This document shows, in pieces, positions 1 through 42,242 of a stretch of DNA of 42,242 bases. A model generated the notes under the pieces. That model was not told the DNA's origin, did not search any database, and saw nothing but the letters and a program-made list of their open reading frames with translations. The stretch comes from Acidimicrobiales bacterium (GTDB taxonomy: Bacteria; Actinomycetota; Acidimicrobiia; Acidimicrobiales; MedAcidi-G1): contig JAERSW010000032.1 of NCBI GenBank assembly GCA_016845305.1, forward strand, positions 1 through 42,242, in the 5' to 3' direction. The position numbers were made by a program, and so were the translations under genes. The stretch's first letter is position 1; each line of letters begins with the position of its first letter.

Positions 1-1879
1 AGAAGTGCATGTTCCACTGGCGGCCGCCGTTGTGACCGGCGTTGCCGCTCGACCTCCCCCGCTCCATCGCCTCGGCCCCGAGCCGCTGGTACGAGAGCAT
101 TCCGTGCTCCCGTTCGACGTGGTCGGCGACGCAGTCGTCCCGATCCCGATGACCGCGCTCGGCCCGACGGTCGCAGTTGACCCCGATCAGGTCGATCGCC
201 GCGGTCTCGTCGAGGCCCTGGACCCAGTATTCGAGCGGGCCGTAGGCACCCCACTCGGCCATGGCGATCAGCAGGGCCCGGGTCACCTCGGTGCAGGCCA
301 GGTCGGGTACGTCGACGGCGCAGAACACCTCCGGCGTGTAGCCCACCTGCTGGCCGTAGACGTCGATGCCGATCGGGGCGACCGGTGCCCCGGCGGCCAC
401 GCAGTACCGGTGGGCGTTCCGATCGGTGCACGCCACCTCGGTTCCGAGCGACCCGTCCGGCACCGCCGTGGTCGTCGGCGGCCGCGTGGTCGAGGGGGGC
501 GCCGTCGTGGCTGGTGCCGCCACCTCCTCGTCGCCACCGCGGAGGATCGCCAACTGGTCGTCCAGGTCCCGGGCCAGGAACCCGTCGAACTCCTCGTAGA
601 ACTCGTCGGGTGTCATCCCGTAGGCGTGGGCGAACGCCCCCTCCCAACCGAGGTCCTCGAGGACCGGGTAGAGGTCGTCGAGCAGGGCGTCGGCGCCGAA
701 CCGGTGGGCCAGCCAGGCGTGCGCCCACGGGCCGAACCCGAACGCCAGGTCCGAGCAGTCCTCCCCGTACCCGACGTCGCCCATCGACGCGTCGGGGCAC
801 CGGTCACGGGTCGCCCGACCCATCTCCATGCGCTGCCGCATCTCGCCTTCGAACGAGAACGACCACCGTCCCTCGACGTTCACCTCGGGGAGCACGCCCG
901 ACGCCTTCGTCCGGTCGTAGGCGGCCAACCCCATCCAGTCGGCACCACCCTCCACGAACCAGACCGGGCCCATGGCCCCGCCGTACCGGGCCCGGTGGTC
1001 CCCGGTCATCAGGAACGAGTGCTGCACGGCGTGGAAGTACTCGTGCAGCACGGTCACCTGGTCGCCGGCACCCGACGACCGAAAGCGGTCGGTGAAGCCC
1101 CACGGAGGCGACGACGTGTAGAAGTGGACGTTCCAGCCCCGGTTGCCGTTGTGCCCCATGCTCCCACCGGGCCGGTCGGTGGCCTCGTACTCGACGGCGG
1201 TCCGGTGGTACCAGCTGAAGCCCTCGACGGCGTGATGGTCCATGCACTGCCCGAACGCCCTCTGGCCGCGGTCGTCGCGTCGACGGCACATCACCTCGGT
1301 CAGGTCGTCGACGGCCTTGGCGTCCAGACCGACCACCCAGTACTCCACCGGGCCGTAGTTCCCCCACTCCTGTGCGCCGACGGCCAGCGTGCGGGCGACC
1401 TCCCGGCAGACCGTCGGGTCGAGGTCGACGGTGCACAGCGCCTCGGGCGACCACGGGACGATCTCGCCCCACTGCTCGACCGGCCCGGGGGCCACCGGCA
1501 TGCCGTCGACCACGCAGGTCCGGTGGGTGGGCAGGTCGTGGCACGTCACCTCGGGCGTACCACCTGCCCCGGCCGGCGGTGCCACCGTCGTCGTGGTGGG
1601 CACCCCCGTCGTCGTCGTAGCAGTGGGTGCCGTCGTAGCAGTGGGTGCCGACGTGGCAGCGGGTGCCGTCGCGGTCGGGGCTGCAGTGGCGGGTGCCTCC
1701 GTCGTCGTGGTCGCCGCGCCGGTGGTGCCCGACGGCGGTTCGGACGTGGCCACGGGAGCCTCGGCAGTCGTGCCCGGTGGCGCGGTCGTCGAGGTCGCCG
1801 CGACCTCCGTCGACGACGAGCAGGCGGCCGCCAGCACCGCCAGCACGACGACCACCCGCCTCGATCCGAACACCTGCAT
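1..1879 (-). CDS. Secreted lipoprotein with repeated HExxH zincin-like domains (3' end outside window)
   Basis: The frame stays open to the window edge, giving 626 codons without a stop. The N-terminus MQVFGSRR, a hydrophobic stretch and LAAAC (Cys20) form a lipoprotein signal. A long Thr/Ala/Pro linker follows, then a globular domain with HEYFHAVQ (H279, E280, H283) and, 27 residues after the second His, E310-GGA-D314. That HExxH plus ExxxD pattern is what gluzincin metallopeptidases show. After a second Pro/Thr linker a second copy of the same domain begins and is cut just before its expected HExxH. The start ATG overlaps the stop of the upstream paralogue (TGATG at 1878-1882), so the two are probably translated together. 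The likely role is a surface-anchored peptidase. Substrate unknown; family not recognised by name. Confidence 0.8.
   Translation of the reverse strand, partial: MQVFGSRRVVVVLAVLAAACSSSTEVAATSTTAPPGTTAEAPVATSEPPSGTTGAATTTTEAPATAAPTATAPAATSAPTATTAPTATTTTGVPTTTTVAPPAGAGGTPEVTCHDLPTHRTCVVDGMPVAPGPVEQWGEIVPWSPEALCTVDLDPTVCREVARTLAVGAQEWGNYGPVEYWVVGLDAKAVDDLTEVMCRRRDDRGQRAFGQCMDHHAVEGFSWYHRTAVEYEATDRPGGSMGHNGNRGWNVHFYTSSPPWGFTDRFRSSGAGDQVTVLHEYFHAVQHSFLMTGDHRARYGGAMGPVWFVEGGADWMGLAAYDRTKASGVLPEVNVEGRWSFSFEGEMRQRMEMGRATRDRCPDASMGDVGYGEDCSDLAFGFGPWAHAWLAHRFGADALLDDLYPVLEDLGWEGAFAHAYGMTPDEFYEEFDGFLARDLDDQLAILRGGDEEVAAPATTAPPSTTRPPTTTAVPDGSLGTEVACTDRNAHRYCVAAGAPVAPIGIDVYGQQVGYTPEVFCAVDVPDLACTEVTRALLIAMAEWGAYGPLEYWVQGLDETAAIDLIGVNCDRRAERGHRDRDDCVADHVEREHGMLSYQRLGAEAMERGRSSGNAGHNGGRQWNMHF
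1617..1670. repeat. Three 18-bp tandem repeats inside the linker of the first lipoprotein
   Basis: Units at 1617-1634, 1635-1652 and 1653-1670 are near-identical (GTAGCAGTGGGTGCCGTC and variants). They encode the Ala/Pro/Thr-rich linker after the lipid anchor on the minus strand. Copy number may vary between strains. Confidence 0.8.
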
Positions 1880-4380
1880 CACCCCGATTCGACGGCCCAG
1901 AAGTCGACCAGCTCGGCCAACGGCCGGTCGGGGAAGAACCCGTCCGGCGGCGGATCGTCCGGATCACCGGACCGCATGAACGCGTTGTACGACTCGTAGA
2001 ACTCGTCGACCGTCATCCCGACGTGCTCGACGAACGACCCCTCGAAGCCCAACGCCCACATGTCCTCGAGCAGGTCCACCCACACCGTCTGCCACGACGC
2101 CAGGTACGCCAGGTACACGTTCATCAGGAACCAGTGCGGGTGCGAGCACTTGGCGGTGTGGCGGTACTCCTCGTCGACGCCGACGCCACGGCACTCACCG
2201 TCCTCGCCGTACACGATCTCCCGACGGGCCGTCCGCAGGATCTCCTCCCACCGGAACCGCAGGATTCCCCCGAGCTGGGTGTCGGTCGAGTTGGCCACCG
2301 TCAGGCCGTGCTCCCGGCTCCACGACAGATCGTCGAAGTGCTCCTTCACGAAGACGTGCGGGAAGGCGATCGCAGAGCCCTCCACCCACCAGGCCGGCGC
2401 GCTCACCGGATCGTTGAGGCCGCAGCAGTCGTCGGGCATGGCCAGCGCCCGGTCGAAGATGTGGGCCCGCTGGTAGTGGTGGAAGTACTCGTGGACCCAC
2501 CCGTGGAAGATCCCGTACCGGTAGTTGACCGGCCCGTGATTCCGCCGGTCGTTCACCGCCCACTCCGGTTCGCCAGGAGTGGGCACCAGCGGGTTGGGGT
2601 TCACGCAGAAGGAGTACTGGTGACGACCGTCGTGCCGATTGAACGCCCAGAAGGCCGAGAGGCAGCTCCGAATCTCGTGGACCTGGTCGATCGAGGTGAC
2701 CAGTTCGCCACCCCTGCCCATGACGCCGAGCTCCCTGAGTGCCCGGAGGCTCTCGGTGTTGGGGTCGTCGAGGTTGTAGACGATGTGGACGTACCGGTCG
2801 TACCCGCCGACCGTGTCGACCAGCAGGTCATGGATCTGGGCGTGCTGGGCGATGAAGTCCTCGGGAATGGTCTCCGAGAACAGGTACCAGTGCTGCGGGT
2901 CGGCCTTGGGCTCGTTGAGGCCGATCCGCTGCAGGTACTCCTTGGCCGTCTCCGACGCATCCGTCGTGGGTGGCTGGGTCGTGGCCGGTGGTGACGTCGT
3001 GGTGGGCGGCGGTTCGGTCGTCGGTGGAGGCGATTCGTCATCCTCCGGCTCCGCCGCCCCGTCGGCTCCGCCCGCGGTCGGGAGGTCGGGCAAGATCGCC
3101 AACTGCTCCTCGATGTCGAGGGCCAGAAACCGGTCGAACTCGGCGTAGAACTCGGCGGGCGTGATGCCGTAGGCATGGGCGAACGCCCCGTCCCAGCCCA
3201 GGGACTCGAGTGCCGGATAGAAGACGTCGAGCAGCACGTCGGATCCGAACCGATGCTCCAGCCAGGCGTGTCCCCACGAGCCGAGGCCGTAGGCGGCGTC
3301 CCCGCAGTGGTCGTAGTCGACGTCGCCGAGGGTCAGGCCCGGACAGCCGGCCAGCACCTCGACGCCGTCGAGCATCCGCCACCGCATCCTCTGCCGGACG
3401 TCGAAGGGGTCGCGGCCCTCGACGTTGACCTCGGGCAGGGTCCCGTCGGCGAGCAGGCGGCGGACCGCCGTGTGACCCATCCAGTCCGCACCCCCCTCCT
3501 TGAACCACACCGGGCCCATGGCGTCACCGAAGCGCGTCCCGTGGTCGGTGGTCGACAGGTGGGCGTGCTGGACGGCGTGGAAGAACTCGTGAAACTGCGT
3601 GGTCTGGACATCGGTGCCGGAGATGTTCGAGAAGTGGTCGGTGAAGCCGAACGGCGTCGACGAGGTCAGCCAGTGGATGCCCCACTCGCGCCGGCCGCAG
3701 TGACAGGCGTCCTCCCTCGCCCGCCCCTCGGCCACGGCCCGGGCCCCGAGTTCGTGGTACCAGAGCAGGCCGTGCTTCTCCTCGAGGTTGCGTTCCAGGC
3801 AACCGGAGAGCGACTGCTGCCCCCGGGCCGCACGGCGCTCACAGTTGACGTGGACCAGGTCGACCGACGGCGCCTCGTCGATGCCCATCACCCAGTACTC
3901 GACCGGACCGTAGGAACCCCACTCGCCCATGGCGACCAGGAGCGACACCGTCGTCTCTCGACACAGCATCTCGGGGAGGTCGCGGGCGCAGAAGACCTCG
4001 GGGCTGAAGCCGACGGGCCGACCCCAGAACTCGTCGCGGCCGTGGTCGGCGGGGACGACCGGGACCCCGGGTGCCACGCAGTACCAGTGGGTGCCCTCGT
4101 CGGTGCACGCCGCGGTGGTTCCCAACGACCCGGGCGGTGCCGGATCATCCGCCGGGACCGCGTCGGCGTCGCCAGCCGGCGACACGGTGGTCGTGGAGTC
4201 AGTGGAGGCATCCGCCTGCGTCGAGGATTCCGGGTCCGAGGTCGGATCGTCGGAGACCACCGTCGCCGCGGTGGACGGGGTCCCGGACACGGTCGTCGCG
4301 GCTGCCGACTCGGACCGTTCGGATCCACCCGAGGAACAGCCGGCAGCCACCACGGCAACGGCGATCAACACCCGGGCCAT
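1879..4380 (-). CDS. Secreted lipoprotein with two HExxH zincin-like domains
   Basis: From the ATG at 4380 this is 833 residues. MARVLIAVAVVAAGC gives a lipoprotein signal with lipobox Cys15. The frame extends upstream (GTG at 4410 or 4434), so the start is not certain. Domain 1 carries HEFFHAVQ (H264, E265, H268) and E295-GGA-D299, with the same spacing as the downstream paralogue. An acidic, Pro/Thr-rich linker (about residues 430-480) leads to domain 2. Domain 2 is clearly different in sequence: HEYFHHYQ (H630, E631, H634) and a possible third ligand at E667 in WWVEGSA, with no Asp four residues on. Both domains end in a similar motif (TPAEFYAEF and TVDEFYESY), followed in domain 2 by a short tail. 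Predicted: surface-anchored double metallopeptidase, substrate unknown. It overlaps the next gene by TGATG. Confidence 0.82.
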   Translation of the reverse strand: MARVLIAVAVVAAGCSSGGSERSESAAATTVSGTPSTAATVVSDDPTSDPESSTQADASTDSTTTVSPAGDADAVPADDPAPPGSLGTTAACTDEGTHWYCVAPGVPVVPADHGRDEFWGRPVGFSPEVFCARDLPEMLCRETTVSLLVAMGEWGSYGPVEYWVMGIDEAPSVDLVHVNCERRAARGQQSLSGCLERNLEEKHGLLWYHELGARAVAEGRAREDACHCGRREWGIHWLTSSTPFGFTDHFSNISGTDVQTTQFHEFFHAVQHAHLSTTDHGTRFGDAMGPVWFKEGGADWMGHTAVRRLLADGTLPEVNVEGRDPFDVRQRMRWRMLDGVEVLAGCPGLTLGDVDYDHCGDAAYGLGSWGHAWLEHRFGSDVLLDVFYPALESLGWDGAFAHAYGITPAEFYAEFDRFLALDIEEQLAILPDLPTAGGADGAAEPEDDESPPPTTEPPPTTTSPPATTQPPTTDASETAKEYLQRIGLNEPKADPQHWYLFSETIPEDFIAQHAQIHDLLVDTVGGYDRYVHIVYNLDDPNTESLRALRELGVMGRGGELVTSIDQVHEIRSCLSAFWAFNRHDGRHQYSFCVNPNPLVPTPGEPEWAVNDRRNHGPVNYRYGIFHGWVHEYFHHYQRAHIFDRALAMPDDCCGLNDPVSAPAWWVEGSAIAFPHVFVKEHFDDLSWSREHGLTVANSTDTQLGGILRFRWEEILRTARREIVYGEDGECRGVGVDEEYRHTAKCSHPHWFLMNVYLAYLASWQTVWVDLLEDMWALGFEGSFVEHVGMTVDEFYESYNAFMRSGDPDDPPPDGFFPDRPLAELVDFWAVESG

Positions 4381-4514
4381 CGGATGCCCCACCCGCACGA
4401 CTCGTCTCACGAACCCTCCCCGCCCGCGGCCCACTCGGAGGCCACCATCACGAATCTGCCACGATCGGCCCGGGCCCGTCTACCGAGGGACGGCCACGAC
4501 CGGGAGGACCCACC

Positions 4515-6152
4515 ATGGGCAGGTACGGCAGCGGCATGGTGGTGGCCGCCCAGCCCGAGGCGACCGAGGCGGGAGTCGACGCGCTCCGGGCCGGCGGCAA
4601 CGCCGTGGACGCCGCGGTGGCCAGCGCGCTGGTGGCCGGCGTGGTCGACCCGCAGATGTGCGGGATCGCCGGGTTCGGCAGCGCCCAGCTGTTCCTGCCC
4701 GGCGCCGGCGAGGGCGGTGGCGCCCTCCACACGTGCGTCGACTTCCACGGCACGTCACCCGCCGCGGTGCGGTCCGACATGTGGGAGCACCTGCTCGTCG
4801 GCGAGACCCGCGACGGCTTCGGGTTCATCCTCGACGGCAACGTCAACGACGTCGGCTACCAGTCGATCACCACGCCGGGCTCACTGCTGGCCTACCACGA
4901 GGCCCAGACCCTGTACGGGCGGCTGCCATGGGCCGACGTCGTGGCCCCGGCCATCGCCTGGGCCGAGGAGGGGTTCCTGCTGCGGCCCGGCGTCGTCCAC
5001 TGGTGGCACGAGGGCGCCACGCTCGGTCGTGCCGACAACGTGTCCCGTCTGGCCCACACCGCGGCCGGCCGGCGCATCTACTTCCACGACGACGGGTCGC
5101 TGCGACGCATCGGCGAGGTACTCCGCAACCCGGACATGGCCCGGACGCTGCGGCGCATCGCCGAGGGTGGTGCCGACGAGTTCTACCGGGGGTCGATCGC
5201 CGCGGAGATCGACGCCGACATGCGGGCCAACGGCGGCCTGCTGACCGCCGAGGACCTGGACGGCTACCGCACCACGTGGGGCGAGCCGCTGCGCACCACC
5301 TACCGGGGCCTCGAGGTGGCCACCAACCGGCCGCCGGGCGGCGGCGTGATGGTGGCCGAGATGCTCAACGTGCTCGAGCACTTCGACCTGGCGGCGATGG
5401 TCCGCGACGGCGGCCACAACGGCGTCGAGTACGTGCGCACGGTGGCCGAGGCGATGAAGTGGGCGACGGCCGACAAGGAGGCCCACGTCGGCGATCCCCG
5501 GTTCGTCGACGTGCCCCTCGAGTGGCTGCTGTCCGACGAGCGGGCCGCGGAGCTGGGCGGGCGGATCGCGGCCGGCGAGCGGGCCCACGTGGACCGCATG
5601 GCCGGCGAGTCACCGGACACCACCCACGTGTGCGTGGTCGACGCCGACGGCAACGCCGTGTCGATGACCCACTCGCTGGGCATGCCGTCCGGCGTGGTCA
5701 CCGAGGGGCTGGGGTTCATGTACAACGGCTGCATGGGGGTGTTCGACCCCCGGCCCGGCCGACCCGGGTCGCTGGCACCGGGCAAGAGCCGGTTCACGTC
5801 GCTGTGCCCGACGATGCTCCTCGAGGACGGGGCCCCGCGGCTCGTGGTCGGGGCGCCGGGTGGCACCCAGATCGCCATGGGGGTGCTGCAGGTGCTGCTG
5901 AACGCCGTGGACCACTCGATGCCGGTGCTGGACGCCGTCTCGGCGCCCCGGTTCTCGGCGACCAGCGACGCCATCGACGTGTGCAACCGGATCCCCCGGT
6001 CGGTCACCCGGGAGCTGGAGGCCGACGGCTACGAGGTGGTGCGGTGGCCCGGCTCGTACGAGTTCGCCCGGGTGCACGCCATCGCCATCGGCGACGACGG
6101 GCTCTCGGGCGCCGCTGATCCCGGCGCCGACGGCATGGCCCTCGCCCCCTGA
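4515..6152 (+). CDS. Gamma-glutamyltransferase family protein
   Basis: 545 residues, a usual length for the gamma-glutamyltranspeptidase N-terminal-nucleophile hydrolases. These self-cleave into two subunits and hydrolyse or transfer gamma-glutamyl groups. The N-terminal GMVVAAQPEAT and AGGNAVDAAVA motifs are present. The autoprocessing site is TTHVCVVDADGNAV, with the predicted nucleophile at T369, followed by PGGTQI. No signal peptide is visible from this start, so it is probably cytoplasmic, unlike the periplasmic E. coli enzyme. The ATG at 4515 has a GGGAGG ribosome binding site at 4502-4507; the longer open frame upstream is antisense to the lipoprotein gene. The substrate could be glutathione-like, or a gamma-glutamyl amide given the GS-like gene at 14977. 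That link is speculative. Confidence 0.88.
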   Translation: MGRYGSGMVVAAQPEATEAGVDALRAGGNAVDAAVASALVAGVVDPQMCGIAGFGSAQLFLPGAGEGGGALHTCVDFHGTSPAAVRSDMWEHLLVGETRDGFGFILDGNVNDVGYQSITTPGSLLAYHEAQTLYGRLPWADVVAPAIAWAEEGFLLRPGVVHWWHEGATLGRADNVSRLAHTAAGRRIYFHDDGSLRRIGEVLRNPDMARTLRRIAEGGADEFYRGSIAAEIDADMRANGGLLTAEDLDGYRTTWGEPLRTTYRGLEVATNRPPGGGVMVAEMLNVLEHFDLAAMVRDGGHNGVEYVRTVAEAMKWATADKEAHVGDPRFVDVPLEWLLSDERAAELGGRIAAGERAHVDRMAGESPDTTHVCVVDADGNAVSMTHSLGMPSGVVTEGLGFMYNGCMGVFDPRPGRPGSLAPGKSRFTSLCPTMLLEDGAPRLVVGAPGGTQIAMGVLQVLLNAVDHSMPVLDAVSAPRFSATSDAIDVCNRIPRSVTRELEADGYEVVRWPGSYEFARVHAIAIGDDGLSGAADPGADGMALAP

Positions 6153-6161
6153 TTCGGAGTC

Positions 6162-6193
6162 CAGGGCCCGGACCCCCCGGCCCGGCGGCCCTG
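6162..6193. terminator. Possible bidirectional hairpin between convergent genes
   Basis: A 7-bp perfect stem, CAGGGCC (6162-6168) with GGCCCTG (6187-6193), surrounds an 18-base GC-rich loop. It lies in the 42-base gap between the convergent gene ends at 6152 and 6195. There is no T tract, so function is uncertain. Confidence 0.35.
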
Positions 6194-6194
6194 C

Positions 6195-6872
6195 TCAGGA
6201 CCCCGTGGGACAGGTCAGGTCGAGGTCCTCGCCCATCGCCGCGTTGAAGCCCTCGCGGCCGTGGGTGAACAGGGCCACGAACCACGAGGCCACGTCCTCC
6301 TCGGTGAGGCCCGCCAGCAGGCAGTCGGGATCCTGGGGCACGCCGAGAGCGGTCATGTCGGCGTGCATCATGGCCCGGAGGTCCACGCAGAAGCCGACGG
6401 GCTGCACGAGGGCCAGGGCGTCGTCGACCTCCATGCCGCCGGTCTGCGCCGCCGACATGAGCGCCGCGGTCCGGCCCATACCCTCGACCTGCATCATCGT
6501 GACGACGACGCACTCGGCCTCCTCCTCGGACCAGTGCCGGCCGAGCACGGGGTGCATCCGGTAGTTCGACATCCAGCTCGAGTAGAGGGTCATCTGCTTC
6601 TCGACGGCGCCGTTGTCGGCGCCCTTCGCCATGAGCTCGTCGGCCCGCGCCTCGGCGGCGGCACGGTCCAGCCCGTCGCGTTCCATCACCAGTCGCACGA
6701 GCGACTCGCGGACGTCGTCCATCATCGCCTCGGTGTCCACGGTGGTGGTCGGCGCGGCAGGGACGGTCACCGTGGTGGGCGTCGTTGCCGCCGACTCCGA
6801 CCCGTCGTCGTCTGAACAGGCGGGGGCCACCAGGCACGCGGTGACGACCAGGGCGAGGGTGCGGAGGCGCAT
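6195..6872 (-). CDS. Small secreted lipoprotein of unknown function
   Basis: 225 residues. The signal MRLRTLALVVTACLVAPAC, with lipobox Cys19, is followed by an acidic and Thr-rich linker (about residues 20-50). A mostly helical, Met- and Glu-rich domain follows, with Cys residues near ECVV, GFCVDL, PDCLL and LTCP that could pair. No enzyme motif was recognised. The start ATG at 6872 is fixed by the signal peptide; the open frame continues upstream, but antisense to the S15 hydrolase. It is divergent from that hydrolase with 81 bases between starts. Confidence 0.75.
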   Translation of the reverse strand: MRLRTLALVVTACLVAPACSDDDGSESAATTPTTVTVPAAPTTTVDTEAMMDDVRESLVRLVMERDGLDRAAAEARADELMAKGADNGAVEKQMTLYSSWMSNYRMHPVLGRHWSEEEAECVVVTMMQVEGMGRTAALMSAAQTGGMEVDDALALVQPVGFCVDLRAMMHADMTALGVPQDPDCLLAGLTEEDVASWFVALFTHGREGFNAAMGEDLDLTCPTGS

Positions 6873-6938
6873 CCCGGGAGTCTCACAGCGGATCGGCCCC
6901 GCGAAAACACGGCGCCGGAGCGACCCGACGCCCACCAC

Positions 6939-6944
6939 TACGCT
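6939..6944 (+). promoter_or_regulatory. -10 box TACGCT, leaderless
   Basis: TACGCT ends 9 bases before the ATG at 6954. There is no Shine-Dalgarno sequence, so a leaderless transcript is likely. Confidence 0.55.
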
Positions 6945-6953
6945 CCGCGGCCG

Positions 6954-8966
6954 ATGGAGCAGCACCCGGACACCCTGCCGTTCGAGGTCCGGGTGGTCGA
7001 ACACGTGACCGTCCCGCTGGGCGACGGCGGCCACCTCTCGGCACGGATCTGGTTGCCCGTCACCGACGGTCCGGTCCCCGCCATCCTCGAACACCTCCCC
7101 TACCGCAAGGACGACGCCACCCTGTTCCGCGACCAGAGCCAACTGGCCTGGTTCGCCGGTCAGGGCTACGCGTGCGTCCGGACGGACCTGCGCGGCACCG
7201 GCGACTCGTCGGGGGTCATCCGCGGCGAGTACCTGGCCGAGGAACTGTCGGACGGCGCTGAGGCCATCGCCTGGATCGCCGACCAGCCCTGGTGCGACGG
7301 GAACGTCGGCATGTGGGGGATCTCGTGGGGCGGGTTCAACTGCCTGCAGGTGGCCGCGCTCCGCCCCCCGGCGCTCAGGAGCATCATCTCGGTGGCCAGC
7401 ACGACGGACCGCTACGGGGCCGACGTCCACTACGACGGCGGATGCGTCCTCGCATCGCAGATGCTCCCGTGGGCGACCGACATGCTGTGTCGGAACGCGT
7501 TGGCGCCCACGCCGCGGATCGTCGGCGACGACTGGAAGTCCCGGTGGATGGAGAGGCTGGAGGCCACACCGCCGTTCATCGACGACTGGCTCGGCCACCA
7601 GACGAGGGACGGCTTCTGGCGGCACGGTTCGGTGGGCGACGACTTCGACGCCATCGCGGTTCCGTCCCTGGTGGTGGCCGGCTTCGCCGACGGCTACTCG
7701 AACGCGCCGTTCGCCGCCGTCGAGGGCATGGGCGACCGGGCGTGGGGGCTGGTCGGGCCGTGGGCCCACCAGTACCCGGAGATGGGCGTCCCCGGTCCGG
7801 CCATCGGCTTCCTCCAGCACGCCCTGGCCTGGTGGGACCGGTGGCTCAAGGGCATCGACAACGGCGTCGACCGTCAGCCCCGGCTCCGCCTGTGGATGCA
7901 GGAGTGGACCGACCCGTCGGACCGCACCGGCGACCGGCCGGGCCGCTGGGTCGCCGAACCGTCGTGGCCGCCACCCGAGGGCCACCTGGCCGAGTCGGTG
8001 TGGTTCCCCGCGGACGGACGCCTCGGGTGGGGACCGGCCACCGGCGCGGAACGGGTCGCCACCAGCCAACTCCACGGGCTGCTGGCCGGCCACTGGTGGG
8101 GCAGCGGCGAGCCGGCCACCCTGCCCGCCGACCAGCGGACCGAGGACGAGCGAGCGACGACGTTCACGACAGATCCGGCCGAACGGTCCGAGGAGCTGTG
8201 CGGCGTCCCGGTCGTCGAGCTGCGGGTCGCCGTCGACCGGCCCGACGCCCTGCTGGCCGTCCGCCTGTGCGACGTGGCCCCGGACGGTTCATCGCTCCTG
8301 GTGAGTCGTGGGCAGCTGAACCTGACCCACCGCCACGGACACGACCGGCCCGAACCGCTGGTCCCCGGCGAGGAGGTCGACGTGGCCATCCGCATGGACG
8401 CCGCGGCCCACGTACTCCCGGCCGGCAACCGGTGGCGCCTGTCGGTGGCCACCACCAACTGGCCGCTGGCGTGGCCGTCTCCCCATCCGGTGGTGGCCGA
8501 GGTCCGCCTCGGCGACGCCACCCGCCTTCGGCTCCCCCTCCGACCACCCAGGAGCGATGACGCCGACCTCGACGGGTTCGGCCCGCCGGTCTGGACGCCG
8601 TCGAACCGGGTCACCCTGGTCGAACCCACCTCCGACCGGACGATCGAGACGACCTCGGGCACCACCGTCCTGCGGACCACGGCCAGCAGTGGCCGCCACG
8701 TCATCGACTCCCACGGAACGGTCATCGGCTCCGGGGAGGAGGACGAGTACACGATGGACGGCGATGACCCGTTGTCGGCGAGGGTCCGGTGCGTCCGCGG
8801 GTCCGAGGTGTCGTGGCCGGGCGACCGGACGAGGGTCCGGGCCGAGGCCACGATGCGGGCCGACGAGACCACCTGGTTCGTCGAGAGTCGGCTGCAGGCG
8901 TGGCACGACGACGAGCTGGTCTTCGACCGTCGCTGGCCGATCGCCGTGCCACGCCACCACGTCTAG
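6954..8966 (+). CDS. S15/CocE-type alpha/beta hydrolase (X-Pro dipeptidyl-peptidase-like)
   Basis: 670 residues. The N-terminal half is an alpha/beta hydrolase of the CocE/NonD and Xaa-Pro dipeptidyl-peptidase S15 group. It has LPYRKDD and TDLRGTGDSSG near the N-terminus, nucleophile S124 in GISWGG, and likely partners D246 in VAGFADGYSN and H272 in GPWAHQYPE. A beta-rich jelly-roll C-domain (about residues 330-540) and a further extension to 670 follow. Family members cleave esters, amides or acyl-amino-acid bonds; the substrate here cannot be read from sequence. No signal peptide is seen. The start is set by the conserved N-terminus and the -10 box just upstream. Confidence 0.88.
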   Translation: MEQHPDTLPFEVRVVEHVTVPLGDGGHLSARIWLPVTDGPVPAILEHLPYRKDDATLFRDQSQLAWFAGQGYACVRTDLRGTGDSSGVIRGEYLAEELSDGAEAIAWIADQPWCDGNVGMWGISWGGFNCLQVAALRPPALRSIISVASTTDRYGADVHYDGGCVLASQMLPWATDMLCRNALAPTPRIVGDDWKSRWMERLEATPPFIDDWLGHQTRDGFWRHGSVGDDFDAIAVPSLVVAGFADGYSNAPFAAVEGMGDRAWGLVGPWAHQYPEMGVPGPAIGFLQHALAWWDRWLKGIDNGVDRQPRLRLWMQEWTDPSDRTGDRPGRWVAEPSWPPPEGHLAESVWFPADGRLGWGPATGAERVATSQLHGLLAGHWWGSGEPATLPADQRTEDERATTFTTDPAERSEELCGVPVVELRVAVDRPDALLAVRLCDVAPDGSSLLVSRGQLNLTHRHGHDRPEPLVPGEEVDVAIRMDAAAHVLPAGNRWRLSVATTNWPLAWPSPHPVVAEVRLGDATRLRLPLRPPRSDDADLDGFGPPVWTPSNRVTLVEPTSDRTIETTSGTTVLRTTASSGRHVIDSHGTVIGSGEEDEYTMDGDDPLSARVRCVRGSEVSWPGDRTRVRAEATMRADETTWFVESRLQAWHDDELVFDRRWPIAVPRHHV

Positions 8967-9031
8967 CCGTCCGAAGGGGACGGGAGGGATCCGTCGGGCC
9001 TCCCAGCCCGGGCGGCGGGAAGCGCGACGGG

Positions 9032-9037
9032 TACCGT
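9032..9037 (+). promoter_or_regulatory. -10 box TACCGT, leaderless
   Basis: TACCGT ends 6 bases before the ATG at 9044, too close for a ribosome binding site between them. It suggests leaderless expression of the three-gene operon 9044-11306. Confidence 0.55.
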
Positions 9038-9043
9038 CCGGGA

Positions 9044-9847
9044 ATGACCGTGCGCACCGGGGTCGACGGAACGGTCGGGATCGTCACCATCGACCGGCCG
9101 GAGGTCCGCAACGCGGTGGACGGCCCGACCGCCGAGGCCCTCGACGAGGCGTTCCTGGCCCTGGAGGCCGACGACGGGATCTCGGTCCTCGTCCTGACCG
9201 GAGCCGCCGGAACGTTCTGTGCCGGCGCCGACCTGAAGGCCATCTCGGCCGGTCTCGGCAACCGGATCACCGAGCCCGGCCCGAACGACATCGTCGACTC
9301 GCTCGGCCCGATGGGTCCGACCCGCCGGGTGCTGTCCAAGCCGGTGATCGCCGCCGTCGAGGGCCACGCCGTGGCCGGCGGCCTCGAGCTGGCGCTGTGG
9401 TGCGACCTGCGGATCGCCGCCACCGACGCCACGTTCGGCGTCTACTGCCGACGCTGGGGCGTTCCCCTGGTGGACGGCGGCACCGTGCGCCTTCCCCGGC
9501 TCATCGGCCACAGCCACGCCATGGACCTGATCCTCACCGGCCGGCCCGTCTCCGGCGACGAGGCGCTGCGCATCGGCCTGGCCAACCGCCTGTGCGAGCC
9601 CGGTACGGCGCTGCCCACGGCCGTCGAGTTCGCCCGGGGCCTGGCCGCCTTCCCGCAGGGCTGCCTGCGGTCGGACCGGCACTCCGCCATCGAACAGTGG
9701 GGCCTCGACCTGGGCGGCGCGCTGGCCAACGAGGTGGGCCTGGGCATGGCCACCGTCCGCAGCGGAGAGACCGTGGACGGGGCGTCGCGCTTCGCCGCCG
9801 GCGAGGGCCGGCACGGTTCGTTCGACGCGTTCTCGCCGGACCGATGA
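9044..9847 (+). CDS. Enoyl-CoA hydratase/isomerase (crotonase) family protein
   Basis: 267 residues, normal crotonase length. The oxyanion-hole motifs are present: FCAGADLKA (about 58-66) and AVEGHAVAGGLELA (about 104-117). Aligning GGLELALWCDL and the FG...GGTVRL segment to rat enoyl-CoA hydratase without gaps, E115 matches Glu144, but C135 (FGVYCRRWG) stands where Glu164 should be. A standard hydratase reaction is therefore doubtful; isomerase, hydrolase or lyase chemistry on a CoA ester is possible. It is first in an operon: its stop overlaps the next ATG as ATGA at 9844-9847. The longer upstream frame is antisense-like filler. Confidence 0.85.
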   Translation: MTVRTGVDGTVGIVTIDRPEVRNAVDGPTAEALDEAFLALEADDGISVLVLTGAAGTFCAGADLKAISAGLGNRITEPGPNDIVDSLGPMGPTRRVLSKPVIAAVEGHAVAGGLELALWCDLRIAATDATFGVYCRRWGVPLVDGGTVRLPRLIGHSHAMDLILTGRPVSGDEALRIGLANRLCEPGTALPTAVEFARGLAAFPQGCLRSDRHSAIEQWGLDLGGALANEVGLGMATVRSGETVDGASRFAAGEGRHGSFDAFSPDR

Positions 9848-10350
9848 GCTCGTCCCCGTCGCGGCCCGCCCGCCGTCGGGCCAACCTGGTCGACGGCGAG
9901 TGGCGCTGGTCGTTCGCCCGCCACCAGCCCATCCCCGACGCCCTCGAGCCCGACCGGACCTACCTCGACCGGTGGCGGTTCGACACGCCCCTCGGGTCGG
10001 TGTTCCTCCACGCCATCCGGCTCCCCGACCGCGACCCCGATCCACATACCCACCCGTTCTCCTGGTCGCGCAGCCTCATCCTGAAGGGCGGCTACACCGA
10101 GGAACGCGGGCCGTTCGCCGAAGAGGTCCGCGAGTACGGACCGGGAAGCGTCAACCGCATCGACCACGACACCGCGCATCGCATCGTCCGCACCCGGGGC
10201 GACCGCCCGGTCTGGACGCTCTTCATCGCCGGAAAGCCCCACGGGCGCGGCTGGGGCTTCGTCGTGGACGGTCGGTACGTGGACCACAAGGAGTACCTCG
10301 CCGGCCGGAACACCCGGGCCCCGCAATCGAGACCAAGGGGAGCCACATGA
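9844..10350 (+). CDS. Cupin-like protein
   Basis: 168 residues. The central part reads as a cupin beta-barrel, with a possible metal site around H68 and H70 in PDPHTHPFSW, followed by a Gly-rich strand (GGYTEERGPF), GPGSVNRID and H112 in DTAHRIV. N-terminal Arg-rich and C-terminal tails are probably disordered. The enzyme or binding role is unknown. It overlaps the genes on both sides by ATGA (9844-9847 and 10347-10350), so it is made together with the crotonase and the nucleoside hydrolase. Confidence 0.7.
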   Translation: MSSSPSRPARRRANLVDGEWRWSFARHQPIPDALEPDRTYLDRWRFDTPLGSVFLHAIRLPDRDPDPHTHPFSWSRSLILKGGYTEERGPFAEEVREYGPGSVNRIDHDTAHRIVRTRGDRPVWTLFIAGKPHGRGWGFVVDGRYVDHKEYLAGRNTRAPQSRPRGAT

Positions 10351-11306
10351 GCCGTCGCAGCCTCGTCATCGACACCGACACCGCCTCGGACGACGCCGTG
10401 GCCCTCCTGCTGGCCGGCCGCGACCCGGAGGTCGACATCCGCCTGGTCACCATCGTGGCCGGGAACGTCCCCGTGGACCTCGGGACCCGGAACGCGCTGG
10501 TCACCCTCGACCTCCTCGGCCTGACCGACGTCCCCGTCCACGTCGGCGCCGACCGGCCGCTGGCACGCAGCCTGGAGACGGCGCAGATGGTCCACGGGGC
10601 CGACGGCATGGGCGGCGCCGACCTCCCCGCCCCGTCACGTGCCCCCGACTCCGAGGACGCGGTCGCCGCCCTGGTCGACGTCGCCACCACCGAGCCGGGT
10701 CAGCACGCCCTGGTGACGCTGGGCCCGCTCACCAACGTGGCCCGGGCCCTGGCCGAGGACCCCGACCTGCTCACCCGGTTCACCCACACGTACCTGATGG
10801 CCGGGTCGCCGGACGGCGTGGGCAACGTCAACCCGCTCGGCGAGTACAACGTGTGGGCCGATCCCGAGGCGGCGACGGCCGTGTTCGACGCCCCGGGACC
10901 CAGGACGATGATCGGCTGGAACATCAGCCGCACCCAGGCCGTCATGACGCCGCCCGAGACGGCACGGCTCAGGGACTGCGGTCCACTCGGCGAGTTCGCC
11001 GTGGCCATCAACGCCGACGTGGAACGGTTCTGCCTCGAGACGTCGGGCCTGGCCGGCATGGACCTGCCCGATCCCGTGGCCATGGCCGTCGCCCTGGACG
11101 ACTCGATCATCCTCGAGGCGACCGACGAGTGCCTGGTCATCGGGCTGGACGAGCCAACCCGCGGCGCCGTCCTCCCCGACCGGCGGGCCCACCCGGGTCC
11201 GGCCACCACCCGGGTGGTGTGGAGCGTGGACGAGGCCGCCTTCAAGGACCGCCTCTACACGGCGTGCACCGGCGATGTCCTCAGAGGGCCACCGTCACCG
11301 ACTTGA
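10347..11306 (+). CDS. Inosine/uridine-preferring nucleoside hydrolase family protein
   Basis: 319 residues, the usual length. It hydrolyses the N-glycosidic bond of ribonucleosides in this family. The calcium/ribose-binding motif DTDTASDD is at 9-16, HGADGMGG at about 79-86, and the family motif NPLGEYNVWADPEAA follows; a Leu-Pro-Asp-Pro segment near the C-terminus carries a further conserved Asp. The base specificity cannot be read. Translation is coupled to the cupin gene by ATGA. The 3' end overlaps the convergent aldehyde dehydrogenase gene by 26 bases (11281-11306). Confidence 0.88.
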   Translation: MSRRSLVIDTDTASDDAVALLLAGRDPEVDIRLVTIVAGNVPVDLGTRNALVTLDLLGLTDVPVHVGADRPLARSLETAQMVHGADGMGGADLPAPSRAPDSEDAVAALVDVATTEPGQHALVTLGPLTNVARALAEDPDLLTRFTHTYLMAGSPDGVGNVNPLGEYNVWADPEAATAVFDAPGPRTMIGWNISRTQAVMTPPETARLRDCGPLGEFAVAINADVERFCLETSGLAGMDLPDPVAMAVALDDSIILEATDECLVIGLDEPTRGAVLPDRRAHPGPATTRVVWSVDEAAFKDRLYTACTGDVLRGPPSPT

Positions 11307-12675
11307 GCTGCGTGTAGTGGTGCAGGGCCTCGATGCCCTTCTCCCTGCCGATCCCGCTCTGCTTGTAGCCGCCGAACGGCGTCTCGATCCCCGTACCCCA
11401 GGTGTTGACGAACACCTGGCCGGCCTCGAGGCGCTCGGCCACCCGATGGGCCCGCGACAGGTCCCGGGTCCACAGGCCGGCGGCCAGGCCGAAGTCGGAG
11501 TCGTTGGCCAGCGCCACCGCCTCGTCCTCGTCGTCGAACGGCATCACGACCAGCACCGGCCCGAAGACCTCCTCCCGGGCGATCCGCATGTCGTTGGCGA
11601 CCCCCGTGTAGATCGTGATCTGCGGGGTCCACTCGTCGACCATCGACCCCCCGACCACCGCGGTCGCCCCCTCGGCCTCGGCGATAGCCAGGTACTCGGC
11701 GACCTTGTCGCACTGGGCGGTGGTGGCCAGACGGCCGACGTGCACCGCGGCCTCGTCGGTAGCCGCCACCAGGGCGTCCACGAACTCGTCGTGGATGGAA
11801 CGCTCCACGTACAACCGGGTGCCGTTGGAGCAGACCTGGCCGGTGTTGAGCACGAAGGCCCGCATCGACCCCTCGACCGCGGCGGCCAGGTCCGCGTCCC
11901 CGAACACCAGGTTGGCCGACTTGCCGCCCAGCTCGAGGGTCACCGGGATGATCCGCTCGCTGGCCACCCGCCCGACCTCCCGGCCGGCCCGCACCGACCC
12001 GGTGAACGCCACCTTGCGGACGTCCGGGTGGCCGGTCAGCGCCGCGCCGACCACCGGGCCGACGCCGGTGACCACGTTCAGCACCCCGTCGGGGAACCCG
12101 ACCTCGGTGGCGAGGCGGGCCAGCTCCAGCGTCGACGCCGACGTCTCCTCCGACGGCTTGACGACCACCGTGTTGCCGGCGGCCAGCGCCGGCGACACCG
12201 CCCGGGCCGCCTGGCCCAGCGGCAGGTTCCACGGGGTGACCACCCCGACCACCCCGAACGGCTCGCGCCGGGTGTAGCTGTGGAATCCGGGGCCGAGGTC
12301 CAGCACGTCGCCGGCCTCCAGGTTCACGAGGCCGGCGTAGAACTCGAAGTAGTCGGCCGACACCCCGACCTCCACCGGTCCCAGGAAGTCCGGCTTGCCG
12401 ACCTCGCGGTTCTCCAGGTCGGCCAGCATGGCGGCCTCGTCGCGCATGGCCTGCGACAGGGCCATGAGGAGGCGACCCCGTTCGATGGGCTTCCGGTTCC
12501 GCCACCCGTCGCGCGCCGCATGGGCGGCGGCCACCGCGGCGTCGACGTCGGCCGCCGAGCCCTCGGCCACCTCGCACACCAGCGCCCCGGTGCCCGGCTC
12601 GGTCGACGTCCGCCACGTCGACCCGGACGGGGCGACGTCCGCACCGTCGATCCAGTGTCCGTAGCGGTGCACCAT
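11281..12675 (-). CDS. NAD(P)-dependent aldehyde dehydrogenase
   Basis: 464 residues, slightly short for the ALDH superfamily. It oxidises an aldehyde to the acid. Visible are TPWN (N150), PSEE after the NAD-binding lysine K173, FTGSVRAG, general base E248 in LELGGKSANLVF and nucleophile C282 in NTGQVCSNG, then EEVFGPVL and the C-terminal PFGGYKQSGIGREKG. An AGGAGG ribosome binding site sits 5 bases upstream of the ATG at 12675. It is transcribed divergently from the P450-ADH-GS-like operon, so it may oxidise an aldehyde made by the alcohol dehydrogenase. The pathway is inferred, not shown. Confidence 0.92.
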   Translation of the reverse strand: MVHRYGHWIDGADVAPSGSTWRTSTEPGTGALVCEVAEGSAADVDAAVAAAHAARDGWRNRKPIERGRLLMALSQAMRDEAAMLADLENREVGKPDFLGPVEVGVSADYFEFYAGLVNLEAGDVLDLGPGFHSYTRREPFGVVGVVTPWNLPLGQAARAVSPALAAGNTVVVKPSEETSASTLELARLATEVGFPDGVLNVVTGVGPVVGAALTGHPDVRKVAFTGSVRAGREVGRVASERIIPVTLELGGKSANLVFGDADLAAAVEGSMRAFVLNTGQVCSNGTRLYVERSIHDEFVDALVAATDEAAVHVGRLATTAQCDKVAEYLAIAEAEGATAVVGGSMVDEWTPQITIYTGVANDMRIAREEVFGPVLVVMPFDDEDEAVALANDSDFGLAAGLWTRDLSRAHRVAERLEAGQVFVNTWGTGIETPFGGYKQSGIGREKGIEALHHYTQLKSVTVAL

Positions 12676-12753
12676 GGAGGCCTCCTGCCGGGCGGTTCGG
12701 GTGGGTCCGATCCGGGGCGCGCAGGCTAACTTCCCGGCATTCCCGCAGGGACT

Positions 12754-12784
12754 CCGGGCCAGCAGGGGCCCCGGGCCAGCAGGG
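12754..12784. promoter_or_regulatory. 14-bp direct repeat in the ALDH/P450 divergent region
   Basis: CCGGGCCAGCAGGG occurs at 12754-12767 and 12771-12784, a 17-bp period. It lies in the 127-base gap between the divergent starts at 12675 and 12803, with no gene over it. It could be an operator or just a local duplication. Confidence 0.35.
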
Positions 12785-12802
12785 ACGACGGAGGGCCACC
12801 GG

Positions 12803-13987
12803 GTGGGGGACGCAACGGTCGACGGGCAGCGGGGACCGCGGTACGACTTCGACTTCCACGGCGAGCCGCTGGACACCGTCTTCGACGACTACCGGACCAT
12901 GCACGCCGAGTGCCCGGTCTCGTGGAGCGACCACTACGACGGCTTCTGGACCCTCACCCGGTTCGAAGACGTCAACGCCGCCGAGCACGACTGGGACACC
13001 TTCTCGGTGGCCCCGTCGATGATCCTCCCCCCGTTCGGCACCGACCGGCCGCTCATCCCGCTGGACATCGACCCGCCACGGCTCACCGCCTACCGCCAGG
13101 TCCTGCTGCCCTTCTTCACCCCGAAGCAGATGGACGTCCTCGTCCCCCGCACCCACGAGATCGCCGGTGAGCTGCTCGACGAGCTGGCCGGCCGGGACGT
13201 GGTCGATGTCTCTCACTACTGCCGGATGCTCCCGGCCATGGTGTTCGGCGAGTACTGCGGCTTCCCGATGGCCGACGCCGCCCAGTTCGACCAGTGGGTC
13301 GACGACATCGTGTTCGCCCGCTCCGAGGACGAGGCGGTGGCACGGGCCGCGGCCGACGACGTCTACGACTACTTCCGCGACCTCATCGCGCTGCGTCGGC
13401 GCGACCCGGGCCCCGACGTCATCTCGGCCCTGCTGGCCGCCGACCACGCCGGTCGACCGCTGGACGACGAGGAGATGCTGGACATCTGCTACCTCCTGTT
13501 CGTGGCCGGCCTGGAGACCACGGCGGGCACCATCCGGGTGGGCCTGTGGCACCTGGCCCAGCACCCCGACGACCTCGCCCGCCTGGTCGCCGACCCGTCC
13601 CTCGTGCCGGCGGCCACCGAGGAGTTCCTCCGGGCCCTGTCGCCGGTGCAGGCCATGGCCCGCACCCTGAAGCAGGACACCGAGATCGGCGGGGTGTCGA
13701 TGCAGGCCGGCGAGCGGGTGGTGCTGGCCTTCGGGGCGGCCAACCGGGACCCCGAGGTCTTCGAGTGCCCCCACGAGGTCCGGCTCGACCGGTCGCCCAA
13801 CCCACACGTGGCCTTCGGGGTGGGAGCCCACCGGTGCCTCGGTTCCAACCTGGCCCGCCGCGAGGTGAACGTGGCCCTCGAGGCCTTCCTGGACCGGTAC
13901 CCCCGGTTCGAGCTGGCCTCGCCCGCTCCGTGGCACGGCGTGGGCACCCTCGAGCTCCGGGTCGACCCTGTCGGAGCGGGATCGTGA
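12803..13987 (+). CDS. Cytochrome P450
   Basis: 394 residues from the GTG at 12803, which has GGAGGG about 7 bases upstream and gives normal bacterial P450 length. An ATG further up would add a Gly/Arg-rich tail overlapping the ALDH start. The I-helix oxygen-binding motif AGLETT (235-240), E274-x-x-R277 of the K-helix, and the haem loop FGVGAHRCLG with ligand C345 are all present. It would hydroxylate a substrate using electrons from ferredoxin or another redox partner; no ferredoxin or reductase gene lies next to it. It overlaps the ADH gene by GTGA, so hydroxylation followed by oxidation of the product is a fair guess. Confidence 0.93.
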   Translation: MGDATVDGQRGPRYDFDFHGEPLDTVFDDYRTMHAECPVSWSDHYDGFWTLTRFEDVNAAEHDWDTFSVAPSMILPPFGTDRPLIPLDIDPPRLTAYRQVLLPFFTPKQMDVLVPRTHEIAGELLDELAGRDVVDVSHYCRMLPAMVFGEYCGFPMADAAQFDQWVDDIVFARSEDEAVARAAADDVYDYFRDLIALRRRDPGPDVISALLAADHAGRPLDDEEMLDICYLLFVAGLETTAGTIRVGLWHLAQHPDDLARLVADPSLVPAATEEFLRALSPVQAMARTLKQDTEIGGVSMQAGERVVLAFGAANRDPEVFECPHEVRLDRSPNPHVAFGVGAHRCLGSNLARREVNVALEAFLDRYPRFELASPAPWHGVGTLELRVDPVGAGS

Positions 13988-14943
13988 AGGCCGTCGAGCT
14001 CCGGGCGTTCGGCGAGCCGCTGGTGGTGGTCGACCGACCGGCACCGACCATCGGCGACGGCGAGCACCTAGTCGACGTCACGGCCTGCGGGGTCTGCCAC
14101 TCCGACCTCCACGTCGTCGACGGCCAGTGGAACAGCCCCCTGCCGCTGGTCCCCGGCCACGAGGTCACCGGCGTCCACGCCGAGCTGGGTCCGGTCATGG
14201 TGTACGCCCCGTGGGGCTGCCGGTCGTGCTGGACGTGCGAGACCGGCCACGAGATGGTCTGCCCGGACGCCATCGAGGCCGGCCTGATCTCCGACGGCGG
14301 CTACGCCGAGCAGATGCGGGTCCCCCACCGCGAGTACCTGCAGCCCCTCGGCGACCTTGACCCCGTCCGCTCGGCCCCCCTGGCCTGCGCCGGGTTGACC
14401 GCCTTCCGGGCCACCCGCCAGACCGTCGAGACGCTGCGACGCCGCGGCCCGGCGGCCCGGGCACTGGTGATCGGCGCCGGCGGCCTCGGCCAGTTCGGCG
14501 TCCAGTTCCTGCGGCTGCTGACCGACGCCGAGGTCACGGTGGCCGACCTGTCGGCCGACAAGCGGGCCCGGTCCGTCGAGCTGGGCGCCGAGCACGCCGT
14601 GGCCCCCGACGAGCTGGACGGCCCCTTCGACGCCATCATCGACTTCGTGGGCGCCCAACCCACCCTGGAGGCCGCGGTGGCCCACGTGAACCGGCGGGGC
14701 ATGGTCGTCGCCGTCGGCCTGTACGGCGGCCGGGTCCCGTTCGGCATCGGCGCCGTGCCCCACGAGGCCCGGTTCACGTCCAGCGTGTGGGGCACCGTCG
14801 CCGAGCTGGGCGAGCTGATCGGCTTCGCCCACGACCATCCGCTCGACTTCACCGTCGAGACGGCGCCCCTCGACGAGGCCGAGGCGGCCCACCAGCGCCT
14901 GCGGTCCGGCGAGGCCAGCGGCCGCATGGTGCTCACCACCTGA
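13984..14943 (+). CDS. Zinc-dependent medium-chain alcohol dehydrogenase
   Basis: 319 residues, some 20-30 shorter than typical. The catalytic zinc ligands read as C38 (CGVCHSD), H59 (GHE) and C135. The structural zinc lobe has C79, C82, C85 and C93. The nucleotide-binding motif is GAGGLG (164-169). The segment between the GHE motif and the structural lobe is short, which accounts for the reduced length. It oxidises an alcohol to an aldehyde or ketone with NAD(P). Its GTG start overlaps the P450 stop (GTGA at 13984-13987), placing it second in the operon. Confidence 0.9.
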   Translation: MKAVELRAFGEPLVVVDRPAPTIGDGEHLVDVTACGVCHSDLHVVDGQWNSPLPLVPGHEVTGVHAELGPVMVYAPWGCRSCWTCETGHEMVCPDAIEAGLISDGGYAEQMRVPHREYLQPLGDLDPVRSAPLACAGLTAFRATRQTVETLRRRGPAARALVIGAGGLGQFGVQFLRLLTDAEVTVADLSADKRARSVELGAEHAVAPDELDGPFDAIIDFVGAQPTLEAAVAHVNRRGMVVAVGLYGGRVPFGIGAVPHEARFTSSVWGTVAELGELIGFAHDHPLDFTVETAPLDEAEAAHQRLRSGEASGRMVLTT

Positions 14944-14976
14944 ACCCGAGACCAGTCACCCCGAGGGGAGAACCAC

Positions 14977-16335
14977 ATGTCGACCGAAGCCGCGTCCCCG
15001 GAGGCCATCGCCGAGGTGGCCTCGGCCATCGCCGAGCACGGGATCCACACCGTCGAGATGATGACCATCGACACCTACGGGCACCCGCGCGGCAAGCGCG
15101 TCCCCGCCCAACGGTTCGCGGACTCGGTGGCCGCCGGCGGCGCCCACATCGCGGATGCCATCTACGTCATGGACGTCCAGGGCGAGATCGTCGACAGCCC
15201 GCTCATCAACATGGGCACCGGCTTCCTGGACATGCACATCACCCCGGTGCTGTCCACCTTCCGGGTCATGCACCACCGGCCCGGCTACGCCACGGTGATG
15301 ACGACGTCGGAGGACGACCGGCACCGACCGCACCCCATGGACCCCCGCAACGTGCTCCAGGCACAGCTCGACCGGGTCCGGGCCCTCGGCTACGACCCCA
15401 TCGCCGCCACCGAGGTCGAGTGCTACCTGTGCCACGACGACTGGACGCCGGCCCAGCCCAACATCCAGTACTCGTCGCTGGTCGACAACTTCGCCATGGA
15501 GCGCTGCGTGGCCGACATGCGCAACGCCATGGTCGACCTGGGCATCCCCATCGAGTCGTCCAACCCCGAGTACGGGCCGGGCCAGCTGGAGATCAACTTC
15601 GCCTACGGCGACCCCATGGACGTGGCCGACAACACCATCCTGTTCAAGAACACCATCAAGGAGGTGGCCCGGAACCACGGGCTGCGGGCCACCTTCATGC
15701 CCCTGCCCTTCGCCGGCCAGTCGGGCAGCGGCATGCACGTCCACACCAGCCTCGACCGCGACGGGACGAACGCCTTCGGGCCGGGCGACGGCCACCTGCT
15801 CAACGACCCGTTCCGCCACTGGGTCGGCGGGCTGGTCCACCACGCCCCGGCGCTCGCCCTGCTGGGCATCCCGACCGGCAACGGGTACCGGCGGGTCCGG
15901 GCCTACTCGTTCTGCCCCACCCACGTGCACTGGGGTGGCGACAACCGTAGCGTCCTGTGCCGGTGCACGGTCGGCCAGGGCCCGGCCGACCGGGTGGAGT
16001 TCCGCTTCGCCGGCGCCGACACCAACCCGTACCTGGTCCTGGCCGGGATCCTGGCCGCCGGTGCCGACGGCCTCGAGCGGCAACTCGACCCCGGCGAGGA
16101 GGCCACCGGCGACCAGTACGAGGACCCGGGCGACCACCCGGCCCTGCCGGCCACCTTCGCCGACGGCGTCGCCGCGTTCACCGGCAGCGAGCTGGCCGCC
16201 GCCCTCGGCGAGGAGTTCGGCGTCAACTTCCTGGCCATGGTGAACAGCGAGCTGGGGCTCCACGGCGAGCACGCCACCGGCGGCCCCGACGACGTGTCGG
16301 AGTGGGAATTCCAGCGCTACGTCGAGTTCACCTGA
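14977..16335 (+). CDS. Glutamine synthetase-like gamma-glutamyl ligase
   Basis: 452 residues with the glutamine synthetase fold. It shows D32 in TIDTYGHPRGK (ammonia-site Asp position), metal ligands near E146/E148, E198 and E205, H254 in GSGMHVHTSL, and R324 in GDNRSV. The Tyr adenylylation site of nitrogen-assimilation GlnA is not evident. Together with the neighbourhood this suggests a ligase that joins glutamate to an amine (GlnT, PuuA or IpuC type) rather than housekeeping GS. The ribosome binding site GAGGGGAG ends shortly before the ATG at 14977. It lies 33 bases after the ADH gene. In mycobacterial secondary-amine degradation loci a P450 gene has also been reported near a glutamine synthetase-like gene. 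Specificity is inference. Confidence 0.82.
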   Translation: MSTEAASPEAIAEVASAIAEHGIHTVEMMTIDTYGHPRGKRVPAQRFADSVAAGGAHIADAIYVMDVQGEIVDSPLINMGTGFLDMHITPVLSTFRVMHHRPGYATVMTTSEDDRHRPHPMDPRNVLQAQLDRVRALGYDPIAATEVECYLCHDDWTPAQPNIQYSSLVDNFAMERCVADMRNAMVDLGIPIESSNPEYGPGQLEINFAYGDPMDVADNTILFKNTIKEVARNHGLRATFMPLPFAGQSGSGMHVHTSLDRDGTNAFGPGDGHLLNDPFRHWVGGLVHHAPALALLGIPTGNGYRRVRAYSFCPTHVHWGGDNRSVLCRCTVGQGPADRVEFRFAGADTNPYLVLAGILAAGADGLERQLDPGEEATGDQYEDPGDHPALPATFADGVAAFTGSELAAALGEEFGVNFLAMVNSELGLHGEHATGGPDDVSEWEFQRYVEFT

Positions 16336-16370
16336 GCGGAGTCCGTCCGGGCCGCATCCTCCCGGAGCAG

Positions 16371-16390
16371 CGGGGGCACCACGACCCCCG
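16371..16390. terminator. Possible hairpin after the GS-like gene
   Basis: CGGGGG (16371-16376) pairs with CCCCCG (16385-16390) around an 8-base loop, downstream of the operon stop at 16335 and before the tRNA promoter. No T tract. Confidence 0.35.
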
Positions 16391-16404
16391 GTCGGCGTGA
16401 TCGG

Positions 16405-16410
16405 TAGCCT
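16405..16410 (+). promoter_or_regulatory. -10 box TAGCCT of the tRNA gene
   Basis: TAGCCT ends 35 bases before the mature tRNA start, which leaves room for a short 5' leader removed by RNase P. Confidence 0.4.
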
Positions 16411-16445
16411 CGACCAGGTGGACGTTCCCCCGGGACGCCCCGACT

Positions 16446-16521
16446 GCCCTCGTAGCTCAGGGGATAGAGCGTCGGTTTCCTAAACCGTGCGTCGCAGGTT
16501 CGAATCCTGCCGAGGGCGCCA
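16446..16521 (+). tRNA. tRNA-Arg (anticodon CCT)
   Basis: Cloverleaf of 76 bases including an encoded CCA. The acceptor stem GCCCTCG (16446-16452) pairs with CGAGGGC (16511-16517), with discriminator G16518 and CCA at 16519-16521. The D arm is GCTC/GAGC. The anticodon loop TTCCTAA (16477-16483) has CCT at 16479-16481, reading AGG. The T arm is GCAGG/CCTGC around TTCGAAT. One T-T mismatch closes the anticodon stem at its far end. Confidence 0.95.
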
Positions 16522-16559
16522 GCCACGGCGGACCCATCCGGTCCAGGAGGAACCAGCCC

Positions 16560-17444
16560 ATGAGCAGGCAGGCCGCACCGGCCTGGTACCGGCACGCACT
16601 GGACGTCCCCCACGAGGACGACACGGTCGACGTCGACGGCACCGACGTCCACTACCTCACCTGGGGCGAACCGGGCCGGCCCGGCCTGGTGTTCGTCCAC
16701 GGCGGCGCCGCCCACGCCCACTGGTGGACCCACGTGGCCGCCCAGTTCGCCGGCACCTACCGGGTCGCCGCCCTCGACCTGTCCGGCCACGGCGACAGCG
16801 GCCGCCGCGACGCCTACTCCCTGGCCGCCTGGACCGACGAGGTCGTCGCCGTGGCCGACGCCGCCAAGATGGCCGGCCCGCCCATCGTCATCGGCCACTC
16901 CATGGGCGGCTTCGTCACCCTGGCCACGGCCGCCAACCACCCCGACCGGCTCGCCGGCGCCGTGGTCATCGACTCGCCGGTCGTCAAGGTCGACCCGGAG
17001 ATGGACACCGGTCGCCGCGACAACTTCCGCAATCCCAAGGTGTACCCGGACGCGGCGACCGCCATCGCCCGGTTCCGCACGGTGCCCGAACAGGACCACT
17101 ACGAGCCGTTCGTCATGGCCGACGTGGCCGCCCGGTCGCTGCGGCCCTGCGACGGCGGCGTCACCTGGAAGTTCGACCCGGCCATCTTCATGCCCGCCCG
17201 CTCCGACGCCGACGAGCTCCTCGCCCACATCACCTGCCGGGTGGCGCTCTTCCGCGCCGAGCACGGCCTCGTCACCCCCGACATCGGCGCCTACATGTAC
17301 GAGCGGCTCGGCCGGGTGGCGCCGGTGGTCGAGATCCCGCTGGCCGGCCACCACGTCATGCTCGACCAGCCATTGCTGCTCGTCACCGCACTGCGAACCC
17401 TGCTGGCCGACTGGGAGCACTCCGTCCCGTTCGTCCGGGACTAG
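16560..17444 (+). CDS. Alpha/beta hydrolase
   Basis: 294 residues, a typical single-domain alpha/beta hydrolase. The oxyanion segment is VHGG (46-49), the nucleophile is S114 in GHSMGG, and the likely catalytic His lies in LAGHHVMLDQP near residue 260. No signal peptide. An AGGAGG ribosome binding site about 9 bases before the ATG at 16560 fixes the start. It sits 38 bases after the tRNA and 60 bases before mshC. Esterase, epoxide hydrolase or lactonase activity are all possible; nothing ties it to mycothiol except position. Confidence 0.82.
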   Translation: MSRQAAPAWYRHALDVPHEDDTVDVDGTDVHYLTWGEPGRPGLVFVHGGAAHAHWWTHVAAQFAGTYRVAALDLSGHGDSGRRDAYSLAAWTDEVVAVADAAKMAGPPIVIGHSMGGFVTLATAANHPDRLAGAVVIDSPVVKVDPEMDTGRRDNFRNPKVYPDAATAIARFRTVPEQDHYEPFVMADVAARSLRPCDGGVTWKFDPAIFMPARSDADELLAHITCRVALFRAEHGLVTPDIGAYMYERLGRVAPVVEIPLAGHHVMLDQPLLLVTALRTLLADWEHSVPFVRD

Positions 17445-17490
17445 TCCCGGAAGCGGGCCGACCGGTCCCGCACCGGCCCGGCGCGACCAC

Positions 17491-17496
17491 TACCGT
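17491..17496 (+). promoter_or_regulatory. -10 box TACCGT, leaderless
   Basis: TACCGT ends 8 bases before the ATG at 17505 with no ribosome binding site between. Confidence 0.55.
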
Positions 17497-17504
17497 CGCC
17501 CCCC

Positions 17505-18710
<1,206 letters not shown>

Positions 18711-18751
18711 CCGTCCCCGGTGGGCCGAACGACCGGACGGCCCGGGGACGG
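18711..18751. terminator. 10-bp inverted repeat between mshC and cysS
   Basis: CCGTCCCCGG (18711-18720) is the perfect reverse complement of CCGGGGACGG (18742-18751), with 21 bases between. It starts one base after the mshC stop and ends before the cysS -10 box, so a terminator separating the two transcripts is likely. No T tract follows. Confidence 0.55.
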
Positions 18752-18759
18752 GCGGGCCG

Positions 18760-18765
18760 TATCCT
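18760..18765 (+). promoter_or_regulatory. -10 box TATCCT, leaderless
   Basis: TATCCT ends 6 bases before the GTG at 18772, just downstream of the inverted repeat. It supports the GTG as the true start. Confidence 0.55.
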
Positions 18766-18771
18766 GACCGG

Positions 18772-20160
<1,389 letters not shown>

Positions 20161-20215
20161 GGGCGCCGGGGCCGAGGGCGCCGCGACCCTGTCCCGGGGT
20201 GCCCCCCGGACGTGA

Positions 20216-21427
20216 CTAGTTGCGGGGCACGTCCACCCAGTTGACGTCCTTGTCGACCCGGACGTCACCGGGCAGGCCCAGCACGCGCTCGCCGAGGATG
20301 TTGCGCATCACCTCGGACGTCCCACCCTCGATGGTGTTGGCCCGGGCCCGCAGGAACGAGTACTTGGCGCCCGCTCCACCGGTGAGCCGCAGCCCGTCGG
20401 GACGCTTGCGCTCGTAGCCGATCTCGTAAGCCAGGGCGTCGGCACCCATCAGGTCCATGCACGTCTCGTAGATGTGCTGGTTCATCTCGGCCGACATCAG
20501 CTTGCCGACCGAGCCCTCCGGCCCGGGGTTGCCGGACTTCGACGCCTCGCGGGCCCGCCAGTTGGTGAGCCGCAGCGCCTCGGCCCGGCTCCACAGGTCG
20601 ACCACGCGGTCGCGCATCACGTCGTGCGTGACCGGGTCCAGCGACCCCTTCCGTTCGTTCCACAGGCGCACCAGGTCGCCGATCGGACCCGTTCCCTGCT
20701 TCGGCACGCCGCCACCGAGCGCCACCCGCTCGTTCATCAGCGTCGTCACCGCCGCGGCCCAGCCGCCGCCCACGTCGCCGAACACCCGGTCGTGCGGGAT
20801 CCGCACGTCGGTCAGGAAGATCTCGTTGAACTCGGCCTCGCCGGTGATCTGGTACAGCGGCCGCACGTCGACGCCCTCGGACTCCATGTCCAGCAGGAAG
20901 TACGTCAGGCCCCGGTGCTTCGGCTGGTCCGGATCGGTCCGGGCCACCAGCATCCCCCAGCGGGACACGTGGGCCAGCGTCGTCCACACCTTCTGGCCGT
21001 TGACCACCCACTCGTCGCCGTCGCGGACCGCCCGGCTGGCCAGTCCGGCGACGTCGGAGCCGGCGCCCGGCTCGCTGAACATCTGGCACCAGATCTCCTC
21101 GCCGGTGTACATCGGCCGCAGCAGGCGCTGCTTCTGCTCGTCCGACGCGTAGGTCAGCACCACCGGCGCACCCATCCCGATCCCGATCGGGTTGATGTTC
21201 AGGTCGTGGTACGTCACGCCGGCGGCACGCAGTTCGGCGTCCACCGCGGTCTGGAGGCGACGGCTCGACAGGCCCAGGCCACCCAGTCCCTCCGGGAACT
21301 GCACGAGGGCCAGGCCGCGGTCGAACTGGGCCCCCCGGAACTCGAACTGGTCGACGTCGCCGGGCGGCACGTCGGCGATCAGCTGCCGCGTCATCTCCCG
21401 GATCTCAGCTTCGGTGACCTCGGCCAT
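20216..21427 (-). CDS. Acyl-CoA dehydrogenase
   Basis: 403 residues, normal for a FadE-type flavoprotein that makes 2-enoyl-CoA from acyl-CoA. Visible are the FAD/substrate motif CQMFSEPGAGSDVAGL, NGQKVWTT, and the C-terminal TIEGGTSEVMRNILGERVLGLP. Its Glu (TIEGGTS) aligns with the catalytic Glu of medium-chain acyl-CoA dehydrogenase. A GGGAG ribosome binding site precedes the ATG at 21427. It lies 82 bases downstream of the beta-propeller gene. Chain-length or steroid side-chain specificity cannot be judged. Confidence 0.92.
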   Translation of the reverse strand: MAEVTEAEIREMTRQLIADVPPGDVDQFEFRGAQFDRGLALVQFPEGLGGLGLSSRRLQTAVDAELRAAGVTYHDLNINPIGIGMGAPVVLTYASDEQKQRLLRPMYTGEEIWCQMFSEPGAGSDVAGLASRAVRDGDEWVVNGQKVWTTLAHVSRWGMLVARTDPDQPKHRGLTYFLLDMESEGVDVRPLYQITGEAEFNEIFLTDVRIPHDRVFGDVGGGWAAAVTTLMNERVALGGGVPKQGTGPIGDLVRLWNERKGSLDPVTHDVMRDRVVDLWSRAEALRLTNWRAREASKSGNPGPEGSVGKLMSAEMNQHIYETCMDLMGADALAYEIGYERKRPDGLRLTGGAGAKYSFLRARANTIEGGTSEVMRNILGERVLGLPGDVRVDKDVNWVDVPRN

Positions 21428-21462
21428 GGCTGCTCCCGTCGTGGTGTCGCCTCGCGTCGGGG

Positions 21463-21468
21463 AACCTA
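21463..21468 (-). promoter_or_regulatory. Possible -10 box TAGGTT for the acyl-CoA dehydrogenase
   Basis: TAGGTT on the minus strand lies 35 bases before the ATG at 21427, in the gap after the beta-propeller gene. It leaves a short leader containing the GGGAG site. Confidence 0.35.
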
Positions 21469-21509
21469 CCGACGGGTCGCCCGGCGCCGGGAATCGGGAC
21501 GCGTCCCGA

Positions 21510-23228
21510 TCACCCGGCCCGGTACGGGTCGCGCAGGGCGTACATCCAGCCGTCCCGCGACCCGATGTACACCGTGCCGTTCCACACGGTCGGCGACGCC
21601 TCCACGCACGCACCGGTCTCGACCCGCCACAGCAGGGGCGGCGCCACCGAGGTGTCCGACACGTCGTAGGCCGACATCCCCCCGGCCCACGCACAGTCGC
21701 CGACGAGCAGCACGTCGTCGACGACGGTCGGCGACGACCACAGCGGATCCGGCAACGGGAACCGCCACCGCACCGTGCCCTCGTCCCGGTCCACGCCGAG
21801 GACCTCGCCGTCGTCGGTGGCCACCACCACCAGGTCCCGGTGCACGGCCGGCGTGGCCCAGATGCCCGACGGCGCCTCCGAGCGGACGTCGAGGCCCCAC
21901 ACCACCGGGTCGTCGGGCCGGGACGGGTCCAGCTTCACCAGCTGTCCGAGCTCGTGGGAGCGCTCGGTCTCCCGCTCGTACTCGGCGGCCACGTAGAGGA
22001 AGCCGTCGGCGTCCGGGACCAGCGTGGCGTCCACGTCGTCGCCCATCCAGAACCGGAAGGTGCGATGTGGCCGGACCCCGTCGGCGAGGCCCCCGATGTC
22101 CCAGGCCTGGACCAGGCCGCCCGAGTTGGCGAACCACAGTGCGTCACCGATCACCAGCGGCGAGCCCTCGATGGACAGGTTCCATCCGGCGTCGGCGATC
22201 AGCCGGTCGTCCCAGCCGTGGGTGAACCACGCCATCTCCGGGTCGACGACCACCAGGCCGTCGGCGTCGTAGCCCCGACGCAGCCGCACCACGTGCATGC
22301 GGCTGTTCTCGCCCGCCGCGAACAGGTGGTCGTCGAGGACCAGCGGCGAGGCGTCCCAGTCGGAGTTCCACAGCGGCTGCCCGGAGTCCTCGGCGTGCAG
22401 GCTCCACAGGACCGTCGGCTCGGGCCGGTCGAAGGCCACCACCCGGAGCAGGTCGTCCCGGGACCCCACGTAGGCCAACGGGTAGCCGTCCGGGTCGACG
22501 GTGACCGAGCCCTTGGCCAGGTCGCCGGTCTGCAGGGGGTCCAGCAGCGGCGACCCGGTGACGCCGTCCACGAAGTGCACCGCACCGTCGTAGGCGCCGA
22601 ACACCACCCAGGTGCGCCCGTCGCGCTCGAACACCGCCGGCTGCCCGGTCCAGCCGAGGCCGCACCACTCCTTGACGACGTCGCCCACCGTGGACAACGA
22701 GCACATCGTCCCATCCCGGGGGTAGCGCCAGGCGACCACCGGGTCGGTCGGGACCGGGCCCGACCCGTGCCACGACCGGGTCGGCGAGCCCCGGAAGGTC
22801 AGCACCCCGGGCACGGTCCCCCACGGCTCCCCGATGGACCCCGGATCCACCCACGACCCACCGGGCCAGCCGGGTCCCGGGTCGGGCTCGGACTCGGGCT
22901 CGGGCTCTCCGGAGGGAGTGGAAGCGGGGGCCGGGGCGCCCGTGGTCGAAGGAGACACTGTCGAGGGCGGCCCAGTCGAAGGCGACGCGGTCGAAGGCGG
23001 CGCGGTGGAAGGTGGCCCAGTCGACGGAGACGCAGCCGAGGGCGGCTCCGCCGTCGACGACGGCGCGGACGTCGAAGGAGCCGGCGGGTGCGTCGTGGCC
23101 GGGGCGAAGAGCTCGACCGGTTCGATCGTCGTCCCGCAGGCGACCAGCATCCCCGTGACCAGTACCCCGGCGACCAGTGCTCCGGTGATGGGCGCCCCGA
23201 GGGAGAGGAGGCGCCGGATGGGGCTCAG
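21510..23228 (-). CDS. PQQ-type beta-propeller lipoprotein, probable CTG start
   Basis: 572 residues if started at CTG 23228-23226. The first ATG (23150) would begin in the middle of the signal peptide. The in-frame codons upstream encode SPIRRLLSL, a hydrophobic stretch and the lipobox LVAC (Cys31), but contain no ATG, GTG or TTG. The CTG overlaps the upstream stop (CTGA) with GGAGG about 11 bases before it. After the lipid anchor comes a Pro/Ser/Thr linker made of short repeats, then a repeated-blade propeller with motifs like VYIGSRDGWMYAL, LLVGDCAWAGG and VVFGAYDGAVHFVDG, as in PQQ/BamB-like proteins. Likely a surface binding or scaffolding protein; the cofactor-binding residues of true quinoprotein dehydrogenases were not identified. 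Confidence 0.78.
   Translation of the reverse strand: MSPIRRLLSLGAPITGALVAGVLVTGMLVACGTTIEPVELFAPATTHPPAPSTSAPSSTAEPPSAASPSTGPPSTAPPSTASPSTGPPSTVSPSTTGAPAPASTPSGEPEPESEPDPGPGWPGGSWVDPGSIGEPWGTVPGVLTFRGSPTRSWHGSGPVPTDPVVAWRYPRDGTMCSLSTVGDVVKEWCGLGWTGQPAVFERDGRTWVVFGAYDGAVHFVDGVTGSPLLDPLQTGDLAKGSVTVDPDGYPLAYVGSRDDLLRVVAFDRPEPTVLWSLHAEDSGQPLWNSDWDASPLVLDDHLFAAGENSRMHVVRLRRGYDADGLVVVDPEMAWFTHGWDDRLIADAGWNLSIEGSPLVIGDALWFANSGGLVQAWDIGGLADGVRPHRTFRFWMGDDVDATLVPDADGFLYVAAEYERETERSHELGQLVKLDPSRPDDPVVWGLDVRSEAPSGIWATPAVHRDLVVVATDDGEVLGVDRDEGTVRWRFPLPDPLWSSPTVVDDVLLVGDCAWAGGMSAYDVSDTSVAPPLLWRVETGACVEASPTVWNGTVYIGSRDGWMYALRDPYRAG
22945..23049. repeat. Seven 15-bp tandem repeats in the propeller lipoprotein linker
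   Basis: Degenerate 15-base units (GTCGAAGGCGACGCG and variants) start at 22945, 22960, 22975, 22990, 23005, 23020 and 23035. On the minus strand they encode the Ser-Thr-x-Pro-Pro type linker between lipid anchor and propeller. Confidence 0.85.
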
Positions 23229-23875
23229 GCCCCCGGGTCCCCTCCGAAGGTGAGCTGCTCGCCGAACTCCGAGTCCTCCGACGGGGCCTCGCCGACCGGC
23301 GTGTACTCGCGCTCGTCGAGGACGTCGCTCTGGTCCCAGGCGTGTCCGGCGAACGGATCCCGCTCGTCGGCCCCGGACGAGGCACCGACCGACGCCTCCA
23401 CGGGTTCCCGTTCGACGCCCCGGAAGGCGCGGGCCAACAGCGGCGTGGCCCCCGCGTCGGGACCGACGGGATCGGACTCGGAGACACCGTCCGCCCGTGC
23501 AGCGCGTTCGGCCTGGGCGGCCTCATGGGCCACCCGCGCCGCCTCCAACGGGTGCACGGCGGCCACCGGCCGGATCTCCGGAGAACGGGCCTCGGACGCA
23601 TCCACCGAGCGCACGACCGGCGACTCCTCGGTCGCCTCGGCCAGGGTGGGCGGCCGTTCGGGCAGCGGGATCAACTCGCCCCCGCCCCGCTCGTCGACCA
23701 GGCCCCAGCCCACCGGCGCCACCAGGCGGTCGACGTGGGTGGCGCACAGCACCACGGCACCCGGCCCGTCGACCTCGGCGAGGTCGTGCAGGGTGAAGGT
23801 CAACTCGGCGACGTCCATCACCACCAGGACGTCGGCCGCGCCCTGACAGGCCGAACGCATGCAGAGGTCACGCAT
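23225..23875 (-). CDS. DUF3499 family protein with long acidic C-terminal tail
   Basis: 216 residues from the ATG at 23875. The N-terminal 60 residues match the actinobacterial DUF3499 pattern: C5 and C10 in MRDLCMRSAC, then C44 and H47 in LCATHVDRL, followed by APVGW. These four could bind zinc. Function is unknown. The remaining 150 or so residues are rich in Ala, Glu, Pro and Ser and look disordered; the tail looks long for the family as I know it. A TACCTT box sits 7 bases upstream of the ATG. The stop overlaps the CTG start of the propeller lipoprotein. Confidence 0.75.
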   Translation of the reverse strand: MRDLCMRSACQGAADVLVVMDVAELTFTLHDLAEVDGPGAVVLCATHVDRLVAPVGWGLVDERGGGELIPLPERPPTLAEATEESPVVRSVDASEARSPEIRPVAAVHPLEAARVAHEAAQAERAARADGVSESDPVGPDAGATPLLARAFRGVEREPVEASVGASSGADERDPFAGHAWDQSDVLDEREYTPVGEAPSEDSEFGEQLTFGGDPGA

Positions 23876-23882
23876 GGGCCTA

Positions 23883-23888
23883 AAGGTA
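23883..23888 (-). promoter_or_regulatory. -10 box TACCTT, leaderless
   Basis: On the minus strand TACCTT ends 7 bases before the ATG at 23875. It favours that start over the longer open frame. Confidence 0.5.
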
Positions 23889-23945
23889 CCGGTCGGCCTC
23901 CCACCGGTCGGGGACGGTCCCGGGTCCGCCACCGGGACGGACCCC

Positions 23946-23951
23946 TAGGCT
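23946..23951 (+). promoter_or_regulatory. -10 box TAGGCT, leaderless
   Basis: TAGGCT ends 6 bases before the ATG at 23958, in the 82-base divergent gap with the DUF3499 gene. Confidence 0.5.
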
Positions 23952-23957
23952 CCCCGG

Positions 23958-24731
23958 ATGGCAGTTCCACCGGACGCGGGCTCCCCGGGCGCAGGTACCC
24001 CGGAAGCAGGCACCCCGGGGAGCGACGCCCGGCCCGTGCTCGGCCTCGACGCCGACGACACCCTGTGGGAGAACGAGGAACGCTTCCACGAGGTGGAGGC
24101 CCGCTTCCGCGACCTGGTGTCGACGTGGGCCGACGGCGAGACGGCCGACGCCGCCCTGCTGGCCACCGAGCGGGCCAACATCGCCCGACACGGCTACGGC
24201 ATCAAGGGCTTCGTGCTGTCCATGGAGTTGACGGCCATCGAGCTCTCCGGAGGCGCCGTCACCGCCGCCGACCTGGGCCGGATCATCGGCTGGGGCCACG
24301 AGATGATGGCCCACCCCATCGAGCTCCTCGACGGCGTCGCCGAGACCCTCGACGTCCTGGCCGGCACCCACCGCCTCCTCGTCGTCACCAAGGGCGACCT
24401 CGGCGACCAGCTGGGCAAGGTGGCCCGCTGCGGGCTCGACCACCTGTTCTGGCACGTCGACGTGGTCCCCGAGAAGGACCCCGAGGCCTACCGGCGGGTC
24501 CTGGCCGGTCGCGGCATCGACCCGGCCGAGTTCACCATGGTCGGCAACTCGGTGAAGTCCGACGTGCTGCCGGTGCTGGCCATCGGCGGCCGTGCCGTCC
24601 ACCTGCCCCACACCACCACCTGGGTGTTCGAGGAACCCGACCCCGACGAGGTGGCCGCCGTGGACTTCCCGGTCCTCGGGTCGTTCCGCGACCTCCCGGC
24701 GTTCCTCGACGGGGGCGACCCGGTCAGCTGA
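23958..24731 (+). CDS. HAD-superfamily hydrolase
   Basis: 257 residues. After a 25-residue low-complexity start with repeated Gly-Thr-Pro units, HAD motif I is GLDADDTLW (D31 nucleophile, D33 acid/base). Motif II is VVTKGD near residue 140, a Lys follows in VPEKDPEAY, and motif III is MVGNSVKSD. The helical insert after motif I is a C1-type cap, as in phosphoglycolate phosphatase-like enzymes. It probably removes phosphate from a small metabolite. Its 3' end overlaps the convergent AcoX-like gene by 8 bases. Confidence 0.85.
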   Translation: MAVPPDAGSPGAGTPEAGTPGSDARPVLGLDADDTLWENEERFHEVEARFRDLVSTWADGETADAALLATERANIARHGYGIKGFVLSMELTAIELSGGAVTAADLGRIIGWGHEMMAHPIELLDGVAETLDVLAGTHRLLVVTKGDLGDQLGKVARCGLDHLFWHVDVVPEKDPEAYRRVLAGRGIDPAEFTMVGNSVKSDVLPVLAIGGRAVHLPHTTTWVFEEPDPDEVAAVDFPVLGSFRDLPAFLDGGDPVS

Positions 24732-25755
24732 CCGCCAGGCCCGCCCCGGCGACGGCAGCCATCACCGCATCGACGTCCACCAGGCGGGGCCCGTCGCGCC
24801 GCACCGACAGGTGGACCCGCTCGTCGGCCACCAGGCGACGCTTCCGTTCGCCGTCGAAGGCCAGCAGCATCGGACCGTCGACCGCCACCTCCTCGCCCAA
24901 CGGCAGGCGACGCGCCTCGACCAGGCCGAGGTCCGCGTAGTGGCCGGGGGCGGTCGGCCCCCGCAGCACCCGGTCGCACCCGTCGACCGGCCCGAGCCGC
25001 AGCAGCAGGCCGGCGTCCTCGTCGGCACCCACCGGCTCCACCAGGCCGCCCACCCCGGCGAAGCCCACGGCGGACGGATCGGCCCGCGACAGCACCACGG
25101 TCCGCACGGTGGCCGGGTCGAACAGCTCGAACGACCCCAGGTAGGGATCGTCGACGGCCACCGCGTCGACCAGGGCCAGGTCGTCCGGCTCGTCCGCCCC
25201 CTCGGTCCGCACCCGGACCACGGTCACCGGGCGGGTCACCTCGTCGACCGGGACGAGGCCGGCCGCCACGTACCCGGCGGCCGCACCGGCCACCGTGGCC
25301 TCCACCATCAGCGGGAAGGCGTTGTTGGTACCGGTGGACAGCGGCACCACCACCAGGTCGGGCCAGCCCCGGGCCGCGGCCCGGTTCGTCCCGTCGCCGC
25401 CCAGGACCACGACCACCCCGCAGCCCCGGTCCCGCATGCCGGCCACCGCTGCCACCGTGTCCTCCTCGGTGAAGGACTGCGGATGGTCCAACCACGCCAG
25501 GTCGAGCCCCCGCATCGTCTCGGTGGCCCGGCGGACGATCCGGTGGGTGTCGTGGTGGACGACGAAGCGTTCGACGCCGGCCGACCGGGCACCCAGCACG
25601 ACCCGGCGCACGGCGTTGGCCTTGTCCTCCACGGTGACCGCGCCGGCGGCGGCCACGGCCCGGCGCACGTCGGTCCCCGACCGGGGGTTCACGACGATGC
25701 CCACGACGGCCCCGGCGGCGTCACGCGCGGAGTGCGGCACCCCTGGAGCGACCAT
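24724..25755 (-). CDS. AcoX / ATP-NAD kinase-like protein
   Basis: 343 residues. The NAD kinase/diacylglycerol kinase superfamily motif GGDGTNR is at 119-125 and STGTNN at 140-145. VGIVVNPRSG at 18-27 is the usual first strand. The PLSTGTNNAFP form resembles AcoX proteins of acetoin-catabolism operons more than housekeeping NAD kinase. No acetoin dehydrogenase genes lie nearby, so its substrate is open. The start at 25755 is supported by a TACCGT box; the open frame continues upstream antisense to the MFS gene. Confidence 0.72.
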   Translation of the reverse strand: MVAPGVPHSARDAAGAVVGIVVNPRSGTDVRRAVAAAGAVTVEDKANAVRRVVLGARSAGVERFVVHHDTHRIVRRATETMRGLDLAWLDHPQSFTEEDTVAAVAGMRDRGCGVVVVLGGDGTNRAAARGWPDLVVVPLSTGTNNAFPLMVEATVAGAAAGYVAAGLVPVDEVTRPVTVVRVRTEGADEPDDLALVDAVAVDDPYLGSFELFDPATVRTVVLSRADPSAVGFAGVGGLVEPVGADEDAGLLLRLGPVDGCDRVLRGPTAPGHYADLGLVEARRLPLGEEVAVDGPMLLAFDGERKRRLVADERVHLSVRRDGPRLVDVDAVMAAVAGAGLAVS

Positions 25756-25761
25756 GCCGTG

Positions 25762-25767
25762 ACGGTA
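25762..25767 (-). promoter_or_regulatory. -10 box TACCGT, leaderless
   Basis: On the minus strand TACCGT ends 6 bases before the ATG at 25755. Confidence 0.5.
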
Positions 25768-25807
25768 GCCACGGCGGTCCACTGACGACCCGCCGGACCA
25801 CCCCCCG

Positions 25808-25813
25808 TAGGGT
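25808..25813 (+). promoter_or_regulatory. -10 box TAGGGT, leaderless
   Basis: TAGGGT ends 8 bases before the ATG at 25822, in a short divergent gap shared with the AcoX-like gene. Confidence 0.5.
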
Positions 25814-25821
25814 CGGACGCG

Positions 25822-27303
25822 ATGCGGGATTCCGGCCAGGACGACCAACCGCCCGCCGACGACCCCGCGCCCGAGAGCCTGCGGGCCCGCATCCGCGCCC
25901 GCCCCGACTACCGGCGGCTCCTCCTCGTCGCCCTGCTGTTCGGCACCGCCTCGGGCAGCTACCCGGTCACCGTCCTGTCGGCATCGCTGCCCCGGATCGC
26001 CGACGACCTGGGCACCACCGACGACGTCATCAGCTGGGTGATCGCCGCACCCCTCCTGGCCTTCGCCGTGGTCACGCCGATCATCGGCAAGGTCGGCGAC
26101 CTCTACGGCCACCGCCGCACCTACCTGGTCAGCCTGTCACTGGGCTCCGTGATGGCGCTGGTCACCGCCCTGGCGTGGGACACCACCTCGCTCATCGTGC
26201 TGCGCACCCTCGCCCAGGCCGCCAAGGCCGCCTCGGGGCCGTCGGCCATGGCCATGATCCTGTCGTCGTTCCCCCGGTCCGAACGCACGAGGGCCCTGGG
26301 CATCTGGGCCGCGGTGGTCGCCCTGTCGCCGGCCGTCGGCGTGGTCACCGGCGGTCCGCTCATCGAGTGGATGGGCTGGCGGGTCCTGTTCGTGGTCCAC
26401 GGCGTCGCCGTGCTGGGCGCCATGGTCGCCGCCGTCCTCGTCGCCCCGGAGACCTCCCGCCGGCCGGGCGTCCGGTTCGACGTCCCCGGGGCGCTCACCC
26501 TCGGCATCGGGGTGGGCGGCCTCCTGCTGGCCGTCAACCGGGGCATCAGCTGGGGCTTCACCCACCCGGCGGTCGTGGCCGGCGCCGTGCTGGCCCCCGT
26601 CGGCCTCGGCCTGTTCCTCCGCGTCGAGCACCGGTCCACGGCGCCACTGCTCCCGCCGTCGCTCCTGCGGGAACCCGCGTTCCACCGGCCCATCGCCGCC
26701 CAGGCCGTCCTGCAGGTCGGCTACATGGGGGCGATGGTCATGGCGCCGTTCATGCTGGAACGCCGGTGGGGGTTCCGACCCACCGTGATCGGGCTGGCCA
26801 TGCTGCCCCGACCGCTCTCGTTCGCCTTCTGTGCCCGGCTCGGCGGCCACCACGACCCCCGGCACGGCCCGCGGCGGGTGGCGGTGACCGGGATGCTGGT
26901 GTTCGCCACGGCCATGGTGCTGGCCGGCGTCGGCGCCCAGCAGCGGTGGCTGCCGATGTTCCTGTGCGGGGCGATGCTGGCCGGCGCCGGCAGCGGCTAC
27001 ATCCGTCCCACGGTGGCCAACGCGGTGACCACCGCGGCCGGCGACGACGACCTCGGCATCGCCGGCGGCTCGATGAACATGCTCCAGCAGATCGGCGCCG
27101 CCATCGGCATCACCGTGCTGACCGCGCTCATGGCCGACTCTGCGAGCGGCACGACGTTCCTGCTTCTGCACCTCGCCGCGGCGTGCGCCGGGCTGCTGGC
27201 GGCGTGGCTGGCCCTCGGGATCCGCGACCAGCCACCGGACGGGACTCCGACGGACGACGATCGGGATCCACCCACGCCGTCACCGGCCCCCAGCCAGGTC
27301 TGA
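25822..27303 (+). CDS. MFS transporter, drug:H+ antiporter-like
   Basis: 493 residues with about 12-14 hydrophobic segments. It has a charged cytoplasmic N-terminus and a Pro/Asp-rich C-terminal tail. The MFS motif GKVGDLYGHRRT lies between the second and third segments, and a VVALSPAVGVVTGGPL motif (the antiporter motif C region) follows in segment 5. This fits the DHA2 (EmrB/QacA) type of exporter driven by the proton gradient. The substrate is unknown. No neighbouring regulator gene is seen; the gene is divergent from the AcoX-like gene. Confidence 0.85.
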   Translation: MRDSGQDDQPPADDPAPESLRARIRARPDYRRLLLVALLFGTASGSYPVTVLSASLPRIADDLGTTDDVISWVIAAPLLAFAVVTPIIGKVGDLYGHRRTYLVSLSLGSVMALVTALAWDTTSLIVLRTLAQAAKAASGPSAMAMILSSFPRSERTRALGIWAAVVALSPAVGVVTGGPLIEWMGWRVLFVVHGVAVLGAMVAAVLVAPETSRRPGVRFDVPGALTLGIGVGGLLLAVNRGISWGFTHPAVVAGAVLAPVGLGLFLRVEHRSTAPLLPPSLLREPAFHRPIAAQAVLQVGYMGAMVMAPFMLERRWGFRPTVIGLAMLPRPLSFAFCARLGGHHDPRHGPRRVAVTGMLVFATAMVLAGVGAQQRWLPMFLCGAMLAGAGSGYIRPTVANAVTTAAGDDDLGIAGGSMNMLQQIGAAIGITVLTALMADSASGTTFLLLHLAAACAGLLAAWLALGIRDQPPDGTPTDDDRDPPTPSPAPSQV

Positions 27304-27317
27304 GGCAGGCCCCGGGG

Positions 27318-28175
27318 TCAGGAGTAGTCGTAGAAGCCCCGGCCGGTCTTGCGACCCAGGTGGCCGGCCGCCACCATGCGCTTGAGCAGCGGCGGCGGCA
27401 GGTAGAAGTCGTCGCCGTACTCGTCGAAGAGGGTCTCGGCCACCAGCATCATGGTGTCCAACCCGATCATGTCGCTGAGCTCGAGCGGCCCCATCGGGTG
27501 GGCGGCACCCAGCTTCATGCCGTTGTCGATGTCGGCGGCCGAGGCGTGGCCGTCGGCGTACATGCGCATCGCCGCGTTCAGGTACGGCACCAGCAGCATG
27601 TTCACCACGAAGCCGGCCCGGTCCTTGGCGGCCACGACGACCTTGCCGAGCACGTCGGTGGCGAAGGCGGTGACCTCGGCGGTGACCGCCTCGTCGGTCC
27701 GCACCGACGGGATGACCTCGACGAGCTTCATGACCGGCGCCGGGTTGAAGAAGTGCAGGCCGAGGACCTTCTCGGGTCGGCCGGTGGTCATGGCGATGTC
27801 GACGATCGGAATGGACGACGTGTTGGTGGCCAGCACGGCGTCCGGCGACGTGACGACCTCGTCGAGGGCCCGGAAGACCTCGGCCTTCAGGTCGAACGAC
27901 TCGATGACCGCCTCGACCACCAGGTCGCAGTCGGCGAGGTCGCCGAACTCGGTGGTGAACGACAGGTTGCCGAGCGCCGCGCCGTGGGCGGCCTCGTCGA
28001 GCTTGCCGCGGTCCAGAGCCCGGTCCAGCGACTTCTGGATGCCGGCCCGGCTCCGCTCGGCGGCCTCCGGGCTGACCTCGCGGACCACCGTGGGCAGGCC
28101 GGCCTTGGCCGTGAGCTCGGCCACGCCGCCACCCATCTGTCCGCCGCCGACGATGCCCACTCGGGTGATGGCCAT
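27318..28175 (-). CDS. 3-hydroxyacyl-CoA (3-hydroxybutyryl-CoA) dehydrogenase
   Basis: 285 residues, the single-function length. N-terminal Rossmann motif VGIVGGGQMGGGVAE (Gly-rich loop at about 10-15), then NTSSIPI, catalytic His in GLHFFNPAPVMKLVEVI, KDRAGFVVN, and the C-terminal AHPMGPLELSDMIGLD and GRKTGRGFYDYS. It interconverts 3-hydroxyacyl-CoA and 3-oxoacyl-CoA with NAD(H) in beta-oxidation or butanoate metabolism. An AGGAG ribosome binding site lies upstream of the ATG at 28175. The cyclophilin gene lies upstream on the same strand, separated by a repeat-containing gap. Confidence 0.95.
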   Translation of the reverse strand: MAITRVGIVGGGQMGGGVAELTAKAGLPTVVREVSPEAAERSRAGIQKSLDRALDRGKLDEAAHGAALGNLSFTTEFGDLADCDLVVEAVIESFDLKAEVFRALDEVVTSPDAVLATNTSSIPIVDIAMTTGRPEKVLGLHFFNPAPVMKLVEVIPSVRTDEAVTAEVTAFATDVLGKVVVAAKDRAGFVVNMLLVPYLNAAMRMYADGHASAADIDNGMKLGAAHPMGPLELSDMIGLDTMMLVAETLFDEYGDDFYLPPPLLKRMVAAGHLGRKTGRGFYDYS

Positions 28176-28207
28176 GATTGCTGACTCCTGTGCTTCCTGG
28201 AACTGGA

Positions 28208-28255
28208 TCTCTGGAACCGGCCCGCTGGGGCTGTCTCTCTGGAACCGGCCCGCTG
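28208..28255. repeat. 20-bp direct repeat upstream of the 3-hydroxyacyl-CoA dehydrogenase
   Basis: TCTCTGGAACCGGCCCGCTG occurs at 28208-28227 and 28236-28255 (28-bp period). It lies in the 105-base gap between the cyclophilin stop and the dehydrogenase start. A decayed third copy may follow. Confidence 0.8.
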
Positions 28256-28280
28256 TGACCGGCTCTCCGGGGACCGACCC

Positions 28281-28844
28281 TCAGTCGGACTCGGTCACGG
28301 TGACCGACTCGATGACGACGTCCTCGACCGGGCGGTCGCCGGGGCCGGTGCGGACCTCCTGGATGGCCGTGGCCACCTCCACGCCCTTGATGACCTTGCC
28401 GAACAGGGCGTACGCGGGCGGCAAGCCGACCCCGCTGGGGCCGGTGATGACGAAGAACTGGCTGCCGTTGGTGTCCGGGCCGGCGTTGGCCATGGCCAGG
28501 GAGCCCACCTCGTAGCGGCCGGGCTTCGGCAGCTCGTCGGCGAAGCGGTAGCCGGGGTTGCCGCGGCCCGAGCCCTCAGGGCAGCCACCCTGGATGACGA
28601 AGCCGTCGATGACCCGGTGGAAGACCAACCCGTCGTAGAAGTGCCAGCGGGCCAGGTAGACGAAGTTGTTGACCGTCCGGGGCGCGGCGATCGGATCCAG
28701 GTGGATGGTCATGGACCCCATCGAGGTCACCATCTCGGCCGTGTACGTCTTCGCCGGGTCGATGACCATGGGCGGGGCCGACGGGAACGACGTGCGCCGT
28801 TCGCTGGAACCGTCGACGGCGGGGATCAGGTCGGAATCGCTCAT
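28281..28844 (-). CDS. Peptidyl-prolyl cis-trans isomerase, cyclophilin type
   Basis: 187 residues. A short disordered N-terminus (about 30) precedes a small cyclophilin domain. It shows the catalytic-site motif FHRVIDGFVIQGGCPEG (Arg in FHR), then NGSQFFVITG and YALFGKVIKGVEVA. It speeds proline isomerisation during protein folding. No signal peptide or lipobox, so cytoplasmic. A GAGGAGG ribosome binding site precedes the ATG at 28844. Confidence 0.93.
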   Translation of the reverse strand: MSDSDLIPAVDGSSERRTSFPSAPPMVIDPAKTYTAEMVTSMGSMTIHLDPIAAPRTVNNFVYLARWHFYDGLVFHRVIDGFVIQGGCPEGSGRGNPGYRFADELPKPGRYEVGSLAMANAGPDTNGSQFFVITGPSGVGLPPAYALFGKVIKGVEVATAIQEVRTGPGDRPVEDVVIESVTVTESD

Positions 28845-28957
28845 GGGGGGGGCCTCCTCGGCCGATGGTGCGTCGGGTTGGTTGCGGAGCGTGCGGTCGC
28901 CGCCGGCGATGGCGGCCCGGACCCGGAGCAGGCTACGGGCTGGGCCGCACCGCCCAC

Positions 28958-29022
28958 GCCGGAGCCCCCAGCGGGAACCCCCTGCAGGAGCCGCCTGTGG
29001 GAGCCCCATGCGGGAGTCCCGT
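28958..29022. repeat. Five degenerate 13-bp tandem repeats in an intergenic region
   Basis: Units at 28958, 28971, 28984, 28997 and 29010 follow the rough consensus GCGGGAGCCCCNT. They fill part of the 225-base gap between the divergent starts at 28844 and 29070. Each unit is partly self-complementary (GGG...CCC), so hairpins are possible. Confidence 0.7.
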
Positions 29023-29056
29023 GCTGGGGGTCACCCCACCGCGCGCGGGCCTTCAC

Positions 29057-29062
29057 TACGGT
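29057..29062 (+). promoter_or_regulatory. -10 box TACGGT, leaderless
   Basis: TACGGT ends 7 bases before the ATG at 29070. It supports the short zinc-ribbon gene. Confidence 0.5.
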
Positions 29063-29069
29063 GCCGCGC

Positions 29070-29339
29070 ATGGCACCCCGGCCGACGCCGCGGACATCCG
29101 GTCCGGCGAGGACGCACGATCCCCGGGTCCTCGACCCGTCGCTCGACCATCCGCTCCGCAACGGCCCGCTCCGCCGTGGGTCGGCCTTCCGTCGGGGCAC
29201 GCCCAGCGAACCGCCCACCTGGGTGGGGCTGGTGTGCCCGTCGTGCGAGGTGGCCTGGCGGGGCGATCCCGAGGAGCCGTGCTGGTCGTGCGGGTCGGTC
29301 GGTCGCCGCCCGGCCGGCACCACCGTCGTCGGCGACTAG
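29070..29339 (+). CDS. Small zinc-ribbon protein
   Basis: 89 residues. A basic, Pro-rich N-terminal part (PLRNGPLRRGSAFRRG) is followed by a single zinc-ribbon knuckle pair, CPSC and CWSC, about 13 residues apart. Such proteins often bind nucleic acid or protein partners, but no function is known here. The start is set by the leaderless -10 box; the open frame continues upstream through the tandem repeats, which look non-coding. Confidence 0.65.
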   Translation: MAPRPTPRTSGPARTHDPRVLDPSLDHPLRNGPLRRGSAFRRGTPSEPPTWVGLVCPSCEVAWRGDPEEPCWSCGSVGRRPAGTTVVGD

Positions 29340-29350
29340 TCCGGACCCCG

Positions 29351-29851
29351 TCAGACGGGTCGGGCGAACGTCATCACGGCCTTGTCCATGCCGTCCGGCG
29401 AGTACTCCTCGAGACGGTCGAAGCCCATGGCGTCGTGGAAGGCGAGTGACCGCTCGTTGCGGGGCACCGTGTTGACCTCGGCGCAGACGTGGCTGTGGCC
29501 GCCGTCGCCGACCACCGCCGTGGCCGCGAACGCCTCGTAGAAGGCCCGACCCACGCCGAGCCGGTACGCCGACGGGTCGACCACGACGCGGTCCACGTAC
29601 AGGAACCGGTCGAACCGCCCGCAGAACCAGGCGTAGAAGCGGCTGGCGTACGGCGTGGACGGCCCGTCGATCCCGACCAGCAGGGCGGACGGCCCCGGGG
29701 TCCCCGGAACCTCGGCCACCAGGCAGCAGTGGGCCACCTCGACGAACCACGCCATCTCGTCGATGGTCAGCTCGTTGACGGCCGGCACCGCGGCGTTGTT
29801 CAGCTCGAGCATGCGGTCGAGGTCGGCGGTCGTGGCCGGACGGATCTCCAC
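29351..29851 (-). CDS. GNAT family N-acetyltransferase
   Basis: 166 residues from a GTG. MEIRPATTADLDRMLELN is a typical GNAT first strand and helix. The acetyl-CoA-binding motif A is VDRVVVDPSAYRLGVGRAFYEAF, and motif B is NERSLAFHDAMGF. It transfers an acetyl group to an unknown amine. No strong ribosome binding site. The gene is divergent from the ABC transporter operon, with 86 bases between starts. Confidence 0.85.
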   Translation of the reverse strand: MEIRPATTADLDRMLELNNAAVPAVNELTIDEMAWFVEVAHCCLVAEVPGTPGPSALLVGIDGPSTPYASRFYAWFCGRFDRFLYVDRVVVDPSAYRLGVGRAFYEAFAATAVVGDGGHSHVCAEVNTVPRNERSLAFHDAMGFDRLEEYSPDGMDKAVMTFARPV

Positions 29852-29923
29852 GGACGGGAGTCCACCACGGATCGCTCACGCGACCCTCACCCACCCGCCT
29901 GCGCCCGTCGGTGGGGCGGCCCG

Positions 29924-29929
29924 TATCGT
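29924..29929 (+). promoter_or_regulatory. -10 box TATCGT, leaderless
   Basis: TATCGT ends 8 bases before the ATG at 29938, promoter for the ABC operon. Confidence 0.5.
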
Positions 29930-29937
29930 GAGCGCCC

Positions 29938-30699
29938 ATGAACGCTCCCCAGGCCACCACCCCGCCCGAGACCGGAATCGCCGCCGCCCGGATGGCCGGC
30001 GGCACCAAGGTGTACGGCATCGGCGACACCGAGGTCCGTGCTCTGGACGGCGTCGACGTCGAGTTCGAGCAGGGACGCTTCACGGCCATCATGGGCCCGT
30101 CCGGCTCCGGCAAGTCGACGCTCATGCACTGCTCGGCCGGGCTCGACGACCTGACCACGGGCACCGTGCACATCGGCGACGTGGAGCTCGGCGCCCTCTC
30201 CGAGCGCGACCTCACCCTGCTGCGCCGCGACAAGGTCGGCTTCGTCTTCCAGGCCTTCAACCTGCTGCCCACCCTGACCGCCGAGGAGAACCTGACCCTG
30301 CCCATGGACCTGGCCGGCCGCAAGCCGGACACGGCGTGGCTGGTCGACGTCATCGAGACGGTCGGACTCCAGGACCGCCTCAAGCACCGTCCCGACGAGC
30401 TGTCGGGCGGCCAGCAACAGCGGGTGGCGGTGGCCCGGGCCCTGGTCAGCCGGCCGGACATCGTGTTCGCCGACGAGCCCACCGGGAACCTGGACTCGGT
30501 CACCGGCGGCGAGGTCCTCGACTTCCTGCGGGGAGCGGTGGACGACCTGGGCCAGACGCTGGTGGTGGTCACCCACGACGCCGGGGCGGCCGCCCGGGCC
30601 GACCGGGTGCTGTTCCTGGCCGACGGTCGGATCGTCGACGAGATGACCGACCCCGACCCCGACCGGATCCTGGACCGCATCAAGGCCATCGGCGGCTGA
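29938..30699 (+). CDS. ABC transporter ATP-binding protein (MacB/LolD type)
   Basis: 253 residues. Walker A is GPSGSGKST, the Q-loop is VFQAFNLLP, the signature is LSGGQQQR, Walker B is DIVFADEPTGNLDS and the H-loop is VVVTHD. The EPTGNLDS sequence is typical of the FtsE/LolD/MacB group, which pairs with FtsX-like permeases; the next gene, 4 bases downstream, encodes one. Such systems do mechanotransmission or move lipids, peptides or drugs rather than classic small-solute uptake. Confidence 0.94.
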   Translation: MNAPQATTPPETGIAAARMAGGTKVYGIGDTEVRALDGVDVEFEQGRFTAIMGPSGSGKSTLMHCSAGLDDLTTGTVHIGDVELGALSERDLTLLRRDKVGFVFQAFNLLPTLTAEENLTLPMDLAGRKPDTAWLVDVIETVGLQDRLKHRPDELSGGQQQRVAVARALVSRPDIVFADEPTGNLDSVTGGEVLDFLRGAVDDLGQTLVVVTHDAGAAARADRVLFLADGRIVDEMTDPDPDRILDRIKAIGG

Positions 30700-30703
30700 C
30701 CCG

Positions 30704-33409
30704 GTGCTCCGCCTCACCCTCCGGAACATCAGCCGCAGGAAGCTGCGGTTCGCCCTCACCACGCTGGCCGTGGTGCTGGGCGTCGCCTTCCTGTCCACGT
30801 CGTTCTTCCTGACCGACCGCCTGCGGGACACCTTCGACGAACTCTCGGAGGACATCACCGGTGATCTGGACCTGGTGGTCCGCACGGCCATCGCCGAGGA
30901 CGCCGAGCGCCTCAACCGGCTGCCCACCCCCGCCGACGTCCTCCCGCTGGTGGCCGACGTTCCCGGGGTCGCCGCCATTGCCCCGAGCATCGTGGGCTGG
31001 AACGTCGTCCCGCTGTACACCGACGACGACGGCTCGTTGGCGGCCGTCACCACCGGCGGCGCACCCCAGCTCGGCGTGAACATGGGCGGGTTGGAGGGAT
31101 ACCCGTCCGACGGGCTGGAGCAGTTGTTCCTGACCGAGGGCCGGGCCCCGGAACGCACCGGTTCGCTGCACGACCCGTCGACCGTCGGCGAGTTCGTCCT
31201 CGACAACCGCACGGCCGGCGACCACGACTACGAGGTCGGCCAGACCTACACCGTCAGCACCCCGGGCGGGAACCGGGAGTTCGTGCTGGTCGGCACGGTC
31301 AACTTCGGCGATCCCGAGGAGAACAAGTCGGTGGGCGCCAACATCAGCGCCTTCGACCTGGCCACCGTCCAGGAGCTGACCGGGCTGGAGGGCCTCTACT
31401 CGGAGATCTCCATCGCCCTGGCCGCCGGCGCCGACGAGGCCGCCGTCATGGCCGAGATCGACGAGCGGCTGGCCGCGGCGACCGCCGAGTTCCGGGCCGC
31501 CCTGGCGGCGATGCCCGACGAGCACCGCGACCGCCTGGCGGCCTTCGCCGAGGCCGAGCTGGAGGTGGTGACCGCCCAGACCAGGATCGACGAGGACAAG
31601 AGCAACTTCGACCAGTTCATCTCCATCATCTCGTCGGTCCTGCTCGGCTTCGCGGTGATCGCCGTCGTGGTCAGCGCCTTCATCATCAACAACACCTTCT
31701 CGATCGTCATCGGCCAGCGGGTCCGCGAGCTGGCCCTCCTGCGGGCGCTGGGCGCCACCGGTCGCCAAGTCAGCCGGTCGGTACGGCTCGAGGCCGTGGT
31801 GGTCGGCGTGGTGGCCACCGTGCTCGGCCTGGTCGGCGGCTACCTGCTCGCCGCCCTCCTGCGCTGGGTGATGGTCCAGACCGGATTCGGCGAGCTGCCG
31901 GGCGCCATCCCGATCCGCCTCCGGACCGTGGTCGTGGCCGCGGTGGTCGGCATCGGCGCCACCTTCCTGTCGGCCATCGGCCCGTCGCGACGGGTGCGGC
32001 GCATCCCCCCGGTGGCCGCCCTGCGCGACGACGTCCGCCTCACCCCGACCGGCCTGCGTCGACGCCTGGTGGTCGGCACCTCGGTGGCCGTGGTCGGCAT
32101 CGCCCTGCTGGCCCTCGGCATGGTGGCCGAGATGTCCACCCGGGCCGTCCTGACCGCCGTGGGCGGTGGCGCCCTGGCCACCTTCATGGGCGTCTACCTG
32201 CTCAGCCCTACCGTGGCCCGGCCCGTCGCCCGGGTGCTGGGCTGGCCGATCCGCAAGGTGTACCGGATCCCCGGCCGCCTGGCCACCGAGAACGCCCGTC
32301 GGGCGCCGAGGCGTACCGCGGCCACCGCGGCGGCGCTGACCATCGGCCTGGCCCTGGTCTCGATGGCCGCCGTGGTCAGCGACTCGATGAAGGCCACCTT
32401 CCTGCGGGCCATCGACGAGAGCGTCCGGGCCGACCTGCTGCTCTACACCCCCGGCTTCGACCCGTCGGTCGGCTTCTCGGCCGAGCTGGGGCGCGACGTC
32501 AAGGTGCTGGCCGTCGAGCGACCCGACCTGGTGTCGTCGGTGCTGGTGGGCCGCTGGAGCCTCGGAGGCGCGGCCGTCGACGGGGTCCACAAGGACCTGT
32601 CGGCCGCCGATCTGGCGGTGCTCGACGACCACCTGGACCTGAAGACGCTGTCCGGATCGTCGTTCGGCGCCGGCGTGGACGGCGTGCTGGTCCACGTCGA
32701 CCCGGCCGCCGACCTGGGCCTCGGAGTTGGCGACCCCCTGACCCTGGACTTCCCCGGTGGCCGGTCGGTGGAGCTGACCGTGGCCTCGATCTTCGAGGAC
32801 TCGACGATGATGGGCAACTGGGTGGTCGACGTCGACCTGTTCGACCGGTACCTCCCCACCGCACCGGACGCCTGGGTGTCGGTGGACTACACCGACGGCG
32901 TCGACCACGCGCTGGCGAGGGGCGCCGTCGAGGAGCTGACAGCCGCCTATCCGCAGGTGACCGTGGAGAACCGGGCCGAGCTGCGCGAGTCGTCGCAGGC
33001 CCAGCTGGACCAGCTGCTGTCGATCATCCAGGTGTTCCTGGGGCTATCGCTGCTCATCGCGGTGCTGGGCATCGCCAACACGCTGGCCCTGTCGGTCTAC
33101 GAACGGACCCGCGAGCTGGGCCTCCTGCGGGCCATCGGCATGACGCGTCGGCAGCTGCGACGGATGGTCCGCTGGGAGGCGGTCATCATCGCCCTGTTCG
33201 GTGGCCTGCTCGGCGTGGCCATGGGCGTGCTGTTCGGCCTGGCCGCCATCGCGGCGATCCCCGAGACGTTCGTGGACATCGTGTCGATCCCGTTCGGGAG
33301 CATGGTCGGCTACCTGTTGGTGGCCGGGCTGTTCGGCATGCTGGCCGCCATCCTCCCGGCCCGTCGAGCATCACGCCTCAACGTGCTGGACGCGATTTCC
33401 CAAGAATAG
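30704..33409 (+). CDS. FtsX-like ABC transporter permease
   Basis: 901 residues starting at GTG. It has two tandem halves: an N-terminal membrane segment, a large outside domain (about residues 40-300), a set of three segments, a fourth segment after a basic loop, then further segments, a second outside domain and a C-terminal set of three. FtsX motifs occur twice: RVRELALLRALGATGRQV, and ERTRELGLLRAIGMTRRQL with the following helix. This layout fits the large actinobacterial permeases that pair with one ATPase. The stop is followed by the gene on the opposite strand at 33454. Confidence 0.9.
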   Translation: MLRLTLRNISRRKLRFALTTLAVVLGVAFLSTSFFLTDRLRDTFDELSEDITGDLDLVVRTAIAEDAERLNRLPTPADVLPLVADVPGVAAIAPSIVGWNVVPLYTDDDGSLAAVTTGGAPQLGVNMGGLEGYPSDGLEQLFLTEGRAPERTGSLHDPSTVGEFVLDNRTAGDHDYEVGQTYTVSTPGGNREFVLVGTVNFGDPEENKSVGANISAFDLATVQELTGLEGLYSEISIALAAGADEAAVMAEIDERLAAATAEFRAALAAMPDEHRDRLAAFAEAELEVVTAQTRIDEDKSNFDQFISIISSVLLGFAVIAVVVSAFIINNTFSIVIGQRVRELALLRALGATGRQVSRSVRLEAVVVGVVATVLGLVGGYLLAALLRWVMVQTGFGELPGAIPIRLRTVVVAAVVGIGATFLSAIGPSRRVRRIPPVAALRDDVRLTPTGLRRRLVVGTSVAVVGIALLALGMVAEMSTRAVLTAVGGGALATFMGVYLLSPTVARPVARVLGWPIRKVYRIPGRLATENARRAPRRTAATAAALTIGLALVSMAAVVSDSMKATFLRAIDESVRADLLLYTPGFDPSVGFSAELGRDVKVLAVERPDLVSSVLVGRWSLGGAAVDGVHKDLSAADLAVLDDHLDLKTLSGSSFGAGVDGVLVHVDPAADLGLGVGDPLTLDFPGGRSVELTVASIFEDSTMMGNWVVDVDLFDRYLPTAPDAWVSVDYTDGVDHALARGAVEELTAAYPQVTVENRAELRESSQAQLDQLLSIIQVFLGLSLLIAVLGIANTLALSVYERTRELGLLRAIGMTRRQLRRMVRWEAVIIALFGGLLGVAMGVLFGLAAIAAIPETFVDIVSIPFGSMVGYLLVAGLFGMLAAILPARRASRLNVLDAISQE

Positions 33410-33453
33410 GGGCTCCCACGAACAGGGGCGCCCACCGGGAGGAGGCGGCTCCC

Positions 33454-33837
33454 TCAGACGACGCCCATGGCCAGGGTGGCCAGCACCAGGCCCCACGAGC
33501 TGAAGATCGTCACCAGGAACCCGCCGACGAGCGCCCGCCACACCGAGTGGATGCGGTCGTCCATCGATGTGAGCCGGTCCTCGGCCCGATCCATCCGTCG
33601 CTCCAGCGCCTCGAACCGTCGGTCGAACTCGTCGAACCGTCGGTCGATCGCCTCGAAGCGGCGGTCGAACGCCTCCAGCATGGCGTCCAGGCGGAGGCCC
33701 AGCTCGGCCACGTCGGACCGCACCAGGGCCACGCCGTCGTCGTACAGCCGCGTCATGAGCAGATCGGCCGGGCGTTCGCCCAGCACGTCCTCGAGTCGCT
33801 CGTGGAGCATCCGTCGGTCGCCTGCATCGATCGTCAT
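33454..33837 (-). CDS. Coiled-coil protein with C-terminal membrane anchor
   Basis: 127 residues. After a short globular N-terminus, residues about 55-95 form regular heptads with an Arg-Arg pair (FDRRFEA, IDRRFDE, FDRRFEA, LERRMDR, AEDRLTS, MDDRIHS). A single hydrophobic helix at the C-terminus (ALVGGFLVTIFSSWGLVLATLAMGVV region) follows. This resembles the general layout of DUF1640-like anchored coiled coils. It is likely to oligomerise at the membrane; function unknown. A GGGAGG ribosome binding site lies about 9 bases before the ATG at 33837. Confidence 0.75.
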   Translation of the reverse strand: MTIDAGDRRMLHERLEDVLGERPADLLMTRLYDDGVALVRSDVAELGLRLDAMLEAFDRRFEAIDRRFDEFDRRFEALERRMDRAEDRLTSMDDRIHSVWRALVGGFLVTIFSSWGLVLATLAMGVV

Positions 33838-33959
33838 CTTCCCAACCTCCCGGGTCCGGGATCAACCCTTCGTCGCGTGCGGGAGTCGGGACTCCGAAGC
33901 GGTCCGTGGTGGACCGCGTGGAGAACGTAGGGAGGGGGTGTGACAGGCGGTTGGGCTTC

Positions 33960-36086
33960 TCAGGCGAGGACGTCGGGCAGGGGCTCGGCGTGGACGACGG
34001 CCATCCGGCGGGTGGCCCGGGTCAGGGCCACGTACAGCGCCCGGGCCCCCTGGGCCTGCTCGCGCAGGATCCGTGCCGGCTCGACCACCACCGCGGCGTC
34101 CACCTCCAAGCCCTTCACCAGGCCCACCGGGACCACCGCCACCCGGGCGTCGAGGCCCCGGCGGGTGGGCCGGCCGAACTCCACGCCGGCCCGCTCCAGG
34201 GCCGACTCCACGTCGGCGGCCTGGTGGTCGGCGGCGATCACCGCCACGTTGCCGGTGCCCACGGCGTCCATCTCGTCCCGGACCACATCGACCAGGCCGT
34301 CCAGCTTCTCGGCCTGCTCGGCGGTCAGCGCCACCACCCGCGGCGGATCGCCGTCGCCCCGGACCGATCGGGGCGGCGCCAGGTCGGGGGCGGCCACGGC
34401 CAGCACCCGGGCGGCCAGGTCCATCAGCGGACCGGGGATGCGGTAGCCGACGGTCAGCTCGTGGCGGACGGCCGGACGGCGGTCGGGCAGGTGGGCGAGG
34501 ATCCCCTCCCAGTCGTCGTGGGCCCACGATCCGGTGGCCTGGGCGATGTCCCCCACCACCGTCATCGAGCCGTTCAGGGACCGCCGCTCCAGCATCCGCA
34601 GGTCCATCGGCGAGAGGTCCTGGACCTCGTCGACCACGATGTGCCCGTAGGTCCGGACGGAGTCCTCCTCCCTGCGGCCCGGGCGGGCACCCAGCACGGC
34701 ACGTGCCTCGTCGAGCAGGGGGGCGTCCGAGGCCGACCAGTACACGTCGTCGGCCGAGTCGAGGCGGGGCCGGAACAGGGCCTCGACCTGGTCGGCGGTG
34801 AGGTCCCGGTCGGCGGCCCGGATGAGGGCCCGGGACCCGAACAGGTCGTGGAGGAGCTGGGCCGGGGTGAGGACGGGCCACATCCACTCCAGGGCCTCCC
34901 GGACCGCCAGCTCGCCCCGCAGGCGCTCCCGGACGGCCTCCGGGTCGAGGTCGCCGCGCCCCGAGGCGACGAGCGCCTCGTAGAACTCGGCCTCCACGTA
35001 CCGGCGGGCCGCGTTGTGGGTCCGGTACCGGCGGCGGGCCTCGGCCACGATGCGGCCCGACTCCTCGACGGTCAGGGTCAGCCACTGCAGCCCGTGGCCG
35101 ACGCGCAGGTCGGCCCGCAGCGGCCGCTGGCGGGTCCGCACGGCCCGGGCGATGAGCCGGACCATCCGCAGGTCGCCCTTGAGGCGGCCCATCTCGGCCT
35201 CCTCGCGGCGGTCGTCGATCCGCACGCCGCCCACCACGTCGCCGAGGGTGGCCAGCACCACGCCGGCCTCGCCCAACGACGGCAGCACCTGTTCGATGTA
35301 GGCCAGGAACAGCCGGTTGGGGCCCACGACGAGGACGCCCTGGCCCTCCAGCGGGAAGCGGTGGGTGTAGAGCAGGTAGGCGGCACGGTGGAGGGCGACC
35401 ACCGTCTTGCCGGTGCCCGGCCCGCCCTGCACCGCGTGCACCCCGGCCAACGGTGCCCGGATGATGTCGTCCTGCTCGGCCTGGATCGTGCCGATGATGT
35501 CGCCGAGGCGCCCGGTCCGGGCCGTCTCCAGCGCGGCGATCAGGGCACCCTCGCCCTTGAGGCGGGTTCCGTCGCCGTCCCGGAACCGTTCCAGGTCGCC
35601 GAACAGCTCGTCCTCGAGGCCGACCACGGTCCGGCCACGGCACACCAGGTGGCGGCGACGCTGCAGGCCCATGGGCTGGGGGCCGGTGGCCCGGTAGAAG
35701 GCCTCGGCGACGGGCGCCCGCCAGTCCACGACCACCGGCTCCTGCTCGGCGTCCCACACCCCGACCCGGCCGACGTGGAAGACACCCCCGCCGGCCTCCG
35801 GCTCCTGGTCGATGCGGCCGAAGACGAGGGCGGCGTCGCCGAGGTCGAGGTGCTCGAGGCGGGCCACGACCTGCTCGATGATGGCCTCGCGCTCGAAGCG
35901 GGCCTGGTTGGTGCCGCCGCGCCCCACCTCCACCATGCGGGTCAGGTCGAGCGCCCGCTCCCGGGCCGCGTCGAGGCAGGCGTGGGCGTGGTCCACGTGG
36001 GCCTGCTCGAGGGCCAGCTCCGGGTGCGCGTCGGCGGGCTCGGCCGCAGGTCGTGCCCCGTCAGGGGTGGGATCGGTGGTGCTCAT
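33960..36086 (-). CDS. HelD-like superfamily 1 helicase (RNA polymerase recycling factor type)
   Basis: 708 residues. Walker A is GGPGTGKT (221-228, K227), Walker B is VVDEVQDLS (D486, E487), and QGGPGTGKTVVALHR and LYVALTRATRRMAVVH match the UvrD/Rep family. The N-terminal coiled-coil arm (about residues 20-60) and the domain with VGRVGVWDAEQEPVVVDWRAP precede the ATPase, as in HelD proteins of Bacillus and mycobacteria, which free stalled RNA polymerase from DNA and can affect rifamycin action. The start ATG is at 36086; it is divergent from the patatin-like gene. Confidence 0.85.
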   Translation of the reverse strand: MSTTDPTPDGARPAAEPADAHPELALEQAHVDHAHACLDAARERALDLTRMVEVGRGGTNQARFEREAIIEQVVARLEHLDLGDAALVFGRIDQEPEAGGGVFHVGRVGVWDAEQEPVVVDWRAPVAEAFYRATGPQPMGLQRRRHLVCRGRTVVGLEDELFGDLERFRDGDGTRLKGEGALIAALETARTGRLGDIIGTIQAEQDDIIRAPLAGVHAVQGGPGTGKTVVALHRAAYLLYTHRFPLEGQGVLVVGPNRLFLAYIEQVLPSLGEAGVVLATLGDVVGGVRIDDRREEAEMGRLKGDLRMVRLIARAVRTRQRPLRADLRVGHGLQWLTLTVEESGRIVAEARRRYRTHNAARRYVEAEFYEALVASGRGDLDPEAVRERLRGELAVREALEWMWPVLTPAQLLHDLFGSRALIRAADRDLTADQVEALFRPRLDSADDVYWSASDAPLLDEARAVLGARPGRREEDSVRTYGHIVVDEVQDLSPMDLRMLERRSLNGSMTVVGDIAQATGSWAHDDWEGILAHLPDRRPAVRHELTVGYRIPGPLMDLAARVLAVAAPDLAPPRSVRGDGDPPRVVALTAEQAEKLDGLVDVVRDEMDAVGTGNVAVIAADHQAADVESALERAGVEFGRPTRRGLDARVAVVPVGLVKGLEVDAAVVVEPARILREQAQGARALYVALTRATRRMAVVHAEPLPDVLA

Positions 36087-36243
36087 GTCGATGCGGCGTG
36101 GACGGGGTCCGGACGCCCGGATCCCGATTCAGGCCAGTCGACGATCCTACCGGTGGGGCGCGACGCGGCCTCGGCACCCATCGGCACCCCCTCGGGGCCC
36201 GGTGGAGGGCGGAAAACCACCGTCCACGTGCGACGATGTCCCA

Positions 36244-37281
36244 GTGAGCACGACGGTCCCGGTGAGCACGACGCCCGCGCCGGATGGCGCCACCGTGGCG
36301 GTGGGCCTCGTCCTCGGCGCCGGGGGGCTGCACGCCGCCGCCCAGCACGCGGGGGTGCTGGCCGCCCTCGCCGAGGCCACCGGCTGGGACGCCCGCACCT
36401 CCGAGGTGGTCGTGGGTACCTCGGCGGGCGCCACCACCGCCGTGGAACTGCGTGCCGGCCTGTCGGCCACCGACCTGCACGCCTACTACACGCACGGCGA
36501 GACCTCCGCCGAGGGGCAGGCGCTGCTCGACCGGGTCACGACGCCGCTCGACCTCGGTCCCCGCGGAGGCGACGCCGCCGGCCGGCCGACGGGACGTCCC
36601 GCCAACCCGATGCTGGTGCTGCGCGACCTGGCGTCGACGAAGCGCCCCCGCCCGGTGGTCGCCCTGTCGGGGCTGCTCCCCGAGGGCCCCCACGACGGTT
36701 CGTCGCTGGGCATCCGCACCACCGAACTGCACCCCGACCCGTGGCCCGACCGCCCGACCTGGATCTGCGCCGTGGACCTCGACGACGGCAGCCGGGTGGT
36801 GCTGGGACGCGACGACGTGGACGCCGGGATCGGTCCGGCCGTCCAGGCCTCGACGGCGGTCCCGGGCTGGTTCCGCCCCGTGGAGGTGGACGGCCGTCGG
36901 CTCGTGGACGGCGGCGTGCACTCCACGACCAACGCCGACCTGGTGGCCACACTCGGCCTCGACCTGGTCGTCGTCTCGTCGAGCAAGACCGCGGTGGCTC
37001 CCGGAGGCCGCGGAACGCCGGGACCGGGCACGCTGGCCCGCGCCTGGCACAGCCGGACCCTCCGGCGGGAGGTGGAGGCCATCCGACGGAGGGGCGCCGA
37101 GGTCCTGGTGCTCCAGCCCACGGCCGGCGACCTGGCCGCCCGGACCGGCGACGACCGCTCGGACGTGGACCTCCCGGCGGTCTGCGAGGCGGCCCGGGCC
37201 TCCACCCTGGCGCGGATCAGCCTGCCCGAGGCGGCGGCGGCCCGACGGCTGCTGGCGGCCGCCGCGACCGACCACCGGTAG
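36244..37281 (+). CDS. Patatin-like phospholipase
   Basis: 345 residues from the GTG at 36244 (an alternative GTG at 36262 is possible). It has the glycine-rich oxyanion loop LVLGAGGLHAAAQHAG (near 23-37), nucleophile S60 in GTSAG, and the dyad Asp D222 in VDGGVHS. This Ser-Asp dyad family cleaves fatty acids from membrane lipids. No signal peptide, so it acts inside the cell. The stop TAG (37279-37281) lies 9 bases before hemE and may double as part of the hemE -10 box. Confidence 0.88.
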   Translation: MSTTVPVSTTPAPDGATVAVGLVLGAGGLHAAAQHAGVLAALAEATGWDARTSEVVVGTSAGATTAVELRAGLSATDLHAYYTHGETSAEGQALLDRVTTPLDLGPRGGDAAGRPTGRPANPMLVLRDLASTKRPRPVVALSGLLPEGPHDGSSLGIRTTELHPDPWPDRPTWICAVDLDDGSRVVLGRDDVDAGIGPAVQASTAVPGWFRPVEVDGRRLVDGGVHSTTNADLVATLGLDLVVVSSSKTAVAPGGRGTPGPGTLARAWHSRTLRREVEAIRRRGAEVLVLQPTAGDLAARTGDDRSDVDLPAVCEAARASTLARISLPEAAAARRLLAAAATDHR

Positions 37282-37284
37282 CGT
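37279..37284 (+). promoter_or_regulatory. Possible -10 box TAGCGT before hemE
   Basis: TAGCGT ends 6 bases before the GTG at 37291. Its TAG is the patatin-gene stop codon, so this instance is weaker evidence than the others. Confidence 0.35.
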
Positions 37285-37290
37285 CGACCC

Positions 37291-38370
37291 GTGACCGACT
37301 CCCCCGCCCCGGGCAGCACCGCCGACCCGCTGGCGGGCTCCCCATTCCTGGCCGCCTGCCGGGCCGAGCCCCATGACCGCACCCCGGTGTGGTTCATGCG
37401 CCAGGCCGGCCGGTCGCTGCCCGAGTACCGGGCCATCCGCGGCACGGGCAGCATCCTCGACGCCATCGCCGACCCGGACCTGTCGACCGAGATCACGATG
37501 CAGCCGGTCCGCCGGTACGGCGTCGATGCGGCCATCCTCTACTCCGACATCGTGGTCCCGGCGCACGCCGTGGGCTTCGGCGTGGACGTGAAGCCCGGCG
37601 TCGGCCCGATGGTGGACCGACCCTTCGAACGGGCCGCCGACCTGCAGCGCCTCCGCCCCCTCGAGCCCGACGAGGACACGCCGTACGTGCTGGAGACGGT
37701 GCGCCAGGTGGTGGCCGAGGCCGGGGTCCCGCTCATCGGCTTCGCCGGCGCCCCGTTCACCGTCGCCTCCTACCTCATCGAGGGCGCCCCGTCCCGGACC
37801 TACGGGAAGACCAAGGCCCTCATGCTGGGCGACCCCGGCCTCTGGCACGACCTGATGGAACGCCTGGCCGACATGGCCATCGCCTCGCTCCGGTCGCAGA
37901 TCGCCGCCGGGGCGTCGGCCATCCAGCTCTTCGACTCGTGGGCCGGGGCGTTGAACCCGCCGGTGTACGAGCGGTGCGTGCTGCCCCACAGCCGTCGGGT
38001 GTTCGAGGCCATCGCCGACACCGGCGTGCCCCGCATCCACTTCGGGGTGGGCACCGGCGAGATCCTCGGCCTGATGGCGTCGGCGGGCCCCGACGTGGTC
38101 GGCGTGGACTGGAGGGTCCCCCTCGACGAGGCCCGGCGGCGGCTCGGCCCCGACACGGTGCTGCAGGGCAACCTGGATCCCGCCGTCTGCCTCGGCCAGC
38201 CCGACGAGATCGCCGAGGTGGTGGCCGCCGAGGTGGCCGACGTGCTGGCCCGCAACGGAGGGCACCCCGGGCACGTGTTCAACCTGGGCCACGGCGTCAT
38301 GCCAGAGATCGACCCGGTGGTCCTGGAACGGGTCGTGGAGCAGGTCCACGCCCACCCGCTGGGCGCCTGA
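37291..38370 (+). CDS. hemE: Uroporphyrinogen decarboxylase
   Basis: 359 residues, standard size. The N-terminal signature PVWFMRQAGRSLPEYR binds the substrate carboxylates. The invariant Asp lies in YSDIVVPA, and GFAGAPFTVASYLIEG, DSWAGALNP, QGNLDP and FNLGHGVMPE follow. It converts uroporphyrinogen III to coproporphyrinogen III in haem synthesis in the cytoplasm. It lies 4 bases upstream of the hemY-like oxidase, so the two haem genes form an operon. Confidence 0.96.
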   Translation: MTDSPAPGSTADPLAGSPFLAACRAEPHDRTPVWFMRQAGRSLPEYRAIRGTGSILDAIADPDLSTEITMQPVRRYGVDAAILYSDIVVPAHAVGFGVDVKPGVGPMVDRPFERAADLQRLRPLEPDEDTPYVLETVRQVVAEAGVPLIGFAGAPFTVASYLIEGAPSRTYGKTKALMLGDPGLWHDLMERLADMAIASLRSQIAAGASAIQLFDSWAGALNPPVYERCVLPHSRRVFEAIADTGVPRIHFGVGTGEILGLMASAGPDVVGVDWRVPLDEARRRLGPDTVLQGNLDPAVCLGQPDEIAEVVAAEVADVLARNGGHPGHVFNLGHGVMPEIDPVVLERVVEQVHAHPLGA

Positions 38371-38373
38371 TCC

Positions 38374-39828
38374 ATGGCCGGAGCGGCCCGCCGGATCCTG
38401 GTCGTGGGCGCCGGGATCACCGGGCTGACCGCCGCCCACCGCCTCGTGGCCGCCGGCCGGGACGCCGGCGCCCCGGAGGTCGAGGTGTCGGTGCTGGAGG
38501 CGTCCGACCGGGCCGGCGGGGCACTCCACACCGGCCCGCTGGACGACCCGGTGCTGGACGGGCTGGGCGTGGACGCCGGGGCCGACGCCTTCCTGCGCCG
38601 GGTCCCGTGGGCGCTGGAGCTGTGCGCCGAGCTGGGCATCGACGACGAGCTGGTCTCGCCGACCGCCCGTCGGGCCTCGTTGTGGCTGGACGGCGCCCTG
38701 CGACCCATCCCCAGCCCCAACGTGCTGGGCATCCCGCTGGACCCCGACGCGGTGGACGCCGGCCTGCTCGGCCCGGACCCCGACGGGTCCACCCGGGCCC
38801 GTCTGGCCGGCGACGGCCGCCCGGACCGGGACCTCCCCGACGGGGACGCCTCGGTGGGCGCCGTGGTCCGGGCCTGCGTCGGCGACCGCGCCTTCGAACG
38901 CCTCGTCGACCCGCTGCTGGGCGGCGTGAACGCCGGCCGGGCCGACGACCTGAGCTGCGCGGTGATGGCCCCCCAGCTGCTGGCCGCCGCCCGCTCGGAG
39001 GCCGGCCTGCTGGGCTCCCTGCGACGGGCGACCGCCGACGCCGATCCGACGGCACCCGTGTTCGCCGCCCCGGCGGCCGGCATGGGACGCCTGGTCGGGG
39101 CACTGGTGGACCGGCTGACCGCGGCGGGCGTGTCCGTGGCCACCGGCAGCCCGGTGGCCCGGATCGAACGGGACGGCGACGGCTGGCTCGTCCATGTCGC
39201 CGACACCGGCGGGGCCTCGTCCCCCGTCCGGGCCGACGCGGTGGTGCTGGCCGTGCCCGCCCACGTGGCCGCCGACCTGGTGGCCCCGCACGCCCCGGAC
39301 GCCGGACGGTCCCTGGCCGGATGGCGGCAGGCCTCGGTGGTCCTGGCCACCTTCGCCTACGACCGGACCGACCTGGCCGTCGACCCCGACCAGAGCGGCT
39401 TCCTGGTGGGCCGCTCCGAGGGCCTGCTCATGACGGCGTGTTCGTTCGCCGGCTCCAAGTGGGCCCAGCTCGACCACCCCGATCGGACCCTGCTGCGGGT
39501 GTCGTGCGGCCGCATCGACGACGAGCGGCCGGCGGCGCTCGACGACGACGCCCTGGTCGCCGCCCTCCGGGCCGACCTGACCACCACCCTCGGCGTGGAG
39601 GCCCCGCCGACCGCGGTGCGCCTCGGACGGTTCGACCGATCGCTGGTGCAGTTCCCGGTCGGGCACGTCGACCGCCTGGCCGCCGTCGACGCGGCCCTGG
39701 CCGACGCGGCGCCCGGGCTGCTGGTGGCCGGCGCCATCCGACACGGCGTCGGCATCCCGGCCTGCGTGCGTTCCGGCGACGACGCCGCCACACGGGCCAC
39801 GGAGCGGGTCGCCGGGCTCCGGTCCTGA
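38374..39828 (+). CDS. hemY: Protoporphyrinogen/coproporphyrinogen oxidase (HemY/HemG type, FAD)
   Basis: 484 residues. The N-terminal FAD-binding motif ILVVGAGITGLTAAHRL is followed by the ASDRAGG segment. The middle part has LVDPLLGGVNAG and AAGMGRLVGALV, and the C-terminal FAD contact is LLVAGAIRHGVGIPACVRSG. In Actinomycetota this enzyme usually acts as coproporphyrinogen III oxidase (CgoX) of the coproporphyrin-dependent haem route. No hemQ gene follows in this window, so the branch is inferred. Cytoplasmic or membrane-associated. Confidence 0.88.
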   Translation: MAGAARRILVVGAGITGLTAAHRLVAAGRDAGAPEVEVSVLEASDRAGGALHTGPLDDPVLDGLGVDAGADAFLRRVPWALELCAELGIDDELVSPTARRASLWLDGALRPIPSPNVLGIPLDPDAVDAGLLGPDPDGSTRARLAGDGRPDRDLPDGDASVGAVVRACVGDRAFERLVDPLLGGVNAGRADDLSCAVMAPQLLAAARSEAGLLGSLRRATADADPTAPVFAAPAAGMGRLVGALVDRLTAAGVSVATGSPVARIERDGDGWLVHVADTGGASSPVRADAVVLAVPAHVAADLVAPHAPDAGRSLAGWRQASVVLATFAYDRTDLAVDPDQSGFLVGRSEGLLMTACSFAGSKWAQLDHPDRTLLRVSCGRIDDERPAALDDDALVAALRADLTTTLGVEAPPTAVRLGRFDRSLVQFPVGHVDRLAAVDAALADAAPGLLVAGAIRHGVGIPACVRSGDDAATRATERVAGLRS

Positions 39829-39903
39829 CGGCTCGGCGGGCACCCGACGGCTTTTCGGCCAATCCGCCGCACGACCGGCGCCCGTTCGTGGTGTGATGGG
39901 GGC

Positions 39904-40488
39904 ATGGCGCCCGAGACCACCCCGGCACGCGAGTGGTCAGAGGCGCGCCAGGGCAGCGGCCTGGAGCACCCCGACGACCTCCCCGACACCGCCCTGCTGC
40001 TCGTCGAGCGCACCTTCTGCTTCGCCGACCTGAGCGGGTTCACCCGCTACACGCAGGACAACGGCCCCCACCGCGCCGTCACCCTGCTGGACGAGTTCCG
40101 GGCCGTGTCCCGGGACGTGGCCGCCAAGCGGGGCGTCCGGGTGGCCAAGTGGCTGGGCGACGGCGTGATGCTGGTCGGCACCGAGCCCACCCCGACCATC
40201 GCCTGGGGCGGGCACATGATCGACCACTTCAGCGACGAGAAGGACATCAACGTCCGGGTGGGGCTGGCCACCGGCGAGGCGCTGCTGTTCGAGGGCGACG
40301 ACTACATCGGCGAGCCGGTGAACCTGGCCGCCAAGCTGTGCGCCGAGGCCGACCCCGGCGAGATCCTGGCCTCGTGCATGACCGCCGACCTCCCGCCGTG
40401 GATCCGCGCCGAGGCGGTCGCCGAGCTGAGCATCCGGGGCGTGGGCACCATCGGCGGCGTCCAACGCCTGGCGGTGGAGGCGCGCTGA
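39904..40488 (+). CDS. Class III adenylate/guanylate cyclase-domain protein with one altered catalytic residue
   Basis: 194 residues, a single cyclase homology domain without sensor or membrane parts. The metal-binding Asp residues are D42 (FADLSGFTRYT) and D86 (KWLGDGVM). Base-recognition K82 and D133, and N140 in VNLAAKL, fit the standard pattern. The transition-state Arg, four residues after N140, is replaced by K144. It may be weakly active, or act as a nucleotide-binding regulator. Its stop overlaps the CTG start of the following Lnt-like gene (CTGA at 40485-40488). Confidence 0.75.
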   Translation: MAPETTPAREWSEARQGSGLEHPDDLPDTALLLVERTFCFADLSGFTRYTQDNGPHRAVTLLDEFRAVSRDVAAKRGVRVAKWLGDGVMLVGTEPTPTIAWGGHMIDHFSDEKDINVRVGLATGEALLFEGDDYIGEPVNLAAKLCAEADPGEILASCMTADLPPWIRAEAVAELSIRGVGTIGGVQRLAVEAR

Positions 40489-42002
40489 GCCGCTCCGTCC
40501 CGGTCCGGCTGCTGCAGGCACCGACCGCCGGGCTCCTCATCGCGGCCTCGGTCCCCCCGTGGGGCTGGTGGCCGGCCGCCTTCGTCGGCTTCGCCCTGCT
40601 CGACCGGCTCGTCGCCGACCGCCCGGCGGCCTCCCGGTTCCGGCGGGGCTGGCTGGTCGGGGCGGCCTGGGCGTTCCCGTCCACGCTGTGGATGCTGGAC
40701 CTCACCCCGCCGGGCTGGGTCATCGCTGCCACCCTGCACGCCGTGTGGATCGGCCTGGCCGCCGCGCTGGTGCCGGCGGGTCGCTGGCGGCGGGCCGGCC
40801 TGGTCGGCACCGTCACCCTCGCCGAGCTGGTCCGGTGGAGCATCCCGTTCGGCGGGGTGCCGCTGGCCACCGTGGCCCTCGGCCAGGCCGGCGGGCCGCT
40901 GGCACCGGTGGTCCGGGTCGCCGGTCCCCTGCTGCTGGTGGCCCTCACGGTGGCCGTCGGCGTCGGCCTCTCGGCGCTGTTCGACGGACGACGCGGCGAC
41001 GGGGCGTCGGCGGCCACGGCCGTCGTGGTGGTCGCCGTGGTGGGCGTGGCCGCGGTGCTGGCCGCCGTGACCCCGACCGGCACCGTGGTCGGCCACCTCG
41101 ACGTGGCCGCCGTGCAGGGCGGCGGTCCGCAACGCACCCGGGCCACGCCGACCGGTGCGGCGAAGGTGTTCGCCAACCAGATGGAGGCCAGCCGGACGGT
41201 GGCCACCCCGGTCGACCTGGTCCTGTGGCCGGAGAACGTGGTCAACCCGGTCCCGGTGGGAGCCGACGGCTGGCGTCGGGAAGGGCGCCTGTACGCCGAC
41301 GATGCTGCCGAGGCGCTGTCGGCCGAGGCCCGGCGCCTCGACGCCGTCCTGCTGCCCGGGTGGTTCCACCGTGCCGAGGACGACCCGACGGCCAACCGCA
41401 ACTACCAGACGGCCATCGAGCCCGATGGCACGGTGGTCGACCACTACGACAAGGTGCGTACGGTGCCGTTCGGCGAGTTCGTCCCCCTGCGGGGACTGCT
41501 GGAGTCGGTGGCCGCCGACCTGCTCCCGGCCCGCGACCTGAAGCCCGGCACCGGTCCGGCCGTCGTGGAGACCTCGGTCGGCACCCTCGGGGTGACCATC
41601 TCGTGGGAGGTTTTCTTCGACCACCGGTCCCGCGACGCCGTGCTCCACGGCGGCGAGGTGGTGCTGAACCCGACCAACGGCGCCAGCTACTGGCTGACCC
41701 AGGTCCAGACCCAGCAGGTGGCCTCCAGCCGGCTGCGGGCATTGGAGACCGGCCGGTGGGTGGTCCAGGCGGCGCCGACCGGCTTCTCGGCCGTCGTCGA
41801 CCCGCAGGGACGGGTACTCCAGCGCACGGCGGTCAGCGAGCAGGCGGTGCTCCACCACCGGATCGAACGACGGACCGGCCTGACGTGGGCCACCCGGGCC
41901 GGCACGTGGCCCATGGCGCTCGTCGCGCTGGCCCTGTGGGGCCTGGCCCTGGTCGGAGGGTCGGGCCGGAGCGCGTCAGGCGCCCGGCGACACCGCCACT
42001 GA
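40485..42002 (+). CDS. Apolipoprotein N-acyltransferase-like protein with Ser at the Cys position; probable CTG start
   Basis: 505 residues if started at CTG 40485. There is no in-frame ATG, GTG or TTG until residue 70, which would delete the first membrane helices. GGAGG (40476-40480) lies just upstream. About six N-terminal membrane segments precede a nitrilase-type domain and a last hydrophobic helix, the layout of Lnt. Catalytic E250 (WPENVV) and K323 (DKVRTVPFGEF, with E331) are kept. The nucleophile motif, usually CYE, reads S373-W-E375. Lnt N-acylates lipoproteins at the membrane; E. coli Lnt needs the Cys. The protein may have different chemistry. Its 3' end overlaps the convergent partial gene by 27 bases. 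Confidence 0.75.
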   Translation: MSRSVPVRLLQAPTAGLLIAASVPPWGWWPAAFVGFALLDRLVADRPAASRFRRGWLVGAAWAFPSTLWMLDLTPPGWVIAATLHAVWIGLAAALVPAGRWRRAGLVGTVTLAELVRWSIPFGGVPLATVALGQAGGPLAPVVRVAGPLLLVALTVAVGVGLSALFDGRRGDGASAATAVVVVAVVGVAAVLAAVTPTGTVVGHLDVAAVQGGGPQRTRATPTGAAKVFANQMEASRTVATPVDLVLWPENVVNPVPVGADGWRREGRLYADDAAEALSAEARRLDAVLLPGWFHRAEDDPTANRNYQTAIEPDGTVVDHYDKVRTVPFGEFVPLRGLLESVAADLLPARDLKPGTGPAVVETSVGTLGVTISWEVFFDHRSRDAVLHGGEVVLNPTNGASYWLTQVQTQQVASSRLRALETGRWVVQAAPTGFSAVVDPQGRVLQRTAVSEQAVLHHRIERRTGLTWATRAGTWPMALVALALWGLALVGGSGRSASGARRHRH

Positions 42003-42242
42003 CCCCCACACCCGGTGGGGGGCGACCAGCACGTCGCCGGGGAACCGCCGGTCGAGCATGGCGGCCAGCTCGGCGTCGAAGGCGGCCCGGGCGTCGTCGT
42101 CGAGGGTGACGACGCCGGCACTGGCCCCGATGCGCAGTCGCCACGAGTCCCGGGCGTAGGGCACGTCGACGTCGAAGGCGAAGGTCTCCTCGACGACGAG
42201 GCCGGCCGCCTCGAGTTCGGCGCGGGCCTCCGGGCCGGGGTC
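41976..42242 (-). CDS. C-terminal part of a probable SAM-dependent methyltransferase (5' end outside window)
   Basis: Only the last 88 residues are present; the frame is open to the window edge. The sequence (about 15 residues of LEAAGLVVEETFAF type, then VDVPYARDSWRLRIGASAGV, and FDAELAAMLDRRF ... PHRVWGSVAV) looks like the C-terminal strands of a class I methyltransferase. The SAM-binding motif itself lies outside, so the call is tentative. It converges with the Lnt-like gene with a 27-base overlap. Confidence 0.5.
   Translation of the reverse strand, partial: DPGPEARAELEAAGLVVEETFAFDVDVPYARDSWRLRIGASAGVVTLDDDARAAFDAELAAMLDRRFPGDVLVAPHRVWGSVAVSPGA

Follow-up and report, generated by a model that had tools for sequence, protein, structure and literature searches.

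The proteins described here appear closest to two families of gluzincin peptidases (clan MA, HExxH...E), M1 and M30. In the M1 enzyme PSA, exchange of Tyr438 for Phe cuts kcat 1000-fold (PMC10343166); since Glu375 and Tyr438 lie 63 residues apart, as do the WLNEGF Glu and the YSKG Tyr in the PSA chain aligned in this study, Tyr438 should be the YxKG tyrosine. The title of an entry for the M30 peptidase lugdulysin mentions a mutant Y315F. Several peptidase domains of unequal activity in one anchored chain are found in somatic ACE. Carboxypeptidase D is built alike (PMC5683605) and serves as a works-like analogy only: both enzymes are eukaryotic and belong to families unrelated to the domains analysed below.

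In this study, we analyzed a window of 42,242 nucleotides (bases 1-42242 of contig C32 in a draft genome of 2.9 Mb) with two adjacent genes encoding proteins A and B. As the window starts at base 1 of the contig, its left edge is a real contig end.

Proteins A and B

The main domain type was designated d1, and the divergent type of A domain 2 was designated d2. The features of the two proteins are as follows.

1879..4410, minus strand: protein A, 843 aa, lipoprotein-like, two zincin-like domains (stop included)
4336..4350, minus strand: lipobox-like VAAGC of A, from sequence
4117..4335, minus strand: Thr/Ser/Pro/Ala-rich stalk of A, from composition
3085..4116, minus strand: A domain 1 (d1 type); HEFFH 3577-3591, Glu 3496-3498, Tyr 3289-3291, complete gluzincin set
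1882..2952, minus strand: A domain 2 (d2 type); HEYFH 2479-2493, Glu 2380-2382, without the YxxG tyrosine
1879..1882, minus strand: overlap of A stop (TGA) and B start (GTG/ATG), from sequence
2..1882, minus strand: protein B, 627 aa visible, open at the contig edge
1820..1834, minus strand: lipobox-like LAAAC of B, from sequence
536..1555, minus strand: B domain 1 (d1 type); HEYFH 1031-1045, Glu 950-952, Phe 740-742 replacing Tyr
2..442, minus strand: B domain 2 (d1 type), cut ahead of its HExxH

The best start of protein A is GTG 4410, with GGGAGG directly upstream, which corrects the start at 4380 assumed in the earlier note; its stop is TGA 1881-1879. Protein B starts at GTG 1882 or ATG 1879, and the two genes overlap in GTGATG (sequence there GGGTGATGC). 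The start/stop overlap described previously is therefore present, and co-translation of A and B is plausible. Both frames are open throughout and have the lipoprotein-like starts that had been proposed: VAAGC (A) and LAAAC (B), which we take to be lipobox-like from the general lipobox pattern, each follow a short hydrophobic stretch as read from the sequence. Thr, Ser, Pro and Ala make up 65% of residues 27-95 in the stalk of A and 84% of residues 21-105 in that of B.

B domains 1 and 2 are 53% and 51% identical to A domain 1, in agreement with the earlier reading of three domain copies of one type. The fourth domain, A d2 (HEYFHHYQ), is divergent, as had also been recognized, with a match to the d1 profile in its C-terminal half (hhalign Prob 97). 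The spacing between the second His and the downstream Glu is 27 residues in A d1, 33 in A d2 and 27 in B d1. Three such motifs were observed, compared to 0.00245 expected by chance per A+B pair (20,000 residue shuffles). Judged by these features, A and B are a real pair of putative surface lipoprotein-like proteins with repeated gluzincin domains.

A further relative is encoded in the same genome (L017 59-1471, plus strand, contig C2; hhalign Prob 98.7) as a single-domain, lipoprotein-like protein. It carries a Thr-rich stalk and the motif HELWHVFQ...WWMEGSA, and it has kept the YxxG tyrosine.

Predicted catalytic residues and the YxxG tyrosine

In the d1 alignment, H174, E175, H178 and E205 are present in 23/23 rows reaching these columns. 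For HExxH, this conservation is to some extent built in, as the six search patterns included EYFHAVQH; none of them contained the distant Glu (E205). Tyr275 is found in 22/23 rows; only B d1 differs, with Phe (codon 742-740), a change that involves a single codon of a draft genome.

We then surveyed the tyrosine across 45 motif-bearing domains, two of which end before the Tyr place, leaving 43 scored; as the domains were selected by HExxH...EGxA, the tyrosine is the only free observation in this survey. It is kept in 38/43 domains (36 by pattern and two, L060/L108 and L100, by eye), and in 37/40 after removal of the window's three. The remaining five comprise B d1 with its Phe and four domains with no YxxG, namely A d2, both full d2 relatives (L067 and L068) and L097. 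HExxH and the downstream Glu are all present in A d2 and its two full relatives.

With Phe in B d1 and no YxxG in A d2, the whole set is found, among the complete window domains, in A d1 alone, and the predicted catalytic set across the array is uneven: Tyr in A d1, Phe in B d1 and none in A d2. Given the Phe of B d1, the lack of a YxxG tyrosine in A d2 and its retention in most scored domains, the earlier description as a "double or triple metallopeptidase" is generous. The Phe and the missing tyrosine, together with repeated stalked domains that would suit capture, would be in line with A and B being mainly binding or scaffold lipoproteins, i.e., a pseudopeptidase array whose zinc sites serve the fold or peptide binding, with little catalysis, and which, for example, passes peptides to uptake systems or holds a partner. 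We consider this unlikely, since A d1 retains HExxH, Glu and Tyr, and a tyrosine kept in 38/43 domains would be needless for a pure binder.

Comparison with known families and predicted fold

Neither A and B nor any of the 24 aligned d1 domains scored over the cut-off of a Pfam model, and no NCBIfam model was reached by A, B or B d1 (scores given for these only), which is in line with the earlier statement that the proteins match no named family. Partial resemblance among the 24 d1 members was found to NF045524 (23 members), NF033876 (23), PF01752 (21) and PF05299 (15), with best NCBIfam E-values over the d1 members of 8.5e-9 for flagellinolysin and 6.5e-7 for MXAN_6640. All scores given stay below the cut-offs: for the putative metalloprotease MXAN_6640 (NF045524), B d1 reaches 25.2 and protein A 17.8 of 140 bits; for flagellinolysin (NF033876), B d1 reaches 16.4 of 205 bits; for M9 collagenase (PF01752, 26 bits), B d1 reaches 17.7 and the best member 23.6 (L057), with none listed for A d1; and for M61 (PF05299, 22 bits), the best is 17.1 (L050). 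The likeness to these four is mostly local, around HExxH...EG.

With M1, the window proteins have in common the predicted gluzincin fold, HExxH plus a downstream Glu and, in most d1 domains, a YxxG tyrosine that is the putative counterpart of the M1 one. However, no PF01433 match was found in the 24 d1 members, the Glu of M1 sequences follows the second His by 19 residues compared to 27 or 33 in the window domains, and the M1 motif GxMEN is missing from d1 (none ahead of HExxH in 24 rows; L039 has "MEN" behind the motif only). Local profile alignment of d1 against 12 M1 sequences was not significant (Prob 0.46, P 0.13); read in the same register, this weak alignment matches E205 to the M1 Glu and column 275 to the YxKG Tyr. 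The global profile alignment covered 13 columns and no motif. With M30 lugdulysin, the predicted gluzincin fold is likewise shared, but an M30 model (PF10460, which we take to be that of Pfam) is not among the Pfam matches of the 24 d1 members. The repeated domains on a stalk distinguish A and B from both M30 and M1.

The AlphaFold2 model of d1, built on the d1 alignment, is confident (pLDDT 91.5, pTM 0.92); helix 166-183 carries HExxH, and helix 201-222 carries Glu205. Foldseek listed M1 peptidases first but weakly (best E 0.018; none at E <=0.001). VIA-align matched the model to M30 lugdulysin 7bb8 (Z 15.0, rmsd 3.9 over 245) and M1 PSA 8sw0 (Z 15.0, rmsd 3.5 over 235), the remaining listed rows being M1 entries going by title. 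As five largely helical models lacking any clear Foldseek match had a typical best Z of 14, a Z of 15 is only just higher and not decisive by itself. Nevertheless, all listed rows are HExxH gluzincins and the motifs agree, so that the assignment of the predicted d1 fold as a gluzincin, nearest to M30/M1, is fairly safe. M4, M9 and M61 are absent from the structure-match lists in which M1 and M30 appear, which excludes none of them. A sequence search of solved structures with P0001 gave 11 weak matches (best E 0.36), of which ten were phosphocarrier HPr, and the A3 profile gave no match among them.

The d2 model, built from distant alignment rows only, is poor (pLDDT 58.4), and the likeness to its best match, lugdulysin (Z 9.3, rmsd 4.8), is suggestive only. 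Of the thermolysin-like fold considered in the earlier note, a zincin fold is predicted with confidence for the main domain, as a gluzincin nearest to M30/M1, while the d2 model is too poor for such a statement.

Taken together, the d1/d2 proteins are a new subfamily and architecture and not a new kind of system, as the type of enzyme is known. A literature search, with preprints and most subscription papers outside its scope, found no description of these proteins.

Relatives and their architecture

The domain is not unique to this locus. Including the genome analyzed here, d1 relatives were detected in 15/61 near-relative genomes (weak and partial matches counted), in 17/298 genomes of the order by profile search and in 2/396 genomes of the phylum by single-sequence search (the other at E 2.7e-4). 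A pattern search of named MAGs yielded 32 candidate stretches, which gave 23 d1 loci; one of its six patterns is the HExxH stretch itself. The labels of these 23 loci, which can be wrong, are Acidimicrobiales, Actinomycetota, Chloroflexi, SAR324, Planctomycetota, Pedosphaera and Alphaproteobacteria. On viral contigs, 18 stretches fit a pattern, none of which is a relative, and no stretch was found for d2.

At E 0.001, d2 has no match in the family's 47 other genomes. Among 397 genomes of the order, it stands alone as a lipoprotein-like protein in G766 (48%) and G504 (38%) and also occurs, partly masked, in G564 and G640. In total, 27/397 genomes matched at E up to 0.1; our count keeps the own genome and the four strong ones and leaves out 22 genomes at E 0.0016-0.1. 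The weak matches in G713, G554 and G022 are genes that the d1 profile also finds.

We compared architectures in 48 proteins or fragments (E <1e-9, contained copies removed), 44 of which have at least one motif and four of which, without a motif, are cut or masked. Two complete motifs are found only in A, and more than one domain only in A and B; where other frames show a pair of profile pieces (e.g., L030, L039, L067), these belong to one domain split in two. As no fewer than nine further frames are truncated by the end of their locus or contig (L027, L028, L034, L036, L046, L052, L093, L094, L098) and four are cut or masked, additional multi-domain proteins may have been missed. Within their first 130 residues, 26/48 frames contain a crude lipobox pattern, in some cases surely by chance. 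Single-domain d1 proteins encoded in MAGs (e.g., L040, L041, L043) are 34-48% identical to B d1. They differ from A and B in having one domain each and other N-terminal parts; L041 resembles A and B in its Thr-rich stalk and lipobox-like start. By sequence comparison, the domain itself is ordinary and was seen elsewhere as one copy per protein, and what is new is its repetition and fusion and the uneven predicted catalytic set.

Among the frames examined, the multi-domain layout is thus confined to the own genome, where B runs off the contig, and the syntenic L040 has one gene with one domain. This could indicate that the two-protein layout is partly an artefact of the draft assembly. We regard this as very improbable: neither frame is interrupted and both have lipoprotein-like starts, two subfamilies are fused in frame within A, and with an identity of only about 50% between the d1 copies, misjoining is unlikely.

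Other architectures and neighbours were observed among the relatives. In L038 (6150-9008, plus strand; SAR324 label), 15 MORN repeats precede d1 in one open frame. L048 (4234-5826, plus strand) and L058 (7374-8951, plus strand), both with Alphaproteobacteria labels, show a weak N-terminal match to a ricin-type lectin (21.6 and 13.7 of 25.6 bits). L039 (Anaerolineales label) encodes neighbouring, separate zincin proteins of two subfamilies (7779-9023 and 9176-11953, plus strand). Under Anaerolineales and Actinomycetota labels, the d1 gene is repeatedly preceded by an upstream GYD-domain gene (PF08734 in L039), at the following sites.

L039 5722-6171, minus strand: GYD-domain gene
L041 6643-6966: GYD-domain gene
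L044 6925-7260: GYD-domain gene

A conserved operon was considered and rejected, as flanks are shared mainly among near relatives and only single frames recur across labels.

Locus, synteny and probable origin of the array

Two genes upstream of A are relevant for the comparison with L040, whose d1 protein is that of the same-genus genome G009 (L020).

4479..6149, plus strand: gamma-glutamyltranspeptidase gene (PF01019, 400 bits), between A and the small lipoprotein gene
6198..6836, minus strand: small lipoprotein-like gene, with a homologue directly beside the single d1 gene in L040

In L040, the order is the small lipoprotein homologue, one single-domain d1 gene and a class-III aminotransferase gene. 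The first two are about a dozen bases apart, so that no gamma-glutamyltranspeptidase gene is present there. In the own genome, the aminotransferase side of the L040 locus maps to the end of contig C17. This end encodes a lipoprotein-like protein (L133 4685-3444, minus strand) with HEVLHQMGLPDLYD, an M6-like HExxHxxGxxD motif, and a match to the M6 domain below the cut-off (TIGR03296, 47.2 of 110.8 bits). The simplest view is that C32 and C17 would flank one unassembled gap; their ends share no exact overlap of 10 bases or more, and this putative adjacency is read from synteny with L040 only. On the same basis, the M6-like protein would lie close to the far side of the gap, behind protein B.

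Within 12 kb of A there are also genes for a nucleoside hydrolase, a glutamine synthetase and an S15 peptidase. Together with the gamma-glutamyltranspeptidase gene, this neighbourhood would fit a leaning to nitrogen scavenging, possibly by chance. A different role, in which A and B form a specific processing enzyme that matures or sheds one surface protein or peptide of the own cell and is not a scavenging peptidase, would be consistent with the patchy occurrence (15/61 near relatives) and the little conserved neighbourhood across genera. No candidate substrate was found, however, and the neighbours lean, maybe by chance, in the other direction; we therefore assign this role a low probability.

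In the d1 tree, in which both complete window rows have an odd letter make-up, A d1 and B d1 pair at 89/96, under the starred level, and B domain 2 is unplaced; all three form one clade in 7% of 200 bootstraps. This makes a lineage-specific duplication likely but not proven. Domain duplication within its own lineage, together with fusion to a second subfamily found alone elsewhere, probably gave rise to the array.

Proposed function

Based on architecture, conserved motifs, the predicted d1 fold, single-domain kin and same-genus synteny, we consider it reasonably probable that A and B are membrane-anchored, stalked surface gluzincin peptidases in which A d1 is fully equipped and the other domains are weakened or substrate-holding, the array having expanded in the lineage. 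After secretion, both proteins would be lipid-anchored, and their flexible Thr/Ser/Pro/Ala-rich stalks would hold the gluzincin domains off the cell, where these may cut proteins or peptides. Zinc would be bound by His, His and Glu, the Glu of HExxH would activate a water molecule for attack on the substrate and, in A d1 only, the YxxG tyrosine would aid the transition state. A d1 would probably be the fully equipped enzyme of the array, and B d1 (Phe) and A d2 (no Tyr) may be zinc-binding but slow, or serve as substrate-holding modules.

A more far-reaching possibility, which we put forward tentatively and by analogy, is that the equipped gluzincin sits beside Tyr-less, zinc-binding sisters that position the substrate, within a surface cluster continuing across the gap with the rest of B and the M6-like lipoprotein; such an array might be a bacterial counterpart of carboxypeptidase D or ACE.

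These proteins would leave the current understanding of metallopeptidase action unchanged. They outline a coherent gluzincin subfamily, putatively surface-located in uncultured bacteria and without a name in the curated libraries scanned, and they may contribute to our picture of how such bacteria break down proteins and peptides. As domains with Tyr, with Phe and without Tyr stand together in one array, they would also offer a small natural test of the role of the gluzincin tyrosine.
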